Source of the DNA: a virus
IMG/VR virus record: IMGVR_UViG_3300038824_000003
Span: 1 to 54,410 of that record
DNA: 54,410 nucleotides
Direction: 5' to 3' (one strand)
This document shows, in pieces, positions 1 to 54,410 of this stretch. Every line of letters starts with the position of its first letter. Position 1 is the first letter of the stretch. The notes beneath the pieces were generated by a model, which searched no databases, was not told the DNA's origin, and worked only from the letters and a program-made list of their open reading frames with translations. A program made the translations under genes and the position numbers.

Positions 1-99
1 CCCCCCCCCCCGTCACCCAGTTCACCCCTGGGGTGAACCCCAGTTCGCCCCCCCGCATTATCTACGGTATCCACAGGGGGTGTCGCAGCGTTCACCCCC
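1..99. repeat. Terminal direct repeat, left copy
   Basis: Bases 2-99 are identical to 54313-54410; position 1 adds one extra C to a poly-C run (11 C here, 10 C in the right copy). An exact overlap of this length at both contig ends is what an assembler leaves when it linearises a circular or circularly permuted molecule. Supporting this, the leftward gene at 419 stays open through the join into the gene that ends at 53720. A true short terminal repeat is the alternative. Confidence 0.9.
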
Positions 100-419
100 C
101 CCCTGTCACCCAGTTCACCCCCCTGCAAAGCTTCGGCTTCGCTTTTGGCGCGTTCGCGAAGCTCGTCAGTGACCGGGATGATGTAGTAATTCGATGTGCC
201 GGGACGCTCTTCAACGATCAGTTCGCCATCACGCTGCAATGCGCGGATGGTCTTCTGCGCGTTGCGGGGGCTGACCCTGGTTTTATGTGCCAGCGTATCA
301 ATGCCCGGCCACGCCAGACCGTGTTCATTGGCATTGTCTGCGATCGCGAGCAGCATCAGCAGCTTCGTGCCGCGCTGTTTGCTCGTTTCCCATACATGGG
401 TTGTAACTTTGATACTCAC
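1..419 (-). CDS. Replication initiator, N-terminal part (continues across contig ends)
   Basis: GTG start at 419, with AGGAGG six bases upstream. The protein begins with a winged-helix domain (residues ~1-85) typical of phage replisome organisers and plasmid initiators: a TKLLMLLAIADNANEHG-type helix, a TRVSPRNAQKTIRAL recognition-helix region and a GTSNYYII wing. No stop occurs before position 1. Joined to 54410-53720 on the circle it gives one frame of about 336 residues. The linker is encoded by G-rich repeats (GGELGD/GGVN motifs), which are also the candidate origin iterons. The gene overlaps dnaB downstream, so it probably binds the origin and loads the helicase, by analogy with lambda O or DnaD/DnaT-like proteins. 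The domain assignment is by pattern; the initiator role is inferred from context. Confidence 0.75.
   Translation of the reverse strand, partial: MSIKVTTHVWETSKQRGTKLLMLLAIADNANEHGLAWPGIDTLAHKTRVSPRNAQKTIRALQRDGELIVEERPGTSNYYIIPVTDELRERAKSEAEALQGGELGDRGGVNAATPPVDTVDNAGGRTGVHPRGELGDGGG
12..123. other. Candidate replication origin: iteron-like repeats and a DnaA-box-like site
   Basis: Inside the initiator gene, the motif TGTCACCCAGTTCACCCC or close variants occurs at 12-28, 81-99 (degenerate, with GCAGCG in the middle) and 104-123. A further copy lies at 54299-54317, across the join. TTCACCCCTGGGGTGAA at 21-37 is a perfect palindrome with one central base. GTATCCACA at 67-75 matches eight of nine positions of the DnaA box TTATCCACA. 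Lambdoid phages also place their origin iterons inside the initiator gene, between the DNA-binding and helicase-loading domains, which is the arrangement here. The function is inferred; the repeats are seen directly. Confidence 0.6.
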
Positions 420-493
420 AGCAGTCCTCCTGGATCGAGGTAAATTCAAGCGTGGGCATCACCGGTGAGTGCGGGGGTCTGGCAATAAGGTAT

Positions 494-522
494 TTGACAG
501 ACCTCACATCTTAAGCTAGACT
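494..522 (+). promoter_or_regulatory. Sigma70-type promoter for a short rightward RNA
   Basis: TTGACA at 494-499, a 17-base spacer and TAGACT at 517-522. The -35 is consensus and the -10 matches four of six positions. No coding frame follows on this strand; a hairpin and a terminator do, so it most likely drives a short untranslated RNA starting near 529. Confidence 0.5.
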
Positions 523-528
523 CATCGT

Positions 529-608
529 GACGCTGGATACAAACCTGCGGTCAACAGGTTTCCGGTATATGATTGGGTAAATCGCCAGCCCGCTTTTCAG
601 CGGGTTTT
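529..608 (+). ncRNA. Candidate small RNA upstream of, and opposite to, the initiator gene
   Basis: Downstream of the promoter at 494-522 the transcript would be about 80 bases. It holds one hairpin (AAACCTG 541-547 with CAGGTTT 555-561) and ends at a stem CCCGC/GCGGG (589-604) followed by TTTT. The opposite strand is the likely leader of the leftward initiator mRNA, so this RNA would be antisense to that leader. Plasmid replication genes are often controlled by such counter-transcribed RNAs. The structure is visible; expression and function are inferred. The rest of 420-746 shows no gene. Confidence 0.4.
587..608 (+). terminator. Intrinsic terminator
   Basis: Stem CCCGC (589-593), loop TTTTCA, stem GCGGG (600-604), then a short T run (605-608). 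It ends the candidate small RNA. The reverse strand has no T run after the stem, so it should act only rightward. Confidence 0.5.
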
Positions 609-746
609 CCCATTTACTTTACAGCCCCATAACATACCTTTGCTGATGTTACGATTGCATCAGTATGCCGTATGTTGGGGATTTTCGCAAATAGTGGCGC
701 AATACCCTACCGGCGCTGCCCGCAGGTCGATCCTCTACCCCACGTT

Positions 747-1388
747 CTATGCCTCGACAGTTGCTCCCTTCGCTTCTTTATCAACCGCTTTGCTGGCATC
801 CTGATCGCCTTCCGGCAGTGCTGCCTGAGGCGGGATGATGTTTAATTTCTTCAGCGTGGTCTTGCTGATAAGCGGTTTCTGCACGGTCTTGATCTGCACC
901 GGCAGCCAGTTGGCGATGTAGGCTGGCAGTTTCCAGCGTTTGCCATCCTCGGTCTGCTCTTCTTGCGCCATGCGCTTGACGAAATCCTTGAGCGCGTCGG
1001 TGTCCACCTTCAGCAGCCAGGGGGCACGCTGGATTGCTGCGAGTTGCAAAATTCGCTCGTCGTAGTCCAGGTCTTTGTCGTGCCGGAATTTGAGTCCCGG
1101 AACCGGTTCGAGGTCATCCGGGTAGTGGGCAGCGTGCTGCACGATCAGGTCGCGGGCCTGCTGCTCCAGTTGCTCCGCTGCTTGCTGTGCCGCTTTGAGG
1201 GCGGCTTTGGTTTCGGCCCGGCGCTTGACCAGGCCGGGATTTCCTGCGTCGAATTTTTCGAGCAGCGCATCGGTGGCGTCAGTGTATTCGGTATCGGCCT
1301 GCCCTGCTTCCAGGTCAGCAGCGTCAACCGCTTTAAGGGCGGCGGCCAGTTGCTGCTGGATGTTGATGAGTTCGGTTTTGAGAGACAT
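747..1388 (-). CDS. Coiled-coil phage protein of unknown function
   Basis: 213 residues. I chose the ATG at 1388 because GGAGGA lies just upstream; the frame is open further but without a ribosome site. Residues ~1-95 are Ala/Gln/Glu-rich and strongly helical, probably coiled coil. A conserved-looking globular part follows (RAPWLLKVDTDALKDF, then WLPVQIKTVQKPLI), and the last ~30 residues are low complexity. It is the last gene of the leftward run 4524-747, below the Gp3-like protein, so a role in DNA replication or recombination is possible. I do not recognise the family. Confidence 0.75.
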   Translation of the reverse strand: MSLKTELINIQQQLAAALKAVDAADLEAGQADTEYTDATDALLEKFDAGNPGLVKRRAETKAALKAAQQAAEQLEQQARDLIVQHAAHYPDDLEPVPGLKFRHDKDLDYDERILQLAAIQRAPWLLKVDTDALKDFVKRMAQEEQTEDGKRWKLPAYIANWLPVQIKTVQKPLISKTTLKKLNIIPPQAALPEGDQDASKAVDKEAKGATVEA

Positions 1389-1452
1389 ACGTCCTCCGGT
1401 AAATGCTTGACTGTTGGTAAGCTGGCCTCGCCGGGGCGAAGCCAGCGGGTGA

Positions 1453-1821
1453 TTACTTACGGTCTGTAAATTGCCCTGCGGCCCGCTGCCATTGCAGAAA
1501 ACACTGCTCTGCCCAGAATTGGTTTTCTCGGCGATGGAACAAAGCCAGTAATCCGGGGGCGGTTTCCGGGAATGGGTTACGCAGCGGTAGCAATTCCCGG
1601 CAATACATTTGCCGGTCGTTGTCCACTGGCTTTTCGCGAATGACCAGGCGATCCCATTCGTCATCGAACCATTCATCATCTTCGAGATCACGCAATGTGC
1701 ATTCGTGCAGATTGGTCTCAAGGATTTCATGGTCGCGCCAGTGATCGCCTAGCTCGTCCGTCCATCTGCGAACCTGGATAATGTCACCCGGCTTCAACTC
1801 GTAAATGCGTATGATATTCAA
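1453..1821 (-). CDS. Small acidic hypothetical protein
   Basis: 122 residues starting at TTG 1821. AGGAGG sits five bases upstream, and the only nearby ATG leads to an immediate stop, so the TTG start is well supported. The protein is rich in Asp, Glu and Trp (DLEDDEWFDDEWDRL) and begins with a short beta-rich MNIIRIYELKPGDIIQVRR stretch resembling a small barrel. It lies between the coiled-coil protein and the Gp3-like protein. No function recognised. Confidence 0.7.
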   Translation of the reverse strand: MNIIRIYELKPGDIIQVRRWTDELGDHWRDHEILETNLHECTLRDLEDDEWFDDEWDRLVIREKPVDNDRQMYCRELLPLRNPFPETAPGLLALFHRRENQFWAEQCFLQWQRAAGQFTDRK

Positions 1822-1830
1822 GCCATCCTC

Positions 1831-3909
1831 CTAAAACGGGATCAGTTGATAGACGGCGATTAGCTGTTTGCCGGGCACGGTGACGGACGCTTCGCGGTTG
1901 ACCTCTTCGTTGCGGGCCGTGATGCTGACTTCGGTCATCTCCCTGTTCCATTCAGTTTTGGAGATAACCCAGGGGCCAGCGTGCCCCGGCAGTTCGATCA
2001 CCTGACCGGGGGTAAGTGTCAGGGCTTCGACCATGTCGGTCTTTGCACCTTCGACTGTTTCCGGCTCTGGCTCACGTTCTGGGTTCGTTTCGACCTGCTC
2101 AGCTTCGGCATTGTCAGGGGCATCCTCGATGGGCTTCATCACGCTTAGCTGTGTGGCATAGCGTGACTCGCCGGACTTCGGTTTTTGCCACTGCACCAGC
2201 ACGGGGGCGAGCAGCTTACGGGGAAAGGTCGTACCGGCATCCTTCCAGGCATTGACATCCGCCTGCCAGTCTTCGCCCAACGCACGGAACGTATCGCGTC
2301 CGTAAACCAATACCGGTACAGCGGTATTGAGCACAGCCGCCTTGCCATCGTATTCCGTGACCGTGTCGGCCATGAGCGGCCAGTTGTCCAGTTGGGCGCG
2401 TTCGAGGATGGCGGCGTAGGCCATCGATGGGTTGGCAAAATCTGTCCAGGCGTGGCGATTGATCGCGGACATGACTTCGCCCGGCGTCATGTAAAACTGC
2501 GACATGATCCACCGTTCGAGGCGTTCTACCGCGTCTTCATCCCACTTTTCTTCGCGCTTCTGCTGCGGGGCCGGGTTATCTTCGTGCTTCTGCTTGCTGT
2601 TGTTGCTGTTGAATGCGCCCTTGATGGCGGCTCCGGCTGCTGCGCCGGTCGGATAAACCCGGTTCCAGTTATCGCAATCCAGCGCATCGCGGATGTTGGC
2701 GAGGTCAGCCATTTCCTTAAGGGTCAGGCCGTCAACGCCCAATCTCCCACGCATTATTTCCAGCAGTTGATTGAGTGTGTCTTCGGTGGCCCAGGCATGT
2801 TTGGCAGGCTGTGTGGGCTTCTCATCTTCACCGCGCTTGCGGTAGGCGTCGATGACGGCTTGCCTGGCGGCTTCCTGTGATTTGTACTGCCCCCATTCGC
2901 TGGGGCGCTTGACGCCACCCTTGATACCTACCAGGTCGTCCATCTCTTTGGCGGTCATTGAAACACCGAGTTCCATGCAGACCGCTTTGAGCAGGTTGTT
3001 AAGGCTAACCCTATCGACCCATAACTGATGACGATCCGGGTCGAGGTCATCCGTCTTTTGGCCCTTATCCTTGTGTTCGCCGGTGACGTAGTCGGTCATG
3101 GTCTTGATGTCGCCGGGATTTGATTCCGGCGGTGTATCGACCTCTGCTGGTAGCTGATGCAATGAGGCTTGCTGTAAGCGCTGTGCCGGGGCCGGTTTCG
3201 CACCTGCCAGTATTGGCAGCAGATGATGCTGGGTGAATTCGCTCGTCACCCGGATATAGAGCATGTGTTTGGTGACGGTGCGGCGTCCCCCGCTTTTGGC
3301 ATCCGGCACGCTCATGTCCTGCGGGCTGCGCCCGACCACGAACGGAACGCCGGTCAGTCCACCGACCATCTTCTCAATGTCGGCCAGATAGCGACTGATT
3401 TCAGCGATGTCTTTGATTGAGTGGGTACTGATCTGGATATAACCCAAGATGCCGACCTGCTCGATAAAGTCTGGCAGGAAGATGTTGAGACGACCGGTGG
3501 GCTTGCACGCGCAGGGCGGTTCACTGCCCTGCGCGCAAGCGATAGGATCATCGCTGTATGCGCCGGTGGGTTGATCGAAGTGGCGGACCTGCGTTTCACC
3601 ATCGCAGCGATGGAGCAGCGCGGTTTTCGTCCACTCTTCGTACCAGTTGGGGAAGGCGTTATCTGCGGTGGCATGAGCAAGATAGATGTTCTCGAATTCG
3701 CGAGGTTCTTCGCCATAGAGCGACATCCACGCGGCCCGCAGTTCAGCTTCCTGCTGTGCGAATTGTGGGTCGAATTCGACACGAAAGTAATCGAGATCAC
3801 GACCGGGCCGCTTGCCATCCTCCGGGCGTTCATCCCCTTTGAACAGCTTGGCGATTCGGGGCAGACCTTCGCCGAAACGGGAGCTATCTGTTAAGCCTTT
3901 AATTGGCAT
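1831..3909 (-). CDS. Gp3-like recombination directionality factor / metal-binding protein
   Basis: 692 residues. The N-terminal ~260 residues follow the actinophage Gp3-like family, often annotated 'recombination directionality factor' or 'hydrolase or metal-binding protein'. It opens MPIKGLTD, continues with GRDLDYFRVEF and a WYEEWT...LLHRCDGE segment, then spaced cysteines (CAQGSEPPCACKPTGRL) that could bind zinc. The C-terminal ~430 residues are poorly conserved and charged, with repeated helical segments around 280-470 and an acidic linker near 610. In phages with serine integrases the family controls excision. No integrase is present here, so the role may instead be in replication or recombination. 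The family call is by motif and gene position. Confidence 0.6.
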   Translation of the reverse strand: MPIKGLTDSSRFGEGLPRIAKLFKGDERPEDGKRPGRDLDYFRVEFDPQFAQQEAELRAAWMSLYGEEPREFENIYLAHATADNAFPNWYEEWTKTALLHRCDGETQVRHFDQPTGAYSDDPIACAQGSEPPCACKPTGRLNIFLPDFIEQVGILGYIQISTHSIKDIAEISRYLADIEKMVGGLTGVPFVVGRSPQDMSVPDAKSGGRRTVTKHMLYIRVTSEFTQHHLLPILAGAKPAPAQRLQQASLHQLPAEVDTPPESNPGDIKTMTDYVTGEHKDKGQKTDDLDPDRHQLWVDRVSLNNLLKAVCMELGVSMTAKEMDDLVGIKGGVKRPSEWGQYKSQEAARQAVIDAYRKRGEDEKPTQPAKHAWATEDTLNQLLEIMRGRLGVDGLTLKEMADLANIRDALDCDNWNRVYPTGAAAGAAIKGAFNSNNSKQKHEDNPAPQQKREEKWDEDAVERLERWIMSQFYMTPGEVMSAINRHAWTDFANPSMAYAAILERAQLDNWPLMADTVTEYDGKAAVLNTAVPVLVYGRDTFRALGEDWQADVNAWKDAGTTFPRKLLAPVLVQWQKPKSGESRYATQLSVMKPIEDAPDNAEAEQVETNPEREPEPETVEGAKTDMVEALTLTPGQVIELPGHAGPWVISKTEWNREMTEVSITARNEEVNREASVTVPGKQLIAVYQLIPF

Positions 3910-3968
3910 TGTAACCTCCCGTAACTCAACGTAATGTGATTCTTACTTTGGTTTTGCATTGGTTGTGC

Positions 3969-4031
3969 TATACTCCATGTAGGGGATCGCACGCTGAGCA
4001 GATCCAAAACTCCCGCGTGCGATTCCCTTCT
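3969..4031 (+). other. Long hairpin behind a possible promoter, upstream of the Gp3-like gene
   Basis: A -10-like TATACT (3969-3974) precedes a strong inverted repeat, GGGATCGCACGC (3983-3994) and GCGTGCGATTCCC (4015-4027), followed by TTCTTTTG. Read rightward it resembles a very short terminated RNA. Read leftward it is a 12-bp stem in the leader of the gene starting at 3909, where it could act as an operator or attenuator. The layout resembles the candidate small RNA at 529-608. Confidence 0.35.
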
Positions 4032-4098
4032 TTTGTGTTGCCCCCTGCCACACGACACTGATTGGAAGTCGAGGTCGTATGTGCGTGGGGGTTTCCTT

Positions 4099-4524
4099 TT
4101 AGTAGCGGCACGCTTCCGGCAGCCAGCGCATCCAGGGGCCGGACGGCAGCCCCACGTAAAACCCACTGGGTGGGCCGGGAGGCTGCGGCGGCTTGACTGC
4201 GCCGGTCTGCGTTTCTGCGATTTGCTCCGGCGGCTTGCTGGTGTCGAGCGAGACCCCAACCCGGATTTGCAGTAACCAGGGGCCTTCTGGCCGGTGGTCG
4301 GCACGGAGTGTTTTAACAGACGTGCGGTTTACGCGAACGCCCATCTGCTCGACCCTGGCGAACAGCGCGTCCTCTGTAGCGAAGCCATGCAGTTCTATCG
4401 GGTCATCTACCGTGCCCGCAATGAGTTCGGGCTGCCCCTTGACTGTCTGGAGCACGAGCGGCGCGATGCCACAGGTTTCCAGTTGTGTTGCGATAGCGTT
4501 CATGTGTTGAGCGCATCCCTCCAT
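4099..4524 (-). CDS. Hypothetical protein with proline-rich tail
   Basis: Up to 141 residues, the first gene of the leftward early block. Start choice is uncertain: ATG 4524 lies a few bases after a -10-like TAAAAT and would be almost leaderless, while ATG 4503 lies 14 bases after GGAGG. The N-terminal ~95 residues look like a compact alpha/beta domain; the tail is rich in Pro and Gly (PPQPPGPPSGF). The dyad GTAGGTCA/TGACCTAC lies immediately upstream, so it may be regulated. No family recognised. Confidence 0.6.
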   Translation of the reverse strand: MEGCAQHMNAIATQLETCGIAPLVLQTVKGQPELIAGTVDDPIELHGFATEDALFARVEQMGVRVNRTSVKTLRADHRPEGPWLLQIRVGVSLDTSKPPEQIAETQTGAVKPPQPPGPPSGFYVGLPSGPWMRWLPEACRY

Positions 4525-4547
4525 AAAGCTTATTTTACCACAAGCCT

Positions 4548-4576
4548 GTAGGTCAGGTGTCCTATGAGTGACCTAC
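4548..4576. promoter_or_regulatory. Operator-like inverted repeat
   Basis: A perfect 8-bp dyad, GTAGGTCA (4548-4555) and TGACCTAC (4569-4576), separated by 13 bases. It sits 24 bases upstream of the first gene of the leftward early operon and next to a TAAAAT -10-like sequence. A repressor or activator site is likely. Confidence 0.45.
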
Positions 4577-5060
4577 GCCGATAGCACATTACGTTTGGTG
4601 ATTGTAACATGCCCCGTTTCTATTGTGCGTCAGGGTTTGGTTAGAACTTACGTTCGGTTGCTATATGCGAATCTAGCATGCCTTCAACCCTGCTGCCGTA
4701 GCCCATTACGTCCCGGTTGGGGACTGGCCCCGCCCCACCCTGCCGGAGGTCTATTTGACTGCGATGCTGTTTGGGAGTTCTGGCGTCGATGATGACCCCG
4801 CACCTCTGGGGCGTTTAGGGTCTCCCAGCCGACCGTATGTTATGCTCGTGTAAACAATATTAAGTATGATGTTAAGGGATGTCAATTTGTTGATGGTTAT
4901 AATTATAAGAATTTATTGTGAAAGCTAACCGTATATTACGAAAGGTTATTGGGCATTGGGATGCGGTTATAGTTCCGCACGAATGTCTTTATGCAGTCCC
5001 AATGCAATTGCAATTACGGTTTATAATGGGGTACGCAATTGCATTCAGCAATCGCCCTAC
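4577..5060. promoter_or_regulatory. Divergent control region, AT-rich, with TGCAATT-type sites
   Basis: There is no gene here. 4840-4930 is clearly more AT-rich than the rest of the window. TGCAATTGCA at 5003-5012 (a perfect palindrome extended by ATT) and GCAATTGC at 5035-5042 flank a consensus -10 TATAAT at 5022-5027, whose -35 is poor, suggesting control by a bound protein. Related TGCAATT dyads recur at 12923-12938 and 17316-17331. This region separates the leftward early block from the rightward block, the usual place for the main phage switch. Confidence 0.45.
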
Positions 5061-5144
5061 CCCACAATCGAGCGTATCCAGTTGTTAAGGTGCGCCGCCT
5101 CAAGTGTAACTTCCCTGAAGGCATGATAGAATTGCATACAGTAG

Positions 5145-5216
5145 CATTTCTGATGCAGTTCATATACTCAATATATCAGAAATGTTGAATATGTCAAGTA
5201 TGTTTGGTATGCTTGA
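5145..5216 (+). promoter_or_regulatory. Promoter and operators of the ribbon-helix-helix gene
   Basis: TTGAAT (5185-5190), a 17-base spacer and TATGCT (5208-5213) form a good promoter just ahead of the gene at 5232. A perfect 10-bp inverted repeat, CATTTCTGAT (5145-5154) and ATCAGAAATG (5175-5184), lies directly upstream. A second imperfect dyad, TCAAGTATG (5194-5202) and TATGCTTGA (5208-5216), covers the -10. The gene product is itself a likely DNA-binding protein, so autoregulation is plausible. Confidence 0.5.
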
Positions 5217-5231
5217 AGGGAGATTTCATAA

Positions 5232-5465
5232 ATGACTGACCCGAAGGGGAAAGAGTTGACTTCAATTCGTGCATCTAAGGCCACAACGGCCAAAATTAAT
5301 AACATCAAGCGGATGCTTGAATTGGCGCTGGGCCGTGAAGTTACCCAGGAAGAAGTTGTCAATAAAGCAGTCGATATTGCATTTGGCGACCAGTTGGAGC
5401 GAGTGCAAGAAGTGTTGCAGGATTTACTTGATAATTCAGACAATCCGCCACCACCAGTTCAGTAG
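5232..5465 (+). CDS. Small ribbon-helix-helix-like DNA-binding protein
   Basis: 77 residues. The pattern ELTSIRASKATTAKINNIKR followed by a helix-turn-helix ending EEVVNKAVDIAFG fits an Arc/CopG/MetJ-type fold: one beta strand to enter the DNA groove and two helices for dimerisation. The tail is Pro-rich. It is the first gene of the rightward block, preceded by its own promoter and two dyads, and is probably a transcriptional repressor acting at that control region. The fold is inferred from pattern only. Confidence 0.6.
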   Translation: MTDPKGKELTSIRASKATTAKINNIKRMLELALGREVTQEEVVNKAVDIAFGDQLERVQEVLQDLLDNSDNPPPPVQ

Positions 5466-5514
5466 ATTGTGCTATGATGCCCATATCGTAATAGCACAGA
5501 TGGAGGTATGGGCT

Positions 5515-6024
5515 ATGGTACGGCGCATCTGGGGTATTCTGTTTTTGCTCTCGTTGGCCTGGATGGGTTACGGGTTACTGGTGACGGCCCAGGCGACGGA
5601 TACGGCGATGGAATCTGCGGCGCAGCGACAGGCCGGGATGTCAGAAGAAGAGCGGGAATTGGCCGAAGCGGGCACGACGATTGGTGTTGGCTTCGGTGCG
5701 GGGTTGTCGCTGACAACGTTCTTCTGCACCGGCGCACCGTTCGCACTGTTGTTCGGCGTGCTGTACTTCCGGGCCGGGGATCGCCAGCAGCGGGATAAGC
5801 AGCACAAAGAGATGCTGGCAGCGGTGCGGGATAGCTCGGATATGCCGGTGAATGCACGCGATATGTCGGGCGGTACGCACGGCAAAACGGAGCGGATACT
5901 GGCGGAGGCGAAAGGGTATCTGCAAGCGAAAGAGTGGGATCGGGCGCGGCAGACGTTGAAGCCGATACGCAAACACCCCACTGCGGCGAAGTGGTTGAGT
6001 CAGTTGGAGGAACGAGGGTTGTAG
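5515..6024 (+). CDS. Membrane protein with TPR-like tail
   Basis: 169 residues from ATG 5515, seven bases after GGAGGT. Two hydrophobic segments, WGILFLLSLAWMGYGLLV near the N-terminus and a Gly/Phe-rich span at residues ~55-85, indicate two membrane passes. The C-terminal part (ILAEAKGYLQAKEWDRARQT) resembles one tetratricopeptide-type helical pair. Its stop directly precedes the ATG of the next gene. Function unknown; superinfection or membrane-sensing roles are possible but unsupported. Confidence 0.65.
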   Translation: MVRRIWGILFLLSLAWMGYGLLVTAQATDTAMESAAQRQAGMSEEERELAEAGTTIGVGFGAGLSLTTFFCTGAPFALLFGVLYFRAGDRQQRDKQHKEMLAAVRDSSDMPVNARDMSGGTHGKTERILAEAKGYLQAKEWDRARQTLKPIRKHPTAAKWLSQLEERGL

Positions 6025-6363
6025 ATGCGAATTATCGCGACGGATAAACACCAGATTGACCGGCAGTTCCTTGCCATTGAGTTGCAGGGGTTTTTGTGGT
6101 CGCCTGGCGGGCCGCTGCCGTTGTTTGCCGATGAGTGTTGGGATGATACGGACGAGCCAATGGTTAATGAGGCGTGCCCGCATTGTGGGCAGTATCACGA
6201 TCAGCACTACAACAGTACCGGGGCGCTTGACCTAACTATGAGTAATGTGTACTGGACACTGCATCACTGTACCGGCTGCGATGCGGTGTGGTTTGACCGG
6301 CATGTATATGGAGGGCAGTCGTGTCTACCAGCATCACGATTATCGACCCCCACGCGCAGTTAG
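6025..6363 (+). CDS. Small zinc-binding protein
   Basis: 112 residues, starting immediately after the stop of the previous gene. Two Cys pairs (CPHCGQ near residue 50 and HHCTGCDAVW near 80) would form a zinc ribbon. The last ~14 codons overlap the start of the next gene, indicating tight co-translation. No function recognised. Confidence 0.6.
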   Translation: MRIIATDKHQIDRQFLAIELQGFLWSPGGPLPLFADECWDDTDEPMVNEACPHCGQYHDQHYNSTGALDLTMSNVYWTLHHCTGCDAVWFDRHVYGGQSCLPASRLSTPTRS

Positions 6364-7253
6364 ACGAGTTGGGCGCGAAGGTACGCGACGCCGTCCGGCA
6401 GGGGGATAATCATTTGCGGCAGGCGCTGCTTTACCGGCTGAAAGTGGGGCGCTATTTGATCGAAGCGAAGGGACTGTGCCTGCATGGTGAGTGGGGTGCA
6501 TGGATGGATCGCTGGTGGGCGAAATCAGAGCGTACTGCCCAGATGTACATGCGGTTCGTAGGCCTCGTTGATGAAGCCGGGATTTCCGCAACGGTTGCGG
6601 ATTTACCGCTGCTGGATGAGCAGTGGAAACTGGCATCACGCTCCGGGCCGGAGCTGGCAATGCCGGATACCGCAGCGGGCAATGGGGAAGGCGACACTTC
6701 CGCCGTGCGCGAGTCGTCATCCCCCACCCTCACCCCAGGGCCTGTAACAACTGCACCGCCTGATAAAACAGCCATCACCCGGCAGCAGGTTTACGATTAC
6801 CGGTTTTCGATGGTATCGCAGATGATGGACACCGGGGTATTGACGCCGGATCAGGCGCTGGTATTGGGCGACACGTTAAGCGCGTGTGCGCCGAAGGTGC
6901 GCGGCGATATGCTGCTGTCCCAGATTGTGGACAGTGGCGTGATCCGCGAGATGAACCGGTTATGGAAGGCCGGGCGTGAGAGCTATGACGAACTGGTCGC
7001 CAGCCGGTACGTGCAGATGGACAATGACGCAATCCCGCTGGAACGGGCGACGCTTCGCAATCTGCGCGATTACCTGGACGAGAAGCGCGACGAGCACCGC
7101 CGGGCAGCCATTGAGCAGAAGCGGGGGCGGGTAACGTGCAGCGTGGGTGGTGATGTCATGCGCCGGGCGCTGCGAGCGCATAGCGACGTGTGGCGCGATA
7201 TTCCGACTGATGGCCGGGTGATTGTCACGGTCGAGTGGGAGGTGGGGTCGTGA
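6321..7253 (+). CDS. DUF3102-like phage protein
   Basis: 310 residues from GTG 6321, with GGAGGG upstream. The N-terminal ~90 residues carry the phage motif LKVGRYLIEAKGLCLHGEWG...RTAQMYMRF, typical of DUF3102-type proteins that often sit beside partition or regulatory genes. A Ser/Thr/Pro-rich linker (~115-150) follows, then a second helical domain (~155-290). One copy of the 19-bp near-palindromic repeat (6586-6604) lies in the coding sequence. The GTG of the next, disrupted gene overlaps its TGA stop. Confidence 0.6.
   Translation: MSTSITIIDPHAQLDELGAKVRDAVRQGDNHLRQALLYRLKVGRYLIEAKGLCLHGEWGAWMDRWWAKSERTAQMYMRFVGLVDEAGISATVADLPLLDEQWKLASRSGPELAMPDTAAGNGEGDTSAVRESSSPTLTPGPVTTAPPDKTAITRQQVYDYRFSMVSQMMDTGVLTPDQALVLGDTLSACAPKVRGDMLLSQIVDSGVIREMNRLWKAGRESYDELVASRYVQMDNDAIPLERATLRNLRDYLDEKRDEHRRAAIEQKRGRVTCSVGGDVMRRALRAHSDVWRDIPTDGRVIVTVEWEVGS
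6586..6604 (+). repeat. 19-bp near-palindromic repeat, copy 1
   Basis: CCGCAACGGTTGCGGATTT, exact in three places on the plus strand (6586-6604, 14723-14741, 43956-43974) plus a one-mismatch relative at 27607. Flanked here by T and A, the core is an 8+1+8 palindrome. Copies lie both inside genes and between genes. Confidence 0.7.
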
Positions 7254-7320
7254 GCGCGTTGGAAACTATGCACGACCTGAAAGCGATCATCGAAGCGCAG
7301 GGCCAGCACAAGGTCAACGA

Positions 7321-7570
7321 CCACCCGATAAATCGGGTGGCTTGCAATAAGCGATCCCATGTTGACCAGCCTCAGCCCTACGGGGCTACGTTACAGGCGA
7401 ATGGATAGGCACTCCGGGGTGACGCTCCAGCCCCGGACACTGCGGTGAGTGGTTAAACAGCTTGAGGGTCTAAGGCAGTGCTGCTCACAAGAAACCGCTT
7501 GATAACATTGGCGAGGAGAACTTTATCTGCATAAGCGGAAGTAATGGGGGAAACCCCATCGTGTTTCTGA
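7321..7570 (+). ncRNA. Candidate IscB omega RNA (HEARO-type)
   Basis: The region between the left hairpin and iscB is rich in stems: CCACCCGA/TCGGGTGG (7321-7340), AGCCC/GGGCT near 7375, TCCGGGG...CCCCGGA near 7415-7437, and ATGGGG/CCCCAT just before iscB. In IscB systems the RNA lies directly upstream of the gene and its 5' guide comes from the sequence flanking the left end, here the codons before 7321. The position and structure fit. The boundaries are approximate and the guide is inferred. Confidence 0.65.
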
Positions 7571-7581
7571 AAGGGGACAGA

Positions 7582-8877
7582 ATGCAACGTGTAATGGTAC
7601 TGGACAAGAACAAACAACCACTGATGCCCTGCCATCCCGCACGGGGCAAAGAGTTGTTGGACAAAGGGAAAGCGGCTGTGTTCCGTCAAAATCCCTTCAC
7701 TATCATCCTGAAGTATGTTGTTGAGACAAACAACCAGGACATTCAGATCAAGTTCGATCCCGGCAGCAAAACCACCGGGATTGCACTGGTGGCGAGTTTC
7801 AAGACCGGCAAGCGCGTGATCTGGTCGGCTGATGTGCATCATCGCGGGCAGCAGATCACGAACGGCCTGCTATCGCGGCGGCAGTTGCGCCGAGGGCGAC
7901 GATCTCGTAAGACGCGCTACCGAAAGCCGCGCTTTGACAACCGCCGTCGCGCTGAGGGCTGGCTGCCGCCGTCACTGGAAAGTCGCGTAGACAACTTGTT
8001 AACCTGGGCCGGGCGATTGTGGCGGTTTGCGCCCGTTACTTCCGCCGCAATGGAACTGGTGAAGTTTGATACGCAGGCCATGCAGAACCCCGAAATCAGC
8101 GGGGTAGAGTACCAGCAGGGCGAGTTGATGGGTTATGAAGTGCGTGAATACCTGCTGGAAAAGTGGGGTCGCAAATGCGCTTACTGCGGCGTAACTGATG
8201 TTCCGCTGCAAATCGAGCACATCGTCCCGAAGTCACGCGGCGGCAGTAATCGCGTCTCCAACCTGACAATTTCCTGCCAGGACTGCAACCAATGCAAAGG
8301 CAACCAGACCGCTGCTGAGTTCGGCCATCCGGCGATTCAGGGCAAAGCCAAACGCCCGTTGAAAGATGCAGCGGCAGTCAACGCGACCCGCTGGGCGTTG
8401 TACCGGCGTTTCGAGCAATCCGGTTTGCCGCTGGAAATCGGCAGCGGCGGGCGCACGAAATATAACCGTCGCAAACAGGGCTATCCGAAAGCGCATTGGA
8501 TTGACGCTGCTTGCGTGGGAGAAAGCGGCGAACAGGTCTACATCGCGCCGAATCATGTCCCGCTGGTCATCAGGGCCACCGGGCGACAGTCGCGGCTGAT
8601 GTGCCGCCCGGACAAATATGGTTTTCCGCGCACGAGTGCCAAGAAGGGCCGCGTGCAGTTCGGCTTTCAGACCGGGGACATGGTTCGTGCGGTAGTGACA
8701 AAAGACAAAAAGCAGGGGATCTACACCGGGCGGGTGGCGGTCAGAAGCTCCGGCAGTTTCAACATCACCACCCGCGCAGGCACGGTGCAGGGCATCAGCT
8801 ATCGCTACTGCACCCATTTACACAAATCCGATGGATATAGCTACGAGAAAGGAGAAGCGGCTTCCTCCACCCGATAA
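7582..8877 (+). CDS. iscB: IscB RNA-guided endonuclease
   Basis: 431 residues from ATG 7582, with AGGGGA upstream. Domains in order: PLMP domain with the literal PLMP at residues 13-16; RuvC-I with IKFDPGSKTTG (Asp59); an Arg-rich bridge helix (~98-124); RuvC-II with AAMELVKFD (Glu158); an HNH domain with CAYC, EHIVPKSRGG (His213) and CQDCNQCKGN; RuvC-III with HWIDAA (Asp308); then a C-terminal barrel-like TAM-recognition region. All expected catalytic residues are present, so it is probably active. The stop codon lies in the loop of the right-end hairpin. IscB is the ancestor-type relative of Cas9 and uses an omega RNA to cut matching DNA. Confidence 0.93.
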   Translation: MQRVMVLDKNKQPLMPCHPARGKELLDKGKAAVFRQNPFTIILKYVVETNNQDIQIKFDPGSKTTGIALVASFKTGKRVIWSADVHHRGQQITNGLLSRRQLRRGRRSRKTRYRKPRFDNRRRAEGWLPPSLESRVDNLLTWAGRLWRFAPVTSAAMELVKFDTQAMQNPEISGVEYQQGELMGYEVREYLLEKWGRKCAYCGVTDVPLQIEHIVPKSRGGSNRVSNLTISCQDCNQCKGNQTAAEFGHPAIQGKAKRPLKDAAAVNATRWALYRRFEQSGLPLEIGSGGRTKYNRRKQGYPKAHWIDAACVGESGEQVYIAPNHVPLVIRATGRQSRLMCRPDKYGFPRTSAKKGRVQFGFQTGDMVRAVVTKDKKQGIYTGRVAVRSSGSFNITTRAGTVQGISYRYCTHLHKSDGYSYEKGEAASSTR

Positions 8878-9020
8878 ATCGGGTGGTTTCCGCCGCGCAA
8901 TTCTGATGATAAACGTCACCGGCGAACCATTGGATGATCCGGTGTACGAGTTCCAGACCGTCGATGATATTCTGCGGCTGGTGGGGTTGGTGGCTATTTA
9001 TGCCCGGATGGAAAACGACG

Positions 9021-9170
9021 GTGAGTAAGCGCGGTATCCGCCGGGCATTGTGGGAGATGCAGCACCTGCCGGAGGATCAGCCAGCATCGCTGCGTAGCCG
9101 GTTGCTGTGGTGGATCGGGGTGCTGCTTGTGGTGTTGGTTGTCATCCTGCGCGTGCGTGGGGTGTTGTGA
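9021..9170 (+). CDS. Small single-pass membrane protein
   Basis: About 49 residues from GTG 9021, overlapping the stop of the split gene. A basic N-terminus (SKRGIRRALWEMQHL) is followed by one strong hydrophobic span (LLWWIGVLLVVLVVIL) near the C-terminus. Function unknown; small phage membrane peptides often act in lysis control or exclusion. Confidence 0.5.
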   Translation: MSKRGIRRALWEMQHLPEDQPASLRSRLLWWIGVLLVVLVVILRVRGVL

Positions 9171-9175
9171 AAAAA

Positions 9176-9250
9176 AGACCGGAGGTGTCACAACCACCAT
9201 CCGGCAGCGTGGGGGAATAACCAAACCCACGCTATCCTATATACTAACGA
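9176..9250 (+). promoter_or_regulatory. Par operon leader: two hairpins and -10-like sequence
   Basis: Two inverted repeats precede parA: CCGGA...TCCGG around 9179-9204 and GCGTGGG (9207-9213) with CCCACGC (9226-9232). They are followed by TATATACT near 9239. No clear -35 is visible. These dyads are candidates for an autoregulatory ParA/ParB site or a centromere. Confidence 0.35.
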
Positions 9251-9268
9251 GAGATGAAAGGAATAACC

Positions 9269-10069
9269 ATGAAGATTATCACTGTGACAAATCGCAAGGG
9301 CGGTGTCGGTAAAACGACAATGGCCGTGCATATCGCTGCCGGGCTGGCAAATCGGGGGCTGAACGTGGGCCTGATCGATACTGACTCGCAGGGGCACGCC
9401 GCGCTCTTCCTGGACATGGAAGAAGAGAACGGGCTGTTCCAGACCCTGATCGAAAAGCAGCCGTTGGAAGAAGTGGTGCGGATCGTGCCGCCGGGACACT
9501 ACACGCTCAACCCGGATGAGGCGACCGGCAATCTGTTCTTGCTGCCATCGAGCGAGAAGACGTACAAAATCCCGTATGAACTGGATGCTGAAGATGCGTT
9601 CGCGTTCCTGGAAATGGCTGAGGATTTCGCCGCGAAAGCCAACCTGGACGTGATCGTGATTGACACTAATCCCACGCTGAGCATGTTCGATGGGGCGGTG
9701 TACATGGCGACGGATGGCTTCATTTACGTGACGGAGTGCGAGGCACTGTCGTTCGATGGTATTGCGAAGGCTACCGAGCAAGTTGCCAATCTCAGCCGCC
9801 AGCGCAGACGCTACCTGCAACGTGAGACGCGCATCCTGGGGGTGATCCCCAACAAGCTGAAGGCCAACACCGTGCTGCACCGCAAGAACATTGCGGAACT
9901 GGCGCAGACCTATACGGACATTGTCTGGTCGCCGATCACGCACCGCATTGCATGGGCCGAGTCTGCCCAGGCTCACCGCACCGTTTATGTCTATGCGCCT
10001 GATGAACAGGAAGCAACCGATGCCAACATGCTGGCCGATAATACGTTAAAGGCAATCCAGTCATGGTAA
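9269..10069 (+). CDS. parA: ParA-family partition ATPase
   Basis: 266 residues from ATG 9269, with AAGGAA upstream. The deviant Walker A KGGVGKTT is at residues ~10-17, the switch I-type DTDSQGHA follows at ~38-45, and the Walker B-like VIVIDTNPTL is at ~129-138. There is no N-terminal HTH, so it is a short, type Ib-like ParA. Such proteins bind DNA non-specifically when ATP-bound and position plasmids or chromosomes through a ParB partner. The stop overlaps the start of the next gene (ATGGTAA), the normal parAB arrangement. In phages this is typical of plasmid-like prophages. Confidence 0.9.
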   Translation: MKIITVTNRKGGVGKTTMAVHIAAGLANRGLNVGLIDTDSQGHAALFLDMEEENGLFQTLIEKQPLEEVVRIVPPGHYTLNPDEATGNLFLLPSSEKTYKIPYELDAEDAFAFLEMAEDFAAKANLDVIVIDTNPTLSMFDGAVYMATDGFIYVTECEALSFDGIAKATEQVANLSRQRRRYLQRETRILGVIPNKLKANTVLHRKNIAELAQTYTDIVWSPITHRIAWAESAQAHRTVYVYAPDEQEATDANMLADNTLKAIQSW

Positions 10070-10830
10070 GTAAGCACGACAAGCTGGATGGTAAATCTGC
10101 TTTTGGGGCTACTGGTGGCAAGAAACGGCCATCGCTGGCGGAGATGATGGGATCGCTCACTGGTGAGTCGGACGATGAGCCGGAAGTCATCCGCGAAACG
10201 GTCACGGAATATGTTGAGGTTGTCCCGGATGATGCCCTGGTTCCGCGTGCGGATGGCGCTATCCTGGCAAAAGGATTCGTGCTCCAGCGTGGCATCGGGT
10301 TGCAAATGGATGAGAGTGCCACGCCTGATGATTGGTTCCGACTTGGTGAGCAGTTGTTCTCCATTGAAGGCAATCTGCAATTGTTCATTGGGGACTGGCT
10401 GAATATCGGCGAATGGCATTACAACCAGACCTATCGCGATATGGCTGAAAAGTTTGATCGGGAAATCAAGACGCTGCGAAATTGGAAATATGTGTGCGCC
10501 AGCGTGGACTTGTCCTTACGTAAGGACAACCTCGATTTTGGGCATTACAATCTGGTGGCCGGAATGGATGCCCACAATCAGCAGCGGTGGCTGGATGCAG
10601 CCAGCGAGGGGGATGGCAGTCGCCGGTGGTCGGTGCGCGAACTGCGTGCGCGTATCAAAGCGGATCAGCAGCCCCCTACCCTACCGGCAGATCATGATCC
10701 CGTTGTGCAATTTCAGACAGAAATCGAGAAGTTGCAGCAGAAAATCAAGAAGTGGGAGCAACTCGAAGCCGGTCAGCGTCAACAATTTGCAGAACTACTG
10801 CGTAATTGGGCTAACGAACTCGACCAGTAG
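10063..10830 (+). CDS. ParB-like partition partner
   Basis: 255 residues, overlapping parA by seven bases. An acidic N-terminal region (~35-65) precedes a helical DNA-binding-like domain (~85-190) with the pattern WLNIGEWHYNQTYRDMAEKF, TLRNWKYVCASVDLS and HYNLVAGMDAHNQQRWLDAA, then VRELRARIKA and a C-terminal coiled coil (~210-255). The order resembles DNA-binding ParB/KorB-type centre proteins, but the classic ParB nuclease-like N-terminal motif is absent. Position strongly suggests it is the centromere-binding adaptor of the ParA above. Confidence 0.65.
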   Translation: MVSKHDKLDGKSAFGATGGKKRPSLAEMMGSLTGESDDEPEVIRETVTEYVEVVPDDALVPRADGAILAKGFVLQRGIGLQMDESATPDDWFRLGEQLFSIEGNLQLFIGDWLNIGEWHYNQTYRDMAEKFDREIKTLRNWKYVCASVDLSLRKDNLDFGHYNLVAGMDAHNQQRWLDAASEGDGSRRWSVRELRARIKADQQPPTLPADHDPVVQFQTEIEKLQQKIKKWEQLEAGQRQQFAELLRNWANELDQ

Positions 10831-10855
10831 GGTAGGGCGCGAAGAGCGTGAAGTG

Positions 10856-10906
10856 ATGGCGCAGAAATTGGAAAGCCTGGCAAAGCAGTTGCGCTCTTTG
10901 GGATAA
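10856..10906 (+). CDS. Possible 16-residue peptide
   Basis: ATG 10856 to TAA 10906 encodes MAQKLESLAKQLRSLG, an amphipathic helix, between the ParB-like gene and the HerA-like gene. There is no strong ribosome site, so it may be chance. Confidence 0.15.
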   Translation: MAQKLESLAKQLRSLG

Positions 10907-10924
10907 ATTTGGGAAATAGGAAAG

Positions 10925-12442
10925 ATGAACATTGACACTACCGGCAAACTGCATATGGGTATCACCGACCTGCTGGGCGAGTCGGTGGCGGTGCTGGGCA
11001 TCAAGGGCAGCGGCAAGTCGAACACGACCGCTGCGCTCTGTGAAGAGATGCTCAGTGCCGGGCTGCCGATGGTGATCGTGGACATCGCAGGGGAATACTG
11101 GGGCCTGAAGGAACGCTATCAAATCCTGGTCGCGGGTAAGTCCTCAAATGTTGACCTGGAGGTTGACGTGGATGGCGCGGCGGCGCTGGCAGCGTATTCG
11201 CTGCAAAACAAAGTACCGACGATCCTCGACCTTTCCGGCTGGCGGCGTTCAGAGCGGATGCCGGTTGTGAGCGCGTATCTCGAAACACTGTGGGATTTGG
11301 CCGGTGACCTGCGGCGTCCCTATCACATCATCCTGGAAGAAGCTCATAACTTCATCCCACAGAGCGGCAATACCGATGTCAGTGAAATCCTGGTGATGAT
11401 CGCGACTGAGGGCCGTAAGCGTGGCCTGGGCATCGTAATGGTGGGCCAGCGATCTGCCCGGATTGACAAAGATGTGCTCAGTCAGGCTGGTATCCTGATG
11501 CTGCACCGCGTGCGCCATCCGGCGGATGTGGGCGTCTACCAGGACATCCTACCCGCAGAGCGCAAATGGGTTAAAGCGGAGACGGCCAAACTGTCAACCG
11601 GCGAGGCGCTGGTGCTTTTTGGCGATGACGTTATCCGGGCAGCAATCCGCAAGCGGCATACGTATCACGCGGGGTATACGCCGGGGCTGGATGAGACCGA
11701 AGCGCCGGCGTTGCGGCGGGTCGATGACGCGATGCTATCGGAACTACGCGACGCCCTGAAAAGCCGGGCGCAATCCGGTGAAACGGGGATTACGGCGGCG
11801 GAAAAGCGGATCGAGGCACTGGAAGGCATCATCGAAGAAAAGGATGCCGAAATCGCAGGATTGCAAAAAGACCTCGATAGCGCACTGGCCCAGGTGCGGA
11901 TGTTGTCGCGGTTGAAAGTGATCGACGAGCGCCCGCGATCAGAGGCGGTGCAGATGGCGCTGCCGAGCATGGCAGTCCAGCAGGCCGATGTTGCCCAGGT
12001 CAGGTTGAATGGGATGGTGGCAGCGCCGGTGGCAGAAGCCGTCGCGGAAGTAGAGTTGGAAACTGACACACAGCCTACAACGGCAGAACCCTATCGCAGC
12101 GAGTTGGCGGTCACACGGGCGTACAATGCCCAGGAACGGCAGTTCAACCGCTTCCTGCTGAAGTTGCAGACACTGCCCGCGCATCATTTGAAGATGCTGC
12201 AATATCTGACACACAGCGGGGCGTGGATGACGGAGCCGGAATTAATCGCGAAACTGGGTTACAGCGCATCGACGGTGGAGCGCAACCGTCCCGGTTGGCT
12301 GCGGCAGGAAGGCGTGCTTGTCATGCGCGGCAAGCGTGGGCATACAAAGGAATGGCGCTCGCGGCTGGCAGCGTACCTGGTGCAGATCGCGCCGGATCAT
12401 GAAGTGCGTGGGTTGATCGATCAGGTTATGAAGTTGAGGTAA
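10925..12442 (+). CDS. HerA/FtsK-like ATPase
   Basis: 505 residues. Walker A GIKGSGKSN (~25-33), Walker B PYHIILEEAHNF (~136-147) and EGRKRGLGIVMVGQR with downstream Arg match the HerA/DUF87 branch of FtsK-type hexameric DNA pumps. Residues ~285-330 form a coiled coil. The C-terminal ~100 residues look like a helix-turn-helix module (LQYLTHSGAWMTEPELIAKLG...). A spacer of about 95 bases separates it from the ParB-like gene, so it may share the operon. A separate terminase exists, so packaging is not its obvious job; DNA translocation in partition, entry or repair are candidates. HerA often works with the nuclease NurA, which is not seen here. Confidence 0.75.
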   Translation: MNIDTTGKLHMGITDLLGESVAVLGIKGSGKSNTTAALCEEMLSAGLPMVIVDIAGEYWGLKERYQILVAGKSSNVDLEVDVDGAAALAAYSLQNKVPTILDLSGWRRSERMPVVSAYLETLWDLAGDLRRPYHIILEEAHNFIPQSGNTDVSEILVMIATEGRKRGLGIVMVGQRSARIDKDVLSQAGILMLHRVRHPADVGVYQDILPAERKWVKAETAKLSTGEALVLFGDDVIRAAIRKRHTYHAGYTPGLDETEAPALRRVDDAMLSELRDALKSRAQSGETGITAAEKRIEALEGIIEEKDAEIAGLQKDLDSALAQVRMLSRLKVIDERPRSEAVQMALPSMAVQQADVAQVRLNGMVAAPVAEAVAEVELETDTQPTTAEPYRSELAVTRAYNAQERQFNRFLLKLQTLPAHHLKMLQYLTHSGAWMTEPELIAKLGYSASTVERNRPGWLRQEGVLVMRGKRGHTKEWRSRLAAYLVQIAPDHEVRGLIDQVMKLR

Positions 12443-12445
12443 GGG

Positions 12446-12904
12446 TTATTTTCTTTGTAGCACCATGCGCCCGGCAGCAGCATCCCACACGCTGAGCCAG
12501 GGCGCTTTCCCCCTTTTCATCGCATAGGCATAGATTGCCGCAGTTCTGAGGCTTTTGCCATTCCAGACGCACATAACGTGATCGGCCTGTTCGACCATGA
12601 AGTGGTCGCGTTTGGTGTAGCTACGCACGTCCAATTGCAGGTGCGATAGTGACCGGCCTACGACTCCGTGCCGGGGCCAATCTGACAGGCCAACGGTCAG
12701 GAGCGGGATATTGCGCCCCCACGCTTCGCGGGCTGCCCAGTGATCGACGCCGGGGGCATCGCCCGCGATTAACGACCACCCCCATTCACCGGCACGCTCT
12801 ACCAGCGCTTCGACATGCCAGCTTACGATTGTGGGCAGTGGGGTGCTGCCGGTGTAGGTATCATCATGCCAATGGCGACTGCCGGAGATCAGCAGGGTGG
12901 GCAT
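12446..12904 (-). CDS. SLOG/DUF2493-like nucleotide-binding protein
   Basis: 152 residues from ATG 12904, with GGGAG upstream. The pattern LISGSRHW, then GDAPGVDHWAAREAW, then KRDHFMVEQADHVMCVWNGKS is the SLOG/YspA (DUF2493) Rossmann-like fold, which binds nucleotides or nucleotide-derived ligands. Its stop is three bases from the stop of the convergent HerA-like gene. It appears single, with TGCAATT-type dyads just upstream. Phages commonly carry such proteins; their role is not settled. Confidence 0.75.
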   Translation of the reverse strand: MPTLLISGSRHWHDDTYTGSTPLPTIVSWHVEALVERAGEWGWSLIAGDAPGVDHWAAREAWGRNIPLLTVGLSDWPRHGVVGRSLSHLQLDVRSYTKRDHFMVEQADHVMCVWNGKSLRTAAIYAYAMKRGKAPWLSVWDAAAGRMVLQRK

Positions 12905-12922
12905 TGCAATAGCTCCCTCAAC

Positions 12923-12959
12923 TGCAATTCGGAATGCAAGTGCATGTTATCACATGCAC
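12923..12959. promoter_or_regulatory. Operator-like dyads upstream of the SLOG gene
   Basis: TGCAATTCGGAATGCA (12923-12938) is an imperfect palindrome, and GTGCATGT (12940-12947) with ACATGCAC (12952-12959) is a perfect 8-bp dyad with a TATC spacer. The first shares the TGCAATT half-site with the regions at 5003 and 17316. They lie 20-55 bases upstream of the leftward SLOG gene. Confidence 0.45.
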
Positions 12960-12991
12960 AATAGAACTCTATCAGAATTGCTACCGAGGGA

Positions 12992-13020
12992 TTGATACAG
13001 GCGCACAGATTTGCTATAGT
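12992..13020 (+). promoter_or_regulatory. Strong sigma70-type promoter
   Basis: TTGATA (12992-12997), 17 bases, TATAGT (13015-13020). The nearest rightward gene starts 360 bases later, and the stretch between is full of stems and two tRNA-like elements, so the transcript would begin with structured RNA. Confidence 0.6.
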
Positions 13021-13093
13021 GAGGTTGTGTGAAGTGGAAACACTGGACTATCCAAATTGCGTATGTGGGCATCCCTGCGCTGCCCACGATATG

Positions 13094-13179
13094 GCCTCTG
13101 TACCCGGAATTGATTAGTTCGGTGGCGTTTATCCTAAATGGTCGGGGCCGGGACCGGGGTTCGACTCCCTACAGAGGCT
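13094..13179 (+). ncRNA. tRNA-like element 1
   Basis: GCCTCTG (13094-13100) pairs perfectly with CAGAGGC (13172-13178). The pairing extends to nine pairs with TA/TA, leaving a GGG-TTCGACT-CCC T arm. The canonical T loop TTCGACT is present. A D-like stem (CCG...CGG) and a GGTC...GACC variable-arm stem can be drawn, giving an 86-base class II-like size. The anticodon arm is poor: the best stem gives loop TATCCTA, which lacks U33. The 9+3 acceptor/T geometry recalls unusual 'allo-tRNAs', but it may be a degenerate tRNA or a tRNA mimic. I assign no amino acid. Confidence 0.4.
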
Positions 13180-13253
13180 ACTGGACATGATTGTAGGCCC
13201 ATACCTCCATGTCTCCGATTTATGGTACGCCCGCACGAGCGTATCGTGCAATT

Positions 13254-13295
13254 CAGACCGATGGGCTTACGCGGGTTCAACTCCCGCCGGTCTGA
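13254..13295 (+). ncRNA. tRNA-like element 2 (acceptor plus T arm only)
   Basis: CAGACCG (13254-13260) pairs with CGGTCTG (13288-13294), and between them is a perfect T arm, GCGGG-TTCAACT-CCCGC. Only ten bases separate the 5' acceptor strand from the T stem, so D and anticodon arms are missing. A GCACG/CGTGC hairpin lies just upstream. It is either a deleted tRNA or a deliberate acceptor/T minihelix. It lies 75 bases after element 1 on the same likely transcript. Confidence 0.35.
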
Positions 13296-13379
13296 CATAC
13301 AACGTTGATTTTAGATTGCAGTGCCAGGACGCCTGCCGGGTTGATCGCCGGTGGGCGTTTTGGTAGGTAGGAGGATGCG

Positions 13380-13796
13380 ATGAACCGGCAGCAGCGGCGC
13401 AAACAGCGCAAGATCGAGCAGCAGATCGTGAAAGAAACAGCGGCACGCCAGCCGGATAAGCTGTCGCCGGTTGATCCGGCTGAATGGCCGGTGCAGCATG
13501 ACCGGATGATCGCGGTCTGGGCAAGTAAACAGTACCTGGTGCAGGTGTATGCCGAAGACGATGGGGTGACGCGCATCAGCATCTGCCGGGCAAAGCGGAC
13601 AGCCAACGGACAGTGGGCGGATAGGCTGACCTGGGACACGTTGCAGCAGATCAAAGCGGATGTGGGGTTTGCGGATCGCTGTGCGGTCGAGGTGTATCCG
13701 GCTGAACAGGATGTCGTCAATGTCGCCAACTTCCGGCATCTGTGGGTGCTGCCGGTGGGTATGACAGTGGGGTGGTTGTATGATGGGAAAAGATGA
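13380..13796 (+). CDS. DUF7694-like protein
   Basis: 138 residues from ATG 13380, with AGGAGG upstream. A basic N-terminus (NRQQRRKQRKIEQQ) precedes a domain with SKQYLVQVYAED, RISICRAKR, LTWDTLQQIKADVG and VEVYPAEQDVVNVANFRHLW. This order matches a small family common in phages (DUF7694), of unknown function. The next gene starts inside its last codons, so these small genes are probably co-translated. Confidence 0.6.
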   Translation: MNRQQRRKQRKIEQQIVKETAARQPDKLSPVDPAEWPVQHDRMIAVWASKQYLVQVYAEDDGVTRISICRAKRTANGQWADRLTWDTLQQIKADVGFADRCAVEVYPAEQDVVNVANFRHLWVLPVGMTVGWLYDGKR

Positions 13797-14040
13797 AATC
13801 CTGAAGCGATGTGAAGCGGTAATTTATCGCACTGAAGCTGAGCTTGAGCGTCGTATTAAACATATGGAAACGATGTCGGCTGCTGAGCATCACCCGGATT
13901 TGCACAATGCGGTGCTTAACAGTTTCCGTGCTGAACTTGCTGCGATGGAGAAGTTACGCCAGGCTGTGATGGACTGGCGTTCGGAAATCAAGAGTAATGA
14001 TGCGCAGGGCGGTGACGGACTGGCGTGGAACGATATTTGA
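13780..14040 (+). CDS. Small helical hypothetical protein
   Basis: 86 residues, mostly helical and charged (AVIYRTEAELERRIKHMETM), overlapping the previous gene by 17 bases. The stop TGA is next to the start of the following frame. No family recognised. Confidence 0.55.
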   Translation: MMGKDEILKRCEAVIYRTEAELERRIKHMETMSAAEHHPDLHNAVLNSFRAELAAMEKLRQAVMDWRSEIKSNDAQGGDGLAWNDI

Positions 14041-14041
14041 G

Positions 14042-14270
14042 ATGGGTGGGATGGCGAGCGATAGCGATTTCAGCCCGCAGCAGTTTTCAGATGCCGACTT
14101 GCTACACGAGTTGATTGATGAGTGGGACGAAATCGATTTTATGAATCGTGAAGTGGCCCTATGGGGGGGGGCGCAAAAAGCAAGCAGATATTAAAAGGTC
14201 GCTCGATGCCCATCGTAATCGCTTCGATGCAATCTGGGCAGAGGCGCTGCGCCGGATGAAAGGTAAATAA
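14042..14270 (+). pseudogene. Small acidic gene broken at a run of nine G
   Basis: The frame from ATG 14042 encodes an acidic protein (FSDADLLHELIDEWDEIDFM...) and stops at 14194, after the homopolymer G9 at 14163-14171. With eight G the frame continues as GGRKKQADIKRSLDAHRNRF...RRMKGK to TAA 14268-14270, which overlaps the ATG of the next gene exactly as expected in this operon. The intact product would be ~75 residues. The extra G is either a sequencing error, a population variant or a phase-variable switch. Confidence 0.5.
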
Positions 14271-14545
14271 TGAACGAAAAGCATAAACACCCAAAACGAC
14301 GCTATCACATGACCCTAGAATTAGGTGCTGACGATATGGAAGAGCTAATTCGGGCGATCGATGATTTCAGTTTGCAACTATCACTGTATCGCAAAGAGCT
14401 TGCTGAGGATTATGTCAGCGTATCCGGAGGCCCACATAGTGGGTATTCGGTGCGAATTGATTTCGATTCAGAAATGACGCACGAGCGATACCATGAGGCG
14501 ATTCGACAATGGATTGCAGAGCGGGATAATTTCTCAGAACATTGA
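14270..14545 (+). CDS. Small hypothetical protein
   Basis: 91 residues starting at ATG 14270, overlapping the stop of the repaired upstream frame. A beta strand and two helices are predicted by eye (YHMTLELGADDMEELIRAID, RYHEAIRQWIAERDN). It ends 12 bases inside the 3' end of the convergent gene. Function unknown. Confidence 0.55.
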   Translation: MNEKHKHPKRRYHMTLELGADDMEELIRAIDDFSLQLSLYRKELAEDYVSVSGGPHSGYSVRIDFDSEMTHERYHEAIRQWIAERDNFSEH

Positions 14546-15556
14546 CTGCTGTTTGGCTTCGCGCTGGACTTCGCCCAGGCGCTCGACCGCGATGTAGCGC
14601 CCGTAAGGATCGCGCTCATCCATCGCGATCCGGGCCAGCACCTCAACGGCGATGTGCCGGTGGCAGAAAGCCCCTTCAGCGCAGTAGCACTTCAATACCA
14701 CGCTATCACGCTGGAGCAGTTTCCGCAACGGTTGCGGATTTCGCAGCCATCGCAGCCGCAACAACCCCAGATATCGGTCAACGTATTCGGCGTCAGTCAA
14801 CCGGCTCTCTTTATGACCCATGACCATATCCCAGGTAGGAGCCAGGAACCGGCCCGCATCGCTGTCAGCGGATTTGACGGTGATGTTGAGCGCGTCCTCG
14901 TGTGGTACGCCCATCTGCGCTGTGCCAACCTGGAGGATATGCGGGACGAATTTGGCTGGATCGCCCCAACGGTGGTTGACGCCTGCCAGCGCCTGTTTGT
15001 AGGTATCAATCGTGCGCTCTTCCGGCGGTATCCAGGGCATCCCCAGCAGCCTGAAATAGGCGGACTCATCCGGCACGTATAGCTTCTGGTCTTTGTGCCA
15101 GAGATAGCCATCGCGACTGTCCAGACCGGAACGACGTTTGATGGCTGTTTGCAGGTAGGTGTTGGCGCGGCCCTCGCGGTCGTTATCCGGGCCGGTTCGC
15201 AGCCAGAAGATACGCCCGCGATTCCACAGATCGACCAGCGATAATTCGACCAGCACACCATCATAGAGGAAGCCGCGCAGCTTCTGCCCCCAGCGCGTCA
15301 TCCGCTTCTCGCCGTAGGTGGCTTTCGTGATGGTGCGCTCATCCACCAGCCGGTTGAGCAGCCGCAGCAGCGGGTTATCCAGGCTGGCCGGATCGCCGGA
15401 GGGCAGGGCGACCAGTTCGATGTCGCCCACGTCGGGCCGCCCACGCCGGAGCGAACCAGCAACTTCGATCCAGACACAGGCGGGGGCCAACATCTCGATC
15501 AGGGTGTTGGCGATGGGTAGGGCGTCTTCGCGTTTGATCCTTTTTGTGCTGCTCAT
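14534..15556 (-). CDS. DNA polymerase beta-like nucleotidyltransferase fused to a DUF488 domain
   Basis: 340 residues. The N-terminal half has a polymerase-beta/PolX nucleotidyltransferase signature: VAGSLRRGRPDVGDIELVALP (~32-52; GS motif plus DxE) and RGFLYDGVLVELSLVDLW (~94-111) for the third acidic residue. The C-terminal ~100 residues follow the small DUF488 family: FLAPTWDMVMGHKESRLTDAEYVDRYL, a basic helix, then KCYCAEGAFCHRHIAVEVL. Both usually occur as separate proteins. The gene leads a leftward group (15556) but runs toward 14534, overlapping the convergent gene end. Nucleotide transfer to DNA, RNA or protein is likely; the substrate is unknown. Confidence 0.75.
   Translation of the reverse strand: MSSTKRIKREDALPIANTLIEMLAPACVWIEVAGSLRRGRPDVGDIELVALPSGDPASLDNPLLRLLNRLVDERTITKATYGEKRMTRWGQKLRGFLYDGVLVELSLVDLWNRGRIFWLRTGPDNDREGRANTYLQTAIKRRSGLDSRDGYLWHKDQKLYVPDESAYFRLLGMPWIPPEERTIDTYKQALAGVNHRWGDPAKFVPHILQVGTAQMGVPHEDALNITVKSADSDAGRFLAPTWDMVMGHKESRLTDAEYVDRYLGLLRLRWLRNPQPLRKLLQRDSVVLKCYCAEGAFCHRHIAVEVLARIAMDERDPYGRYIAVERLGEVQREAKQQSMF
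14723..14741 (+). repeat. 19-bp near-palindromic repeat, copy 2
   Basis: Identical to 6586-6604 and 43956-43974, same orientation. Here it lies inside the nucleotidyltransferase-DUF488 gene, which is read on the other strand, so the conserved DNA cannot be explained by one conserved peptide. Confidence 0.7.
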
Positions 15557-15687
15557 GATTTCCCCCTGACGGCAAATAATTCTGCCAGCAACGTGGCATT
15601 TGCCGCGTGCTCATGTAGCCAGCGCAAAATGCCAGCCTGTATAGCGTCTATTTCAGCGTCATGATTTTGAATTTGGACGATATTCAT
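15553..15687 (-). CDS. Small hypothetical protein
   Basis: 44 residues from ATG 15687 (GGAG six bases upstream), overlapping the start of the nucleotidyltransferase gene by four bases. It is helical with an Ile/Ala/Leu-rich face (AEIDAIQAGILRWLHEHAAN). No family recognised. Confidence 0.5.
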   Translation of the reverse strand: MNIVQIQNHDAEIDAIQAGILRWLHEHAANATLLAELFAVRGKS

Positions 15688-15763
15688 CAGGTACTCCGTG
15701 CATTGTGGGGGGGGTATGCGGTCACACATACCCCCATTGTAATCGCGGGTGATATGACCAGCG

Positions 15764-16009
15764 TTAGCGTGCTTGGTTGGCTTTTTGCTGGTCTGCAATA
15801 TCGCGCCGGAATTGTTCCAACGTAACGCCATTCATGTTGCCCTGGAAGATGCGATACACATCTTCAACTGCGGGTTGATAGCCGGTGGGCAGTGGTGGGC
15901 CATAGATAGCCCGACACGCTGCTTCAACCATGTGACGGTATTCGCGGTGACGGTATTCGCGATCTTCCTGCGGGCCATGCAGGTACGTGGCCTGTCCGTT
16001 ATCGTTCAT
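15764..16009 (-). CDS. Small hypothetical protein with short internal repeat
   Basis: 81 residues. Contains REYRH twice in tandem, caused by an exact 15-bp tandem duplication at 15932-15961. Start ATG 16009 overlaps the stop of the upstream leftward gene. Function unknown. Confidence 0.55.
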   Translation of the reverse strand: MNDNGQATYLHGPQEDREYRHREYRHMVEAACRAIYGPPLPTGYQPAVEDVYRIFQGNMNGVTLEQFRRDIADQQKANQAR

Positions 16010-16236
16010 CAGGACACCCCGGTCAGCTTACTGAGGACGGCGGTGCGGACATCCTGGACGAATTCGCGCTGGATGTTTTCAGCCTGCAACATGCGATTGG
16101 TAGTGATCGCTTCGGTTGTGCGCCGGAACAGTGCGCGGTTGCCATCCTGGTTGATGGTATTGATGATGGCTTGGGCCGTGTCGTTGACGAGACGATGATA
16201 CGACTCGGGGTGCATTGCTGATGCAATGTAAAGCAT
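16009..16236 (-). CDS. Small helical hypothetical protein
   Basis: 75 residues from ATG 16236 (GGAG upstream). The sequence is helical and polar (YHRLVNDTAQAIINTINQD...), perhaps a small oligomer. Stop overlaps the next start. A CATTGC-TGAT-GCAATG dyad lies in its first codons. No family recognised. Confidence 0.5.
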   Translation of the reverse strand: MLYIASAMHPESYHRLVNDTAQAIINTINQDGNRALFRRTTEAITTNRMLQAENIQREFVQDVRTAVLSKLTGVS

Positions 16237-16341
16237 GGTATGATCTCCGTTAGGTGACAGAATGTCTTCGGATATTCCGCTTGCGGGGGTGTTGGTAGCA
16301 CCTCCGTTTGCGTTATTGCACCGGCACACTGGCCGGTTGGC

Positions 16342-16824
16342 TTATGCCTCTTCGTTGCGCGGTCGTCCCTGTCCGCGTTTTTTTGCCGCGAACTCGTCCA
16401 ACTGTGCCTTTGTGAAATACAGCGAGTTGCCAACCATCTGGCCGGTGATGTTACCGGCCCGAAATACATGGTACTTGAACGAGTCCAGGCTCATGCCCAG
16501 GTACTCAGCCGCTTCCGCAGTGGAAAACAGGCGTTCATTCACACCCGTCACCTGGAAAATTGTGTGGCTGAAGTAGTTGTCGAGCAGAACGATTACGTCG
16601 CTGGCAGCCTGGTCGCCGGTATATGCCAGGCCGTCATTTGCGCTATGGAACATATCGCTGTTGGCGACAATTTCGTTCATCGCGCCCGGCACATAATGCT
16701 CTTCGCGCTCCAACTGCTGGATCAGCACCAGAGCGGCCCGTTTGACGTGGGGATCATCACCATCACCGGCAATACGCTTGAGCGCGTCAGCGACGGTCTG
16801 ACGGTCTAAGAAAATCTCGTGCAT
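16342..16824 (-). CDS. Helix-turn-helix (excisionase-like) regulator
   Basis: 160 residues from ATG 16824, with GGAGG nine bases upstream. The C-terminal ~60 residues are a MerR/HTH_17-type module (FSTAEAAEYLGMSLDSFKYHVF, then a wing VGNSLYFTKAQLDEFAAKK) and end with a basic tail. The N-terminal ~95 residues are helical. Its promoter is covered by direct and inverted repeats, so it probably represses itself. It faces the late control region and is the best candidate for an early/late switch protein; a role as excisionase is less likely without an integrase. Confidence 0.7.
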   Translation of the reverse strand: MHEIFLDRQTVADALKRIAGDGDDPHVKRAALVLIQQLEREEHYVPGAMNEIVANSDMFHSANDGLAYTGDQAASDVIVLLDNYFSHTIFQVTGVNERLFSTAEAAEYLGMSLDSFKYHVFRAGNITGQMVGNSLYFTKAQLDEFAAKKRGQGRPRNEEA

Positions 16825-16838
16825 TGCAACCTCCGTAA

Positions 16839-16900
16839 ACTTACACTCTGTAGTTAGCATACACCTGTTTTACATGGCTGTAAATACTTACACTCTGTAG
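16839..16900 (-). promoter_or_regulatory. Promoter and operators of the HTH regulator
   Basis: On the minus strand TTTACA (16884-16879), 17 bases, and TATGCT (16861-16856) form a good promoter. TTTACA-TGGC-TGTAAA at 16869-16884 is a perfect dyad over the -35. The 15-bp direct repeat ACTTACACTCTGTAG occurs at 16839-16853 and 16886-16900, flanking the promoter on both sides. The CTTACAC half-site recurs in the palindrome at 45462-45478. Confidence 0.6.
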
Positions 16901-17039
16901 GTAGTGTGAGATTTACGCAATCTTCATTTTTGGGCCGGACGGCAGCGCGGGCGGCCCACGCACGCACCCGAACTACAAAAAACCGATGTTTGTATTTTGC
17001 CGGTTTACACCGCGCTAGCACTACCGTTCTGTTCACAAG

Positions 17040-17165
17040 CATAACGGCCCGGCTGTAATGTTCCGTAGTTGTCGTGCAAGTCGGACATCTGCCAGTGCCC
17101 CCTAGCGGTTAGGGGTTCCCTCAATAATGTGGACGGGTGTCATCTGCGGCTGACACCCGTTTTTT
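17040..17165 (+). ncRNA. Candidate small RNA ending at a strong terminator
   Basis: No frame explains this stretch. It has a perfect hairpin CCCCTA-GCGGT-TAGGGG (17099-17115) and then the terminator ACGGGTGTCA (17133-17142) with TGACACCCGT (17151-17160) and six T. The upstream promoter is unclear; a TTTACA lies near 17006. It may be a regulatory RNA or the end of a transcript running against the HTH gene's leader. Confidence 0.35.
17133..17165 (+). terminator. Strong intrinsic terminator
   Basis: A perfect 10-bp stem, ACGGGTGTCA/TGACACCCGT with an 8-base loop, followed by TTTTTT (17160-17165). It insulates the late control region from upstream rightward transcription. Confidence 0.75.
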
Positions 17166-17299
17166 GGGCGTATATACGATTACTGCATATTTGTGACATT
17201 ATACGAAGTAATTATCATGGCGTAATCCTTGCTATAGTTGGCGTAGTATTGAGGGCGTGAGCAACCCGCGAGATACGTCACTTATGTCAGGAGGGCCGG

Positions 17300-17428
17300 A
17301 TGCTGGCATTTCCAATGCAATTCAAATTGCAATTGTACTTCTGTTCTGGTATATTATGTACTGACTTAAGTGCTAACGTAATTAGATGTGTAGGTATAGA
17401 TGGAATGGCGATGCCAGCGACAATTTGA
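17300..17428 (+). CDS. Possible 42-residue leader peptide
   Basis: ATG 17300 is preceded by AGGAGG at ideal spacing and encodes a short hydrophobic, Cys-containing peptide (MLAFPMQFKLQLYFCSG...). It overlaps the promoter at 17327-17355 and the first codons of the next gene. It could be a leader peptide or chance. Confidence 0.25.
   Translation: MLAFPMQFKLQLYFCSGILCTDLSANVIRCVGIDGMAMPATI
17316..17355 (+). promoter_or_regulatory. Late-region promoter with TGCAATT operator
   Basis: TTGCAA (17327-17332), 17 bases, TATATT (17350-17355): a good promoter 45 bases ahead of the first late-block gene. The perfect dyad TGCAATT-CA-AATTGCA (17316-17331) overlaps its -35, so a protein bound there would probably repress it. 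The half-site is shared with 5003-5015 and 12923-12938. Confidence 0.55.
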
Positions 17429-18044
17429 TTATGCAGCGTTCCGGGCCGCGTACACGGCGAAAAAGCGCCGGTCGGAATATGCGGCCCTGGAGGCTTTGCC
17501 AGCATGGGTCATGGCTAACAAGCGCGTCATGCGCGTCATGCGCCGGACGCGCCGGTTGATTGATGCCCGCTCGCTGACCGGGAGGTTGGGCACTGCCCGG
17601 CCTGATTATTCGCCGGTACAGGCAAAGCGTGCGAAATGGTGGAAGCGACCATCGCTGTGGGCCGATGACGCGCCAGCGCGGGCGGCCCACGATGGGCAGC
17701 GGTCGTTGACACGCCCGACCGAGGATGAAGCGTTGGAGAACGTATACGTGCGGGCTAAGGGCAGCATGCCGGTTAGCGAGATTAAGGTCATCACGGCAAA
17801 GAAGATTAAACAGCGTGCGCCGCGTGGCTGGCAGTATTGTGTTACGTGTCACCAGTACAAAGCCCCGGATGCGTTTGGTAGCGATCCGCGCAATACCAAT
17901 CGCGACGGTTTGCAATCGTACTGCCTGGCGTGTGAAGCGCAACGGAAGAAGGAAGCGCGGGCACGCAAGAAGAAACGACAGCAGCGCAAACAGAACGCGG
18001 CCCAAAGGGCGAGTGCCTACAGTCGGGTGACTGCCGGTGATTGA
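17400..18044 (+). CDS. Zinc-finger protein, HNH/recombinase-VII-like treble clef
   Basis: 214 residues. The N-terminal ~110 residues are Arg/Ala-rich and basic. At ~145-185 a zinc module CVTCHQYKAPDAFG...YCLACEAQRKK has two CxxC pairs in the form used by many phage HNH-type or recombination-endonuclease-VII-like proteins, but no clear HNH catalytic His is visible. The tail is very Lys/Arg-rich. It lies directly before the terminase genes, where HNH proteins that assist packaging are common, so a packaging role is plausible. Confidence 0.55.
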   Translation: MEWRCQRQFDYAAFRAAYTAKKRRSEYAALEALPAWVMANKRVMRVMRRTRRLIDARSLTGRLGTARPDYSPVQAKRAKWWKRPSLWADDAPARAAHDGQRSLTRPTEDEALENVYVRAKGSMPVSEIKVITAKKIKQRAPRGWQYCVTCHQYKAPDAFGSDPRNTNRDGLQSYCLACEAQRKKEARARKKKRQQRKQNAAQRASAYSRVTAGD

Positions 18045-18065
18045 GCGCGTCCTGTAATAAGGCTG

Positions 18066-18122
18066 TATTGTGATACAATAGAATTGACTGTTGGTATATC
18101 TGCGTCCTTAAGGGGCGTTTTT
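18066..18122 (+). promoter_or_regulatory. Palindrome with -10 element and terminator-like stem before terminase
   Basis: TATTGT-GAT-ACAATA (18066-18080) is a perfect dyad containing the -10-like TACAAT. Downstream, CGTCC-TTAA-GGGGCG with a run of T (18103-18122) resembles a weak terminator or attenuator just before the small terminase start. Together they could set the level of late expression. Confidence 0.35.
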
Positions 18123-18127
18123 GATTT

Positions 18128-18628
18128 GTGCGGAAATACACTCAGGAAGAAAAGGCCGTCGCGGTCGAGATCGTTGACCGGCATGGCGAACTGAATAAAG
18201 CTGCACTGGATGATGCCCGCGCTGCGCTGGATGCCCCTACCTTAGCGAAAAGCACATTGCATAGCTGGTTGGAACCGAAAGCGGGCAAGCCGGTTCCGGC
18301 CAATCAAGCACAGTACCAATCCCGGCCTACGGTCGAGGATCGGGACCAGGCGTCAGTGGCGCTGTCTGATGCGTTTGAGGCGCTGGCGTTCCGGCTGGTC
18401 GAGAAGGCATCTCAGGACTCGGTTATCGCGGACATGAAGGGCAAGGACATGGTTATCGCTGCCGGTGTGGCGGTCGATAAGATGCGGCTCTTGAGAGGGC
18501 TGCCGACTGAGATTGTGGAGGTTTTGCCGCGAATCAAGGTCTTCTTTGAACGTGTTCGCGTAGCCGGTCATGACCCGGTACAGGTAATGGAACGGATTAT
18601 CGCCCGGCTGGATGATGGTTTCGATTGA
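18128..18628 (+). CDS. Small terminase subunit-like protein
   Basis: 166 residues from GTG 18128. An N-terminal helix-turn-helix (EEKAVAVEIVDRHGELNKAALDDARAAL...KSTLHSWLEP) would bind the packaging site; a central helical oligomerisation region (~85-130) and a C-terminal acidic helix follow. It overlaps the large terminase gene. The role is by position and layout; the sequence family itself is divergent. Confidence 0.65.
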   Translation: MRKYTQEEKAVAVEIVDRHGELNKAALDDARAALDAPTLAKSTLHSWLEPKAGKPVPANQAQYQSRPTVEDRDQASVALSDAFEALAFRLVEKASQDSVIADMKGKDMVIAAGVAVDKMRLLRGLPTEIVEVLPRIKVFFERVRVAGHDPVQVMERIIARLDDGFD

Positions 18629-20048
18629 TGAGTTGGTCGATCTTGCGCTGGCAGATAGTTCCCGCCGGTTAGCTGCATATCGCACCGAAACCGGCATTGT
18701 GCGCTTTGTGCGCGATGTGCTCGGTGCAGAGCCAGCCGACTACCAAGAAGACATCCTGCGGATGTTGGTTCGGTACAAACGTGTTGCGGTGCGCGGGCCA
18801 CATGGCCTCGGTAAGACAGCTCTGGCCGCGTGGTTCACATTGTGGCTGATTGCGTGCTTTGAGCACGATACGAAAGTGCCCACAACGGCCAGTAAATGGC
18901 GTCAGTTAATTTACTTCCTATGGCCGGAGATTAAGAAATGGTCGCGCAATGCCAACTGGTCGGCCATTGGGATTGACCTCCGGTACGGTAAAGAGTTACT
19001 GGAACGGTCAATCAAGCTGCCGGATAAAGAGGCATTCGCGCTGGCGTCTGATGACCCATCAGCGATTGAAGGTGCTCATGCTACGACACTCGGTTATGTG
19101 TTTGATGAGGCCAAAGCAATCCCCTCTGACATCTGGGATGCGGCAGAAGGGGCATTTTCTGCTGCCGGTGATGATACCACCAGCGATGCCTATGCGCTGG
19201 CGATCAGCACTCCCGGCGAGACATCAGGGCGGTTTTATGAAATTCACCAGCGCAAGCCCGGCACGGAAGATTGGGCTGTCCGGCATGTAACCCTAGAAGA
19301 AGCGATTGCTGCCGGGCGCATATCGCGCCAGTGGGCAGAGCAGCGTAAACGCCAATGGGGTGAACAATCTGCCGTCTACAAGAATCGCGTGAAGGGCGAG
19401 TTCGATGACAGCGGCGAAACGAACGTCATTCCGCTGTCATGGGTTGAAGCGGCCAATGACCGCTGGCTGGATTGCAAAGGGATTGGTGAAGGCAAAACCA
19501 GCTATGGTGTTGATCCGGCGCGGTTCGGCATTGATCGTACCTGTATGGGGCGATTGGTGGGGTCTGTGCTGGAAGAGGTACGCTACTACGAAAAGCAGGA
19601 CACCATGCAAACGGTGGGCCGGGTGATTGCGTTTGTGCATGGGGATAAAGCCGTGCCCATCGGGGTTGATGTGATCGGGATTGGGGCCGGTGTTCACGAC
19701 CGGCTGAAAGAACAGCGTTACAAATCGATTGCTGTTAACGTGGCCCATAAGACCACTGCCACCGATGAATCCGGGGAAATCGGGTTTGTGAATATCCGCA
19801 GCGAAATTTGGTGGATGCTGCGAAAAGCTCTGGATCCATCCGGTGATATTCATCTGGCGTTGCCGCCGGATGATCTGCTAACCGGCGATCTGACGGCTCC
19901 TACTTACGAATACACCTCAGATGGAAAGATCAAGGTGGAAAGCAAAGACGATATTCGTGCCCGGATCGGGCGTTCAACTGATGCAGCCGATATGCTGGGG
20001 CTGGCTTATTACGCTGGCAATAAACCGCGTGGTTGGGTCATCCGGTGA
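18612..20048 (+). CDS. terL: Terminase large subunit
   Basis: 478 residues. ATPase: Walker A VRGPHGLGKTALAAW (~60-74) and Walker B GYVFDEAK (~162-169), followed by coupling motif AISTPGE. The C-terminal nuclease domain has YGVDPARFGIDRT (~298-310), VDVIGIGAGVHD (~350) and DAADMLGLAYYAG (~458), the spaced Asp residues of the RNase H-like fold. Cuts and pumps phage DNA into proheads. The small subunit overlaps its start, and the portal GTG overlaps its TGA, the usual packaging order. Confidence 0.92.
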   Translation: MMVSIDELVDLALADSSRRLAAYRTETGIVRFVRDVLGAEPADYQEDILRMLVRYKRVAVRGPHGLGKTALAAWFTLWLIACFEHDTKVPTTASKWRQLIYFLWPEIKKWSRNANWSAIGIDLRYGKELLERSIKLPDKEAFALASDDPSAIEGAHATTLGYVFDEAKAIPSDIWDAAEGAFSAAGDDTTSDAYALAISTPGETSGRFYEIHQRKPGTEDWAVRHVTLEEAIAAGRISRQWAEQRKRQWGEQSAVYKNRVKGEFDDSGETNVIPLSWVEAANDRWLDCKGIGEGKTSYGVDPARFGIDRTCMGRLVGSVLEEVRYYEKQDTMQTVGRVIAFVHGDKAVPIGVDVIGIGAGVHDRLKEQRYKSIAVNVAHKTTATDESGEIGFVNIRSEIWWMLRKALDPSGDIHLALPPDDLLTGDLTAPTYEYTSDGKIKVESKDDIRARIGRSTDAADMLGLAYYAGNKPRGWVIR

Positions 20049-22381
20049 TTGCTGCACAACGCAACAAACGCAATGACGGCATATTGGGCCGGGTGCGCGA
20101 CGCATGGCAGGTACTGACCGGCAGTTATGGCCGCTCGTCAGCCGGGTTATCGCGGGGGCAGTGGGTACGGCTGCGATCCGGCAGGCAGGTACTGCTGAAG
20201 GAAGGGCCTTACCAGTGGCCTGCGTGGCGTGAGACCACTCCGCAATGGCGGATGGTGGATTATGAAGCCTACTATCGCGATGGGTATGAGCGTAACAGCA
20301 TCATCTACAGCGCCATATCGTACAAAGCGCGATCGGCATCACAGGCGCTGCTAAAGGCGTTTGGTGGCGATTACGATAACCCGAAGCCGGTTGAGCGCGA
20401 TCATCCGCTGGCACAGTTGACGGCGCGGCCCAACCGCTGGCAATCCGGGCGGGAATTCCAGATGCTCCAGGTGGTGTATCTGAACCTGACCGGCAATGCG
20501 TTTACGTACCTGTACCGGCCTGCCGCCGGGGCGCTGCCAACGGAGATGTGGCCGCTGCGCCCAGATCGGGTGGTGATTGTGCCGGGCGATAAAGAGATTA
20601 AAGGCTACAAATACATCCCGGAGGGGAAGTCGATTTATGAGGGCTTCCCGATCATGCCGGAAGACATGATGCATGTGAAGCTACCCAACCCGTATGATCC
20701 GTTCGAGGGTCTGGGATACGGGTTATCGCCGCTGTCGCCGGGAGCGCAGTCCGGCGATGTGGACAATATGTTCACTGAGTTTCTCAATATGTTTTTCCGC
20801 AACGGGGCAGTGCTGCAAGGGGTACTGACGACCGAGCAGGAACTGTCCGACGAGGAAATAGCCGAAGCGCGTGACCGCTTCCAGGAAGTGTATGGGGGCT
20901 ACCAGCAGTGGTCAGATGTGGCGGTGCTGGGCAAGTCAGTCAAATACGAGCGGATCGGCATGACGTTCGATGAGATGGCCGCCAATGATCTGGACAATCG
21001 CAACGAGAGTCGGATCCTGGGGCCGTTCGGCGTGCCGCCGATTCTGATCGGGACACGCTTCGGGCTGGAACGGTCTACGTTCAACAACTACGGCGAAGCC
21101 CGGCGCATATTCTGGGAAGACACGATGACATTCGAGTTATCGCTGTTCCAGGATGAGTATCGTTACTTTCTCCAGGGCGATGACGGCACGTTCGTGGGGT
21201 GGGATTACAGCAATGTCCCGGCACTGCGTAAGGACATCCCGGCGCTGGTCGATGCGGCGCATAAGCTGTGGAGCATGGGCTATCCGGCCCGTGTCGCAAC
21301 GCAGACGGTGGGGCTGAAGGTTGAAGAAACCGATAATGATGAGCGGGCATATGTTCCGCTGAATATGGTTCCTGTGCCAGTGAAAGACGCGGAAGCGGAA
21401 ACTGCCGGAGAGGAACCGGAACCGCCTACCCCACAACCGGCGAGGGAAACGGACGACTCGTCTGATGCTGAGGGCAGCGGTGCAATTGAGGATGCGGAGA
21501 CTGATGACCAGACGCGCAGCGCGGAGCCGGTTACGGATAGCAAACAGAGCAGCTTCACACTGGAGCAGAAGCGGGCAATCTGGGAAACATTCGACCGGAT
21601 CGCGGAAAGCTGGGACAGCCGGTTTGGGGATGCAGCGGTTGATAGCCTGGAACATGACCGGCGCGAAGTGCAGGCGATTATCGCCGATGCTAAAAGCAAG
21701 GCGCTGGCGGCAAAAGCGACCGTGCAGTGGGCGCTGCTGATCGGCCCGATTGAGAATTACCTGTATGGGCCGGGCGCTGAGAAATGGCGCGAGAACTTCC
21801 GGCCCCTGATTGCCGGTCTTGTCATTGACCAGGGCAAATTCTGGGGCGAGCAACTAGGCCTCGATTTCGCTGCCGGGAATGTCGAAGGCGAGGAATGGTT
21901 TACTGAATACATCCTCAAATTCGCACAGGATGACATCCAGGTCACAACGCGCAACGGCATTCACGAGTTGTTGCAACTGGGCATGAATGACGGCTGGTCG
22001 ATTGACATTATGAGCGACCGGCTCGGAACGCTGTTTGACCAGTGGATGTATGGCAACAAAACCAGCGAGGATTTCGACTGGCTGGATGAGCGAATGCCGG
22101 TGTGGCGGCGCGAGTTGATCGCCCGCACCGAGACTGTCGCGGCGGCCAATTATGGCAGTGCCCAGTTATTTGAGCGCTGGGGTGTCACACAGAAAGAATG
22201 GCTGACGCAGATGGACGGCAGGCAACGTGAATCGCATGGGGCAGCCAATGGGCAAATCCGCGACATGGATCAGCCGTTTGAGGTTGGTGGCGAACCGATG
22301 GATCATCCCGGCGATAAAGCGGCCAGCATCGGCAATATTGCCAACTGCCGGTGTACGCTGCTGCCGGTGTTAGGGGGTTGA
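20045..22381 (+). CDS. Portal protein fused to MuF-like head morphogenesis domain
   Basis: About 778 residues; GTG 20045 overlaps the TGA of terL, though an upstream TTG at 20033 is also open. Residues ~1-430 are an HK97-type portal (SIIYSAISYKARSASQ, TEMWPLRPDRV, NMFFRNGAVLQGVL, RILGPFGVPP, NNYGEARRIFWEDT). An acidic linker (~430-490) leads to ~290 residues that end in a MuF-type module (RTETVAAANYGSAQLFERWG, DGRQRESH, NCRCTLLPV). The two are separate genes in most relatives. The portal is the DNA gate; MuF domains are injected or structural head proteins. Confidence 0.88.
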   Translation: MIAAQRNKRNDGILGRVRDAWQVLTGSYGRSSAGLSRGQWVRLRSGRQVLLKEGPYQWPAWRETTPQWRMVDYEAYYRDGYERNSIIYSAISYKARSASQALLKAFGGDYDNPKPVERDHPLAQLTARPNRWQSGREFQMLQVVYLNLTGNAFTYLYRPAAGALPTEMWPLRPDRVVIVPGDKEIKGYKYIPEGKSIYEGFPIMPEDMMHVKLPNPYDPFEGLGYGLSPLSPGAQSGDVDNMFTEFLNMFFRNGAVLQGVLTTEQELSDEEIAEARDRFQEVYGGYQQWSDVAVLGKSVKYERIGMTFDEMAANDLDNRNESRILGPFGVPPILIGTRFGLERSTFNNYGEARRIFWEDTMTFELSLFQDEYRYFLQGDDGTFVGWDYSNVPALRKDIPALVDAAHKLWSMGYPARVATQTVGLKVEETDNDERAYVPLNMVPVPVKDAEAETAGEEPEPPTPQPARETDDSSDAEGSGAIEDAETDDQTRSAEPVTDSKQSSFTLEQKRAIWETFDRIAESWDSRFGDAAVDSLEHDRREVQAIIADAKSKALAAKATVQWALLIGPIENYLYGPGAEKWRENFRPLIAGLVIDQGKFWGEQLGLDFAAGNVEGEEWFTEYILKFAQDDIQVTTRNGIHELLQLGMNDGWSIDIMSDRLGTLFDQWMYGNKTSEDFDWLDERMPVWRRELIARTETVAAANYGSAQLFERWGVTQKEWLTQMDGRQRESHGAANGQIRDMDQPFEVGGEPMDHPGDKAASIGNIANCRCTLLPVLGG

Positions 22382-22382
22382 G

Positions 22383-22724
22383 GTGAGATTACGGCATTGT
22401 GTGTTGATGTTCATGAGCGTGCTGCTGGCGCTGCTGGCCTATGACGCGCTGTCGCAGGGCGAGTATCAGACTGTGCAGTTTACGCCGTATGAAGCGGCGA
22501 CGGTATATGCCCAGCCGGATCGCAGTTCCGGCGCTCTGCGGGTCATCCCGGCCCGCCAGTCCGTAACTGTTTATACGCCGTATGTGGGGGCCGTGATTAC
22601 ATCCGATGTGCCCCTGGATGGCGATGGACTGCTGTGGGGTGCGCTTAACCCAGAGCGCACTGAGTGGGTGGCCGTTGCGGTGCATGGGGTCTGCCCACGT
22701 GAGCGCCTGGGCGATATTGAGTGA
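22383..22724 (+). CDS. Secreted SH3-like small protein
   Basis: 113 residues from GTG 22383. An N-terminal signal peptide (LMFMSVLLALLAYDALSQG) is followed by a short SH3b-like beta domain (AATVYAQPDRSSGALRVIPA, SVTVYTPY). Such modules often bind cell-wall sugars. It lies between portal and protease genes, where a secreted protein is unusual. Superinfection exclusion or an envelope role are possible. Confidence 0.6.
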   Translation: MRLRHCVLMFMSVLLALLAYDALSQGEYQTVQFTPYEAATVYAQPDRSSGALRVIPARQSVTVYTPYVGAVITSDVPLDGDGLLWGALNPERTEWVAVAVHGVCPRERLGDIE

Positions 22725-22918
22725 TGGTTATTCACTGTCCGAAGTGCGCCCATGCCATCCCCATTACGGGTGGTAGTATCCTGACGACCGCCCTGCCCTG
22801 CCCCAATTGCAAGGTAACATTGATCGTGCAGCGCGGGCCAATGCCGGATCATCTCAGTGTGACCTGGCAGCAGGATGACGAGCAGCCCGGCAAGCCGGGG
22901 CCGGACGAGTATAAGTAA
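22724..22918 (+). CDS. Small zinc-ribbon protein
   Basis: 64 residues from ATG 22724, overlapping the previous stop (TGATG). CPKCAHAIP and CPNCKVTLI give two CxxC knuckles of a zinc ribbon. Its stop TAATG overlaps the protease start. Function unknown. Confidence 0.6.
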   Translation: MVIHCPKCAHAIPITGGSILTTALPCPNCKVTLIVQRGPMPDHLSVTWQQDDEQPGKPGPDEYK

Positions 22919-24153
22919 TGCCCTGGACGGACGATAATCCACCACCCCCGGCAGAGAACTGGACAGAGGATGAGCGCCGGGCGTGCGCGGAAGCGGCTAA
23001 CGCGGTGCTGGATGAGGGCGGCAGTGAAGAAGATGCGATTTATGCCTGCATTGCCGCAGCAGGGAAAAGCGAGGAACCGATGAGCGACACGAAAGCGATT
23101 AAATCATTCCCGGTCTTCGTGCTGAAGGCTGATGGCAATACCGGCATCGTGGATGCGATTGTTGCGGTGATGGGCAATATCGATCATGGCAATGACATCA
23201 TCCACAATGGCTCATTCACCAAGACGATCACCGAGCGCGGGTTGAAAGTGCGCGTGCTGGACAATCACAACTCCTACAGCCTGATGAATGTGATTGGCAA
23301 GCCGGTCGAGATGCGCGAAGTCAGCAAAGCCCAATTACCGGCTGAACTGCTGGCGAAACACCCGGATGCGACCGGCGGGCTTTACACCAAGACTCAGTAT
23401 CTGCTCGATACCCCCGAAGGCATGGGGGCGTTTTTGCGGATCAAGTCGCGGGCGGTTGATGAGTATTCGATTGGCTTTCGGATCATCCGGGCCGATTGGG
23501 GCAAGGTCAAGCGCCGGGATGAGAACGGCGACGAGCGCGAGATTACCGTGCGGCATATCCGCGAGATCATGCTGTTTGAATATTCGCCGGTGATCTGGGC
23601 GATGAACGAAGCAACCACTACCGTCAGCGCGAAGAACCTGAAAGAGAATCTGCCTGCGCTGCAAGCCGAAAAGAAAGAGCGCAGCATGTCCGAGCAGGTT
23701 CGGATGGTGGTTGATGCGTTTGACATGCAGGGGTTTGATGGTATTGCGCCGATGCACAACTACTTTATCGTCAAAGAAGTTTTTGAAGATCGTATCTGTG
23801 TAAAGGCCCTGCGGGGGGTAGAAGTCCCCTATCCATATTATGAACTCGGCTATATCGAGGATGAAGAGGCAAACACCTATCGCTTTGACCCATTTGAAAT
23901 GTGGGTCGGCGGAGATTACCGATTTGTACCGGGCGAGAAGGGGCGCGATATTCACCTGACCGAAAAGCAGGTGAAAACAATCTTAGAACATCTCGTGAAA
24001 GACCTGATTACCGGCACACCTGCATCAGATGATGCACGTCGTGACAGCCAGCAAGATGAGACCGACGCCGCGCCGCCGGATGCCCCGGCACGCACCTCCG
24101 ATCATCGCAAGCGACTCTTGAAACTGATCGAACTTGAGCTTGAGGGAATCTAA
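22918..24153 (+). CDS. HK97-family prohead protease with ChaB-like N-terminus
   Basis: 411 residues. The N-terminal ~50 residues (WTEDERRACAEAANAVLDEG...AIYACIAAAGKSE) look ChaB-like. The protease core (~60-220) has the family pattern: NIDHGNDIIHNGSFTKTI, LDNHNSYS (His), YTKTQYLL, KSRAVDEYSIGFRI (Ser/Asp region) and EYSPVIWAMN. Residues ~255-345 add an extra domain of unknown function, then a charged tail. It removes the scaffold part of the capsid protein and then itself. The stop overlaps the capsid gene start. Confidence 0.88.
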   Translation: MPWTDDNPPPPAENWTEDERRACAEAANAVLDEGGSEEDAIYACIAAAGKSEEPMSDTKAIKSFPVFVLKADGNTGIVDAIVAVMGNIDHGNDIIHNGSFTKTITERGLKVRVLDNHNSYSLMNVIGKPVEMREVSKAQLPAELLAKHPDATGGLYTKTQYLLDTPEGMGAFLRIKSRAVDEYSIGFRIIRADWGKVKRRDENGDEREITVRHIREIMLFEYSPVIWAMNEATTTVSAKNLKENLPALQAEKKERSMSEQVRMVVDAFDMQGFDGIAPMHNYFIVKEVFEDRICVKALRGVEVPYPYYELGYIEDEEANTYRFDPFEMWVGGDYRFVPGEKGRDIHLTEKQVKTILEHLVKDLITGTPASDDARRDSQQDETDAAPPDAPARTSDHRKRLLKLIELELEGI

Positions 24154-25487
24154 TGCAGACTGAAGCCAGTATGCTGCTAGAAAAAAGTACCAAGCTCTTC
24201 GAGGAAGCCAAGTCTATCTTGCAAAACCCGGAGAGTGGTGCAGAGGCGGTCGAGAAGGCCGACAAGATGGTCGAGGAAGCGAAGGGTCTGCGGACACGCG
24301 CTGCCAAACTTGACGAGATCAATCAGGAAGCGGACGAACTCACCAAGCAGCGCGAAGCAGAGCAGGATCGCAAGCGCCGCGAGGACGAGAGCAAAACCCG
24401 CACCGGCAGCGATGATGCGCCCAACATGGACTTCTCACAGTTCATCAAAGCGCTGGTGGTTGACCATCGCAGTAAGGGCCGGATCACCGATCCGCGCCTG
24501 AAGTCGTTCTTTGACCCGGAAGCGGAAAAGGCTCTCGATGGTGCGGGCCGCCAGTCCCAGAAAGACCTGGCGGAAGCGACCGGCGCAAGCGGTGGTTATC
24601 TGGTTCCGACCGAGGCCCTGAGCCAGATCATGGCGGTTGCGGCTCCGATGACGGTTGTGCGGCAGCGTGCGACCGTGATCCCGATGGGCCGCCGCCAGAT
24701 CACGATGCCGGTGCTGGATCAGACCGGCACAACGCAGGGTGATGCCAACTTCTTCGGTGGGATCGAGGTCTTCTGGCAGGAAGAAGCCAGCCAGAAGAGC
24801 AAGAGCGAACCGACGTGGCGTCAGGCTTCGCTGACCGCTCACGAACTGGTGGGCTATACCATCGCCAGCGATGCGCTGCTGGAAGATGCCGAAACCAGCC
24901 TCGCCGCGTGGCTGTCCGGCCCGCTGGGTTTCCCCGGCGCGATTGCCTGGGCAGAGGATTACGCCTTCCTGCGCGGGAATGGTGCGGGCCAGCCGCAGGG
25001 TGTGCTGAATGCCCCGGCTGCGCTAACGACTGCCCGCACGACTGCCGGTGACATCAAGTACGATGACCTGGTAGACATGGATGCGAAGTTCTACGGCATG
25101 AATCCCGTGTGGGTCGCCAGCCAGTCCGCGAAAAAGGAACTGATGCTGATGAACGGCCCCGACGGCAATCCGAGCTACCTGTGGGGCAATGCCACCCAGG
25201 GGGTTCCGCCCACGCTGTTGGGTTATCCGATCAAGTTCATCGACAAGCTGCCCGCGTTGGGCACTCGCGGCGACATCATGCTGTGCGACTTCACCTACTA
25301 CATGATCGGTGATCGCCGGGCCACGACGGTGGAGAGCAGCATCCATGCTAATTTCCGCAACAACCAGACGGCGTTCCGCGCTGTGCATCGCGTTGATGGG
25401 CAGCCCTGGCTATCTGCGCCAATCACGTACCAGGACGGCCAGACTCAGGTCAGTCCGTTTGTCGTATTGGGTGACGCAGCCAGCTAG
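24153..25487 (+). CDS. Major capsid protein, HK97 fold, with scaffold-like delta domain
   Basis: 444 residues. The first ~85 residues are a charged coiled coil (delta domain), likely removed by the protease above. The mature part begins near residue 90 and carries ASGGYLVPTEALSQI, YTIASDALLEDAETSLAAWL, FLRGNGAGQPQGVL, LGYPIKFIDKLP and FRAVHRVDGQPWL, standard HK97 capsid landmarks. Forms the icosahedral shell. Confidence 0.95.
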   Translation: MQTEASMLLEKSTKLFEEAKSILQNPESGAEAVEKADKMVEEAKGLRTRAAKLDEINQEADELTKQREAEQDRKRREDESKTRTGSDDAPNMDFSQFIKALVVDHRSKGRITDPRLKSFFDPEAEKALDGAGRQSQKDLAEATGASGGYLVPTEALSQIMAVAAPMTVVRQRATVIPMGRRQITMPVLDQTGTTQGDANFFGGIEVFWQEEASQKSKSEPTWRQASLTAHELVGYTIASDALLEDAETSLAAWLSGPLGFPGAIAWAEDYAFLRGNGAGQPQGVLNAPAALTTARTTAGDIKYDDLVDMDAKFYGMNPVWVASQSAKKELMLMNGPDGNPSYLWGNATQGVPPTLLGYPIKFIDKLPALGTRGDIMLCDFTYYMIGDRRATTVESSIHANFRNNQTAFRAVHRVDGQPWLSAPITYQDGQTQVSPFVVLGDAAS

Positions 25488-25512
25488 GCGCATCTGACAC
25501 AGTGAGATAACG

Positions 25513-25536
25513 CGGGCTGCCGGTGGTGGCCCGTTT
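25513..25536 (+). terminator. Weak terminator-like hairpin after the capsid gene
   Basis: CGGGC (25513-25517) pairs with GCCCG (25529-25533), followed by TTT. It may thin out transcription after the highly expressed capsid gene. Confidence 0.3.
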
Positions 25537-25567
25537 CCATTTATCGTAAGCGAGTGAGGTACATCGC

Positions 25568-26008
25568 ATGTACACCAAACAATTCACCGAATGTCATAAG
25601 GTATTGGCGAAGCTGACCCCCGGCACGCGCAGCGCGGAGACCAATGTACCAGCATCGACCTGGATCGACCTGAAGAACTACAACCGCGTTGTGGTCATCA
25701 TCGAAGGCGGGACGGTCGCGACCACGCTGGACGCTGACATTGAAATCGCCACTGACGAAAGCGGCAGCGATCTACATACGCTGAAAAGCATCACGCAGTT
25801 GGGTGCGGACGATGATGACGTGATTGTAGCGGTCGAAATCCGCACTGAGGAACTCAGCAAACCGGCCAGCGCCAGTGGGCAGAACTACCGCTATATGCGG
25901 GTCGAAACCACGCCATCCGGCAATTGTGTCTACAGCGTGCTGGTGCTTGGGTTCGTAGCACGCTATGAACCGGTTGGTATCACTGAGTGGGAAGAGGTGG
26001 TTAGCTAA
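25568..26008 (+). CDS. Hypothetical virion protein after capsid
   Basis: 146 residues, beta-rich (VVVIIEGGTVATTLDADIEIATD, RYMRVETTPSGNCVYSVLVLGFVARY) with no signal peptide. Position directly behind the capsid gene is where head decoration or stabilising proteins usually lie. The family is not recognised. Confidence 0.55.
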   Translation: MYTKQFTECHKVLAKLTPGTRSAETNVPASTWIDLKNYNRVVVIIEGGTVATTLDADIEIATDESGSDLHTLKSITQLGADDDDVIVAVEIRTEELSKPASASGQNYRYMRVETTPSGNCVYSVLVLGFVARYEPVGITEWEEVVS

Positions 26009-26023
26009 CGCTAGCTGACGCAT

Positions 26024-26653
26024 ATGCCGGTGTGGGTGCAATTACGCAGCATGCAGCAACTGGAGATTGGCGGGAAGACGGAACGGTTCTTCCCTGGCGA
26101 TTGGGTCGAGGTCGGTAAGCAGACGGCCATGCAGTGGGTTGCAGCTGGGCATGCCTGGTTGCCACTCGACCGGCTGACCGATGATCGTGAGGCCATCGGG
26201 GTTGTGACGGTTGGCTATGGCATGAGCAAAGCAGAATCGGGGCGGCTGAAACCAATCCAGGTTGTGGAGTGCGAACAGCCCACGCTGGCATTTACAAAAA
26301 CTCTGTTGTTGGAACAGCCGGCGTATTTCCGGTCGGAGTTGATTCCTGTCGGGTTCAAGCTGCTCGATACCTGGGAAATAGCGATTCCGCTGTTGAGTTA
26401 TGATACGCTGGCTGCACAGTTGAGCACGCCAGCTGACAGGCGTAAAACGGAAGCGGTCATTCGTGACCTGCGCGTGCCGGTCTACAACTACCGGGCAATG
26501 TATGTCCGTGATTGTGAGGCGACCCAGAAGCTGCTCAGTGCCTGGGCTGAAGAGCGCACCGGTGGCAACGATTATCTGGCACTGCTGCGGGCAATCTATA
26601 AAGTGAAGCCCATCCTCTGCGCCCTGCCCCCCAACTGGTTGGAGGCGGCATGA
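26024..26653 (+). CDS. Hypothetical protein preceding glycosyltransferases
   Basis: 209 residues. The N-terminal ~50 residues include ERFFPGDWVEVGKQTAMQWV, a pattern like the small 'DUF-type' domains that detect Lys/Asn-bounded motifs in head proteins. The rest is alpha/beta without motifs I can name. Its stop overlaps the start of the glycosyltransferase gene, so it may belong to that cassette. Confidence 0.5.
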   Translation: MPVWVQLRSMQQLEIGGKTERFFPGDWVEVGKQTAMQWVAAGHAWLPLDRLTDDREAIGVVTVGYGMSKAESGRLKPIQVVECEQPTLAFTKTLLLEQPAYFRSELIPVGFKLLDTWEIAIPLLSYDTLAAQLSTPADRRKTEAVIRDLRVPVYNYRAMYVRDCEATQKLLSAWAEERTGGNDYLALLRAIYKVKPILCALPPNWLEAA

Positions 26654-27240
26654 CGACCGGACGTGGGGTGTGCTACATCGCGATTGGCGATAATGCTGAG
26701 CGCGAAGCTGAACAGAGCATCCAGGGATTGCAGCGCTATAACGACCTGGAACATACAGTCAACACATTGACAGATGGTACGGGGCCGGTGCAGCGCAGCC
26801 GGTATCTGAAAACAACGCTGTATGACTGGTCGCCATACGAGCAGACATTGTATCTGGATGCCGATACCCGCGTGCGCGGTTCGGTGATGGGCCTGTTTGC
26901 GATGCTCGATGATGGTTGGGATATGGTGATTGCGCCATCGGTCAACCAGGGGGCGCGGCTACTGGCCCACGTCCGTGCGGAGGAGCGCGATCTGACGTAT
27001 GACGAGTTGGGCTACCGGCCTGTGCAGCTTCAGGGGGGCGTGCTGGCCTTCCGGCGCAATGAGCGCGTCGCAACCCTGTTTGAGGTCTGGCATCGCGAGT
27101 GGCTGCGCTTCCGGGATATGGATCAGGCCGCGCTGCTGCGCTCGCTGCGGCAAGTGCCGGTGCGGGTGTATCTGGTCGGACAGCCATTTAACAATGGTGC
27201 GGTTATCAATCACCACTTCGGGCAGGCGAGGACAAGCTGA
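26650..27240 (+). CDS. GT-A glycosyltransferase (GT8-like)
   Basis: 196 residues. CYIAIGDNA at the N-terminus, SRYLKTTLYDWSPYEQTLYLDADTRV (DxD-type metal/nucleotide-sugar site, LDADT) and QLQGGVLAFRR...WHREWLRFRDMDQAALL are the marks of short GT-A enzymes near the GT8/mannosyltransferase group. It is clearly related to the C-terminal domain of the next protein, suggesting duplication. It probably transfers a sugar to a virion protein, since it sits in the head operon. Confidence 0.75.
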   Translation: MTTGRGVCYIAIGDNAEREAEQSIQGLQRYNDLEHTVNTLTDGTGPVQRSRYLKTTLYDWSPYEQTLYLDADTRVRGSVMGLFAMLDDGWDMVIAPSVNQGARLLAHVRAEERDLTYDELGYRPVQLQGGVLAFRRNERVATLFEVWHREWLRFRDMDQAALLRSLRQVPVRVYLVGQPFNNGAVINHHFGQARTS

Positions 27241-28808
27241 TGCGTGTGCATGTCGTCAGTGTACATCATAAGGGTGAACGAATCCTCGACCGGCTGGCAC
27301 ACCCGCTGGGCAGTATGGATGGGTGGACGATTGGCAGCACGCCGGACGCTTCAGCGGATGTCAATTACTTTTTCCCGTACCTGGAATATCGCAAGCATCG
27401 CGGCTTCAGCGCCACTCAAACAGCGGCCTACTTTACGCACAAAGACCTGTCGCAGCCGGGCAAAGTCAATGTCTGGAACGAGGTCGCAGCGGCAGCCGAT
27501 CTGCGCCTGACCAGTGCTGAGCTATACATTGCGGAATTACAGCACTATGGCCCGACCTACAAAGTGACGCCCCCGCTCGAAAAAGAGCACTTCACGATTG
27601 CCAAATCCGCAACGATTGCGGATAAGCCTCATGTGGGCGTTTCCGGCTTTGTGTATGCCGGGGGGCGCAAGGGTGAAGGGTTGGTCAAACAGTTGGCGGC
27701 GGACACGCGGTTCAGGATTGACCTGGTGGCGTCCGGCGACGGATGGCCGGTTCCGACCCGGCGGTATGATTACCGCGATCTGCCCCGCTTCTTCCAGGGT
27801 CTGGATGTTTATCTGTGTACATCCAACATCGAGGGTATTGGCTACCCGGTGCTTGAGGCACTGGCATGTGGCGTGAAGGTGGTCATCCCGCATGGTGTGG
27901 GTATCTTCGATGAACTCCCGGATGATGTCGGGATTGAACGCTATATCGCCGGTGATTACGATGATATGGTGGGGGCGCTTCAGCGGGCGCTGAATGCAGA
28001 TGCAAACCCCGATCTGCTGCGCTCCGGGATACTGCAATTCGATTCGGTGTTCTGGCAGCGCGATCACGAACGGGCGATGCGCGATTTGCTGGATATGCCG
28101 GATTCGGATACCTGCGGCGTTGTGTATGTGGCTTACGGGGATAATGCGCGTGAGTGCGCGACCTGGGCGGTGCAGTCTGCCAAACAATATCTACCGGCAG
28201 GTGTGGAGGTAGCCGTCATCTCCGACAGCGAGTTAGCTGCCGGGGAAGATATATTCCTCTACCACCCGGATGTGGATTATGGCGGGCGCACGGCAAAGAC
28301 GCGATTGTATGATCTGGTTCCGGCGCACTGGCAGTATGTGCTGTACCTGGATGCCGATACGGAAATGGTAGGGCCGGACATCAAACTATTTTTCGATCTG
28401 CTAAAGGACGGCTGGGAACTGGTGTTCTGCCTGACAACTCCCAAATATGCACTGGTCGAGAATATGTTCCGCTCAGACAACAAAGCGGAAATTGCGGCCA
28501 CGATTGAACAGCTTGGAACCGGCAATCTGCTCCAGCTTCAGGGCGGCGTGTTTGCGTTCCGGCGCTGTGCTGCCATTCAGCATTTGATGGCCGGGTGGCA
28601 TCGTGAGTGGCTGCGCTGGGGGAAAAAGGATCAGCCCGGTCTCGACCGTGCGCTGTATCGCCATCCGGTAAAACTGTACCTGCTGGGTACAGAATGGAAT
28701 ACAACCATCGGGCACGAGCCGCCGGAGAAAGCGATCTGCATCCGGCATTACCCGGCCACTGCTCGCCGTTGGGGGAAGCGAAAGGTGTATGCAGGCTATG
28801 GGCAGTGA
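27240..28808 (+). CDS. Two-domain glycosyltransferase: GT-B (GT4-like) plus GT-A
   Basis: 522 residues. Residues ~1-285 form a GT-B enzyme (VGVSGFVYAGGRKGEG, FFQGLDVYLCTSNIEGIGYPVLEALACGVKVVIP), the second being the nucleotide-sugar-binding EGxG...EAxAxG region of GT4. Residues ~290-522 form a GT-A domain paralogous to the upstream gene (VVYVAYGDNA, QYVLYLDADTEMVG, LQLQGGVFAFRR, WHREWLRWG). Two catalytic units in one chain can build a disaccharide. ATGA overlaps the upstream stop. Confidence 0.8.
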   Translation: MRVHVVSVHHKGERILDRLAHPLGSMDGWTIGSTPDASADVNYFFPYLEYRKHRGFSATQTAAYFTHKDLSQPGKVNVWNEVAAAADLRLTSAELYIAELQHYGPTYKVTPPLEKEHFTIAKSATIADKPHVGVSGFVYAGGRKGEGLVKQLAADTRFRIDLVASGDGWPVPTRRYDYRDLPRFFQGLDVYLCTSNIEGIGYPVLEALACGVKVVIPHGVGIFDELPDDVGIERYIAGDYDDMVGALQRALNADANPDLLRSGILQFDSVFWQRDHERAMRDLLDMPDSDTCGVVYVAYGDNARECATWAVQSAKQYLPAGVEVAVISDSELAAGEDIFLYHPDVDYGGRTAKTRLYDLVPAHWQYVLYLDADTEMVGPDIKLFFDLLKDGWELVFCLTTPKYALVENMFRSDNKAEIAATIEQLGTGNLLQLQGGVFAFRRCAAIQHLMAGWHREWLRWGKKDQPGLDRALYRHPVKLYLLGTEWNTTIGHEPPEKAICIRHYPATARRWGKRKVYAGYGQ

Positions 28809-29271
28809 GGTGCTCAATCTGGCAGCCGGGAACCGGTTGATTAACGGTGCAATCAACCATGACCTGCACCGCCATCGAGCAGAAATTACGGTGACGCACG
28901 ATCTGAACATCACGCCCTGGCCCTGGGATGACGCGCAGTTTACGACCATCCATATGATTGATGCAGCGGAGCATCTGACGCTGACGCTGATTGAGTCGCT
29001 GAACGAATGCTGGCGGCTGCTAAAGCCGGCGGGCCATCTGCACCTGAAGTATCCGCTGCATTACAGCCCTACCATCCACGATGACCCCACCCACCGCTGG
29101 TTCTGGTCAGAGCGTTGCCTGGAATATGTAATCCCAGGCACGGAGTACGGCGATCGTTACGGTTTCTACACACCGTACAAATGGCGACTGGTCAAAAAAG
29201 AGATCATGAGCAAGCGCAGCCTGAAAGCTGTGTTGCAAAAAGTCGGTCATATAGAGGGTGAGCATGCCTAA
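28789..29271 (+). CDS. Class I SAM-dependent methyltransferase
   Basis: 160 residues, overlapping the glycosyltransferase gene by 20 bases (ATG 28789; 28798 possible). VLNLAAGN replaces the usual glycine loop; DLNITPWPWDDAQFTTIHMIDAAEHL and NECWRLLKPAGHLHLKYP match motifs IV-VI of small methyltransferases acting on sugars or lipids. The first SAM-binding part is short, so the domain is minimal. It is third in the glycan cassette and probably caps or modifies the added sugar. Confidence 0.7.
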   Translation: MQAMGSEVLNLAAGNRLINGAINHDLHRHRAEITVTHDLNITPWPWDDAQFTTIHMIDAAEHLTLTLIESLNECWRLLKPAGHLHLKYPLHYSPTIHDDPTHRWFWSERCLEYVIPGTEYGDRYGFYTPYKWRLVKKEIMSKRSLKAVLQKVGHIEGEHA

Positions 29272-29965
29272 CCATCCCTACGCCACACCGGCAGAGGTGC
29301 GGGCGCAGTCCGATGCGCTCAATACCACAATGCCGGATGCCGAACTGAATATTCTGCTGGACGCAATTAGCGAAGCGATTGACGGCTACTGCAACCGGCC
29401 CGATGGCTTTGTCGCCGACAGCGCCGCAACCGCCCGTGAATATGAAGGGTCTGGCCGGGGCTGGCAGCGGATTGATGAGAATGTCGAAATCAGTGAAGTG
29501 GCTGTTAAGGACAGTGTGACCGATACGACCTATACCGTCTGGGAGGCCAGCGATTGGATTGCCTTCAGCGGTGATCCGCTGCACCCCAACTTTAACAAGA
29601 CGCCGTACACGCAGATCATGATTGCACCGGCGGGCAGCTACTCGCATTTCACATCGGGGCGCTATAACACGCTGACCGGCTTCCGACCGGTCTACGATGC
29701 GTATCATGAGCGCCGCCAGCGCTATGCTGTACCGACCGTGCGCGTCAAGGCCAAGTGGGGCTATGCGGTAACGGTTCCGAGTCGCGTCAAGCAGGCCACG
29801 ATTATCGAGGCGACACGCTTATTCAAGCGCGGCGAAGCGGCCTGGGCCGATGCGATTGGCAATGATGTGACCGGTGAAACGCGCTATATAAAGGGTCTTG
29901 ATCCGGTGACACAGATGATTCTCGACAAATCGCGGCTGGTTAAACCGGCGATTGGGATGCGCTGA
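29264..29965 (+). CDS. Head-tail connector (HK97 gp6-like adaptor)
   Basis: 233 residues from ATG 29264 (GAGGGTG upstream; GTG 29258 possible). Begins with the helical TPAEVRAQSDALNTTMPDAELNILLDAISEAIDGYCNRP typical of gp6-like adaptors and ends with the RVKQATIIEATRLFKRGEAAW helix. A beta insert lies at ~75-165. It forms a ring under the portal. The gene is separated from the capsid gene by the glycosylation cassette. Confidence 0.8.
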   Translation: MPNHPYATPAEVRAQSDALNTTMPDAELNILLDAISEAIDGYCNRPDGFVADSAATAREYEGSGRGWQRIDENVEISEVAVKDSVTDTTYTVWEASDWIAFSGDPLHPNFNKTPYTQIMIAPAGSYSHFTSGRYNTLTGFRPVYDAYHERRQRYAVPTVRVKAKWGYAVTVPSRVKQATIIEATRLFKRGEAAWADAIGNDVTGETRYIKGLDPVTQMILDKSRLVKPAIGMR

Positions 29966-30444
29966 TGCCATTGCACGTCGATATTCAGGGGCTGGCCCAG
30001 ACCAAGCGCAAGCTGGAGCAGGTAGCAGACGATCTGCACGGCAGCGACATGCGGAGTGGGATGCAGCAGGCGACACTGATTGTCACCCGCGATGCCAAGC
30101 GCTTTGCGCCGGTTGATACCGGGGCGCTGCGAGCGGACATCACGCCCAGCGTGTTTTCTTCGCGGCGTGGGGTCACCGGCACGGTTGGCTCTACCAAGTT
30201 CTATGCACCCTTCATGGAACTCGGTACGGGCACGTTTGTGGGCCGCCCACCCCACCGCCCACCAGCGAGCGCCCTGCGCCAGTGGGCACGCCGCCACCGG
30301 ATGAGCGCCTATGTCGTGGCACGGGCGATTGCCCGGCGCGGCGGTCTGGAACCGCGGCGCTTTTTGCAGCGTGCGCTTGAGCAGAATGAAGACCAGATCG
30401 CGAATATCCTGGGGCGGACGGTTGAGCGGATTGTGAGCAAATAA
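29965..30444 (+). CDS. HK97 gp10-like head closure / tail component
   Basis: 159 residues. RDAKRFAPVDTGALRADITPS, VGSTKFYAPFMELGTGTF and RRFLQRALEQNEDQI are the classic HK97-gp10_like signatures. Links head connector and tail. Start overlaps the connector stop (ATGATG). Confidence 0.9.
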   Translation: MPLHVDIQGLAQTKRKLEQVADDLHGSDMRSGMQQATLIVTRDAKRFAPVDTGALRADITPSVFSSRRGVTGTVGSTKFYAPFMELGTGTFVGRPPHRPPASALRQWARRHRMSAYVVARAIARRGGLEPRRFLQRALEQNEDQIANILGRTVERIVSK

Positions 30445-30888
30445 ATGGCAACGATCACGATAGCGCAGATCAACACTGCGATCCGCGATGCGCTGGCGGG
30501 GGTCAACGTAAAGGAAGCGCAGGACTATAACGAGATAACGGAAAACATCGTCAACTGGCCGCTGCTGCAAGTCTACTGGGAAAGTCTGGAACAGGATCCA
30601 ACGACATCGACCGAACGTTCGACATTCACTGCCGGGGTGCGCCAGACTGATCTGGTCTACCATGTTGATCTGTATACCTCACGCCGGGCGCACAGCAAGC
30701 AAATCCTGGCCGATATGTACCCGCTGATCGACGAGGTTACGGCGGTGTTTGAAGCACAGGATTCAGCGCCGTTTTTCGGTCTGGACGGAGTGAAGGCGTT
30801 CAGCTTCTCAGCGCAGCGGGCGATTTTCGAGTATGCCAACGAGCAGTACAACGGCGTGAGATGGATATTGAATATCAGGGTGTTTTAG
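30445..30888 (+). CDS. Tail terminator-like protein
   Basis: 147 residues beginning right after the gp10-like stop. The alpha/beta layout (helix TIAQINTAIRDAL, strand VYHVDLYTSRRA, helix ADMYPLIDEVTAVFEA, C-terminal strand WILNIRVF) and the gene position match tail terminator/completion proteins. Sequence motifs alone are not decisive. Confidence 0.6.
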   Translation: MATITIAQINTAIRDALAGVNVKEAQDYNEITENIVNWPLLQVYWESLEQDPTTSTERSTFTAGVRQTDLVYHVDLYTSRRAHSKQILADMYPLIDEVTAVFEAQDSAPFFGLDGVKAFSFSAQRAIFEYANEQYNGVRWILNIRVF

Positions 30889-30890
30889 CC

Positions 30891-31232
30891 ATGCCATACT
30901 ATCGAGCACTGGACAATCTCTACATCGGCAACCGGCTTGTCCGCAAGGGCAGTATCTTGCAGCGGGCATTTAGCCAGCAGCAAATTGACGCGCTGGTTAC
31001 GGTCGGAGCAATCGCGCCGGTTCGCACGCCGCCGCTGGCGCAACTGCCGGGCTGGACGACACGCGCCAAGCGGCTGGAAGCGCACGGCATATCAACCGCC
31101 AGCGACTTCCTCGAAACGGATAATCGCAAGCTGGCTGACTGGCTGCGCGTGAAGCAAGAAACGATTGCGCGATACAAGCGCGAAATTATCGACACCTGGT
31201 TACAGCCGGACGATAAACAGTCCGGCAGTTGA
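30891..31232 (+). CDS. Small protein with helix-hairpin-helix-like tail
   Basis: 113 residues from ATG 30891. The N-terminal part (NRLVRKGSILQRAFSQQQIDALV) resembles a small phage 'head fibre/adaptor' domain; the C-terminal part (AKRLEAHGISTASDFLETDNRKLADWL) looks like a helix-hairpin-helix. It lies between tail terminator and tail tube genes. Function unknown. Confidence 0.5.
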   Translation: MPYYRALDNLYIGNRLVRKGSILQRAFSQQQIDALVTVGAIAPVRTPPLAQLPGWTTRAKRLEAHGISTASDFLETDNRKLADWLRVKQETIARYKREIIDTWLQPDDKQSGS

Positions 31233-31297
31233 GGGCACTGCTGAGCGGGCAGTTGCCTTGCACTATCGTTTATTGAGGTGAGTACAGGAGATTAACC

Positions 31298-31741
31298 ATG
31301 CCTCAGACAACCACTGCACAGAATGCTTGTTCGGCGCGGATTTACATCGATGACGATTCGGGAACGCTGCTCGATGTATCAGGGAGTTCGACCACCGCAT
31401 CGCTGAATCTGACCAAAGACATCGGGGCGGCCTTCACGTTCGAGGGCGATTTCGCCGTCAAGACAGAATGTAAAAAGGACGGCACGATTGACTTCTCGTC
31501 GCTGTGGACAACGGCAACCGGCGAAGCGCGGGCGCTGCTGGAGCAATGGTTCCAGGCTGGCGGTCGTCGCACGTTCCGCATGGACATGCCCAACAGCGAA
31601 GTGGGCAGCCGTCGCTACGAAGGCGAAGTCCGCCTGGAAGAATACTCTTTCCCGGTGGAAGCGGGTAACGCTGATCCGGTAGTCGTCACTGGCCGGATGG
31701 TGACCGACGGCGAACTGTCCTTCAGCACGATTGCCAGCTAA
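31298..31741 (+). CDS. Major tail (tube) protein
   Basis: 147 residues, beta-rich (ARIYIDDDSGTLLDVSG, FTFEGDFAVKTECKKDGTIDF, RRYEGEVRLEEYSFPVEAGN, VVVTGRMVTDGELSFS), matching siphophage tube proteins. It is followed by the frameshifted chaperone and tape measure, which confirms the role. Confidence 0.8.
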   Translation: MPQTTTAQNACSARIYIDDDSGTLLDVSGSSTTASLNLTKDIGAAFTFEGDFAVKTECKKDGTIDFSSLWTTATGEARALLEQWFQAGGRRTFRMDMPNSEVGSRRYEGEVRLEEYSFPVEAGNADPVVVTGRMVTDGELSFSTIAS

Positions 31742-31784
31742 CGGCTCGCAATCATCACATCGTTCGATTTAAGAGGATAACACC

Positions 31785-32138
31785 ATGCCGAAACGGCAAC
31801 GCACGAAGCGCATTGACGCCTCCCCGATTCAGGGTGAAGGCGCTTATGTGCTCATCAAGAGCATGACGCTCAAGGAAACCCAGGCGTTTCAGGCCAAACT
31901 GACCCCACTGCAAAATGGTAGTGCCGATCCGATGGAGGCTGAGCGCCTGGGGCGCGAATTCTTCGCCGAATACGTGGTCGAGTGGAACCTGGTGGATGAT
32001 GATGACAATCCGCTGCCCTCACCACACGGGAACCCGGATGCACTGGCCGAACTGACGGTCGAGGAATTTCGGTTTATCACGGAAGCCATGCAGGGCGGCA
32101 ACGGCATCGCCGAAAAAAACTCGAACTCCAAATCTTAA
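31785..32138 (+). CDS. Tail assembly chaperone G-like (unshifted product)
   Basis: 117 residues, acidic in its second half. It lies between tail tube and tape measure, the fixed place of tail chaperones. Near its end the slippery heptamer A-AAA-AAC (32114-32120) lies in the correct phase, so a minority of ribosomes should shift to -1 and make the longer product. It wraps the tape measure during tail assembly. Confidence 0.85.
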   Translation: MPKRQRTKRIDASPIQGEGAYVLIKSMTLKETQAFQAKLTPLQNGSADPMEAERLGREFFAEYVVEWNLVDDDDNPLPSPHGNPDALAELTVEEFRFITEAMQGGNGIAEKNSNSKS

Positions 32139-32455
32139 ACTGGCTGGCTGATGAGCGCGATGAGGGTGAGCGCGATCCGGCCCCCTGGGATTTGGTTGAA
32201 TACACCCTCTGCAAAACCTATCACTGCCTGCCAAGCCAGTTGGCCCGCGAGGACTACGATACGCTGATGCGCCATATGGCGGTGCAGAATGCGATCTCGC
32301 GCAAGCAGGATGCGGAGGATCGGGCACGGGAACAGGCCAGCAAAGCCAAAGGCAAGATGGACCCGAAATTACTGATTCCCAACTATATCAAGGCAGAGAT
32401 CATCAAGCTGGAACAGAAGATCAAGCAACTGGAGCAAGCTGATACCACGCCGTAA
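31785..32455 (+). CDS. Tail assembly chaperone GT-like (-1 frameshift product)
   Basis: About 223 residues: the first ~112 from the G frame, then after the slip at 32114-32120 the -1 frame reads KLELQILNWLADERDEGERD... through VEYTLCKTYHCLPSQLARED and a charged coil to the stop at 32455. The -1 frame has no good start of its own and is open exactly from the slip site. This matches lambda G/GT-type programmed frameshifting conserved in siphophages. Confidence 0.85.
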
Positions 32456-32498
32456 CACTATCGAGATTGTCATAACCGCCAATGACCAGGCGTCGTCG

Positions 32499-35282
32499 GT
32501 GCTGAATAATGTGTTGCGCGATACGGGGCGCTCGTTCCAACGCTCGTTCCAGATTGTCACGGCGGGGGCGGCAGCAGCATCGACCGCGATTGCCGGTATG
32601 ACGACGGTGGGCATCCGGCAGTTTACACAGTTTGAACGCCAGATGAATGAGGTGTTCACCCTGCTGCCGGGCATCTCGCAGGATGCGATGAATCGCATGT
32701 CGGCAGATGTGCTGCAATTCAGCGAGATTTTCGGCACGCTGCCGAGCGAGGTTGTCCCGGCGCTGTACCAGGCGCTGTCTGCCGGTGTGCCGCAGGATAA
32801 CGTCTTTGAGTTCCTGGAAGTGGCACAGCAGGCGGCGCTCGGTGGCGTCACCGAACTCCAAACTGCGATTGACGGTATCACGTCGGTTGTCAATGCCTAT
32901 GGCGCGGATGTCATCAACGCCACTGAAGCCAGTGACCTGATGTTCACGGCAGTGCGTTTGGGGAAAACGACATTCGAGGAACTGTCCGATTCGCTGTTCA
33001 ATGTAATCCCAACCGCATCGGCAGTTGGGGTGCAGTTCGGCGAAATTACGGCGGCGCTGGCAACGATGACGGCACAGGGCACGCCCACCAGCGTGGCAAC
33101 CACGCAGTTGCGCCAGTTGCTGGTCGAATTGTCGCGGCCCGGCACGCAGGTGGCCGAAATCTTCGAGCGCATTTCTGGGCAGAGTTTTGAGCAGTTTATC
33201 GCCAGCGGCGGCACGGTGCAGGAAGCGCTGGGGCTGCTGGAAGCGGAAGCGGATGCCACCGGCGTCAGCATTAGCGCACTGTTTTCGTCAGTCGAAGCGG
33301 GCAATGCGGCGCTGGCACTGACCGGCGCAGGGGCAGAATCGTTCAATCGCAATCTGCAAGAAATGGAGAACAGTGCTGGGGCAACCGAAAACGCCTTTAA
33401 CCAGATGAACCAGGGCATTGGGCAATCGCTGCGAGAATTCCAGGCATCGTTCCAGGCACTGCTCATCACAATTGGCGAGCGGGCAGCGCCATTGATAACG
33501 CCTATTATCGATGCGTTTACTAACTTTATACGGATCATTCGAGCAGCGCTGGTTGATGGGGAAACATTGAGTGACTGGTTGACCCACCTACCGGGGATTT
33601 TACAGCCGATTGCGCGGGCGATTGCGCGGGCGGTTGCCTGGGTGGGGCGTGCCATCGATGAGTTTCAGTCTTTCACCGAAGCTATCCAGGCCGGTGTGCC
33701 GCCGCTGGAAGCCTTCCAGCAAATGATGCTGAATATCTTTCCGCGCAATGTGGCGATTGTGATTAACAGCATCGCCGGTGCAATTCAGCAGTTGATCGTA
33801 TTCCTGACGCCAATCACATCACGGATCGCCCAGTGGGTGCAGGACAATATCAAGCTGGAAGATGTGCTGATGGGCGTTGGTATCGCGATCACGTCAGTGG
33901 TCGTCCCGGCGCTGTTCGGCATGGGCCGCGCACTAATGACGGCCCTGGGGCCAATCGGTCTGTTGATCTCCGGCATTTCCGTATTCCGGCAGGCGTGGGA
34001 AGCAGACTTCATGGGCATCCGCACGTTTATCACCGAAAATGTGCTGCCAGGGTTGCAGGAATTCGGGCAGCAGGTATCAGAAGATATTCTACCGGGGATC
34101 GTTAGCTTCATTGAGAATAATGTGATGCCGGTAGTCGAGGGGTTCCTGGGCTTTCTGGCCGATGCGTGGGAGTTTGTCTCCCCGGCGCTGACGATGCTGG
34201 GTAGCTGGTTCCTGGATGAGTTCCTCCCGGCAGTGCGCTCGCTGCTGGAAAACGCGGTCATCCCGGCAATTCAATCCTTTGTCGGGTGGTTGAGCGACAT
34301 CTGGGCGGTTGTGGGGCCAGCGTTGGGGCAACTGGCAAACTGGTTTCTGTACGAAGCCCTGCCAGCGATCCTGGAATTCATCAGCGGGACAGTCATCCCG
34401 GCGATTAAAACATTGATTGGCTGGCTAACGGACATCTGGGAGGCGGTTTCCCCGGCGTTAACCGCATTGCGGAACTGGTTCACGAAGGAAGGGTTGCCCT
34501 GGATTCGCGGGGCGCTGGAATGGTTCTGGAATAACGTGCTGATTCCAGTGGTCGATTTCCTGTCCGGTATCTGGGAAGCGATCAGCCCGGCGCTGGGTGA
34601 TGTCTTCAACTGGTTTGTCCAGGAAGGAATACCAGCTATCCAGGGGGTGCTGGAATTCCTGTGGCATAACGTGCTGGAACCGATTATCAATCTGCTGGCC
34701 GGTATCTGGGAAGCGATAGCCCCCGGCGTAAAAGCGTTCGCCGATGGGATTATCAAAGCGATTCGCGATGTCATTAGCTGGCTGGTGAAACTGATTGGGC
34801 AAATCTCACGGGTTATTGCACAGTGGAACAGTGCCATTGATGTGATGAACCAGGCCATTGATACCGAGCGGCGCATGATCGAGAGCGGTGAGATAACAAC
34901 CGGGCAAGCCGCAGCCAATCGTATGAGAGCCTTGCAGAATTCATTCCAGCAAGGGCAGGAAAGCGGTGGTATTGGCGGACTTTTCCAGAGCCTGTTTTCA
35001 GCAGGGCTAGCTGCGGCGGGTGGCACAATTGTTCGCGATTTTGGCGGCCCAGTACGGGCCGGTCAACCGGTCATGATCGGGCGGGGGGCACAGCCAGAAC
35101 TGTTTGTGCCCAACCAAAGCGGCACGATGTATCCCAATGCTGACCAGATGGGCGGCCCGCAGACGGTCAATTACATCACGATTGATGTACCGGCAGGCGG
35201 ATTTGGCAGCCAGGAAGAGGCCAATGAAGCCGGGCGAATGATGGTCAGCGCACTGCGGAATGCGGGGGTTGAGGTCGGATGA
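32499..35282 (+). CDS. Tape measure protein
   Basis: At least 927 residues; sets tail length. GTG 32499 is the first standard start, but the family-like opening IEIVITANDQASSVL is encoded upstream from ~32442, with GGAG at 32431 and only CTG (32439) or ATA (32442) as starts, so the true N-terminus probably lies there. A helical N-terminal part with TMP core (AALATMTAQGTPTSVATTQLRQLL) is followed by about five ~44-residue repeats (pattern DIWEAVSPAL...NWF...LPAI) at ~470-760, with hydrophobic segments near 445. Ends with a Gly-rich region and GGFGSQEEANEAGRMM. Confidence 0.88.
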   Translation: MLNNVLRDTGRSFQRSFQIVTAGAAAASTAIAGMTTVGIRQFTQFERQMNEVFTLLPGISQDAMNRMSADVLQFSEIFGTLPSEVVPALYQALSAGVPQDNVFEFLEVAQQAALGGVTELQTAIDGITSVVNAYGADVINATEASDLMFTAVRLGKTTFEELSDSLFNVIPTASAVGVQFGEITAALATMTAQGTPTSVATTQLRQLLVELSRPGTQVAEIFERISGQSFEQFIASGGTVQEALGLLEAEADATGVSISALFSSVEAGNAALALTGAGAESFNRNLQEMENSAGATENAFNQMNQGIGQSLREFQASFQALLITIGERAAPLITPIIDAFTNFIRIIRAALVDGETLSDWLTHLPGILQPIARAIARAVAWVGRAIDEFQSFTEAIQAGVPPLEAFQQMMLNIFPRNVAIVINSIAGAIQQLIVFLTPITSRIAQWVQDNIKLEDVLMGVGIAITSVVVPALFGMGRALMTALGPIGLLISGISVFRQAWEADFMGIRTFITENVLPGLQEFGQQVSEDILPGIVSFIENNVMPVVEGFLGFLADAWEFVSPALTMLGSWFLDEFLPAVRSLLENAVIPAIQSFVGWLSDIWAVVGPALGQLANWFLYEALPAILEFISGTVIPAIKTLIGWLTDIWEAVSPALTALRNWFTKEGLPWIRGALEWFWNNVLIPVVDFLSGIWEAISPALGDVFNWFVQEGIPAIQGVLEFLWHNVLEPIINLLAGIWEAIAPGVKAFADGIIKAIRDVISWLVKLIGQISRVIAQWNSAIDVMNQAIDTERRMIESGEITTGQAAANRMRALQNSFQQGQESGGIGGLFQSLFSAGLAAAGGTIVRDFGGPVRAGQPVMIGRGAQPELFVPNQSGTMYPNADQMGGPQTVNYITIDVPAGGFGSQEEANEAGRMMVSALRNAGVEVG

Positions 35283-36106
35283 GACTGACACAATTTGGCA
35301 ACGTGGTACTGCCGCAGAATGATGGCACGGACAGCCTGCCGGTGCAGGCACGCACGGCGCTGATCATGCTGCAAAATGGCAGCTTCGATCAGGATGGCAG
35401 CAATCTGGTATTGCAGCCCGGCAGCGTATCGCGACAGGTGCGTATCTTCAGCAGCATCGACAGCACGTTGCAGGAATTACTAAAAGAACTGGGCAAGGGC
35501 CGGTTGATCCTGAAGGCCAAGCTGCGGGATGATACCACCGAGTGGCAGACCTGGGCCAAGCTGCAAGCCTTCCAGCGCAACGCCATCGCCCGTGATTATG
35601 ACTGCGATCAGGCGATTGTGATCCAGTGGAGTCAGGATTATCCCTACTGGCTGGCGTCAGCTGACGAACCCTGGTATCTGGATACGGGCCTGTTCCTGGA
35701 TACGGGCCTGTTCCTGGATGCGGGCAATGTCGAAACGCAAACGCTGACGACCACGTCCGAGAGCTTTACGATTGACAATGACGGCGGCGCGGTCGTTCCG
35801 GCGGGCGCGATTCTGATCGAGCCGGGAGCCGGGGCATCTATCGAAAACCCGGTCATCACCAACACCAGCAACCAGATGCTGCTGACCTACAGCGGCACGC
35901 TGTCTGCCGGTGACCGTCTGCAAATCGATTTTTTGACCAAGAGCGTCATGCTCAATGGCAGCGATGATTACAGCAACCTGACGATTGGCGCGAGCCAGTT
36001 GGACTGGATGCTGCTCGATCTGGGGGATAACGACATCGAAGTGACATCTGACAGCATCTCCGGCAGTGTGACGCTGCGATGGGCGTGGGCGAGGCACTAT
36101 CTCTAA
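35279..36106 (+). CDS. Distal tail (Dit)-like protein
   Basis: 275 residues starting inside the tape measure stop (GATGA). An N-terminal beta domain (~1-120) with INLP-like strands, then YPYWLASADEPWYLDTG and a C-terminal jelly-roll-like beta region. Residues LDTGLF repeat twice plus a partial copy, from an 18-bp tandem repeat at 35678-35713. Position after the tape measure supports the Dit assignment. Confidence 0.7.
   Translation: MRLTQFGNVVLPQNDGTDSLPVQARTALIMLQNGSFDQDGSNLVLQPGSVSRQVRIFSSIDSTLQELLKELGKGRLILKAKLRDDTTEWQTWAKLQAFQRNAIARDYDCDQAIVIQWSQDYPYWLASADEPWYLDTGLFLDTGLFLDAGNVETQTLTTTSESFTIDNDGGAVVPAGAILIEPGAGASIENPVITNTSNQMLLTYSGTLSAGDRLQIDFLTKSVMLNGSDDYSNLTIGASQLDWMLLDLGDNDIEVTSDSISGSVTLRWAWARHYL
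35678..35713 (+). repeat. 18-bp in-frame tandem repeat in the Dit-like gene
   Basis: CTGGATACGGGCCTGTTC occurs at 35678-35695 and 35696-35713, with a partial third copy. It adds six residues per unit and could vary in number. Confidence 0.7.
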
Positions 36107-38020
36107 ATGGCTAAAGTATCCCCATTTCGGATTGACATCCTGGATGCTTCCGGCAATCTGCTGGGGCCAGGGCCGATAGTCACAGCCACGCAACTGAATG
36201 ACACCCGGCGGCTGGATAAGATTGGCGAAGCCTCATTCGTGATGCCTGCCGGTGACCCACGCACGGAGTATATCACCAGTGGGGTGCAGTTCGACATCTA
36301 CGATGAGGTCGATGGCTACCTGGGGCGCTTCCTCTTTAAGGATAAGCAAATCCAGGAGACCAAAGGGCAAGCGTTGCTGGTGGTCAATGCTTACGACCGG
36401 CTGCGGGAACTGAGCCGGGCGACGGTCGGATTCAGGCGGACGTACAATAACGAAGCGGTTGACAGCGTTATCGCTGACCTGATCGGCGTGCTGTCCGGCT
36501 GGGCGGTCGATGTTGAAGCGGGCATTGGCAATACCACCGTCAGCTATGAGGGCGAAAGCCCGCTGGTTGCAATTGATGAATTGCGCGACAGGTGGGGGCG
36601 GCATTACCGCCTACAGCCCCCTGCCCTGCTGGAATTCGGCGCATTTGGCGAGACTGCGCCGGTGCGCCTGACACGCCTGCGCGGGCAAATCCAGACCGCC
36701 ATCGCCCAGCACCCGGAAGTGGCGCTGGTCAACAGCATCTCGCTGGTCGAAGAGTCGGAAGAGATTTACAACTCGATTATCCCGCTGGGGTTTGGGCAGG
36801 GGGTCAGCCAGCTAACGATTGAGAATGCCACCCTGGGCACATACACGGTGCTGTCCGCACAGAACCAGGACGGCAGTTTCTACTATTATATTGAAGATAA
36901 TGCAAGCGTAGCAGCATACGGTAGGCGCGTGCGGGTACTGACCTTCCCGCAGATCAGGCCAATTACCAACAGCCCGGCTAACCTGGAAAATGCTGCCAAT
37001 GCGCTGAAGCTGACTGCTGAAGCGTATATCGGAAAGCACCTGGAACCGCGCATTGAATACAGCGTGGATGTGCGCGGGCTGCGGAAAGCGGTTAAGGTCG
37101 GTCAGAAAATCCGGCTGCAATACCGGGGGATGGTTGAAAACTACAAATACATCGATGTCGATCAGGACTTCTGGATCATGGACATCACTCGCAGCCGCAA
37201 CGCATCAACCGGGGATCGCACGGCCAGTATCTCGATTACCAATGTGGATGCCCGCCGGACGGCAGACAGCGATGTCGTACTGGGAGTCATTCACGATCTC
37301 CGCAGTTTGAAGGTGCATATCCCGGCAACGCTATCCTACTCCCCCATTGGGCCATATGTGAAGCGCATCAAAGGGGACGCGACCCCCGCCAATCGGGTGA
37401 ACCCGGAATTCAGCGTGCGGATTAAAGAGGAAGTGCTGCGGTTGAATTATGCCATCCTGCGCTTTGTAACGTCGCCATTAAAGAGCAGCGCGTCGGGGGC
37501 GGCCAGCGGCGGCGGCTCTACCGAGACCACCACATCGACGCCGCATGAGCACCTGATTTTGCGTAGCCAGGATGGGACGGCATTGCAGGGGCCACTGAAC
37601 ACCCGACGGTTTACCATCCTCGACCAGACCAGCGGGCTGTTGTATCACTTCGATGCACAGTCGGATGTGAGTGCAAGCGCACAGTTTTTCGAGACGCAGC
37701 CGGGCGGCAGCCACACGCACCAGGTCACAATCCCGCCGCATACGCACAACTTGAATTACGACATCTTCGCCGATACCGTGCATCCGCAGGGGATCGGGGT
37801 TGAGATCAACGGGGTTGATGTGACCGCGCAGTTGGGCGGCCCCTGGGCATCGAGCAATGCGGCGGTGGATGTCGAGGTGGACATCACCGACATTCTGCTG
37901 AATGCCACTGGCGGCTTCCAGCAGAACCATACCGTCACATTCTACGCGGCATCCGGTCGCGGGGAGATTCAGTTCGGCGTTGATATGCTGGTCACCATCC
38001 AGCCGATTGCAGTGACATAG
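36107..38020 (+). CDS. Tail-associated (Tal / Gp37-like) baseplate protein
   Basis: 637 residues, starting directly after the Dit-like stop (TAAATG). The first ~370 residues follow the ReqiPepy6 Gp37-like/Tal pattern: FVMPAGDPRTEYI, YLGRFLFKDKQIQE, VNAYDRLRELSRATVG, and a hub-like beta domain. Gly/Ser/Thr linker near 470, then a His-rich segment (GGSHTHQVTIPPHTHN) and a C-terminal beta domain that may bind metal or receptor. It forms the tail tip. Confidence 0.7.
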   Translation: MAKVSPFRIDILDASGNLLGPGPIVTATQLNDTRRLDKIGEASFVMPAGDPRTEYITSGVQFDIYDEVDGYLGRFLFKDKQIQETKGQALLVVNAYDRLRELSRATVGFRRTYNNEAVDSVIADLIGVLSGWAVDVEAGIGNTTVSYEGESPLVAIDELRDRWGRHYRLQPPALLEFGAFGETAPVRLTRLRGQIQTAIAQHPEVALVNSISLVEESEEIYNSIIPLGFGQGVSQLTIENATLGTYTVLSAQNQDGSFYYYIEDNASVAAYGRRVRVLTFPQIRPITNSPANLENAANALKLTAEAYIGKHLEPRIEYSVDVRGLRKAVKVGQKIRLQYRGMVENYKYIDVDQDFWIMDITRSRNASTGDRTASISITNVDARRTADSDVVLGVIHDLRSLKVHIPATLSYSPIGPYVKRIKGDATPANRVNPEFSVRIKEEVLRLNYAILRFVTSPLKSSASGAASGGGSTETTTSTPHEHLILRSQDGTALQGPLNTRRFTILDQTSGLLYHFDAQSDVSASAQFFETQPGGSHTHQVTIPPHTHNLNYDIFADTVHPQGIGVEINGVDVTAQLGGPWASSNAAVDVEVDITDILLNATGGFQQNHTVTFYAASGRGEIQFGVDMLVTIQPIAVT

Positions 38021-38027
38021 GAGGCAT

Positions 38028-39293
38028 ATGTCTACCAATTACCATACAGCCATCCCGTTCAATTCAGCAGCGAATAGCAGCACATTCAACGCGCCGCTGG
38101 GCGAACTGGATCAGGCGGTTACAGACATCCTGGATGGGACTGAACGCCTGCAAACGATCCAGGCAGACAAGATCGGGGTCTTCGACGAGCAAACGGTTGC
38201 GATCAGCGGCGGGGCAATCACCATCAGCAGCGATCAGAGCACCTACCGGATCACCAATAATGGTGATCTGGATACCATTAACGGGGGTGTGGGGGGGCAA
38301 ATACTGTACCTGCGCCCGGCGCTGGGTGCAGACATTACGATCAAGGCCAATGCCAGCGGGGGCAATATCTATTGCACGCCGTACATCGATGCATTTAGCA
38401 ATTTGCCGGATTATGACATCCGGCTGATTAACCAGTGGGCTGAAATCAAGCTGTTCCGCCCGCCGAGCACCTCGTACTGGATTGTGTTACAACCAGCTGG
38501 GCCGGAGATTATCACCGGGTTGGGGGATAGCCCCACGCTATCTGACAATCGGGTGCTGCCCAATCGCATCTGGACGCCGCGCCGGAGTCTGGTGACACCA
38601 GCGGAATATACAGAATTTGGCGACGGCGAATACAAGCTGGACATCATGACGCAGCCCACGCGGCGCGGGCATGCCATCATTCAGGGCAGCAACGCATCGC
38701 CGCTGGGGATTGGGGTCGCCAACCCATCGTTTTCTAATTCGCCAAGCAACGCCAACAATGCCGATGCGCCAATGGTGCGCTTCCCTACGACAGCCACCAG
38801 TGGCAATTATGCGGGGTTTCAAACCGGATTCAATCTGACGCGCCTCGATCATACCCCCTATTTCAGCGTGTTGCTGCGGATGGGAGCGGACATCACGAGT
38901 CTGCGCTTCTGGCTGGGGCTGGCGTCAACCAATCCCAGCAATGTTGATACCTTTGGGGTTGGCGTGGTCTTTATAGGCTTTCGCTACAGCACCGGCGTGC
39001 CGGATACTAACTGGCAGTTTGTGACTGCCGATGGCAGCGGCGTCGGGCAGGTAGAAGGCGACAGCGGCATTGCAGTAGTAGCAGAGCACACCTACCGCTT
39101 ATCGTTCTGGCGCGATGCGGGGGCAGTGTACATGGTGGAGGATTTGACAGCGGGTACTGCGGCAGCGGATGATAATCCCGGCAGTGCGGCCATTTCAGCG
39201 TCGCAGGATTTGGGCGTTGTCTTCCGACCCATCACGCTTACAAATGCCATTCGCAATGTGGACTTTGCCCGCTGCTACCTGGAGTTCGATTAG
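38028..39293 (+). CDS. Tail fibre/tip protein 1
   Basis: 421 residues. The N-terminal NYHTAIPFNSAANSSTFNAPLGELDQAVTDIL is nearly the same as in the next gene and is probably the tail-attachment module. The middle is repetitive beta (AISGGAITISSDQSTYRI); the C-terminal ~200 residues form a jelly-roll-like receptor-binding domain (FSVLLRMGADITSLRFWLGL). Starts seven bases after the Tal-like gene. Confidence 0.7.
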   Translation: MSTNYHTAIPFNSAANSSTFNAPLGELDQAVTDILDGTERLQTIQADKIGVFDEQTVAISGGAITISSDQSTYRITNNGDLDTINGGVGGQILYLRPALGADITIKANASGGNIYCTPYIDAFSNLPDYDIRLINQWAEIKLFRPPSTSYWIVLQPAGPEIITGLGDSPTLSDNRVLPNRIWTPRRSLVTPAEYTEFGDGEYKLDIMTQPTRRGHAIIQGSNASPLGIGVANPSFSNSPSNANNADAPMVRFPTTATSGNYAGFQTGFNLTRLDHTPYFSVLLRMGADITSLRFWLGLASTNPSNVDTFGVGVVFIGFRYSTGVPDTNWQFVTADGSGVGQVEGDSGIAVVAEHTYRLSFWRDAGAVYMVEDLTAGTAAADDNPGSAAISASQDLGVVFRPITLTNAIRNVDFARCYLEFD

Positions 39294-40514
39294 ATGAGTA
39301 GTAATTACCATACCCCAATCGCATTCAAGGCGGCGCTGACGAGTGCCAATCTGAATACCCCGCTGGGGCAGTTGGATCAGGCCATCACCGACATTTTACC
39401 GGTGGGCGTCACGGATGAGCGCATTGCTCGATGGGATACCAGCACCGGCGGGCTGCAAGATTCGGCAATTGGGATTGATGACAGCGGGAACATAGCCGGA
39501 GATGGCTCGCTATACCTGGGATCGGGCAGCAAAAATGCGGCGGCGATTGCACAGTTTGACAGCACCGGCGCGGGGATTCTGTGGCCCCGGATGACGACCA
39601 CGCAGCGCAACGCGATCAGCACCCCGCCGGAAGGGCTGGTGATTTATAACACCACCTCCGGCCAGCATGAGTTTTACGACAGCAGTAGCTGGGTGGCAAT
39701 CGGCGGGCCGGGGGCGCTGACCCTGCCGGACTTCGGCGCGGGGGTGGTCAAGACGCTGGCGAGTGATGTTGCGACGGCAGGCAGTGATCGCCATCTGATT
39801 ATCGCCGCACAGTCCGGCACAAGCGACGACCTGATTGAAGTCAGCGGGCTGGATGTCGGTGATGAGTGCGTGATCCGGGCCGACAGCGGCGACACGATTA
39901 CGGTCAAGCATAATGCTGGCGGGGCGACGGACAAGATTATCCTGCCGGGGGGCGCCGATGTAGACATCTCCGGCAACGATACCATGAAGCTGATGAAGAT
40001 TGCTGCCGGGGCGGTGATCGCGTACAAGACCAGCGGGGGCAGCAGTAGCGGCGCATCCATTGCGACGCTGATGCACAAAGAGGCGCAAAACACCAACGGG
40101 GGTACAATCGCATCCGGGGCAAATACGCTACCCATCACAGACGAAACGTATGACCCGGATGGCATTGTCTCAATTGCTAGCAACCAGATGCTGCTTGCCA
40201 GTGGTAGTTATGCACTTTTTGCCTATCACTATATGAACAACAACAACTCAGGTGGCGATCAATATCTCTACCTGTACAACGCAACCGATGCGGTTGACAT
40301 TGATAATCAAGAGGGCGGTGTGCAAGTTCCGAATTCACAGAGTAGTCGTTTGGTGATTGGGTACTGGTATTTCACACTAGCGACGACAAAAAACATTGAA
40401 ATTCGCGCTTATTCAAGTGTGGCATGGGCCGATAGTCGCGGTTTGGGCACTGCTTTTAATATCGCCGGGCGTGAAGAAATTTACGGTAATTATGTGCTAT
40501 GGAAGGTTGCATAA
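39294..40514 (+). CDS. Tail fibre/tip protein 2 (paralogous N-terminus)
   Basis: 406 residues, starting at the stop of fibre 1 (TAGATG). N-terminal NYHTPIAFKAALTSANLNTPLGQLDQAITDIL is paralogous to fibre 1. Residues ~60-120 contain a WPRMTTTQRNAISTPPEGLVIYNTTSGQHEFYD motif common to phage and bacterial fibre-like proteins. The last ~140 residues differ and come from more AT-rich DNA (40080-40500), suggesting a swapped receptor-binding tip. Confidence 0.7.
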   Translation: MSSNYHTPIAFKAALTSANLNTPLGQLDQAITDILPVGVTDERIARWDTSTGGLQDSAIGIDDSGNIAGDGSLYLGSGSKNAAAIAQFDSTGAGILWPRMTTTQRNAISTPPEGLVIYNTTSGQHEFYDSSSWVAIGGPGALTLPDFGAGVVKTLASDVATAGSDRHLIIAAQSGTSDDLIEVSGLDVGDECVIRADSGDTITVKHNAGGATDKIILPGGADVDISGNDTMKLMKIAAGAVIAYKTSGGSSSGASIATLMHKEAQNTNGGTIASGANTLPITDETYDPDGIVSIASNQMLLASGSYALFAYHYMNNNNSGGDQYLYLYNATDAVDIDNQEGGVQVPNSQSSRLVIGYWYFTLATTKNIEIRAYSSVAWADSRGLGTAFNIAGREEIYGNYVLWKVA

Positions 40515-40997
40515 ATGGCACTGACAGCAGAGCAGTTTGAGTATGTCAAACGCTATTGGGGATTGTTTATCAATACAATCTACGCAGATCGCGATGACAT
40601 CCCCAACAATACTAATCGCGCTGCCAGCACCTATGCCGAGCTGCCGGTGAGCTATCCCACAGCGGCATTTGCTGATGTATACCCCCCCACTGAAGCGCAG
40701 GTCGAGGCGGTATATGACACGGTAATGGCACAGGTGCAGGCAGAACGGGACGCCATTGCCCAGCGTGGGATTGACCTGTCGCAGATCACCAGGCGCAATG
40801 TGGACAATGCATTGCAGATTATCGACACCGGCAGGCAGGCCAATGCGAACGACGTGGCGGCGCTGCCAACTGCTACCAACGCAGAGATCAAGGATATTGT
40901 TGGGCGTCTGCTGGCCCGCGAAGCTGAGCAATTCGTTTTATTACGCAAAATGGCACGGGTGCTGGCGGCACTCGTCGGGGATCAGGATCAGGAGTGA
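40515..40997 (+). CDS. Hypothetical protein after fibres
   Basis: 160 residues, helical (EQFEYVKRYWGLFINTIYAD, AEIKDIVGRLLAREAEQFVLLRKMARVLAALVG). ATG follows the fibre stop directly. Could be a fibre-assembly or lysis-associated protein; not recognised. Confidence 0.5.
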   Translation: MALTAEQFEYVKRYWGLFINTIYADRDDIPNNTNRAASTYAELPVSYPTAAFADVYPPTEAQVEAVYDTVMAQVQAERDAIAQRGIDLSQITRRNVDNALQIIDTGRQANANDVAALPTATNAEIKDIVGRLLAREAEQFVLLRKMARVLAALVGDQDQE

Positions 40998-40999
40998 TT

Positions 41000-41242
41000 A
41001 TGCCAGAAAGTATGTCAAGGGAAGAACGCGAACAGGCGGCATTTGCCGCAATCCAGGCTATCTTGCAGCAGTACAACTGCCAACTGGCGGTTATCGCGCA
41101 GGATGTTTGCTACCCGGTGCAGACTGAACTGGGCACGACCTACGTCCAGGGCACACAGCCCACCATCTCCGTGCAGGCCCGGCAGACGCAAGCTGCCAAC
41201 AGCACGCTACCGGCAGCCTTAACCGCAACGCCTGAGCAGTGA
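41000..41242 (+). CDS. Small hypothetical protein
   Basis: 80 residues from ATG 41000. Helical start, then a Thr/Gln/Ala-rich tail (QPTISVQARQTQAANSTLPA). The stop overlaps the GTG of the next gene. Function unknown. Confidence 0.5.
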   Translation: MPESMSREEREQAAFAAIQAILQQYNCQLAVIAQDVCYPVQTELGTTYVQGTQPTISVQARQTQAANSTLPAALTATPEQ

Positions 41243-42018
41243 CACAGCCACCTCCCCCACTCACGGAAGAACAACTGAATACAGCCATTCGCGCTGAGAT
41301 TGATGCGGCCATGACGCGGGTGCTGACGCGGGAGGAATTCGCCATTTACATGGAACAACTGCAACGAGACCACCAGCAAAGCGCCGAGCGCACCGATGTG
41401 GTTATGGCGCAACTGGGGGCAATGGCGGAAGCGGCCAACCGGCGCGAGCACCTGATGGTGCAGATGCAGTCCAGCTTCAGCCAGATGGTGACCAGCGTTG
41501 CACGCATGGAGGGGGTGCTGTCAACGTATCAGGACGACCGCCGGCAGGATCGGGGCCTGATCGACTCGCTCAACCGGGGGCTGGATGCGGTGCGTGGCAA
41601 TGTCAGCAACGCGCTGGCGATTGCCAACGAGAATCACGCAAAAATCGAAGGCGACCCGACCGAGCCGGATGTGCCCTCGGTTCGCTCCACACTGAAGGAC
41701 ATTAACGAAAGCCTCAAGGCCATCCGGCAGGAAGCGGAAGAGCGCGTGATTGCAGAACGTGACCGGGTCACCCGCAAGTTTGATGGGGTGGACAGCCAGA
41801 TCAGCGGGCTAACGGCGGATGTGGTGGTTATCCGCGAGTGGGTCGATAGCGAGATGAACCGGCGTGCTGCCCGGCGGGCGTTCTGGGCTGCACTGCCCAA
41901 ACAACTATTTGGCTTTTTTACAAATATTCCTTTGCGAGTCTGGTTATTTGTGCCAGGTGTGGGCGCGGCGATTGCCAGCGCCCTTAAATTTCTCGAAGTG
42001 TTATTCTCAGGAGGATGA
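41239..42018 (+). CDS. Coiled-coil protein with C-terminal membrane segment
   Basis: 259 residues from GTG 41239. A long helical coiled coil (~10-205) is followed by a hydrophobic segment (LRVWLFVPGVGAAIASALKFLEVLF) at the very C-terminus. The architecture, just before the lysin, could be a holin or spanin-like envelope protein, but no family motif shows. Confidence 0.55.
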   Translation: MTQPPPPLTEEQLNTAIRAEIDAAMTRVLTREEFAIYMEQLQRDHQQSAERTDVVMAQLGAMAEAANRREHLMVQMQSSFSQMVTSVARMEGVLSTYQDDRRQDRGLIDSLNRGLDAVRGNVSNALAIANENHAKIEGDPTEPDVPSVRSTLKDINESLKAIRQEAEERVIAERDRVTRKFDGVDSQISGLTADVVVIREWVDSEMNRRAARRAFWAALPKQLFGFFTNIPLRVWLFVPGVGAAIASALKFLEVLFSGG

Positions 42019-42025
42019 GACAGTG

Positions 42026-42550
42026 ATGCGTATTGTGCAGGTAGTGGTAATCGTATTGGCTATGCTGCTGCTGGCGCTGCCAGTGGTCGCACAGGATGTG
42101 ACGCCGGAAACGACACCGGAAACCACGCCGGTGGTAACGGTTGCACCGACGACGGCCCCCACGATTGTCCCGGTTGATCCCGGCAATGGGGGCGGGGATG
42201 ACCGCGTGATTGTGATTGACCCCACTGAAGACAATGCCGGGGCGGTGATTGGGACATTAGAGCGTATCGGGCTGGTGGGTTTGCTGGTTGTCAGTTACTG
42301 GCTCATGTATCAATCCGTGCCCAAAGGGTTTTATGAAAAGCAGCAGGCAGAGATTGATCGCGCCCGTGATGAAGCCCGGCAGACCAAAGCGATCTTTGAT
42401 GACATCCTGGTCGAGTTACGCCAAACGGCACTTACACTGGCAAGGCTGCGCTTTCCTTCGGATGGTTCAGAGGGAGGTGCAACTACGCCTGGCACAGCGC
42501 CCTTTCGCCCCGGCAGCCAGAAAAGCTTTGAGCGGCCCGATGCCGAATAG
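42026..42550 (+). CDS. Membrane protein, holin candidate
   Basis: 174 residues from ATG 42026. A signal-like segment (VVVIVLAMLLLALPVVAQ) precedes a Thr/Pro-rich linker (PETTPETTPVVTVAPTTAP) of a kind frequent in Chloroflexota secreted proteins, then a second membrane helix (IGLVGLLVVSYWLMYQSV) and a charged helical tail. Two membrane spans and position immediately before the lysin fit a holin. Its end overlaps the lysin start by 11 bases. Confidence 0.55.
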   Translation: MRIVQVVVIVLAMLLLALPVVAQDVTPETTPETTPVVTVAPTTAPTIVPVDPGNGGGDDRVIVIDPTEDNAGAVIGTLERIGLVGLLVVSYWLMYQSVPKGFYEKQQAEIDRARDEARQTKAIFDDILVELRQTALTLARLRFPSDGSEGGATTPGTAPFRPGSQKSFERPDAE

Positions 42551-43955
42551 CAAGATTTCTACCGCCGGGTGGAATATCAACACCACGCATGGCAATCTGT
42601 ACGGGCCGTATGACGATCCGGCCCGTAATCGTGCGTGGCTGTTGGGCTGGCTGGAAAAGCTGCGGCCCGGCTTTGTATTGTGCCTGGGCGGGCTAGACCC
42701 CCGGCGCGGCAATGAGAACATCGTGATTGCTATCCGCGATACACTGGCGAAGTGGGGTGGCGTGGTCGCCTACCGGCATTACGAAAAAGCCGATGAAGCG
42801 GCGCTGTGGCTGAAGCGATCCCCACAGGAGCATATGGATTTCCTGCAACACGAGGTCTGTCATGGGATCAACCCGCACATCTGGCTGACCGTCGGTAACG
42901 AGCCAGTGACAGGCGATGATGAAGCCCACACACGCCGGATGTCGAAGTGGTATGCGGAGTTGATTCGCGAGGCCGACCGGCGTGGGCTGTGGATTGCAGC
43001 GCCCAACATTGGCGGGGCAGTGGTCACGACTGCCAGCATATACGGTGGCTGGTTTGACGAGATGCTGACCGAATTCGTAGTACGCCACAACAAGCGCGTG
43101 TATGTGGGTGCTGGACGGTGGGTCAGCCAGTTCATCTTTACCGGTCACGAATACGGCCCGGCAATCCTCTCGCAATCCGTTGATGGGGAGTGGATGGACG
43201 ATCACCGCTGGCGCGAGCATCTCCAGCCGGAAACCTGGAAAACGCCGGGTGAAGTCTACGATGACGACATGACCGACAACTGGCATCTGGGCACGCTGGT
43301 ACGCTTCTGGTCGCGGATGTATTCGCTGGCAGAACGCATGGGCATCCAGAATTATGGGCCGCCAGATGGGGCCTGTACGGAGTCCGGCTGGGATCGCATC
43401 CCCGATATGGAAAGGAACTTTCCGAAAGCGCAGCAACTGGTTGACAGCAAATGCGTGGGCGGGAAGCAGTATGGCGCTCCGACACTGTACCCCTATTGGG
43501 AGTGGGCGTTTGAGCAGCAGGGGTGGGACGGGGCACGGGCGCTGTGCGAGCAGCGCCTGTGGCGGCACGAACTGCGGAAACCGCTGGGATACTGGATTGG
43601 CGATGCTGATTTCCAGATTACCTGGCATACGCCCAACGATGAGCGGGATTGGTATCGTCTGTACAACCCCTTCACCTACACCGATGATTGGGCACAGCTC
43701 TGGGCTGACGAGTATGTACCCTACATCGAAGGGCATGGGCCGCGCCCGGATGCCGGGAAGCCGTATGAGCCACCGCAGCCGGAGCCTGATCCCCCACCGC
43801 AGCCGGAACCCCCTGCCCCACCACGTCATGATCCGTCGATCCTGGAATGGTGGCGGCAGATTGTGCAGTACAAAAAAGCGCTGGCTGCCAATGAGGTTGC
43901 GATGTATCAGGCAGAACTGGACGCCATTGACGAGAAGCTCGCCAATATGCAATAA
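42540..43955 (+). CDS. Glycoside hydrolase-like lysin (TIM barrel)
   Basis: 471 residues from ATG 42540. A TIM-barrel-like domain (~1-395) has INTTHGNLYGPYDD at the start, LRPGFVLCLGG, and HIWLTVGNEPVTGDD, whose Asn-Glu-Pro matches the acid/base of clan GH-A glycosidases. Later TESGWD and Trp-rich segments line the expected pocket. A Pro-rich linker (PQPEPDPPPQPEPPAPP) and C-terminal coil follow. Probably degrades cell wall or capsule, as endolysin or tail enzyme. Last gene of the late block, ending before a strong terminator. Confidence 0.65.
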   Translation: MPNSKISTAGWNINTTHGNLYGPYDDPARNRAWLLGWLEKLRPGFVLCLGGLDPRRGNENIVIAIRDTLAKWGGVVAYRHYEKADEAALWLKRSPQEHMDFLQHEVCHGINPHIWLTVGNEPVTGDDEAHTRRMSKWYAELIREADRRGLWIAAPNIGGAVVTTASIYGGWFDEMLTEFVVRHNKRVYVGAGRWVSQFIFTGHEYGPAILSQSVDGEWMDDHRWREHLQPETWKTPGEVYDDDMTDNWHLGTLVRFWSRMYSLAERMGIQNYGPPDGACTESGWDRIPDMERNFPKAQQLVDSKCVGGKQYGAPTLYPYWEWAFEQQGWDGARALCEQRLWRHELRKPLGYWIGDADFQITWHTPNDERDWYRLYNPFTYTDDWAQLWADEYVPYIEGHGPRPDAGKPYEPPQPEPDPPPQPEPPAPPRHDPSILEWWRQIVQYKKALAANEVAMYQAELDAIDEKLANMQ

Positions 43956-43974
43956 CCGCAACGGTTGCGGATTT
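43956..43974 (+). repeat. 19-bp near-palindromic repeat, copy 3
   Basis: Same 19 bases as 6586-6604 and 14723-14741, directly after the lysin stop, in non-coding DNA. It could form a small hairpin in the late transcript, but its exact identity with two coding copies suggests protein binding. Confidence 0.7.
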
Positions 43975-43983
43975 GAAGTGCAA

Positions 43984-44016
43984 CGCCCCCCATCGTTAAT
44001 GTAGGGGGGCGTTTTT
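43984..44016 (+). terminator. Strong late terminator
   Basis: CGCCCCCC (43984-43991) pairs with GGGGGGCG (44004-44011), 12-base loop, then TTTTT. Ends the rightward late transcript where it meets the leftward early block. 44017-44149 holds no gene, only the left 23-bp repeat. Confidence 0.85.
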
Positions 44017-44080
44017 GATTCTGTCAGTGTTTTGTGCCGTGAGCGCGTGGTAGAGGGGGGTAGCTAAACCGGCATGCCAC

Positions 44081-44103
44081 GCACTGTTTGCATTGTGCGG
44101 GGG
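44081..44103. repeat. 23-bp direct repeat, left copy, bounding a small-gene cassette
   Basis: Shares 22 of 23 bases with 45421-45443 (core CTGTTTGCATTGTGCGGGGG). The two copies flank exactly the three leftward small genes at 44150-45297 with their internal repeats, as if the 1.3-kb cassette could be lost or gained by recombination. Confidence 0.65.
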
Positions 44104-44149
44104 TTATCCCCTAACTGCTACGTTCTTTCAGCTTGAGGCGGAAGATTAA

Positions 44150-44398
44150 TCAGGTGCGATTGTTCAGTTTCCGCACCATCCCGCGATAGGGTTCGAGTTC
44201 CGCGTCTGTCATGCTGTAATACGATAGCTCGGTGAAGGTAACGTCGTTGAGGTCGCAGCCGGGCGTGCGGCATGTGAGTATCAAGTACGCCAGGCGTCCG
44301 AGCCGGGCCGCCTGGCGTGGGCTGCATTCTTGCGCGGCGGCGTCGAGTGGCTGGCCGAAGACGCGGCAGTAGTGGGTCTTATGTGTGGGAACGGTCAT
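44150..44398 (-). CDS. Small hypothetical protein
   Basis: 82 residues from ATG 44398, AGGA upstream. Contains YCRVFGQPL and CRTPGCDL, so may bind metal; otherwise helical (AQECSPRQAARLGRLAYLIL). Preceded by the 104-bp repeat. Last gene of the leftward block. Function unknown. Confidence 0.5.
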   Translation of the reverse strand: MTVPTHKTHYCRVFGQPLDAAAQECSPRQAARLGRLAYLILTCRTPGCDLNDVTFTELSYYSMTDAELEPYRGMVRKLNNRT

Positions 44399-44412
44399 GA
44401 TGTGTTATCCTT

Positions 44413-44516
44413 TTGTCAGGTTAGGTTAGGTGCTTTGCACTTAGCTTTCGCATGGGAAGGTGTTCGCGCACCTTCCCATGTTTCGTATTGGCCCGGCGCA
44501 GATATGCCGGGCTGGT
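44413..44516. repeat. 104-bp perfect direct repeat, copy A
   Basis: Identical to 44942-45045. Each copy holds a perfect 12-bp hairpin CATGGGAAGGTG-TTCGCG-CACCTTCCCATG, a second stem GCCCGGC...GCCGGGC and an AGGTTAGGTTAGG direct repeat. Each lies between the stop of one leftward gene and the start of the next, so it may end one transcript and control the next. Confidence 0.9.
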
Positions 44517-44524
44517 AAGGTTGA

Positions 44525-44908
44525 TTACTTGGATTTGTCTTTCAGCTTGAGGTAGAACACGCTATCTTTCCAGCGCGTGTTTTCCAGTGCCGCCAGCACG
44601 TCGCTGATGCTGACCTTGCTGCGATTGATTGCGTGCTTAACATCTGCAATCAAGTCTTGGCCGTCACCGTCGAAGTCCAGGAATGCGCTGTCCCATTCCT
44701 GCTGCGTGGGCAGGACGTATTGCATGTCCCGCGCCACGAGATACATCACGTAATCCGAGCGGCTGAGAGCGCCGCGTTCGGTGTCCAGTTGTTCCAGTTC
44801 GTCCGGCGTCAATCGCAAGTTGACGCGTTCAGTCCGCCCGCCCTTGTGTGGCGTGATCGTTTCGACCGGCTTTTCAACCGTTTCGATTTCGATTTTGTAG
44901 GTGTTCAT
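44525..44908 (-). CDS. Ribbon-helix-helix protein
   Basis: 127 residues from ATG 44908, AAGGAG upstream. RVNLRLTPDELEQLDTERGALSRSDYVMYLV (~29-59) is a clear ribbon-helix-helix; the rest is an acidic C-terminal part (FLDFDGDGQDLIADVKHAI). A probable repressor. Its leader copies that of the next gene (44903-44941 and 45292-45330), including half of the 17-bp operator, so it may control both. Confidence 0.7.
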   Translation of the reverse strand: MNTYKIEIETVEKPVETITPHKGGRTERVNLRLTPDELEQLDTERGALSRSDYVMYLVARDMQYVLPTQQEWDSAFLDFDGDGQDLIADVKHAINRSKVSISDVLAALENTRWKDSVFYLKLKDKSK

Positions 44909-44941
44909 TTCATGCTCCTTATTTGACTTTGTATATACAGA
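44903..44941. repeat. 39-bp leader repeat, copy A
   Basis: Matches 45292-45330 with one mismatch. It covers the start codon, the AAGGAG ribosome site and TTGACTTTGTATATACA of two adjacent leftward genes. Duplicated control DNA implies the two genes are co-regulated. Confidence 0.8.
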
Positions 44942-45045
44942 TTGTCAGGTTAGGTTAGGTGCTTTGCACTTAGCTTTCGCATGGGAAGGTGTTCGCGCAC
45001 CTTCCCATGTTTCGTATTGGCCCGGCGCAGATATGCCGGGCTGGT
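44942..45045. repeat. 104-bp perfect direct repeat, copy B
   Basis: Identical to 44413-44516, offset 529 bases. It lies between the stop of the gene at 45076 and the start of the gene at 44908. Such identity means recent duplication, gene conversion or strong selection on the DNA. Confidence 0.9.
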
Positions 45046-45075
45046 GTGATTAGGCGTTTGCGTTGGTTGGTTGGT

Positions 45076-45297
45076 CTAGCGGTTGTGCGCCATTGCGAAT
45101 TGCTCAGTAATCCAGTCGTGCGCTGCTTGCGCTTCTGCGATTTTCGCCGGGTCTAACAGGCTGTTACGTTGTGGGATTGCAATCCCGCGTGTGTCGTTAA
45201 AGTTTACTGGTGTAAAAGTCTTTGTTTTCGGGTTGAACACTCTTACGCTGTATTCTTCTTCCCATGTTTCTGCGACTTTGCTAAATTGCTGGTTCAT
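45076..45297 (-). CDS. Small hypothetical protein
   Basis: 73 residues from ATG 45297 (AAGGAG upstream). Beta-rich N-terminal half (EEEYSVRVFNPKTKTFTPVNF) and a helical C-terminal half. It is the first gene behind the strongest operator of the region (45312-45359). No family recognised. Confidence 0.55.
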   Translation of the reverse strand: MNQQFSKVAETWEEEYSVRVFNPKTKTFTPVNFNDTRGIAIPQRNSLLDPAKIAEAQAAHDWITEQFAMAHNR

Positions 45298-45330
45298 TTC
45301 ATGCTCCTTGTTTGACTTTGTATATACAGA
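45292..45330. repeat. 39-bp leader repeat, copy B
   Basis: Counterpart of 44903-44941, with A/G as the only difference. Contains the right half of the 17-bp operator dyad. Confidence 0.8.
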
Positions 45331-45359
45331 GTATAGCATGGTTGTATACACAAAGTCAA
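45312..45359 (-). promoter_or_regulatory. Promoter embedded in a 17-bp dyad
   Basis: TTGACTTTGTATATACA (45312-45328) faces TGTATACACAAAGTCAA (45343-45359); 16 of 17 positions pair. On the minus strand TTGACT (45359-45354), 18 bases and TATACT (45335-45330) form a good promoter for the gene at 45297. The dyad brackets it, so binding would shut it. One half-site is repeated at 44923-44939. Confidence 0.6.
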
Positions 45360-45420
45360 GTGGTATTTACTTTTTTAGGACAGCACCGTTTTTGCCACCT
45401 GTAGCCCCCGGCAGATACCA

Positions 45421-45443
45421 GCGCTGTTTGCATTGTGCGGGGG
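45421..45443. repeat. 23-bp direct repeat, right copy
   Basis: Partner of 44081-44103, one mismatch (GCG for GCA). Bounds the repeat-rich cassette on its right. Confidence 0.65.
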
Positions 45444-45461
45444 CGTGAGATTGACGCAGTA

Positions 45462-45478
45462 TCTTACACGGTGTAAGA
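45462..45478. promoter_or_regulatory. Perfect operator-like palindrome
   Basis: TCTTACACGGTGTAAGA is an 8+1+8 palindrome just past the stop of the gene at 45488. It shares the CTTACAC half-site with the direct repeats flanking the HTH regulator promoter at 16839-16900, so the same protein may bind both. Confidence 0.4.
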
Positions 45479-45487
45479 CATTGCCTG

Positions 45488-46123
45488 TTATTCAAATGCG
45501 TCGAAGGCTCCTAAAAGCCACTCCGGTTTAAACGACCCAACACCATCGCGCAGTGGTGCGATTGCGTACTGGATAGCCAGGTCTAAATCTGCGTTTCGGC
45601 TGACGATTTCCATCAAGACGTGTGGCAGTTCAGCCGTGATAAATTCGTTGATCGCGTTGCTGGCATCCTGTTCAGACTGGCACACCCATTGGACAGTATC
45701 GCGCAGCGAAAGCGCAAGGGTATCCTGCGGCAAGCGGTCACTGTATTGCACGATCTTATCTGCCATCGCTGCTGCGAGGACATGCTGTGCAAGTGCCGGG
45801 CGATGCTTCAAAAATTGCTTCTCAAGCTGCCGGGCATATTCCAGCCCGAAAAATCCGACTTTATCCAGATCGGTTACTGCCGAGCTGCCCGAATTGTAGA
45901 TAATCCCGCAATTGCTGGATTGAACTGTAACTGGATACGTGACACCCGGAAGCGGCCCCAGCGTTAGCGACTGCTCGATATAGTCCTTTGACCATGAGTA
46001 TTTCCCCCAGGTAATGTCCAGCCGTATAAAATGTTCTATCCACTCGAAAAATTGGAGTTCCGGGTAAACCTCGCCGAAATTCTCAGCCAGTTCCCGGAGT
46101 TCCGCCACACGACTTTTCTCCAT
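45488..46123 (-). CDS. Hypothetical protein
   Basis: 211 residues, helical and acidic-to-neutral (LRELAENFGEVYPELQFFEW, ALAQHVLAAAMADKIVQYSD, ADLDLAIQYAIAPL). The surrounding DNA (45488-47050) is more AT-rich than the structural genes. Function unknown. Confidence 0.55.
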   Translation of the reverse strand: MEKSRVAELRELAENFGEVYPELQFFEWIEHFIRLDITWGKYSWSKDYIEQSLTLGPLPGVTYPVTVQSSNCGIIYNSGSSAVTDLDKVGFFGLEYARQLEKQFLKHRPALAQHVLAAAMADKIVQYSDRLPQDTLALSLRDTVQWVCQSEQDASNAINEFITAELPHVLMEIVSRNADLDLAIQYAIAPLRDGVGSFKPEWLLGAFDAFE

Positions 46124-46148
46124 AGCTTACCCTTTTGTATTTTTACCT

Positions 46149-46352
46149 TCAGCCATCTTCGTCCTCTCGCGCTTCAACGCGATCTCTCAGCGCGTCGTAC
46201 TCATCAATTGAATAGCCCGCCAACAGCCAGCCAGTGAGACTGGTGGTGTCATACAGGATTTTCTCTAACTGCTTGATACGCTCGTGCAGGTTGCTGATTT
46301 CAATCTGCGCGACTTCTAATTGGTCATTCGTGTCTTTTTGCCTGATGTCCAT
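46149..46352 (-). CDS. Small coiled-coil protein
   Basis: 67 residues; VAQIEISNLHERIKQLEKIL is a clear heptad coil, followed by an acidic tail. Lies two bases after the stop of the upstream leftward gene. No function recognised. Confidence 0.5.
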   Translation of the reverse strand: MDIRQKDTNDQLEVAQIEISNLHERIKQLEKILYDTTSLTGWLLAGYSIDEYDALRDRVEAREDEDG

Positions 46353-46354
46353 TC

Positions 46355-46711
46355 CTATTCCTCACCCACCTGACTCAGTAACTCCCTGCCCTGTGCAGTT
46401 GTGTACAGCATGTAGGCATGCGCATGCCTGTAGTCAAACTCAACCTGCAACAAACCCATGCTTTCGAGTTCTCTCGCCTCACGCACTTTGCTTTCATCGT
46501 GGCGCATGACGGACGAGCCGTGTCTCGCTGCTTTCAGGATATACTGCTGGTATGTGGTCAAACCATCCCAACTGACACCCCACCGTAGCACCTGATGGAT
46601 TTTGTCATCTAGTAGTCGCGAAACTATTTCCTGCAAAAATGCTACATCGTTCGCGCTTACTTTGGCAGGATCGCGATTCAGGATTGCTTGTAACCGTGCA
46701 AAATCACCCAT
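46355..46711 (-). CDS. Hypothetical protein, winged-helix-like tail
   Basis: 118 residues from ATG 46711. The second half (YQQYILKAARHGSSVMRHD, EARELESMGLLQVEFDYRHA, YMLYTTAQGRELL) has the look of a winged helix with a beta wing ending in a helix, as in small phage regulators. The start overlaps the stop of the upstream gene. Confidence 0.5.
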   Translation of the reverse strand: MGDFARLQAILNRDPAKVSANDVAFLQEIVSRLLDDKIHQVLRWGVSWDGLTTYQQYILKAARHGSSVMRHDESKVREARELESMGLLQVEFDYRHAHAYMLYTTAQGRELLSQVGEE

Positions 46712-47054
46712 TGTTAAGCACCTCGATTTCATCGGCGTAAAATTTCTTGGCAGGCCGACCGTCCCCAAATGTGATGTAATAGCCCGGAACACCATTCACC
46801 GAGTCCCCTTCTTCATACCAGTAGGACGTAGGCTCGGATGGTGGATACTCGACACCATCTCGCATCACGGCTGCGGTAATGGTGTCGCCATAAACACTGA
46901 CTGTCCGATCATTGCAATAGCGGCGTAGCGTGATACAGATTACAGCCTTCAAGGTATGCAACCAGCGAATAGCGCCATTGAGCCGCACAAAATGCTCTTC
47001 ATGATTGCAACGCTGTTTCGCAACTGCTGCAACCTCATACAAGATGTCATTCAT
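46704..47054 (-). CDS. Hypothetical protein
   Basis: 116 residues from ATG 47054, overlapping the methyltransferase stop. N-terminal helix with Cys/His (AVAKQRCNHEEHFVRLNGAI), beta-rich C-terminal half (VSVYGDTITAAVMRDGVEY, GYYITFGDGRPAKKFYADEI). Unknown. Confidence 0.5.
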   Translation of the reverse strand: MNDILYEVAAVAKQRCNHEEHFVRLNGAIRWLHTLKAVICITLRRYCNDRTVSVYGDTITAAVMRDGVEYPPSEPTSYWYEEGDSVNGVPGYYITFGDGRPAKKFYADEIEVLNNG

Positions 47055-48262
47055 GCAGCATTCCCTTCGAGACTCCCGATACACCGCCGGACGAGCCACT
47101 CAGCAACCGGCGCTGTAACAGCGTTACCAATCTGGCGCACCTGGTCACGCTTTGTACCCAGTACGATATAATCGCCAGGGAAACCCATCCCCAGTTTCAA
47201 TTCGTCCGGCTGAAGCAGCCGAAAACGGACATCATCAATGTCCGGCTCAATCAGTGCATTGCGATCTAATGCTGTAATAGTTGGTAACGGTTCGTGGGTT
47301 AACTTATACGTCGGATTATTGTTGTAGGTCATGACCAACCCGATCCGACTCTCGGTTAGCACTGTAGGCAGTGGCAGCCGCAGCGAACTACTGGTGTCAT
47401 CTCGACTGTAGTAAGTGATCAAAAAAGCACCATACTTTTCCAGACCACGTCGAATACGTCGCATAGTGGAATCAGCCAGTGGCCTGTCACGATCACCTAT
47501 TCGAGGTGCATCAATTGACCAATCAATGACCGATGCGGCCGGTATGGTCACCGGCTTTACATCCTGCCCACATTGAGGGCAGCGGTAGACATACTGCCGT
47601 CGTGTCCCATAACGTCCCCGCTTTTTGGCAGGGTTTTTCCAGACCTGGACGGCATGTACCCATCCGTGCTCCTGACACTCAGCATGCGGTCGGTAGTCCA
47701 GGTCTGGAGCGAAATTGCCCACCCGCCAGAATACTGTATACCATCGGTCTCGTGATTGCGGCACACCGAAAAACATGCTGTTCAAATACAATGTTTTGTA
47801 GTTGTATCCGAGATTGGTCATGGCGAGATACCAGTCATTGAGGTAATGCCAGTGATAAATGTCAACGACATTTTCCACAATGACAATCTGGTATCGGTGA
47901 TATTCACTAAACTGCACTACCTCTCTCATTGTTGCCCGGCTGCGTTCTTCATCCGGGTCTAAGTGGTCATCGCCCCATAGCGAGCGTTGGGCGATGCCTT
48001 TGCGCTTGCGGCCTTTGGCAATCGAGTGATTTGTACACTCAGGCGAAAACCATGCCATCGTCGTCCGCGAAAATCGCGATGGGTGCGCCAACTGCAAATC
48101 GCTCAAATCGTGGTCAGTATCCGGGTGATTACTGTTGTGCGTTTCGATAGCCAGTTGCCAGTGATTGGCTGCCATCGTGACCCGCGCCCCCGCCAGCACT
48201 GCACCAGTGCTTGATCCGCCTGCCCCACAAAAAAAATCTGTCAGTGTAACGTCGCTGGTCAT
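47051..48262 (-). CDS. C5 cytosine DNA methyltransferase
   Basis: 403 residues. Motif I LTDFFCGAGGSSTGAVLAG, motif IV as WFSPECTNHSIAKG (Cys nucleophile in the SPEC variant), motif VI IVIVENVVDIYHW, a Cys-containing insert (HAECQEHG, YRCPQCGQ) in the target-recognition part and motif X QIGNAVTAPVAEWL. All catalytic parts are present. It probably methylates phage DNA against host restriction. No partner nuclease is visible. It overlaps nothing but sits one base from the fused methyltransferase gene. Confidence 0.88.
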   Translation of the reverse strand: MTSDVTLTDFFCGAGGSSTGAVLAGARVTMAANHWQLAIETHNSNHPDTDHDLSDLQLAHPSRFSRTTMAWFSPECTNHSIAKGRKRKGIAQRSLWGDDHLDPDEERSRATMREVVQFSEYHRYQIVIVENVVDIYHWHYLNDWYLAMTNLGYNYKTLYLNSMFFGVPQSRDRWYTVFWRVGNFAPDLDYRPHAECQEHGWVHAVQVWKNPAKKRGRYGTRRQYVYRCPQCGQDVKPVTIPAASVIDWSIDAPRIGDRDRPLADSTMRRIRRGLEKYGAFLITYYSRDDTSSSLRLPLPTVLTESRIGLVMTYNNNPTYKLTHEPLPTITALDRNALIEPDIDDVRFRLLQPDELKLGMGFPGDYIVLGTKRDQVRQIGNAVTAPVAEWLVRRCIGSLEGNAA

Positions 48263-48263
48263 G

Positions 48264-50693
48264 TCACGATTCCTGTGGGATGTAGCCCGGATTCATATGC
48301 GGCATCTGGTCATCAATGAACTTAAGGCGTGGCGGATTGAAGGGCGGCAGCAATGATTTCTTCGCATCTGGTTCGGCATTGTCCTCAGCCCACTCAAACA
48401 ATGTCGTCTGATTGGCCTGCCGTTCGGCATGCTTCAGGTTACGAATACCTTCAGTGTGCCAGTTGGGATTGAGTTCAATCCCGATGTACTGCCGGTGCAT
48501 CAATACCGTTTGATACCCGACACTGCCCACTCCGCTAAAAGGATCAAGCACGGTTTCATTCGGTGCAGACCAGATGCGGGCGACACGTTCAATAAAGCCC
48601 AATTGCAGCGGGCAGAGATGGCGCTGATCTTCCATTACCAGCTTGGCACGTTTCGTTTGCGAGGGGACAACATCAACCTCTTGAATGCCGTACCACACCG
48701 GCTCCCTGCTGTCTATGTAGGCCAGCAGTTCTTTACGGGTCATCTTCTCCAGATCGGGTTTCTGGTCACTGGTAAGGTCATCCGGCAACCAGACCGGCTT
48801 TGCCCAATGGTTCCATGTCTGGCGGGGGATATCGGTAGCGTCGAGTGGTCGCGGATTATCGCCGGGCTTTTTGAAGACCAGCAGATGATCTGCCAGCGCG
48901 GCTCCGCATTTTGCCGAGTCGGTTTCGAGCGATTTATACAGTAGGCTGACGTGGTGCTTACGCCGGGCCTGCACCTGCGCGTTTTTGTCGATGGTGTAAT
49001 CGGAATAGTAAACAAACCCGGCTTCGGCAAACGCACGGATAACTGCCCCGCGAAAATCAATCAACCCCACGCTGCCGGTATCACGTTTCGTTATGCGAAT
49101 CTGCTGCAAATGGATAGCCACATTGCGACCCGGCATCATCACACGATACAACTCGCGCAACTGGTAGGCATACTGAGCCATAAACTGATCGAGGTTTTGC
49201 GAATTGCCCAGGTCATTGAGCATGTTGGTATAGGCGTAACGATTGGAAAATGGTGGCGAGGTTATCACCAAATGAACGCTATCATCCGGGATTGACGCCA
49301 GCGGGCCTGCCGGATCGCAACTGTCGCCACAATACAGTGCCCATCCGCGACCGCGATCAACTTGATACGTGTCAGACTGCATAATCTGGAGATCGAATTG
49401 ATTGCGATCCTGAAGCGTCTCAATCAGCTTGCTGGACATTGCTTCAGCCTGTTGTCGCTTGCTTTCGATGTTCTCGACAATGGCTTGTTGGACATCAGCG
49501 TGAATGACGTGTACTTCGACCGTCTTTGTTTGCCCGAAGCGATATTGGCGGTGTACCCCCTGGTGGAACTGCTCAAAGCTGTCGTTAATCCCAACCCAGA
49601 TTTGCTTGTGACTGTGCTGGAAATTCATACCAAACCCGCAGATGGTAGGCTTGGAAATCAGGACACGGTATTCACCACGCATGAAGGCTTCATAGGCGCT
49701 GGTTTTATCTTCCGCCCCCATCTTACCCTCGACGAGCACGGCCCCACGCACCGCTTTTATGAGGGCTTCCCCTTCGCTATTGAGGTGATGCCAGATGATG
49801 TATTGCTCATCGTCGGAGTTGGCAAGGGCAATCGCTTTGTGGACCCGTTCCGGCTCCGTTTCGCGCTGGACTCTGGCGCGATCTGACACCCCCTTGAGTG
49901 ATGTAAACATCAACTGGCCTTCCGGCACATAGTCCGCATTGACTTCATGGGCAATGATTTTCAAAGCCGGAAGCTCATAACCCTTGTCGCTATAGCCCAG
50001 ATCGGATGGGTTTTTCATCGCCATTGCCCAACTGGACAGCCAGTTATAGAACGGCTTTTCGGCGGCTGGCCGGAGCACTGTCTTTAGCTGCTTGCCACCT
50101 TCATTCTCAAAGAATGTCGCAAAGCATTCTTTCCTGGACATAATGCCCAGGAAGGCGGCATGATTGACAATTTCTTTGATGTCGTTCGGGGCCGGGGTTG
50201 CCGTAAAGCAAAAGCGATAAGCGGTATGCCGCCACTGTTTTGTGAGCGCCAGGCGGGTTTTGCTGTCCAGCGATTTGAGAATGCTGGACTCATCCAGGAT
50301 TACAATTTCGAACTGCTTGGGATCGAACTTATGGGCGTGTTCGTAGTTGGTAATCCATAGTTTCTGATCACCCGTAACCTCACGCTGCGCGGTTGCATAC
50401 TTGACCAGATAACCAAGCTCCAGGGCTTCACGCTGGGTCTGACTGGCAACCGAGAGCGGTGCGATGATAAGGGCGCGTTTATCGATCAGGCGTGCAATCT
50501 CCAGTTGAATGCGAGTTTTACCCAGGCCGTAATTAAACCAGATCGCGGCCCGGCCTTGCTTGACAGCCCACTGGACGGCATCGCGCTGAAACTGAAACAA
50601 CGACGGATGGATCCGGTCAGGTTCGATGGCGATGCCTGCGGGGCGTGCCCGCAGGTCTTTGGTCTTCAGGAATTCGGCATATGGCATTGTCAT
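48264..50693 (-). CDS. SF2 helicase fused to beta-class N4/N6 DNA methyltransferase
   Basis: 809 residues. N-terminal helicase (~30-430): FQRDAVQWAV (Q motif), FNYGLGKTRIQLE (Walker A), IVILDESSILKS (DExS box II), CFTATPAPND (motif III), GMNFQHSHKQIWV and HRQYRFGQTKTVEVHVI (motif VI). C-terminal methyltransferase (~450-790): LVITSPPFSNRY (TSPPF catalytic) and, later, ETVLDPFSGVGSVGYQ (SAM site), an order seen in beta-class enzymes. The gene is followed directly by the C5 enzyme. The helicase may slide or remodel DNA for methylation, as in some phage fusions. Confidence 0.88.
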   Translation of the reverse strand: MTMPYAEFLKTKDLRARPAGIAIEPDRIHPSLFQFQRDAVQWAVKQGRAAIWFNYGLGKTRIQLEIARLIDKRALIIAPLSVASQTQREALELGYLVKYATAQREVTGDQKLWITNYEHAHKFDPKQFEIVILDESSILKSLDSKTRLALTKQWRHTAYRFCFTATPAPNDIKEIVNHAAFLGIMSRKECFATFFENEGGKQLKTVLRPAAEKPFYNWLSSWAMAMKNPSDLGYSDKGYELPALKIIAHEVNADYVPEGQLMFTSLKGVSDRARVQRETEPERVHKAIALANSDDEQYIIWHHLNSEGEALIKAVRGAVLVEGKMGAEDKTSAYEAFMRGEYRVLISKPTICGFGMNFQHSHKQIWVGINDSFEQFHQGVHRQYRFGQTKTVEVHVIHADVQQAIVENIESKRQQAEAMSSKLIETLQDRNQFDLQIMQSDTYQVDRGRGWALYCGDSCDPAGPLASIPDDSVHLVITSPPFSNRYAYTNMLNDLGNSQNLDQFMAQYAYQLRELYRVMMPGRNVAIHLQQIRITKRDTGSVGLIDFRGAVIRAFAEAGFVYYSDYTIDKNAQVQARRKHHVSLLYKSLETDSAKCGAALADHLLVFKKPGDNPRPLDATDIPRQTWNHWAKPVWLPDDLTSDQKPDLEKMTRKELLAYIDSREPVWYGIQEVDVVPSQTKRAKLVMEDQRHLCPLQLGFIERVARIWSAPNETVLDPFSGVGSVGYQTVLMHRQYIGIELNPNWHTEGIRNLKHAERQANQTTLFEWAEDNAEPDAKKSLLPPFNPPRLKFIDDQMPHMNPGYIPQES

Positions 50694-50995
50694 GGGTGTT
50701 TCACCTCTGCCAGGCGATAGCCCAGATGCTCAAAGACCCGCAAGGTCTCCGGTTTCAAATCGCGCATTGGTGCAGTATTCAACATTGTCAGACGCATCAG
50801 ATTGATGCACCCCCGCTCGTGATCGACCAGCAAAACGCGCTGTTCTTTCGCTTCGCGGATGCCGGGCACTGGCTGTGCGCTGGTATCCGCATACGGCTTA
50901 ATTTGCCCGCGAATCGACGCCTTCCTGCGGGCACGCTGGCGCTGTTTGCGAGCCGGATGCAGCCGCTTGGTGGGTGTATTATTCAGCATCGTCAT
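50690..50995 (-). CDS. Small basic protein
   Basis: 101 residues from ATG 50995 (GGAGGGAG upstream). N-terminal half very basic (KRLHPARKQRQRARRKAS), C-terminal half helical (RDLKPETLRVFEHLGYRLAEV). Overlaps the end of the upstream gene and the start of the helicase fusion. May bind DNA. Unknown. Confidence 0.5.
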   Translation of the reverse strand: MTMLNNTPTKRLHPARKQRQRARRKASIRGQIKPYADTSAQPVPGIREAKEQRVLLVDHERGCINLMRLTMLNTAPMRDLKPETLRVFEHLGYRLAEVKHP

Positions 50996-51488
50996 CTCCC
51001 TCCCACTCAGTCCCTTCCCAGGCCACATCCTCAATGATTTCGCGAATGCGCTCGCGGGCGTAGCGGGTGTAATCAACGAGTCCTTCACCCATCGCAGCAT
51101 CGAGGAAATAGGCCACTTGAATTTCGGTCATACCGGTTTCGATGCTGATCTGGCGCACGACGTGTTTCAAGGTGGTCTCGATACTGCGGCGTTCAGCGTT
51201 CATGACCTCCTGTGAGGTGAATTGTAGTTGCATCTGCAATTCGGCAACCTCGCTACGCATGCCTTGCAGGGCATGGTTCAACGCGCCGGTTCCGGCCAGC
51301 ATGTAGGTACTGGCCGTCATGATCTGGGCCATCTGCTCGTTGGCCTGGACTTTGGTTTCCTCATCGAGATCGCTGTCCATGATGGTTTCCCACAGGGCTG
51401 CCAGGTTCGCCTGGATTTCGTCGCGCTTCTCAACGATCAGTTCCGGTGCGGCCTGTTCGGTTTTCTGGATGTACGTCCTATTACTCAT
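50979..51488 (-). CDS. Helical coiled-coil protein, single-strand annealing neighbour
   Basis: 169 residues, largely helical (AELQMQLQFTSQEVMNAERRS) with a C-terminal part YFLDAAMGEGLVDYTRYARERIREI and an acidic tail, as often seen for proteins bound to ssDNA proteins. No motif allows a definite call. Overlaps the next gene by 17 bases. Confidence 0.5.
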   Translation of the reverse strand: MSNRTYIQKTEQAAPELIVEKRDEIQANLAALWETIMDSDLDEETKVQANEQMAQIMTASTYMLAGTGALNHALQGMRSEVAELQMQLQFTSQEVMNAERRSIETTLKHVVRQISIETGMTEIQVAYFLDAAMGEGLVDYTRYARERIREIIEDVAWEGTEWEGDDDAE

Positions 51489-51699
51489 GGCGTATACCCT
51501 CCATCACATTGCGCCAGGCAGCGGAAATGACTTCCGGCCCTGGGGCAGGGCGTGCAAACGGGTTGTGCTGTGGGACACTGCGCGGTGGGTTGAAGATAAT
51601 CTCCACATTGCGCGGCCTGGGCGTGGGCTGCTGCGTCTGCCGGATCAATACCACACAGACCAGCAACCAGATCATCAGGGCAAACAGTCGTAATTTCAT
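51481..51699 (-). CDS. Small membrane/secreted protein
   Basis: 72 residues. N-terminal hydrophobic segment KLRLFALMIWLLVCVVLIR followed by a Pro-rich tail; could be anchored in the membrane. Start overlaps the upstream stop. Unknown. Confidence 0.5.
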   Translation of the reverse strand: MKLRLFALMIWLLVCVVLIRQTQQPTPRPRNVEIIFNPPRSVPQHNPFARPAPGPEVISAAWRNVMEGIRHE

Positions 51700-51950
51700 G
51701 AGTCATTATCCTCCGGCCATAGCTGCACCTGAAAGGCAGCGCGTTTTTCCAGCAGTTCGTTGCGGGCTGCCAGCGCCCGCACGCGAGCGGCGAGTCGGCC
51801 CGGTTCGGCCCCGGTCATCGGGTCAATTCCGGCATCATCCAGCAGCCGGTGGGCAGTGCGGGCATCGGCCCGAAGCTGGTTAACAGCCCGCGCCAGTGCA
51901 TCGCGCTGCCGCATGAGATCGTCATAGCTCGGTGGTTGCATCGCGACCAT
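51696..51950 (-). CDS. Small coiled-coil protein
   Basis: 84 residues, Ala/Arg/Leu-rich helices (RQRDALARAVNQLRADARTA, RLAARVRALAARNELLEKRA). Start overlaps the downstream end of the upstream gene. Likely oligomeric. Unknown. Confidence 0.5.
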   Translation of the reverse strand: MVAMQPPSYDDLMRQRDALARAVNQLRADARTAHRLLDDAGIDPMTGAEPGRLAARVRALAARNELLEKRAAFQVQLWPEDNDS

Positions 51951-51951
51951 G

Positions 51952-52260
51952 TTACACCCCCCGCCAGTAATCGCGGACAGCGCGGGCGAAGCGGTCTTCG
52001 ACGCTGAACACCTCCGGCGTCACCAGCGAATCCAGCCACTGGTTAACGGTAGGCATCGCGATAACGACAGCGACAAAGGCCGGGTAGGTGCGCCTGATAG
52101 CACTATGCTGGTTGCTATCCGCAGCATCGGCGTATTCACACACGGCTTGCACCTGCTGCGCGGTCGGGCGGGCAGCGAAGAACAACAATGCCTGCTCTTT
52201 GATTTCACGGTCGTTCACTTCTGTTTTCACATTTACAATTCGCATGTCAGCTATCTCCAT
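51952..52260 (-). CDS. Hypothetical helical protein
   Basis: 102 residues (start 52260, or the second ATG at 52245). Helical repeats with aromatic residues (PTAQQVQAVCEYADAADSNQ, FARAVRDYWRGV). It lies directly after dnaB, so may take part in replication, but no motif says so. Confidence 0.5.
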   Translation of the reverse strand: MEIADMRIVNVKTEVNDREIKEQALLFFAARPTAQQVQAVCEYADAADSNQHSAIRRTYPAFVAVVIAMPTVNQWLDSLVTPEVFSVEDRFARAVRDYWRGV

Positions 52261-52316
52261 TTGTGCTAGCTGATCGCCGGGGTTGGTGTGTTAGACCGGC
52301 CCCGGTCATTCGGTCA

Positions 52317-53723
52317 TTATGATTTCCCGGCAGCCATATCCCTGCCGGTCATCGGGCGCGGTTTATCTTTTGCGCCAACATCATTCAAGTACAATATCTT
52401 GCTTTTCATCTGCTCCGGCATGTCATAGACATACGCGGTGGTCTGATCCATGTAAACCTCAACCGTACCACGCTGTCCGTTCAGCCGGTTTTTGGGCACA
52501 ATCAGCTTGAGAAAACCGGGATCAACCTCGGTTTTGTAAAACCCCTCGCGATGCAGAAGCACGACGGCATCGGCATCCTCTTCGATATTGCCACTGCCCT
52601 TGAAGTCATCCAGGCGGGGCGGTCGTCCCCCGCTCGATTTGCGGTTCAACTGCATGGCAATGTGCAGTACGATGTTTCGCTTCTGAGCAATACGTGGCAT
52701 CGTGTTGCTGATATAGTTCAGTTCCTCCCGCTCCGAACGCGCCCGCAGCGCCCCCACGCCCAACCGCTGCATGTAGTCAATCATGACCACATCGACACCC
52801 CGGCGAGCCTGCTCACTGGCGATGTAGTCGTCCAGCTGGCGCGGCGACATCCCACGCGACGGGCAGATGGTGAGGCGGGTGTTATGCAGCCAGCCCATCA
52901 CCTCGGTGTAGCTGGCAATTTCGGCATCCGTCAGATCACCGGCGGCCAGCTTTACACTTGGAATCCCCATCTCCATCGCCACCAGCCGGTCGGTGATTTC
53001 CTCAACGGTGGTCTCAACCGTGAAAAGAAGCACTGACATTCCGGCACGTAGATTGTTGAGCGCCATCGAAAGGAACGCTGCGGTCTTACCCATGTGGGTA
53101 CGCGCTCCCCAGTAGATGGCCTTCTTGCGACGAACCCCGCCAGCAAACAGGGTGTCGAGGGCAGTAAACCCGGTCGGCAGCACTGCGCCCTGGTCGCCGC
53201 CCTGCTGCTGCTGCTCGATGCGAGCGTACTGGGCATCGAGTGCGGCCTGAATGTCAGTTAGCTCACCCTGCCGGTGGTCGTCGGTTGCGGTCTGGTAAAC
53301 TTCACCAGCCAGCCGGATGCAGTCCTCCAAAGTCTGCGACTCGTCCATCGCCAGCGCCTTGATCTGGTCGGCGGCCTTTATCATCCGCACGCGGATCGCA
53401 GCGCGTTTGACGATGTGGGCATAGGTGGTCGCGTGCTGTGATGTGGGCACGTTAAATGCCAGATAGGTGATATACGCCTGCCCGCCTACTTCTTCCAGGC
53501 GTCCCATGGCCTGCAACTCATGACTCAGGGTCAGGAAATCCAGGTTGTCGCCACGCTGCACAATGCGCCCCATCGCCTGCCAGACGAACCGGTTTCGCAG
53601 GAAGTAGAAATCATCAGCAGACCAGATCGTTGCCATCTCGTGATAGCTGAGCGGGTTAACGAGTACCGCGCCCAAGCCCGCTTCCTCTGCTTCCTGGCTG
53701 TAAGGGAGTTTCTGGTCAGTCAT
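52317..53723 (-). CDS. dnaB: Replicative DNA helicase DnaB-like
   Basis: 468 residues. The N-terminal helical domain (SQEAEEAGLGAVLVNP...) is followed by a RecA core: Walker A YWGARTHMGKTAAFLS, a VLLFTVETTVEEITDR segment, Walker B VDVVMIDYMQRL, and the DnaB loop motif MQLNRKSSGGRPPRLDDFKGSGNIEEDADAVVLLHR with its conserved Asp/Gln. Unwinds DNA at the fork. The upstream initiator gene overlaps it (ATGA), so the two form a loader-helicase pair. No primase domain and no separate primase are seen, so host primase is probably used. Confidence 0.92.
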   Translation of the reverse strand: MTDQKLPYSQEAEEAGLGAVLVNPLSYHEMATIWSADDFYFLRNRFVWQAMGRIVQRGDNLDFLTLSHELQAMGRLEEVGGQAYITYLAFNVPTSQHATTYAHIVKRAAIRVRMIKAADQIKALAMDESQTLEDCIRLAGEVYQTATDDHRQGELTDIQAALDAQYARIEQQQQGGDQGAVLPTGFTALDTLFAGGVRRKKAIYWGARTHMGKTAAFLSMALNNLRAGMSVLLFTVETTVEEITDRLVAMEMGIPSVKLAAGDLTDAEIASYTEVMGWLHNTRLTICPSRGMSPRQLDDYIASEQARRGVDVVMIDYMQRLGVGALRARSEREELNYISNTMPRIAQKRNIVLHIAMQLNRKSSGGRPPRLDDFKGSGNIEEDADAVVLLHREGFYKTEVDPGFLKLIVPKNRLNGQRGTVEVYMDQTTAYVYDMPEQMKSKILYLNDVGAKDKPRPMTGRDMAAGKS

Positions 53724-54410
53724 GACGCACCGCCAGGAGTAACATTCGCCAGCACTTTTTCTTTGAGTGCCCGCATCTTCGCGAGATTGTCCTCATTTCG
53801 TGTTACGGGCGGCGGCGTGTAGGGCTGGTAAGCCGGATCGCTGTCGATGGCATCGCGGGAGTCCAACCAGGGGCGGATACTCTTCGCAATGTATGGCAGT
53901 GATATGGTCTTGTCCTGCCAGAAGTCATCCTGCCGCCGGTCGGCAATGAAGTCGCGAATATTCTGCGGTGTAATCCCGGCCTCATACAGGGCTTCAGCCT
54001 GAGCGCGGCGGGTTTTGTTGGCGTAGACGCGGGCCGGATCAGCGACGATCTCGCCGGACGCTTCGACATGCGCGGTCAGCAGCGCATTGACCGCCTTCGA
54101 TTTTTCTTTTCGCTTTTCTTCGTTGGCCTCCCACTCGCTTGAAAGGCGAACGAGTGTGGCTACCAGAGTCCTCCGACGCTGGATTGTCTGATAGCGTTCG
54201 ATGGTGGGGGTGTCAGAGTCAGCGGTTGCTGGCGCGTCAGCGCACGTATCGTTAGATACGTCAGAGTCGTTTAAGTGACGGTTCAATGACGGTTCGGGTG
54301 TCACCCAGTTCACCCCCCCCCCGTCACCCAGTTCACCCCTGGGGTGAACCCCAGTTCGCCCCCCCGCATTATCTACGGTATCCACAGGGGGTGTCGCAGC
54401 GTTCACCCCC
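53720..54410 (-). CDS. Replication initiator, C-terminal part (start lies across the join)
   Basis: Continues the gene that starts at 419. The first ~40 residues here are the Gly/Val linker encoded by the iteron-like repeats (GGRTGVHPRGELGDGGG). Then comes a helical region (QRRRTLVATLVRLSSEWEANEEKRKEK) and a conserved-looking domain (ADPARVYANKTRRAQAEALYEAGITPQNIRDF...QDDFWQDKTISLPYIAKSI) that resembles the helicase-interacting tails of phage loaders. It overlaps dnaB by four bases. The poly-C tracts must stay in frame, so length changes there would abolish the protein. Confidence 0.75.
   Translation of the reverse strand, partial: GVNAATPPVDTVDNAGGRTGVHPRGELGDGGGVNWVTPEPSLNRHLNDSDVSNDTCADAPATADSDTPTIERYQTIQRRRTLVATLVRLSSEWEANEEKRKEKSKAVNALLTAHVEASGEIVADPARVYANKTRRAQAEALYEAGITPQNIRDFIADRRQDDFWQDKTISLPYIAKSIRPWLDSRDAIDSDPAYQPYTPPPVTRNEDNLAKMRALKEKVLANVTPGGAS
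54244..54261. promoter_or_regulatory. Palindrome near the iterons
   Basis: ACGTATC-GTTA-GATACGT, a perfect 7-bp dyad, 40 bases from the fourth iteron copy at 54299-54317, inside the initiator gene. Possible second protein-binding site or stem of the origin. Confidence 0.4.
54299..54410. repeat. Terminal direct repeat, right copy, with iteron at its left edge
   Basis: 54313-54410 equals 2-99. TGTCACCCAGTTCACCCCC at 54299-54317 is a further unit next to a run of ten C. On the circle, the region 54299-54410 then 100-123 holds four related units. Confidence 0.85.

What the first reader, a model, noticed from the sequence alone, without database searches (positions are those of the whole stretch)
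7321..8886. IscB/omega-RNA island inside a phage genome, interrupting a gene
Complete iscB with all RuvC and HNH residues, a structured upstream RNA and identical 20-bp end hairpins lie in the early operon of a tailed phage. IscB elements in phage genomes are rare in what I know. The guide, read from the left flank, would target the uninterrupted allele, so the element could act as a homing or competitor-killing device between related phages. The nuclease may also mature into a phage defence or counter-defence tool.
Basis: partly seen in the sequence, partly recalled or inferred. Interest (0 to 1): 0.78.

Follow-up and report, generated by a model that had tools for sequence, protein, structure and literature searches.

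The report
Cas9-ancestor (IscB) element in a phage
A tailed bacteriophage carries a complete small mobile element that encodes IscB, the RNA-guided DNA cutter from which Cas9 evolved; it is an intact member of a known kind, and such elements turn out to be fairly common in phages rather than rare.

Summary
Rfam's HEARO (omega-RNA) model matches 7313-7526 (+) at 145.2 bits against a gathering score of 83. It is followed by a complete 431-aa IscB (7582-8877) with all RuvC and HNH catalytic residues. The contig is a tailed phage. Relatives, including one contig with three 87-88% identical copies, show that such elements start at the omega-RNA's 5' stem (GTCAAC, 7313) and end about 19 nt past the right hairpin (8905), directly before an ATGA/GTGA-type motif; here ATGA at 8906. 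Among 51 related elements, 43 have [AG]TG[AG] at that place (20% expected). The predicted guide is AAGCGCAGGGCCAGCACAAG (7293-7312). Its target is the guide followed by ATGA, i.e. the empty site; the filled site has GTCA and should be spared. Joining the flanks restores an in-frame 61-codon ORF. No transposase lies in the contig; no empty-site relative was found. IscB in phages is not rare: at least 141 IMG/VR stretches encode relatives, and isolated Nodularia phages differ by presence or absence of one. Homing between phages is plausible but untested. Verdict: a new member of a known kind.

The parts
7250..7312 (+). 5' part of the interrupted ORF (GTG start overlapping the TGA of the upstream DUF3102 gene); encodes VSALETMHDLKAIIEAQGQHK
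   Evidence: joined in frame with 8906-9028; highest coding score of the three + frames
7293..7312 (+). predicted guide of the omega-RNA (16-20 nt): AAGCGCAGGGCCAGCACAAG
   Evidence: lies directly 5' of HEARO model position 1; guide length 16-20 nt from PMC9640706 and PMC9581776; its 18-nt core is unique in the window even with 3 mismatches
7313..7526 (+). HEARO / omega-RNA scaffold; position 7313 is the left end of the element
   Evidence: Rfam RF02033 145.2 bits; left edge fixed by related multi-copy elements with unrelated flanks
7321..7340 (+). left-end hairpin CCACCCGATAAATCGGGTGG
   Evidence: part of the HEARO structure
7545..7558 (+). hairpin 3' of the HEARO match, just before the iscB Shine-Dalgarno sequence (AAAGGGG, 7570-7576)
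   Evidence: compare the SD-bearing terminal hairpin of IsrB omega-RNA (PMC9581776)
7582..8877 (+). iscB: RNA-guided nuclease, 431 aa, with RuvC-I, RRXRR, RuvC-II, HNH, RuvC-III and C-terminal region
8867..8886 (+). right-end hairpin, identical to the left one; overlaps the iscB stop codon
8887..8905 (+). right-end tail TTTCCGCCGCGCAATTCTG; 8905 is the right end of the element
   Evidence: matches tails of relatives, e.g. L077 TTTCTCGCGCAAGACTG|ATGA in three copies
8906..8909 (+). predicted target-adjacent motif (TAM) ATGA in the right flank
   Evidence: 43 of 51 related elements have [AG]TG[AG] at this place, 20% expected; NTGA TAM measured for DtIsrB (PMC9581776)
8906..9028 (+). 3' part of the interrupted ORF, MINVTGEPLDDPVYEFQTVDDILRLVGLVAIYARMENDGE
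   Evidence: coding score +21 in this frame, negative in the other two + frames

Best explanation
This is an intact, stand-alone IscB/HEARO (OMEGA) insertion element of 1593 bp (7313-8905), inserted on the coding strand directly 5' of an ATGA in a tailed phage's DUF3102-orf-parA-parB-herA gene cluster, splitting a small ORF. Shown: anatomy, ends and motif (by comparison with relatives), intact active sites and long-term purifying selection. Inferred: (1) phage transcription from the left makes an RNA whose 5' end is the left flank (guide) fused to the HEARO scaffold; (2) IscB binds it and cuts DNA that carries the guide sequence followed by ATGA, i.e. the empty allele, while the filled allele has GTCA there and is spared; (3) repair of the cut from an element-bearing copy restores or spreads the element, either after excision or in a co-infecting related phage; (4) actual jumping to new sites uses a Y1 (TnpA-type) transposase supplied in trans that recognises the two identical end hairpins.
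For: HEARO match over the whole model. IscB domains and catalytic residues. Ends fixed by three 87-88% identical copies in L077, all GTCAAC...CTG|ATGA with unrelated flanks, and by L024/L025/L033 for the left end. [AG]TG[AG] at the right junction in 43 of 51 elements against 20% by chance, p about 5e-23. Empty site rejoins in frame. IscB dN 0.20 and dS about 2.2 (near saturation) between the window and L049, so the nuclease is kept by selection. Phage IscB elements are mobile: Nodularia phage kac68v162 carries a 1.5-kb IscB insertion that siblings about 98-100% identical in the flanks lack. For the analogous nuclease TnpB, RNA-guided cutting of empty sites works as retention and gene drive (PMC11870625).
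Against: No empty-site relative of this phage was found, so the guide-target match is inferred from the window itself. No transposase in the contig, so mobility in trans is a guess. RNA production and nuclease activity are not shown. The interrupted ORF has no database relatives, so that it is a real gene rests on frame, coding score and start-stop overlap.
Confidence: 0.75

Rival explanations
1. A phage homing or competitor-exclusion device: the element's main mode of spread is cutting the empty allele of co-infecting related phages and being copied in, with transposition no longer important.
For: No Y1 transposase in the window or in 26 of 31 phage records with IscB. An otherwise unlike phage (L049) carries the nearest IscB (75%) at the same place upstream of a parA-parB-herA cluster. 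The predicted TAM distinguishes empty from filled sites.
Against: The L049 site is not the same sequence and its immediate neighbours are unlike; IscB and ParA are equally saturated at synonymous sites (pS 0.71 and 0.73), so no recent exchange is seen. Lack of TnpA is also usual for bacterial HEARO/IscB (PMC9755519). No empty-site phage was found.
Confidence: 0.3
2. A dying or decayed insertion carried along by chance, with IscB no longer active.
For: No transposase; sits in a contig with no close relatives.
Against: All catalytic residues, the full omega-RNA, identical end hairpins and dN far below dS.
Confidence: 0.08
3. IscB has been domesticated by the phage as a defence or counter-defence tool with guides against rivals or the host.
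For: Phage IscBs form several clades in the tree; the gene is under selection.
Against: The element keeps both ends and its guide is simply the insertion flank; no second guide or array was seen, and the only other match to the 13-nt seed with 2 or fewer mismatches in the window is not followed by NTGA.
Confidence: 0.04

Closest known systems
HEARO / IscB (OMEGA) elements, Rfam RF02033 with RRXRR-HNH protein
   Same: Full-length RNA model match, domain order, catalytic residues, RNA upstream of the gene, terminal hairpins, NTGA-type motif at the right junction, no adjacent TnpA as in most of them
   Different: Carried by a tailed phage; 67-75% identical to its nearest relatives
IscB insertion in Nodularia phage vB_NspS-kac68v162 (MK605246), absent from kac68v161 and kac65v151
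   Same: Isolated tailed phage with an IscB element that sibling phages lack
   Different: About 51% identical protein, inserted in a tnpB gene next to an IS607-type transposase; its omega-RNA is below Rfam's threshold and its junctions do not show a simple ATGA edge
DtIsrB of Desulfovirgula thermocuniculi
   Same: Omega-RNA with a Shine-Dalgarno-bearing terminal hairpin; NTGA TAM (PMC9581776)
   Different: IsrB lacks the HNH domain and only nicks; here HNH is complete
OgeuIscB (PDB 7xht, 8csz)
   Same: Same domains and active-site residues
   Different: Distant (97.6 bits); different TAM
HEARO RNAs noted in Staphylococcus Silviavirus phages (PMC13346280)
   Same: HEARO-type RNA and an IscB-like HNH gene in lytic phages
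   Different: Protein only about 25% identical over 72% of the length

Membership tests
IscB / HEARO (OMEGA) element | HEARO/omega-RNA covariance match directly upstream of the nuclease gene | tested here: met
   RF02033, 145.2 bits, model 1-211 of 211
IscB / HEARO (OMEGA) element | RuvC with bridge helix (RRXRR) and an inserted HNH domain, with catalytic residues | tested here: met
   PF14239 and PF01844; D59, E158, H213, H305, D308 aligned to OgeuIscB
IscB / HEARO (OMEGA) element | Defined ends with left-flank guide and TAM in the right flank | tested here: met
   ends and ATGA by comparison with relatives
IscB / HEARO (OMEGA) element | RNA-guided DNA cleavage | not testable with these tools
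   needs biochemistry
Autonomous IS200/IS605-type transposon | Y1 (TnpA) transposase gene in the element | tested here: not met
   no PF01797 match in the window at E up to 10
IS200/IS605-type ends (mobilisable in trans) | Subterminal hairpin at both ends, no target-site duplication | tested here: inconclusive
   identical hairpins 7321-7340 and 8867-8886 and no repeat of the flank at the two edges, but no empty site of this phage is known to prove absence of a duplication
Homing endonuclease system of phages | Cleaves an element-free allele in a related phage and is copied into it | tested here: inconclusive
   target logic fits; no empty-site relative found

The most novel reading that the evidence does not exclude
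IscB elements in phages act as RNA-programmed homing drives: each insertion rewrites the guide, so the element can home into the matching site of any co-infecting relative, and the shared position upstream of parA-parB-herA in two otherwise unlike phages reflects repeated invasion of one phage module.
Probability: 0.25. Interest if true: 0.7.

Novelty: new member of a known kind. Interest (0 to 1): 0.36.

Why it matters
It gives a clean phage-borne IscB with well-supported ends, guide and predicted target, so the question whether Cas9's ancestor works as a homing or retention nuclease in viruses becomes directly testable. It also corrects the idea that phage IscB is rare.

Tried and rejected
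(1) Hypothesis that these elements land specifically at start codons and bring their own ribosome-binding site: many examples looked persuasive by eye, but among right-junction [AG]TG[AG] sites the share opening an ORF of 40 or more codons (25 of 43) did not differ significantly from control sites (47%, p 0.09), nor did Shine-Dalgarno strength (9 of 43 against 21%); rejected. (2) Hypothesis of recent IscB transfer between the window phage and L049: 75% protein identity against 32-49% for the neighbours looked like it, but synonymous divergence is near saturation for both IscB and ParA, so the higher identity may only be constraint. (3) Empty-site search by the guide plus NTG, and by the peptide across the junction: 3 and 10 chance matches, none an empty site. 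(4) Relatives by the DUF3102 and ParB-like genes: none. (5) TerL and MCP of the window were not found in the L049 phage, so it is not a close relative. (6) A first strict hairpin finder missed most right ends because of a bulge and was replaced.

Full report
The RNA folds at -100.7 kcal/mol, z -3.4. The following ORF, ATG 7582 to stop 8877, is a complete 431-aa IscB: RRXRR 243 bits and HNH in Pfam, and alignment to OgeuIscB places D59, E158, H213, H305 and D308 on the RuvC and HNH residues named for OgeuIscB in PMC9640706; all five are invariant among 18 relatives. A Shine-Dalgarno sequence AAAGGGG precedes the ATG behind a small hairpin, much as reported for IsrB (PMC9581776).

The host replicon is a tailed phage: terminase, portal, head protease, major head protein, tape measure, DnaB-type helicase and methyltransferases by PHROGs. 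It is an IMG/VR record of 54410 bases, and the region has almost no DNA relatives among 50,697 phage records. The element lies in a + strand cluster: DUF3102 gene, interrupted small ORF, ParA, ParB-like, HerA-like ATPase.

The ends need correcting. The HEARO model starts with GTCAAC at 7313, which pairs with GUUGAC about 48 nt downstream, so the 8 nt before the left hairpin are scaffold, not flank. In L077 three copies of a related element, 87-88% identical, all begin GTCAAC and all end ...GCGCAAGACTG followed by ATGA, with unrelated flanks outside. The window's right end reads ...CCGCGCAATTCTG|ATGA in the same register. Three cyanobacterial copies with different flanks fix the left edge independently. 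A test on 51 non-redundant right ends found [AG]TG[AG] 13-25 nt after the right hairpin in 43, against 19.6% at random positions of the same loci, p about 5e-23. This agrees with the NTGA target-adjacent motif measured for DtIsrB (PMC9581776). The element is therefore 7313-8905, and its right flank starts with the TAM ATGA.

Joining 7312 to 8906 gives one frame: GTG 7250, which overlaps the TGA of the DUF3102 gene, through 21 codons, into ATG 8906 and 39 further codons; codon-usage scores favour this frame among the + frames on both sides. So the claim that an ORF is interrupted holds, with the caveat that the product has no database relatives. The core of the predicted guide AAGCGCAGGGCCAGCACAAG is unique in the window. 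In the joined allele it is followed by ATGA, in the filled allele by GTCA, so empty and filled sites should be told apart. This is an inference: no empty-site relative was found in viral contigs.

Rarity. Tblastn in phage records finds full-length relatives in, among others, a Nodularia phage, a Microcoleus phage and an uncultured 484-kb phage, and a two-pattern scan of IMG/VR finds 141 stretches encoding relatives, a lower bound. In a tree of 104 IscBs virus-borne ones are interleaved with bacterial ones, with at least 9 changes forced by well-supported branches; the window groups with L049 and L050 (support 98) next to Anaerolineae sequences (support 96). Nodularia phages show presence and absence of a 1.5-kb IscB insertion between siblings whose flanks are about 98-100% identical, so phage IscB insertions can be recent, although that insertion's junctions are not a simple ATGA edge. 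HEARO was also noted in Staphylococcus phages (PMC13346280).

Mechanism. No Y1 transposase lies in the window and 26 of 31 phage records with IscB have none, as is usual for HEARO loci (PMC9755519). The identical end hairpins fit recognition by a transposase acting in trans; that step is inferred. Cutting the empty site followed by copying from the filled one is described for the analogous nuclease TnpB as retention and as a plasmid gene drive (PMC11870625); that it happens between co-infecting phages here is plausible, not shown. The nuclease has been kept by selection: dN 0.20 with dS near saturation between the window and L049.

A curious point: L049, in whose contig the window's terminase and major head protein were not recognisable, carries the nearest IscB (75%) at the same place upstream of a ParA-ParB-HerA cluster (32-49% identical). 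The landing sites and the upstream genes are unlike in sequence. Vertical keeping, parallel insertion and invasion of one module cannot be separated with two cases.

Verdict: an ordinary but intact and well-delimited IscB/HEARO element in a phage; a new member of a known kind.

Noticed in passing
L049 (IMGVR_UViG_3300020201_000050), 1-5214: An otherwise unlike phage carries the nearest IscB upstream of the same gene order ParA, ParB-like, HerA-like as the window; an element hot spot or a shared module.
   Followed up: partly
L046 against L129 and L131 (Nodularia phages): A 1.5-kb IscB insertion inside a tnpB gene next to an IS607-type transposase, present in kac68v162 and absent in near-identical siblings: a ready test system for phage IscB mobility.
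   Followed up: partly
L024, L025, L033 right ends: Cyanobacterial IscB elements end at GCGATCG(C), the abundant HIP1-like palindrome of such genomes (from memory); their TAM may have adapted to it.
   Followed up: no
L077 (IMGVR_UViG_2914811602_000004): Three diverged IscB copies within about 7 kb of one contig, each before a different ATGA.
   Followed up: partly
L005 (IMGVR_UViG_3300035701_007086): Two HEARO-IscB elements about 5.6 kb apart in one viral contig.
   Followed up: no
L002 4720-4760: The left flank of this phage IscB element looks by eye like the 5' part of a tRNA gene, in a contig with several tRNAs and a tmRNA; possible insertion in a tRNA gene.
   Followed up: no
window 9254-12442: ParA, ParB-like and HerA-like genes in a phage suggest a plasmid-like or partitioned prophage state.
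   Followed up: no
window 17400-18044: Weak match to endonuclease VII / HNH families just upstream of the terminase.
   Followed up: no
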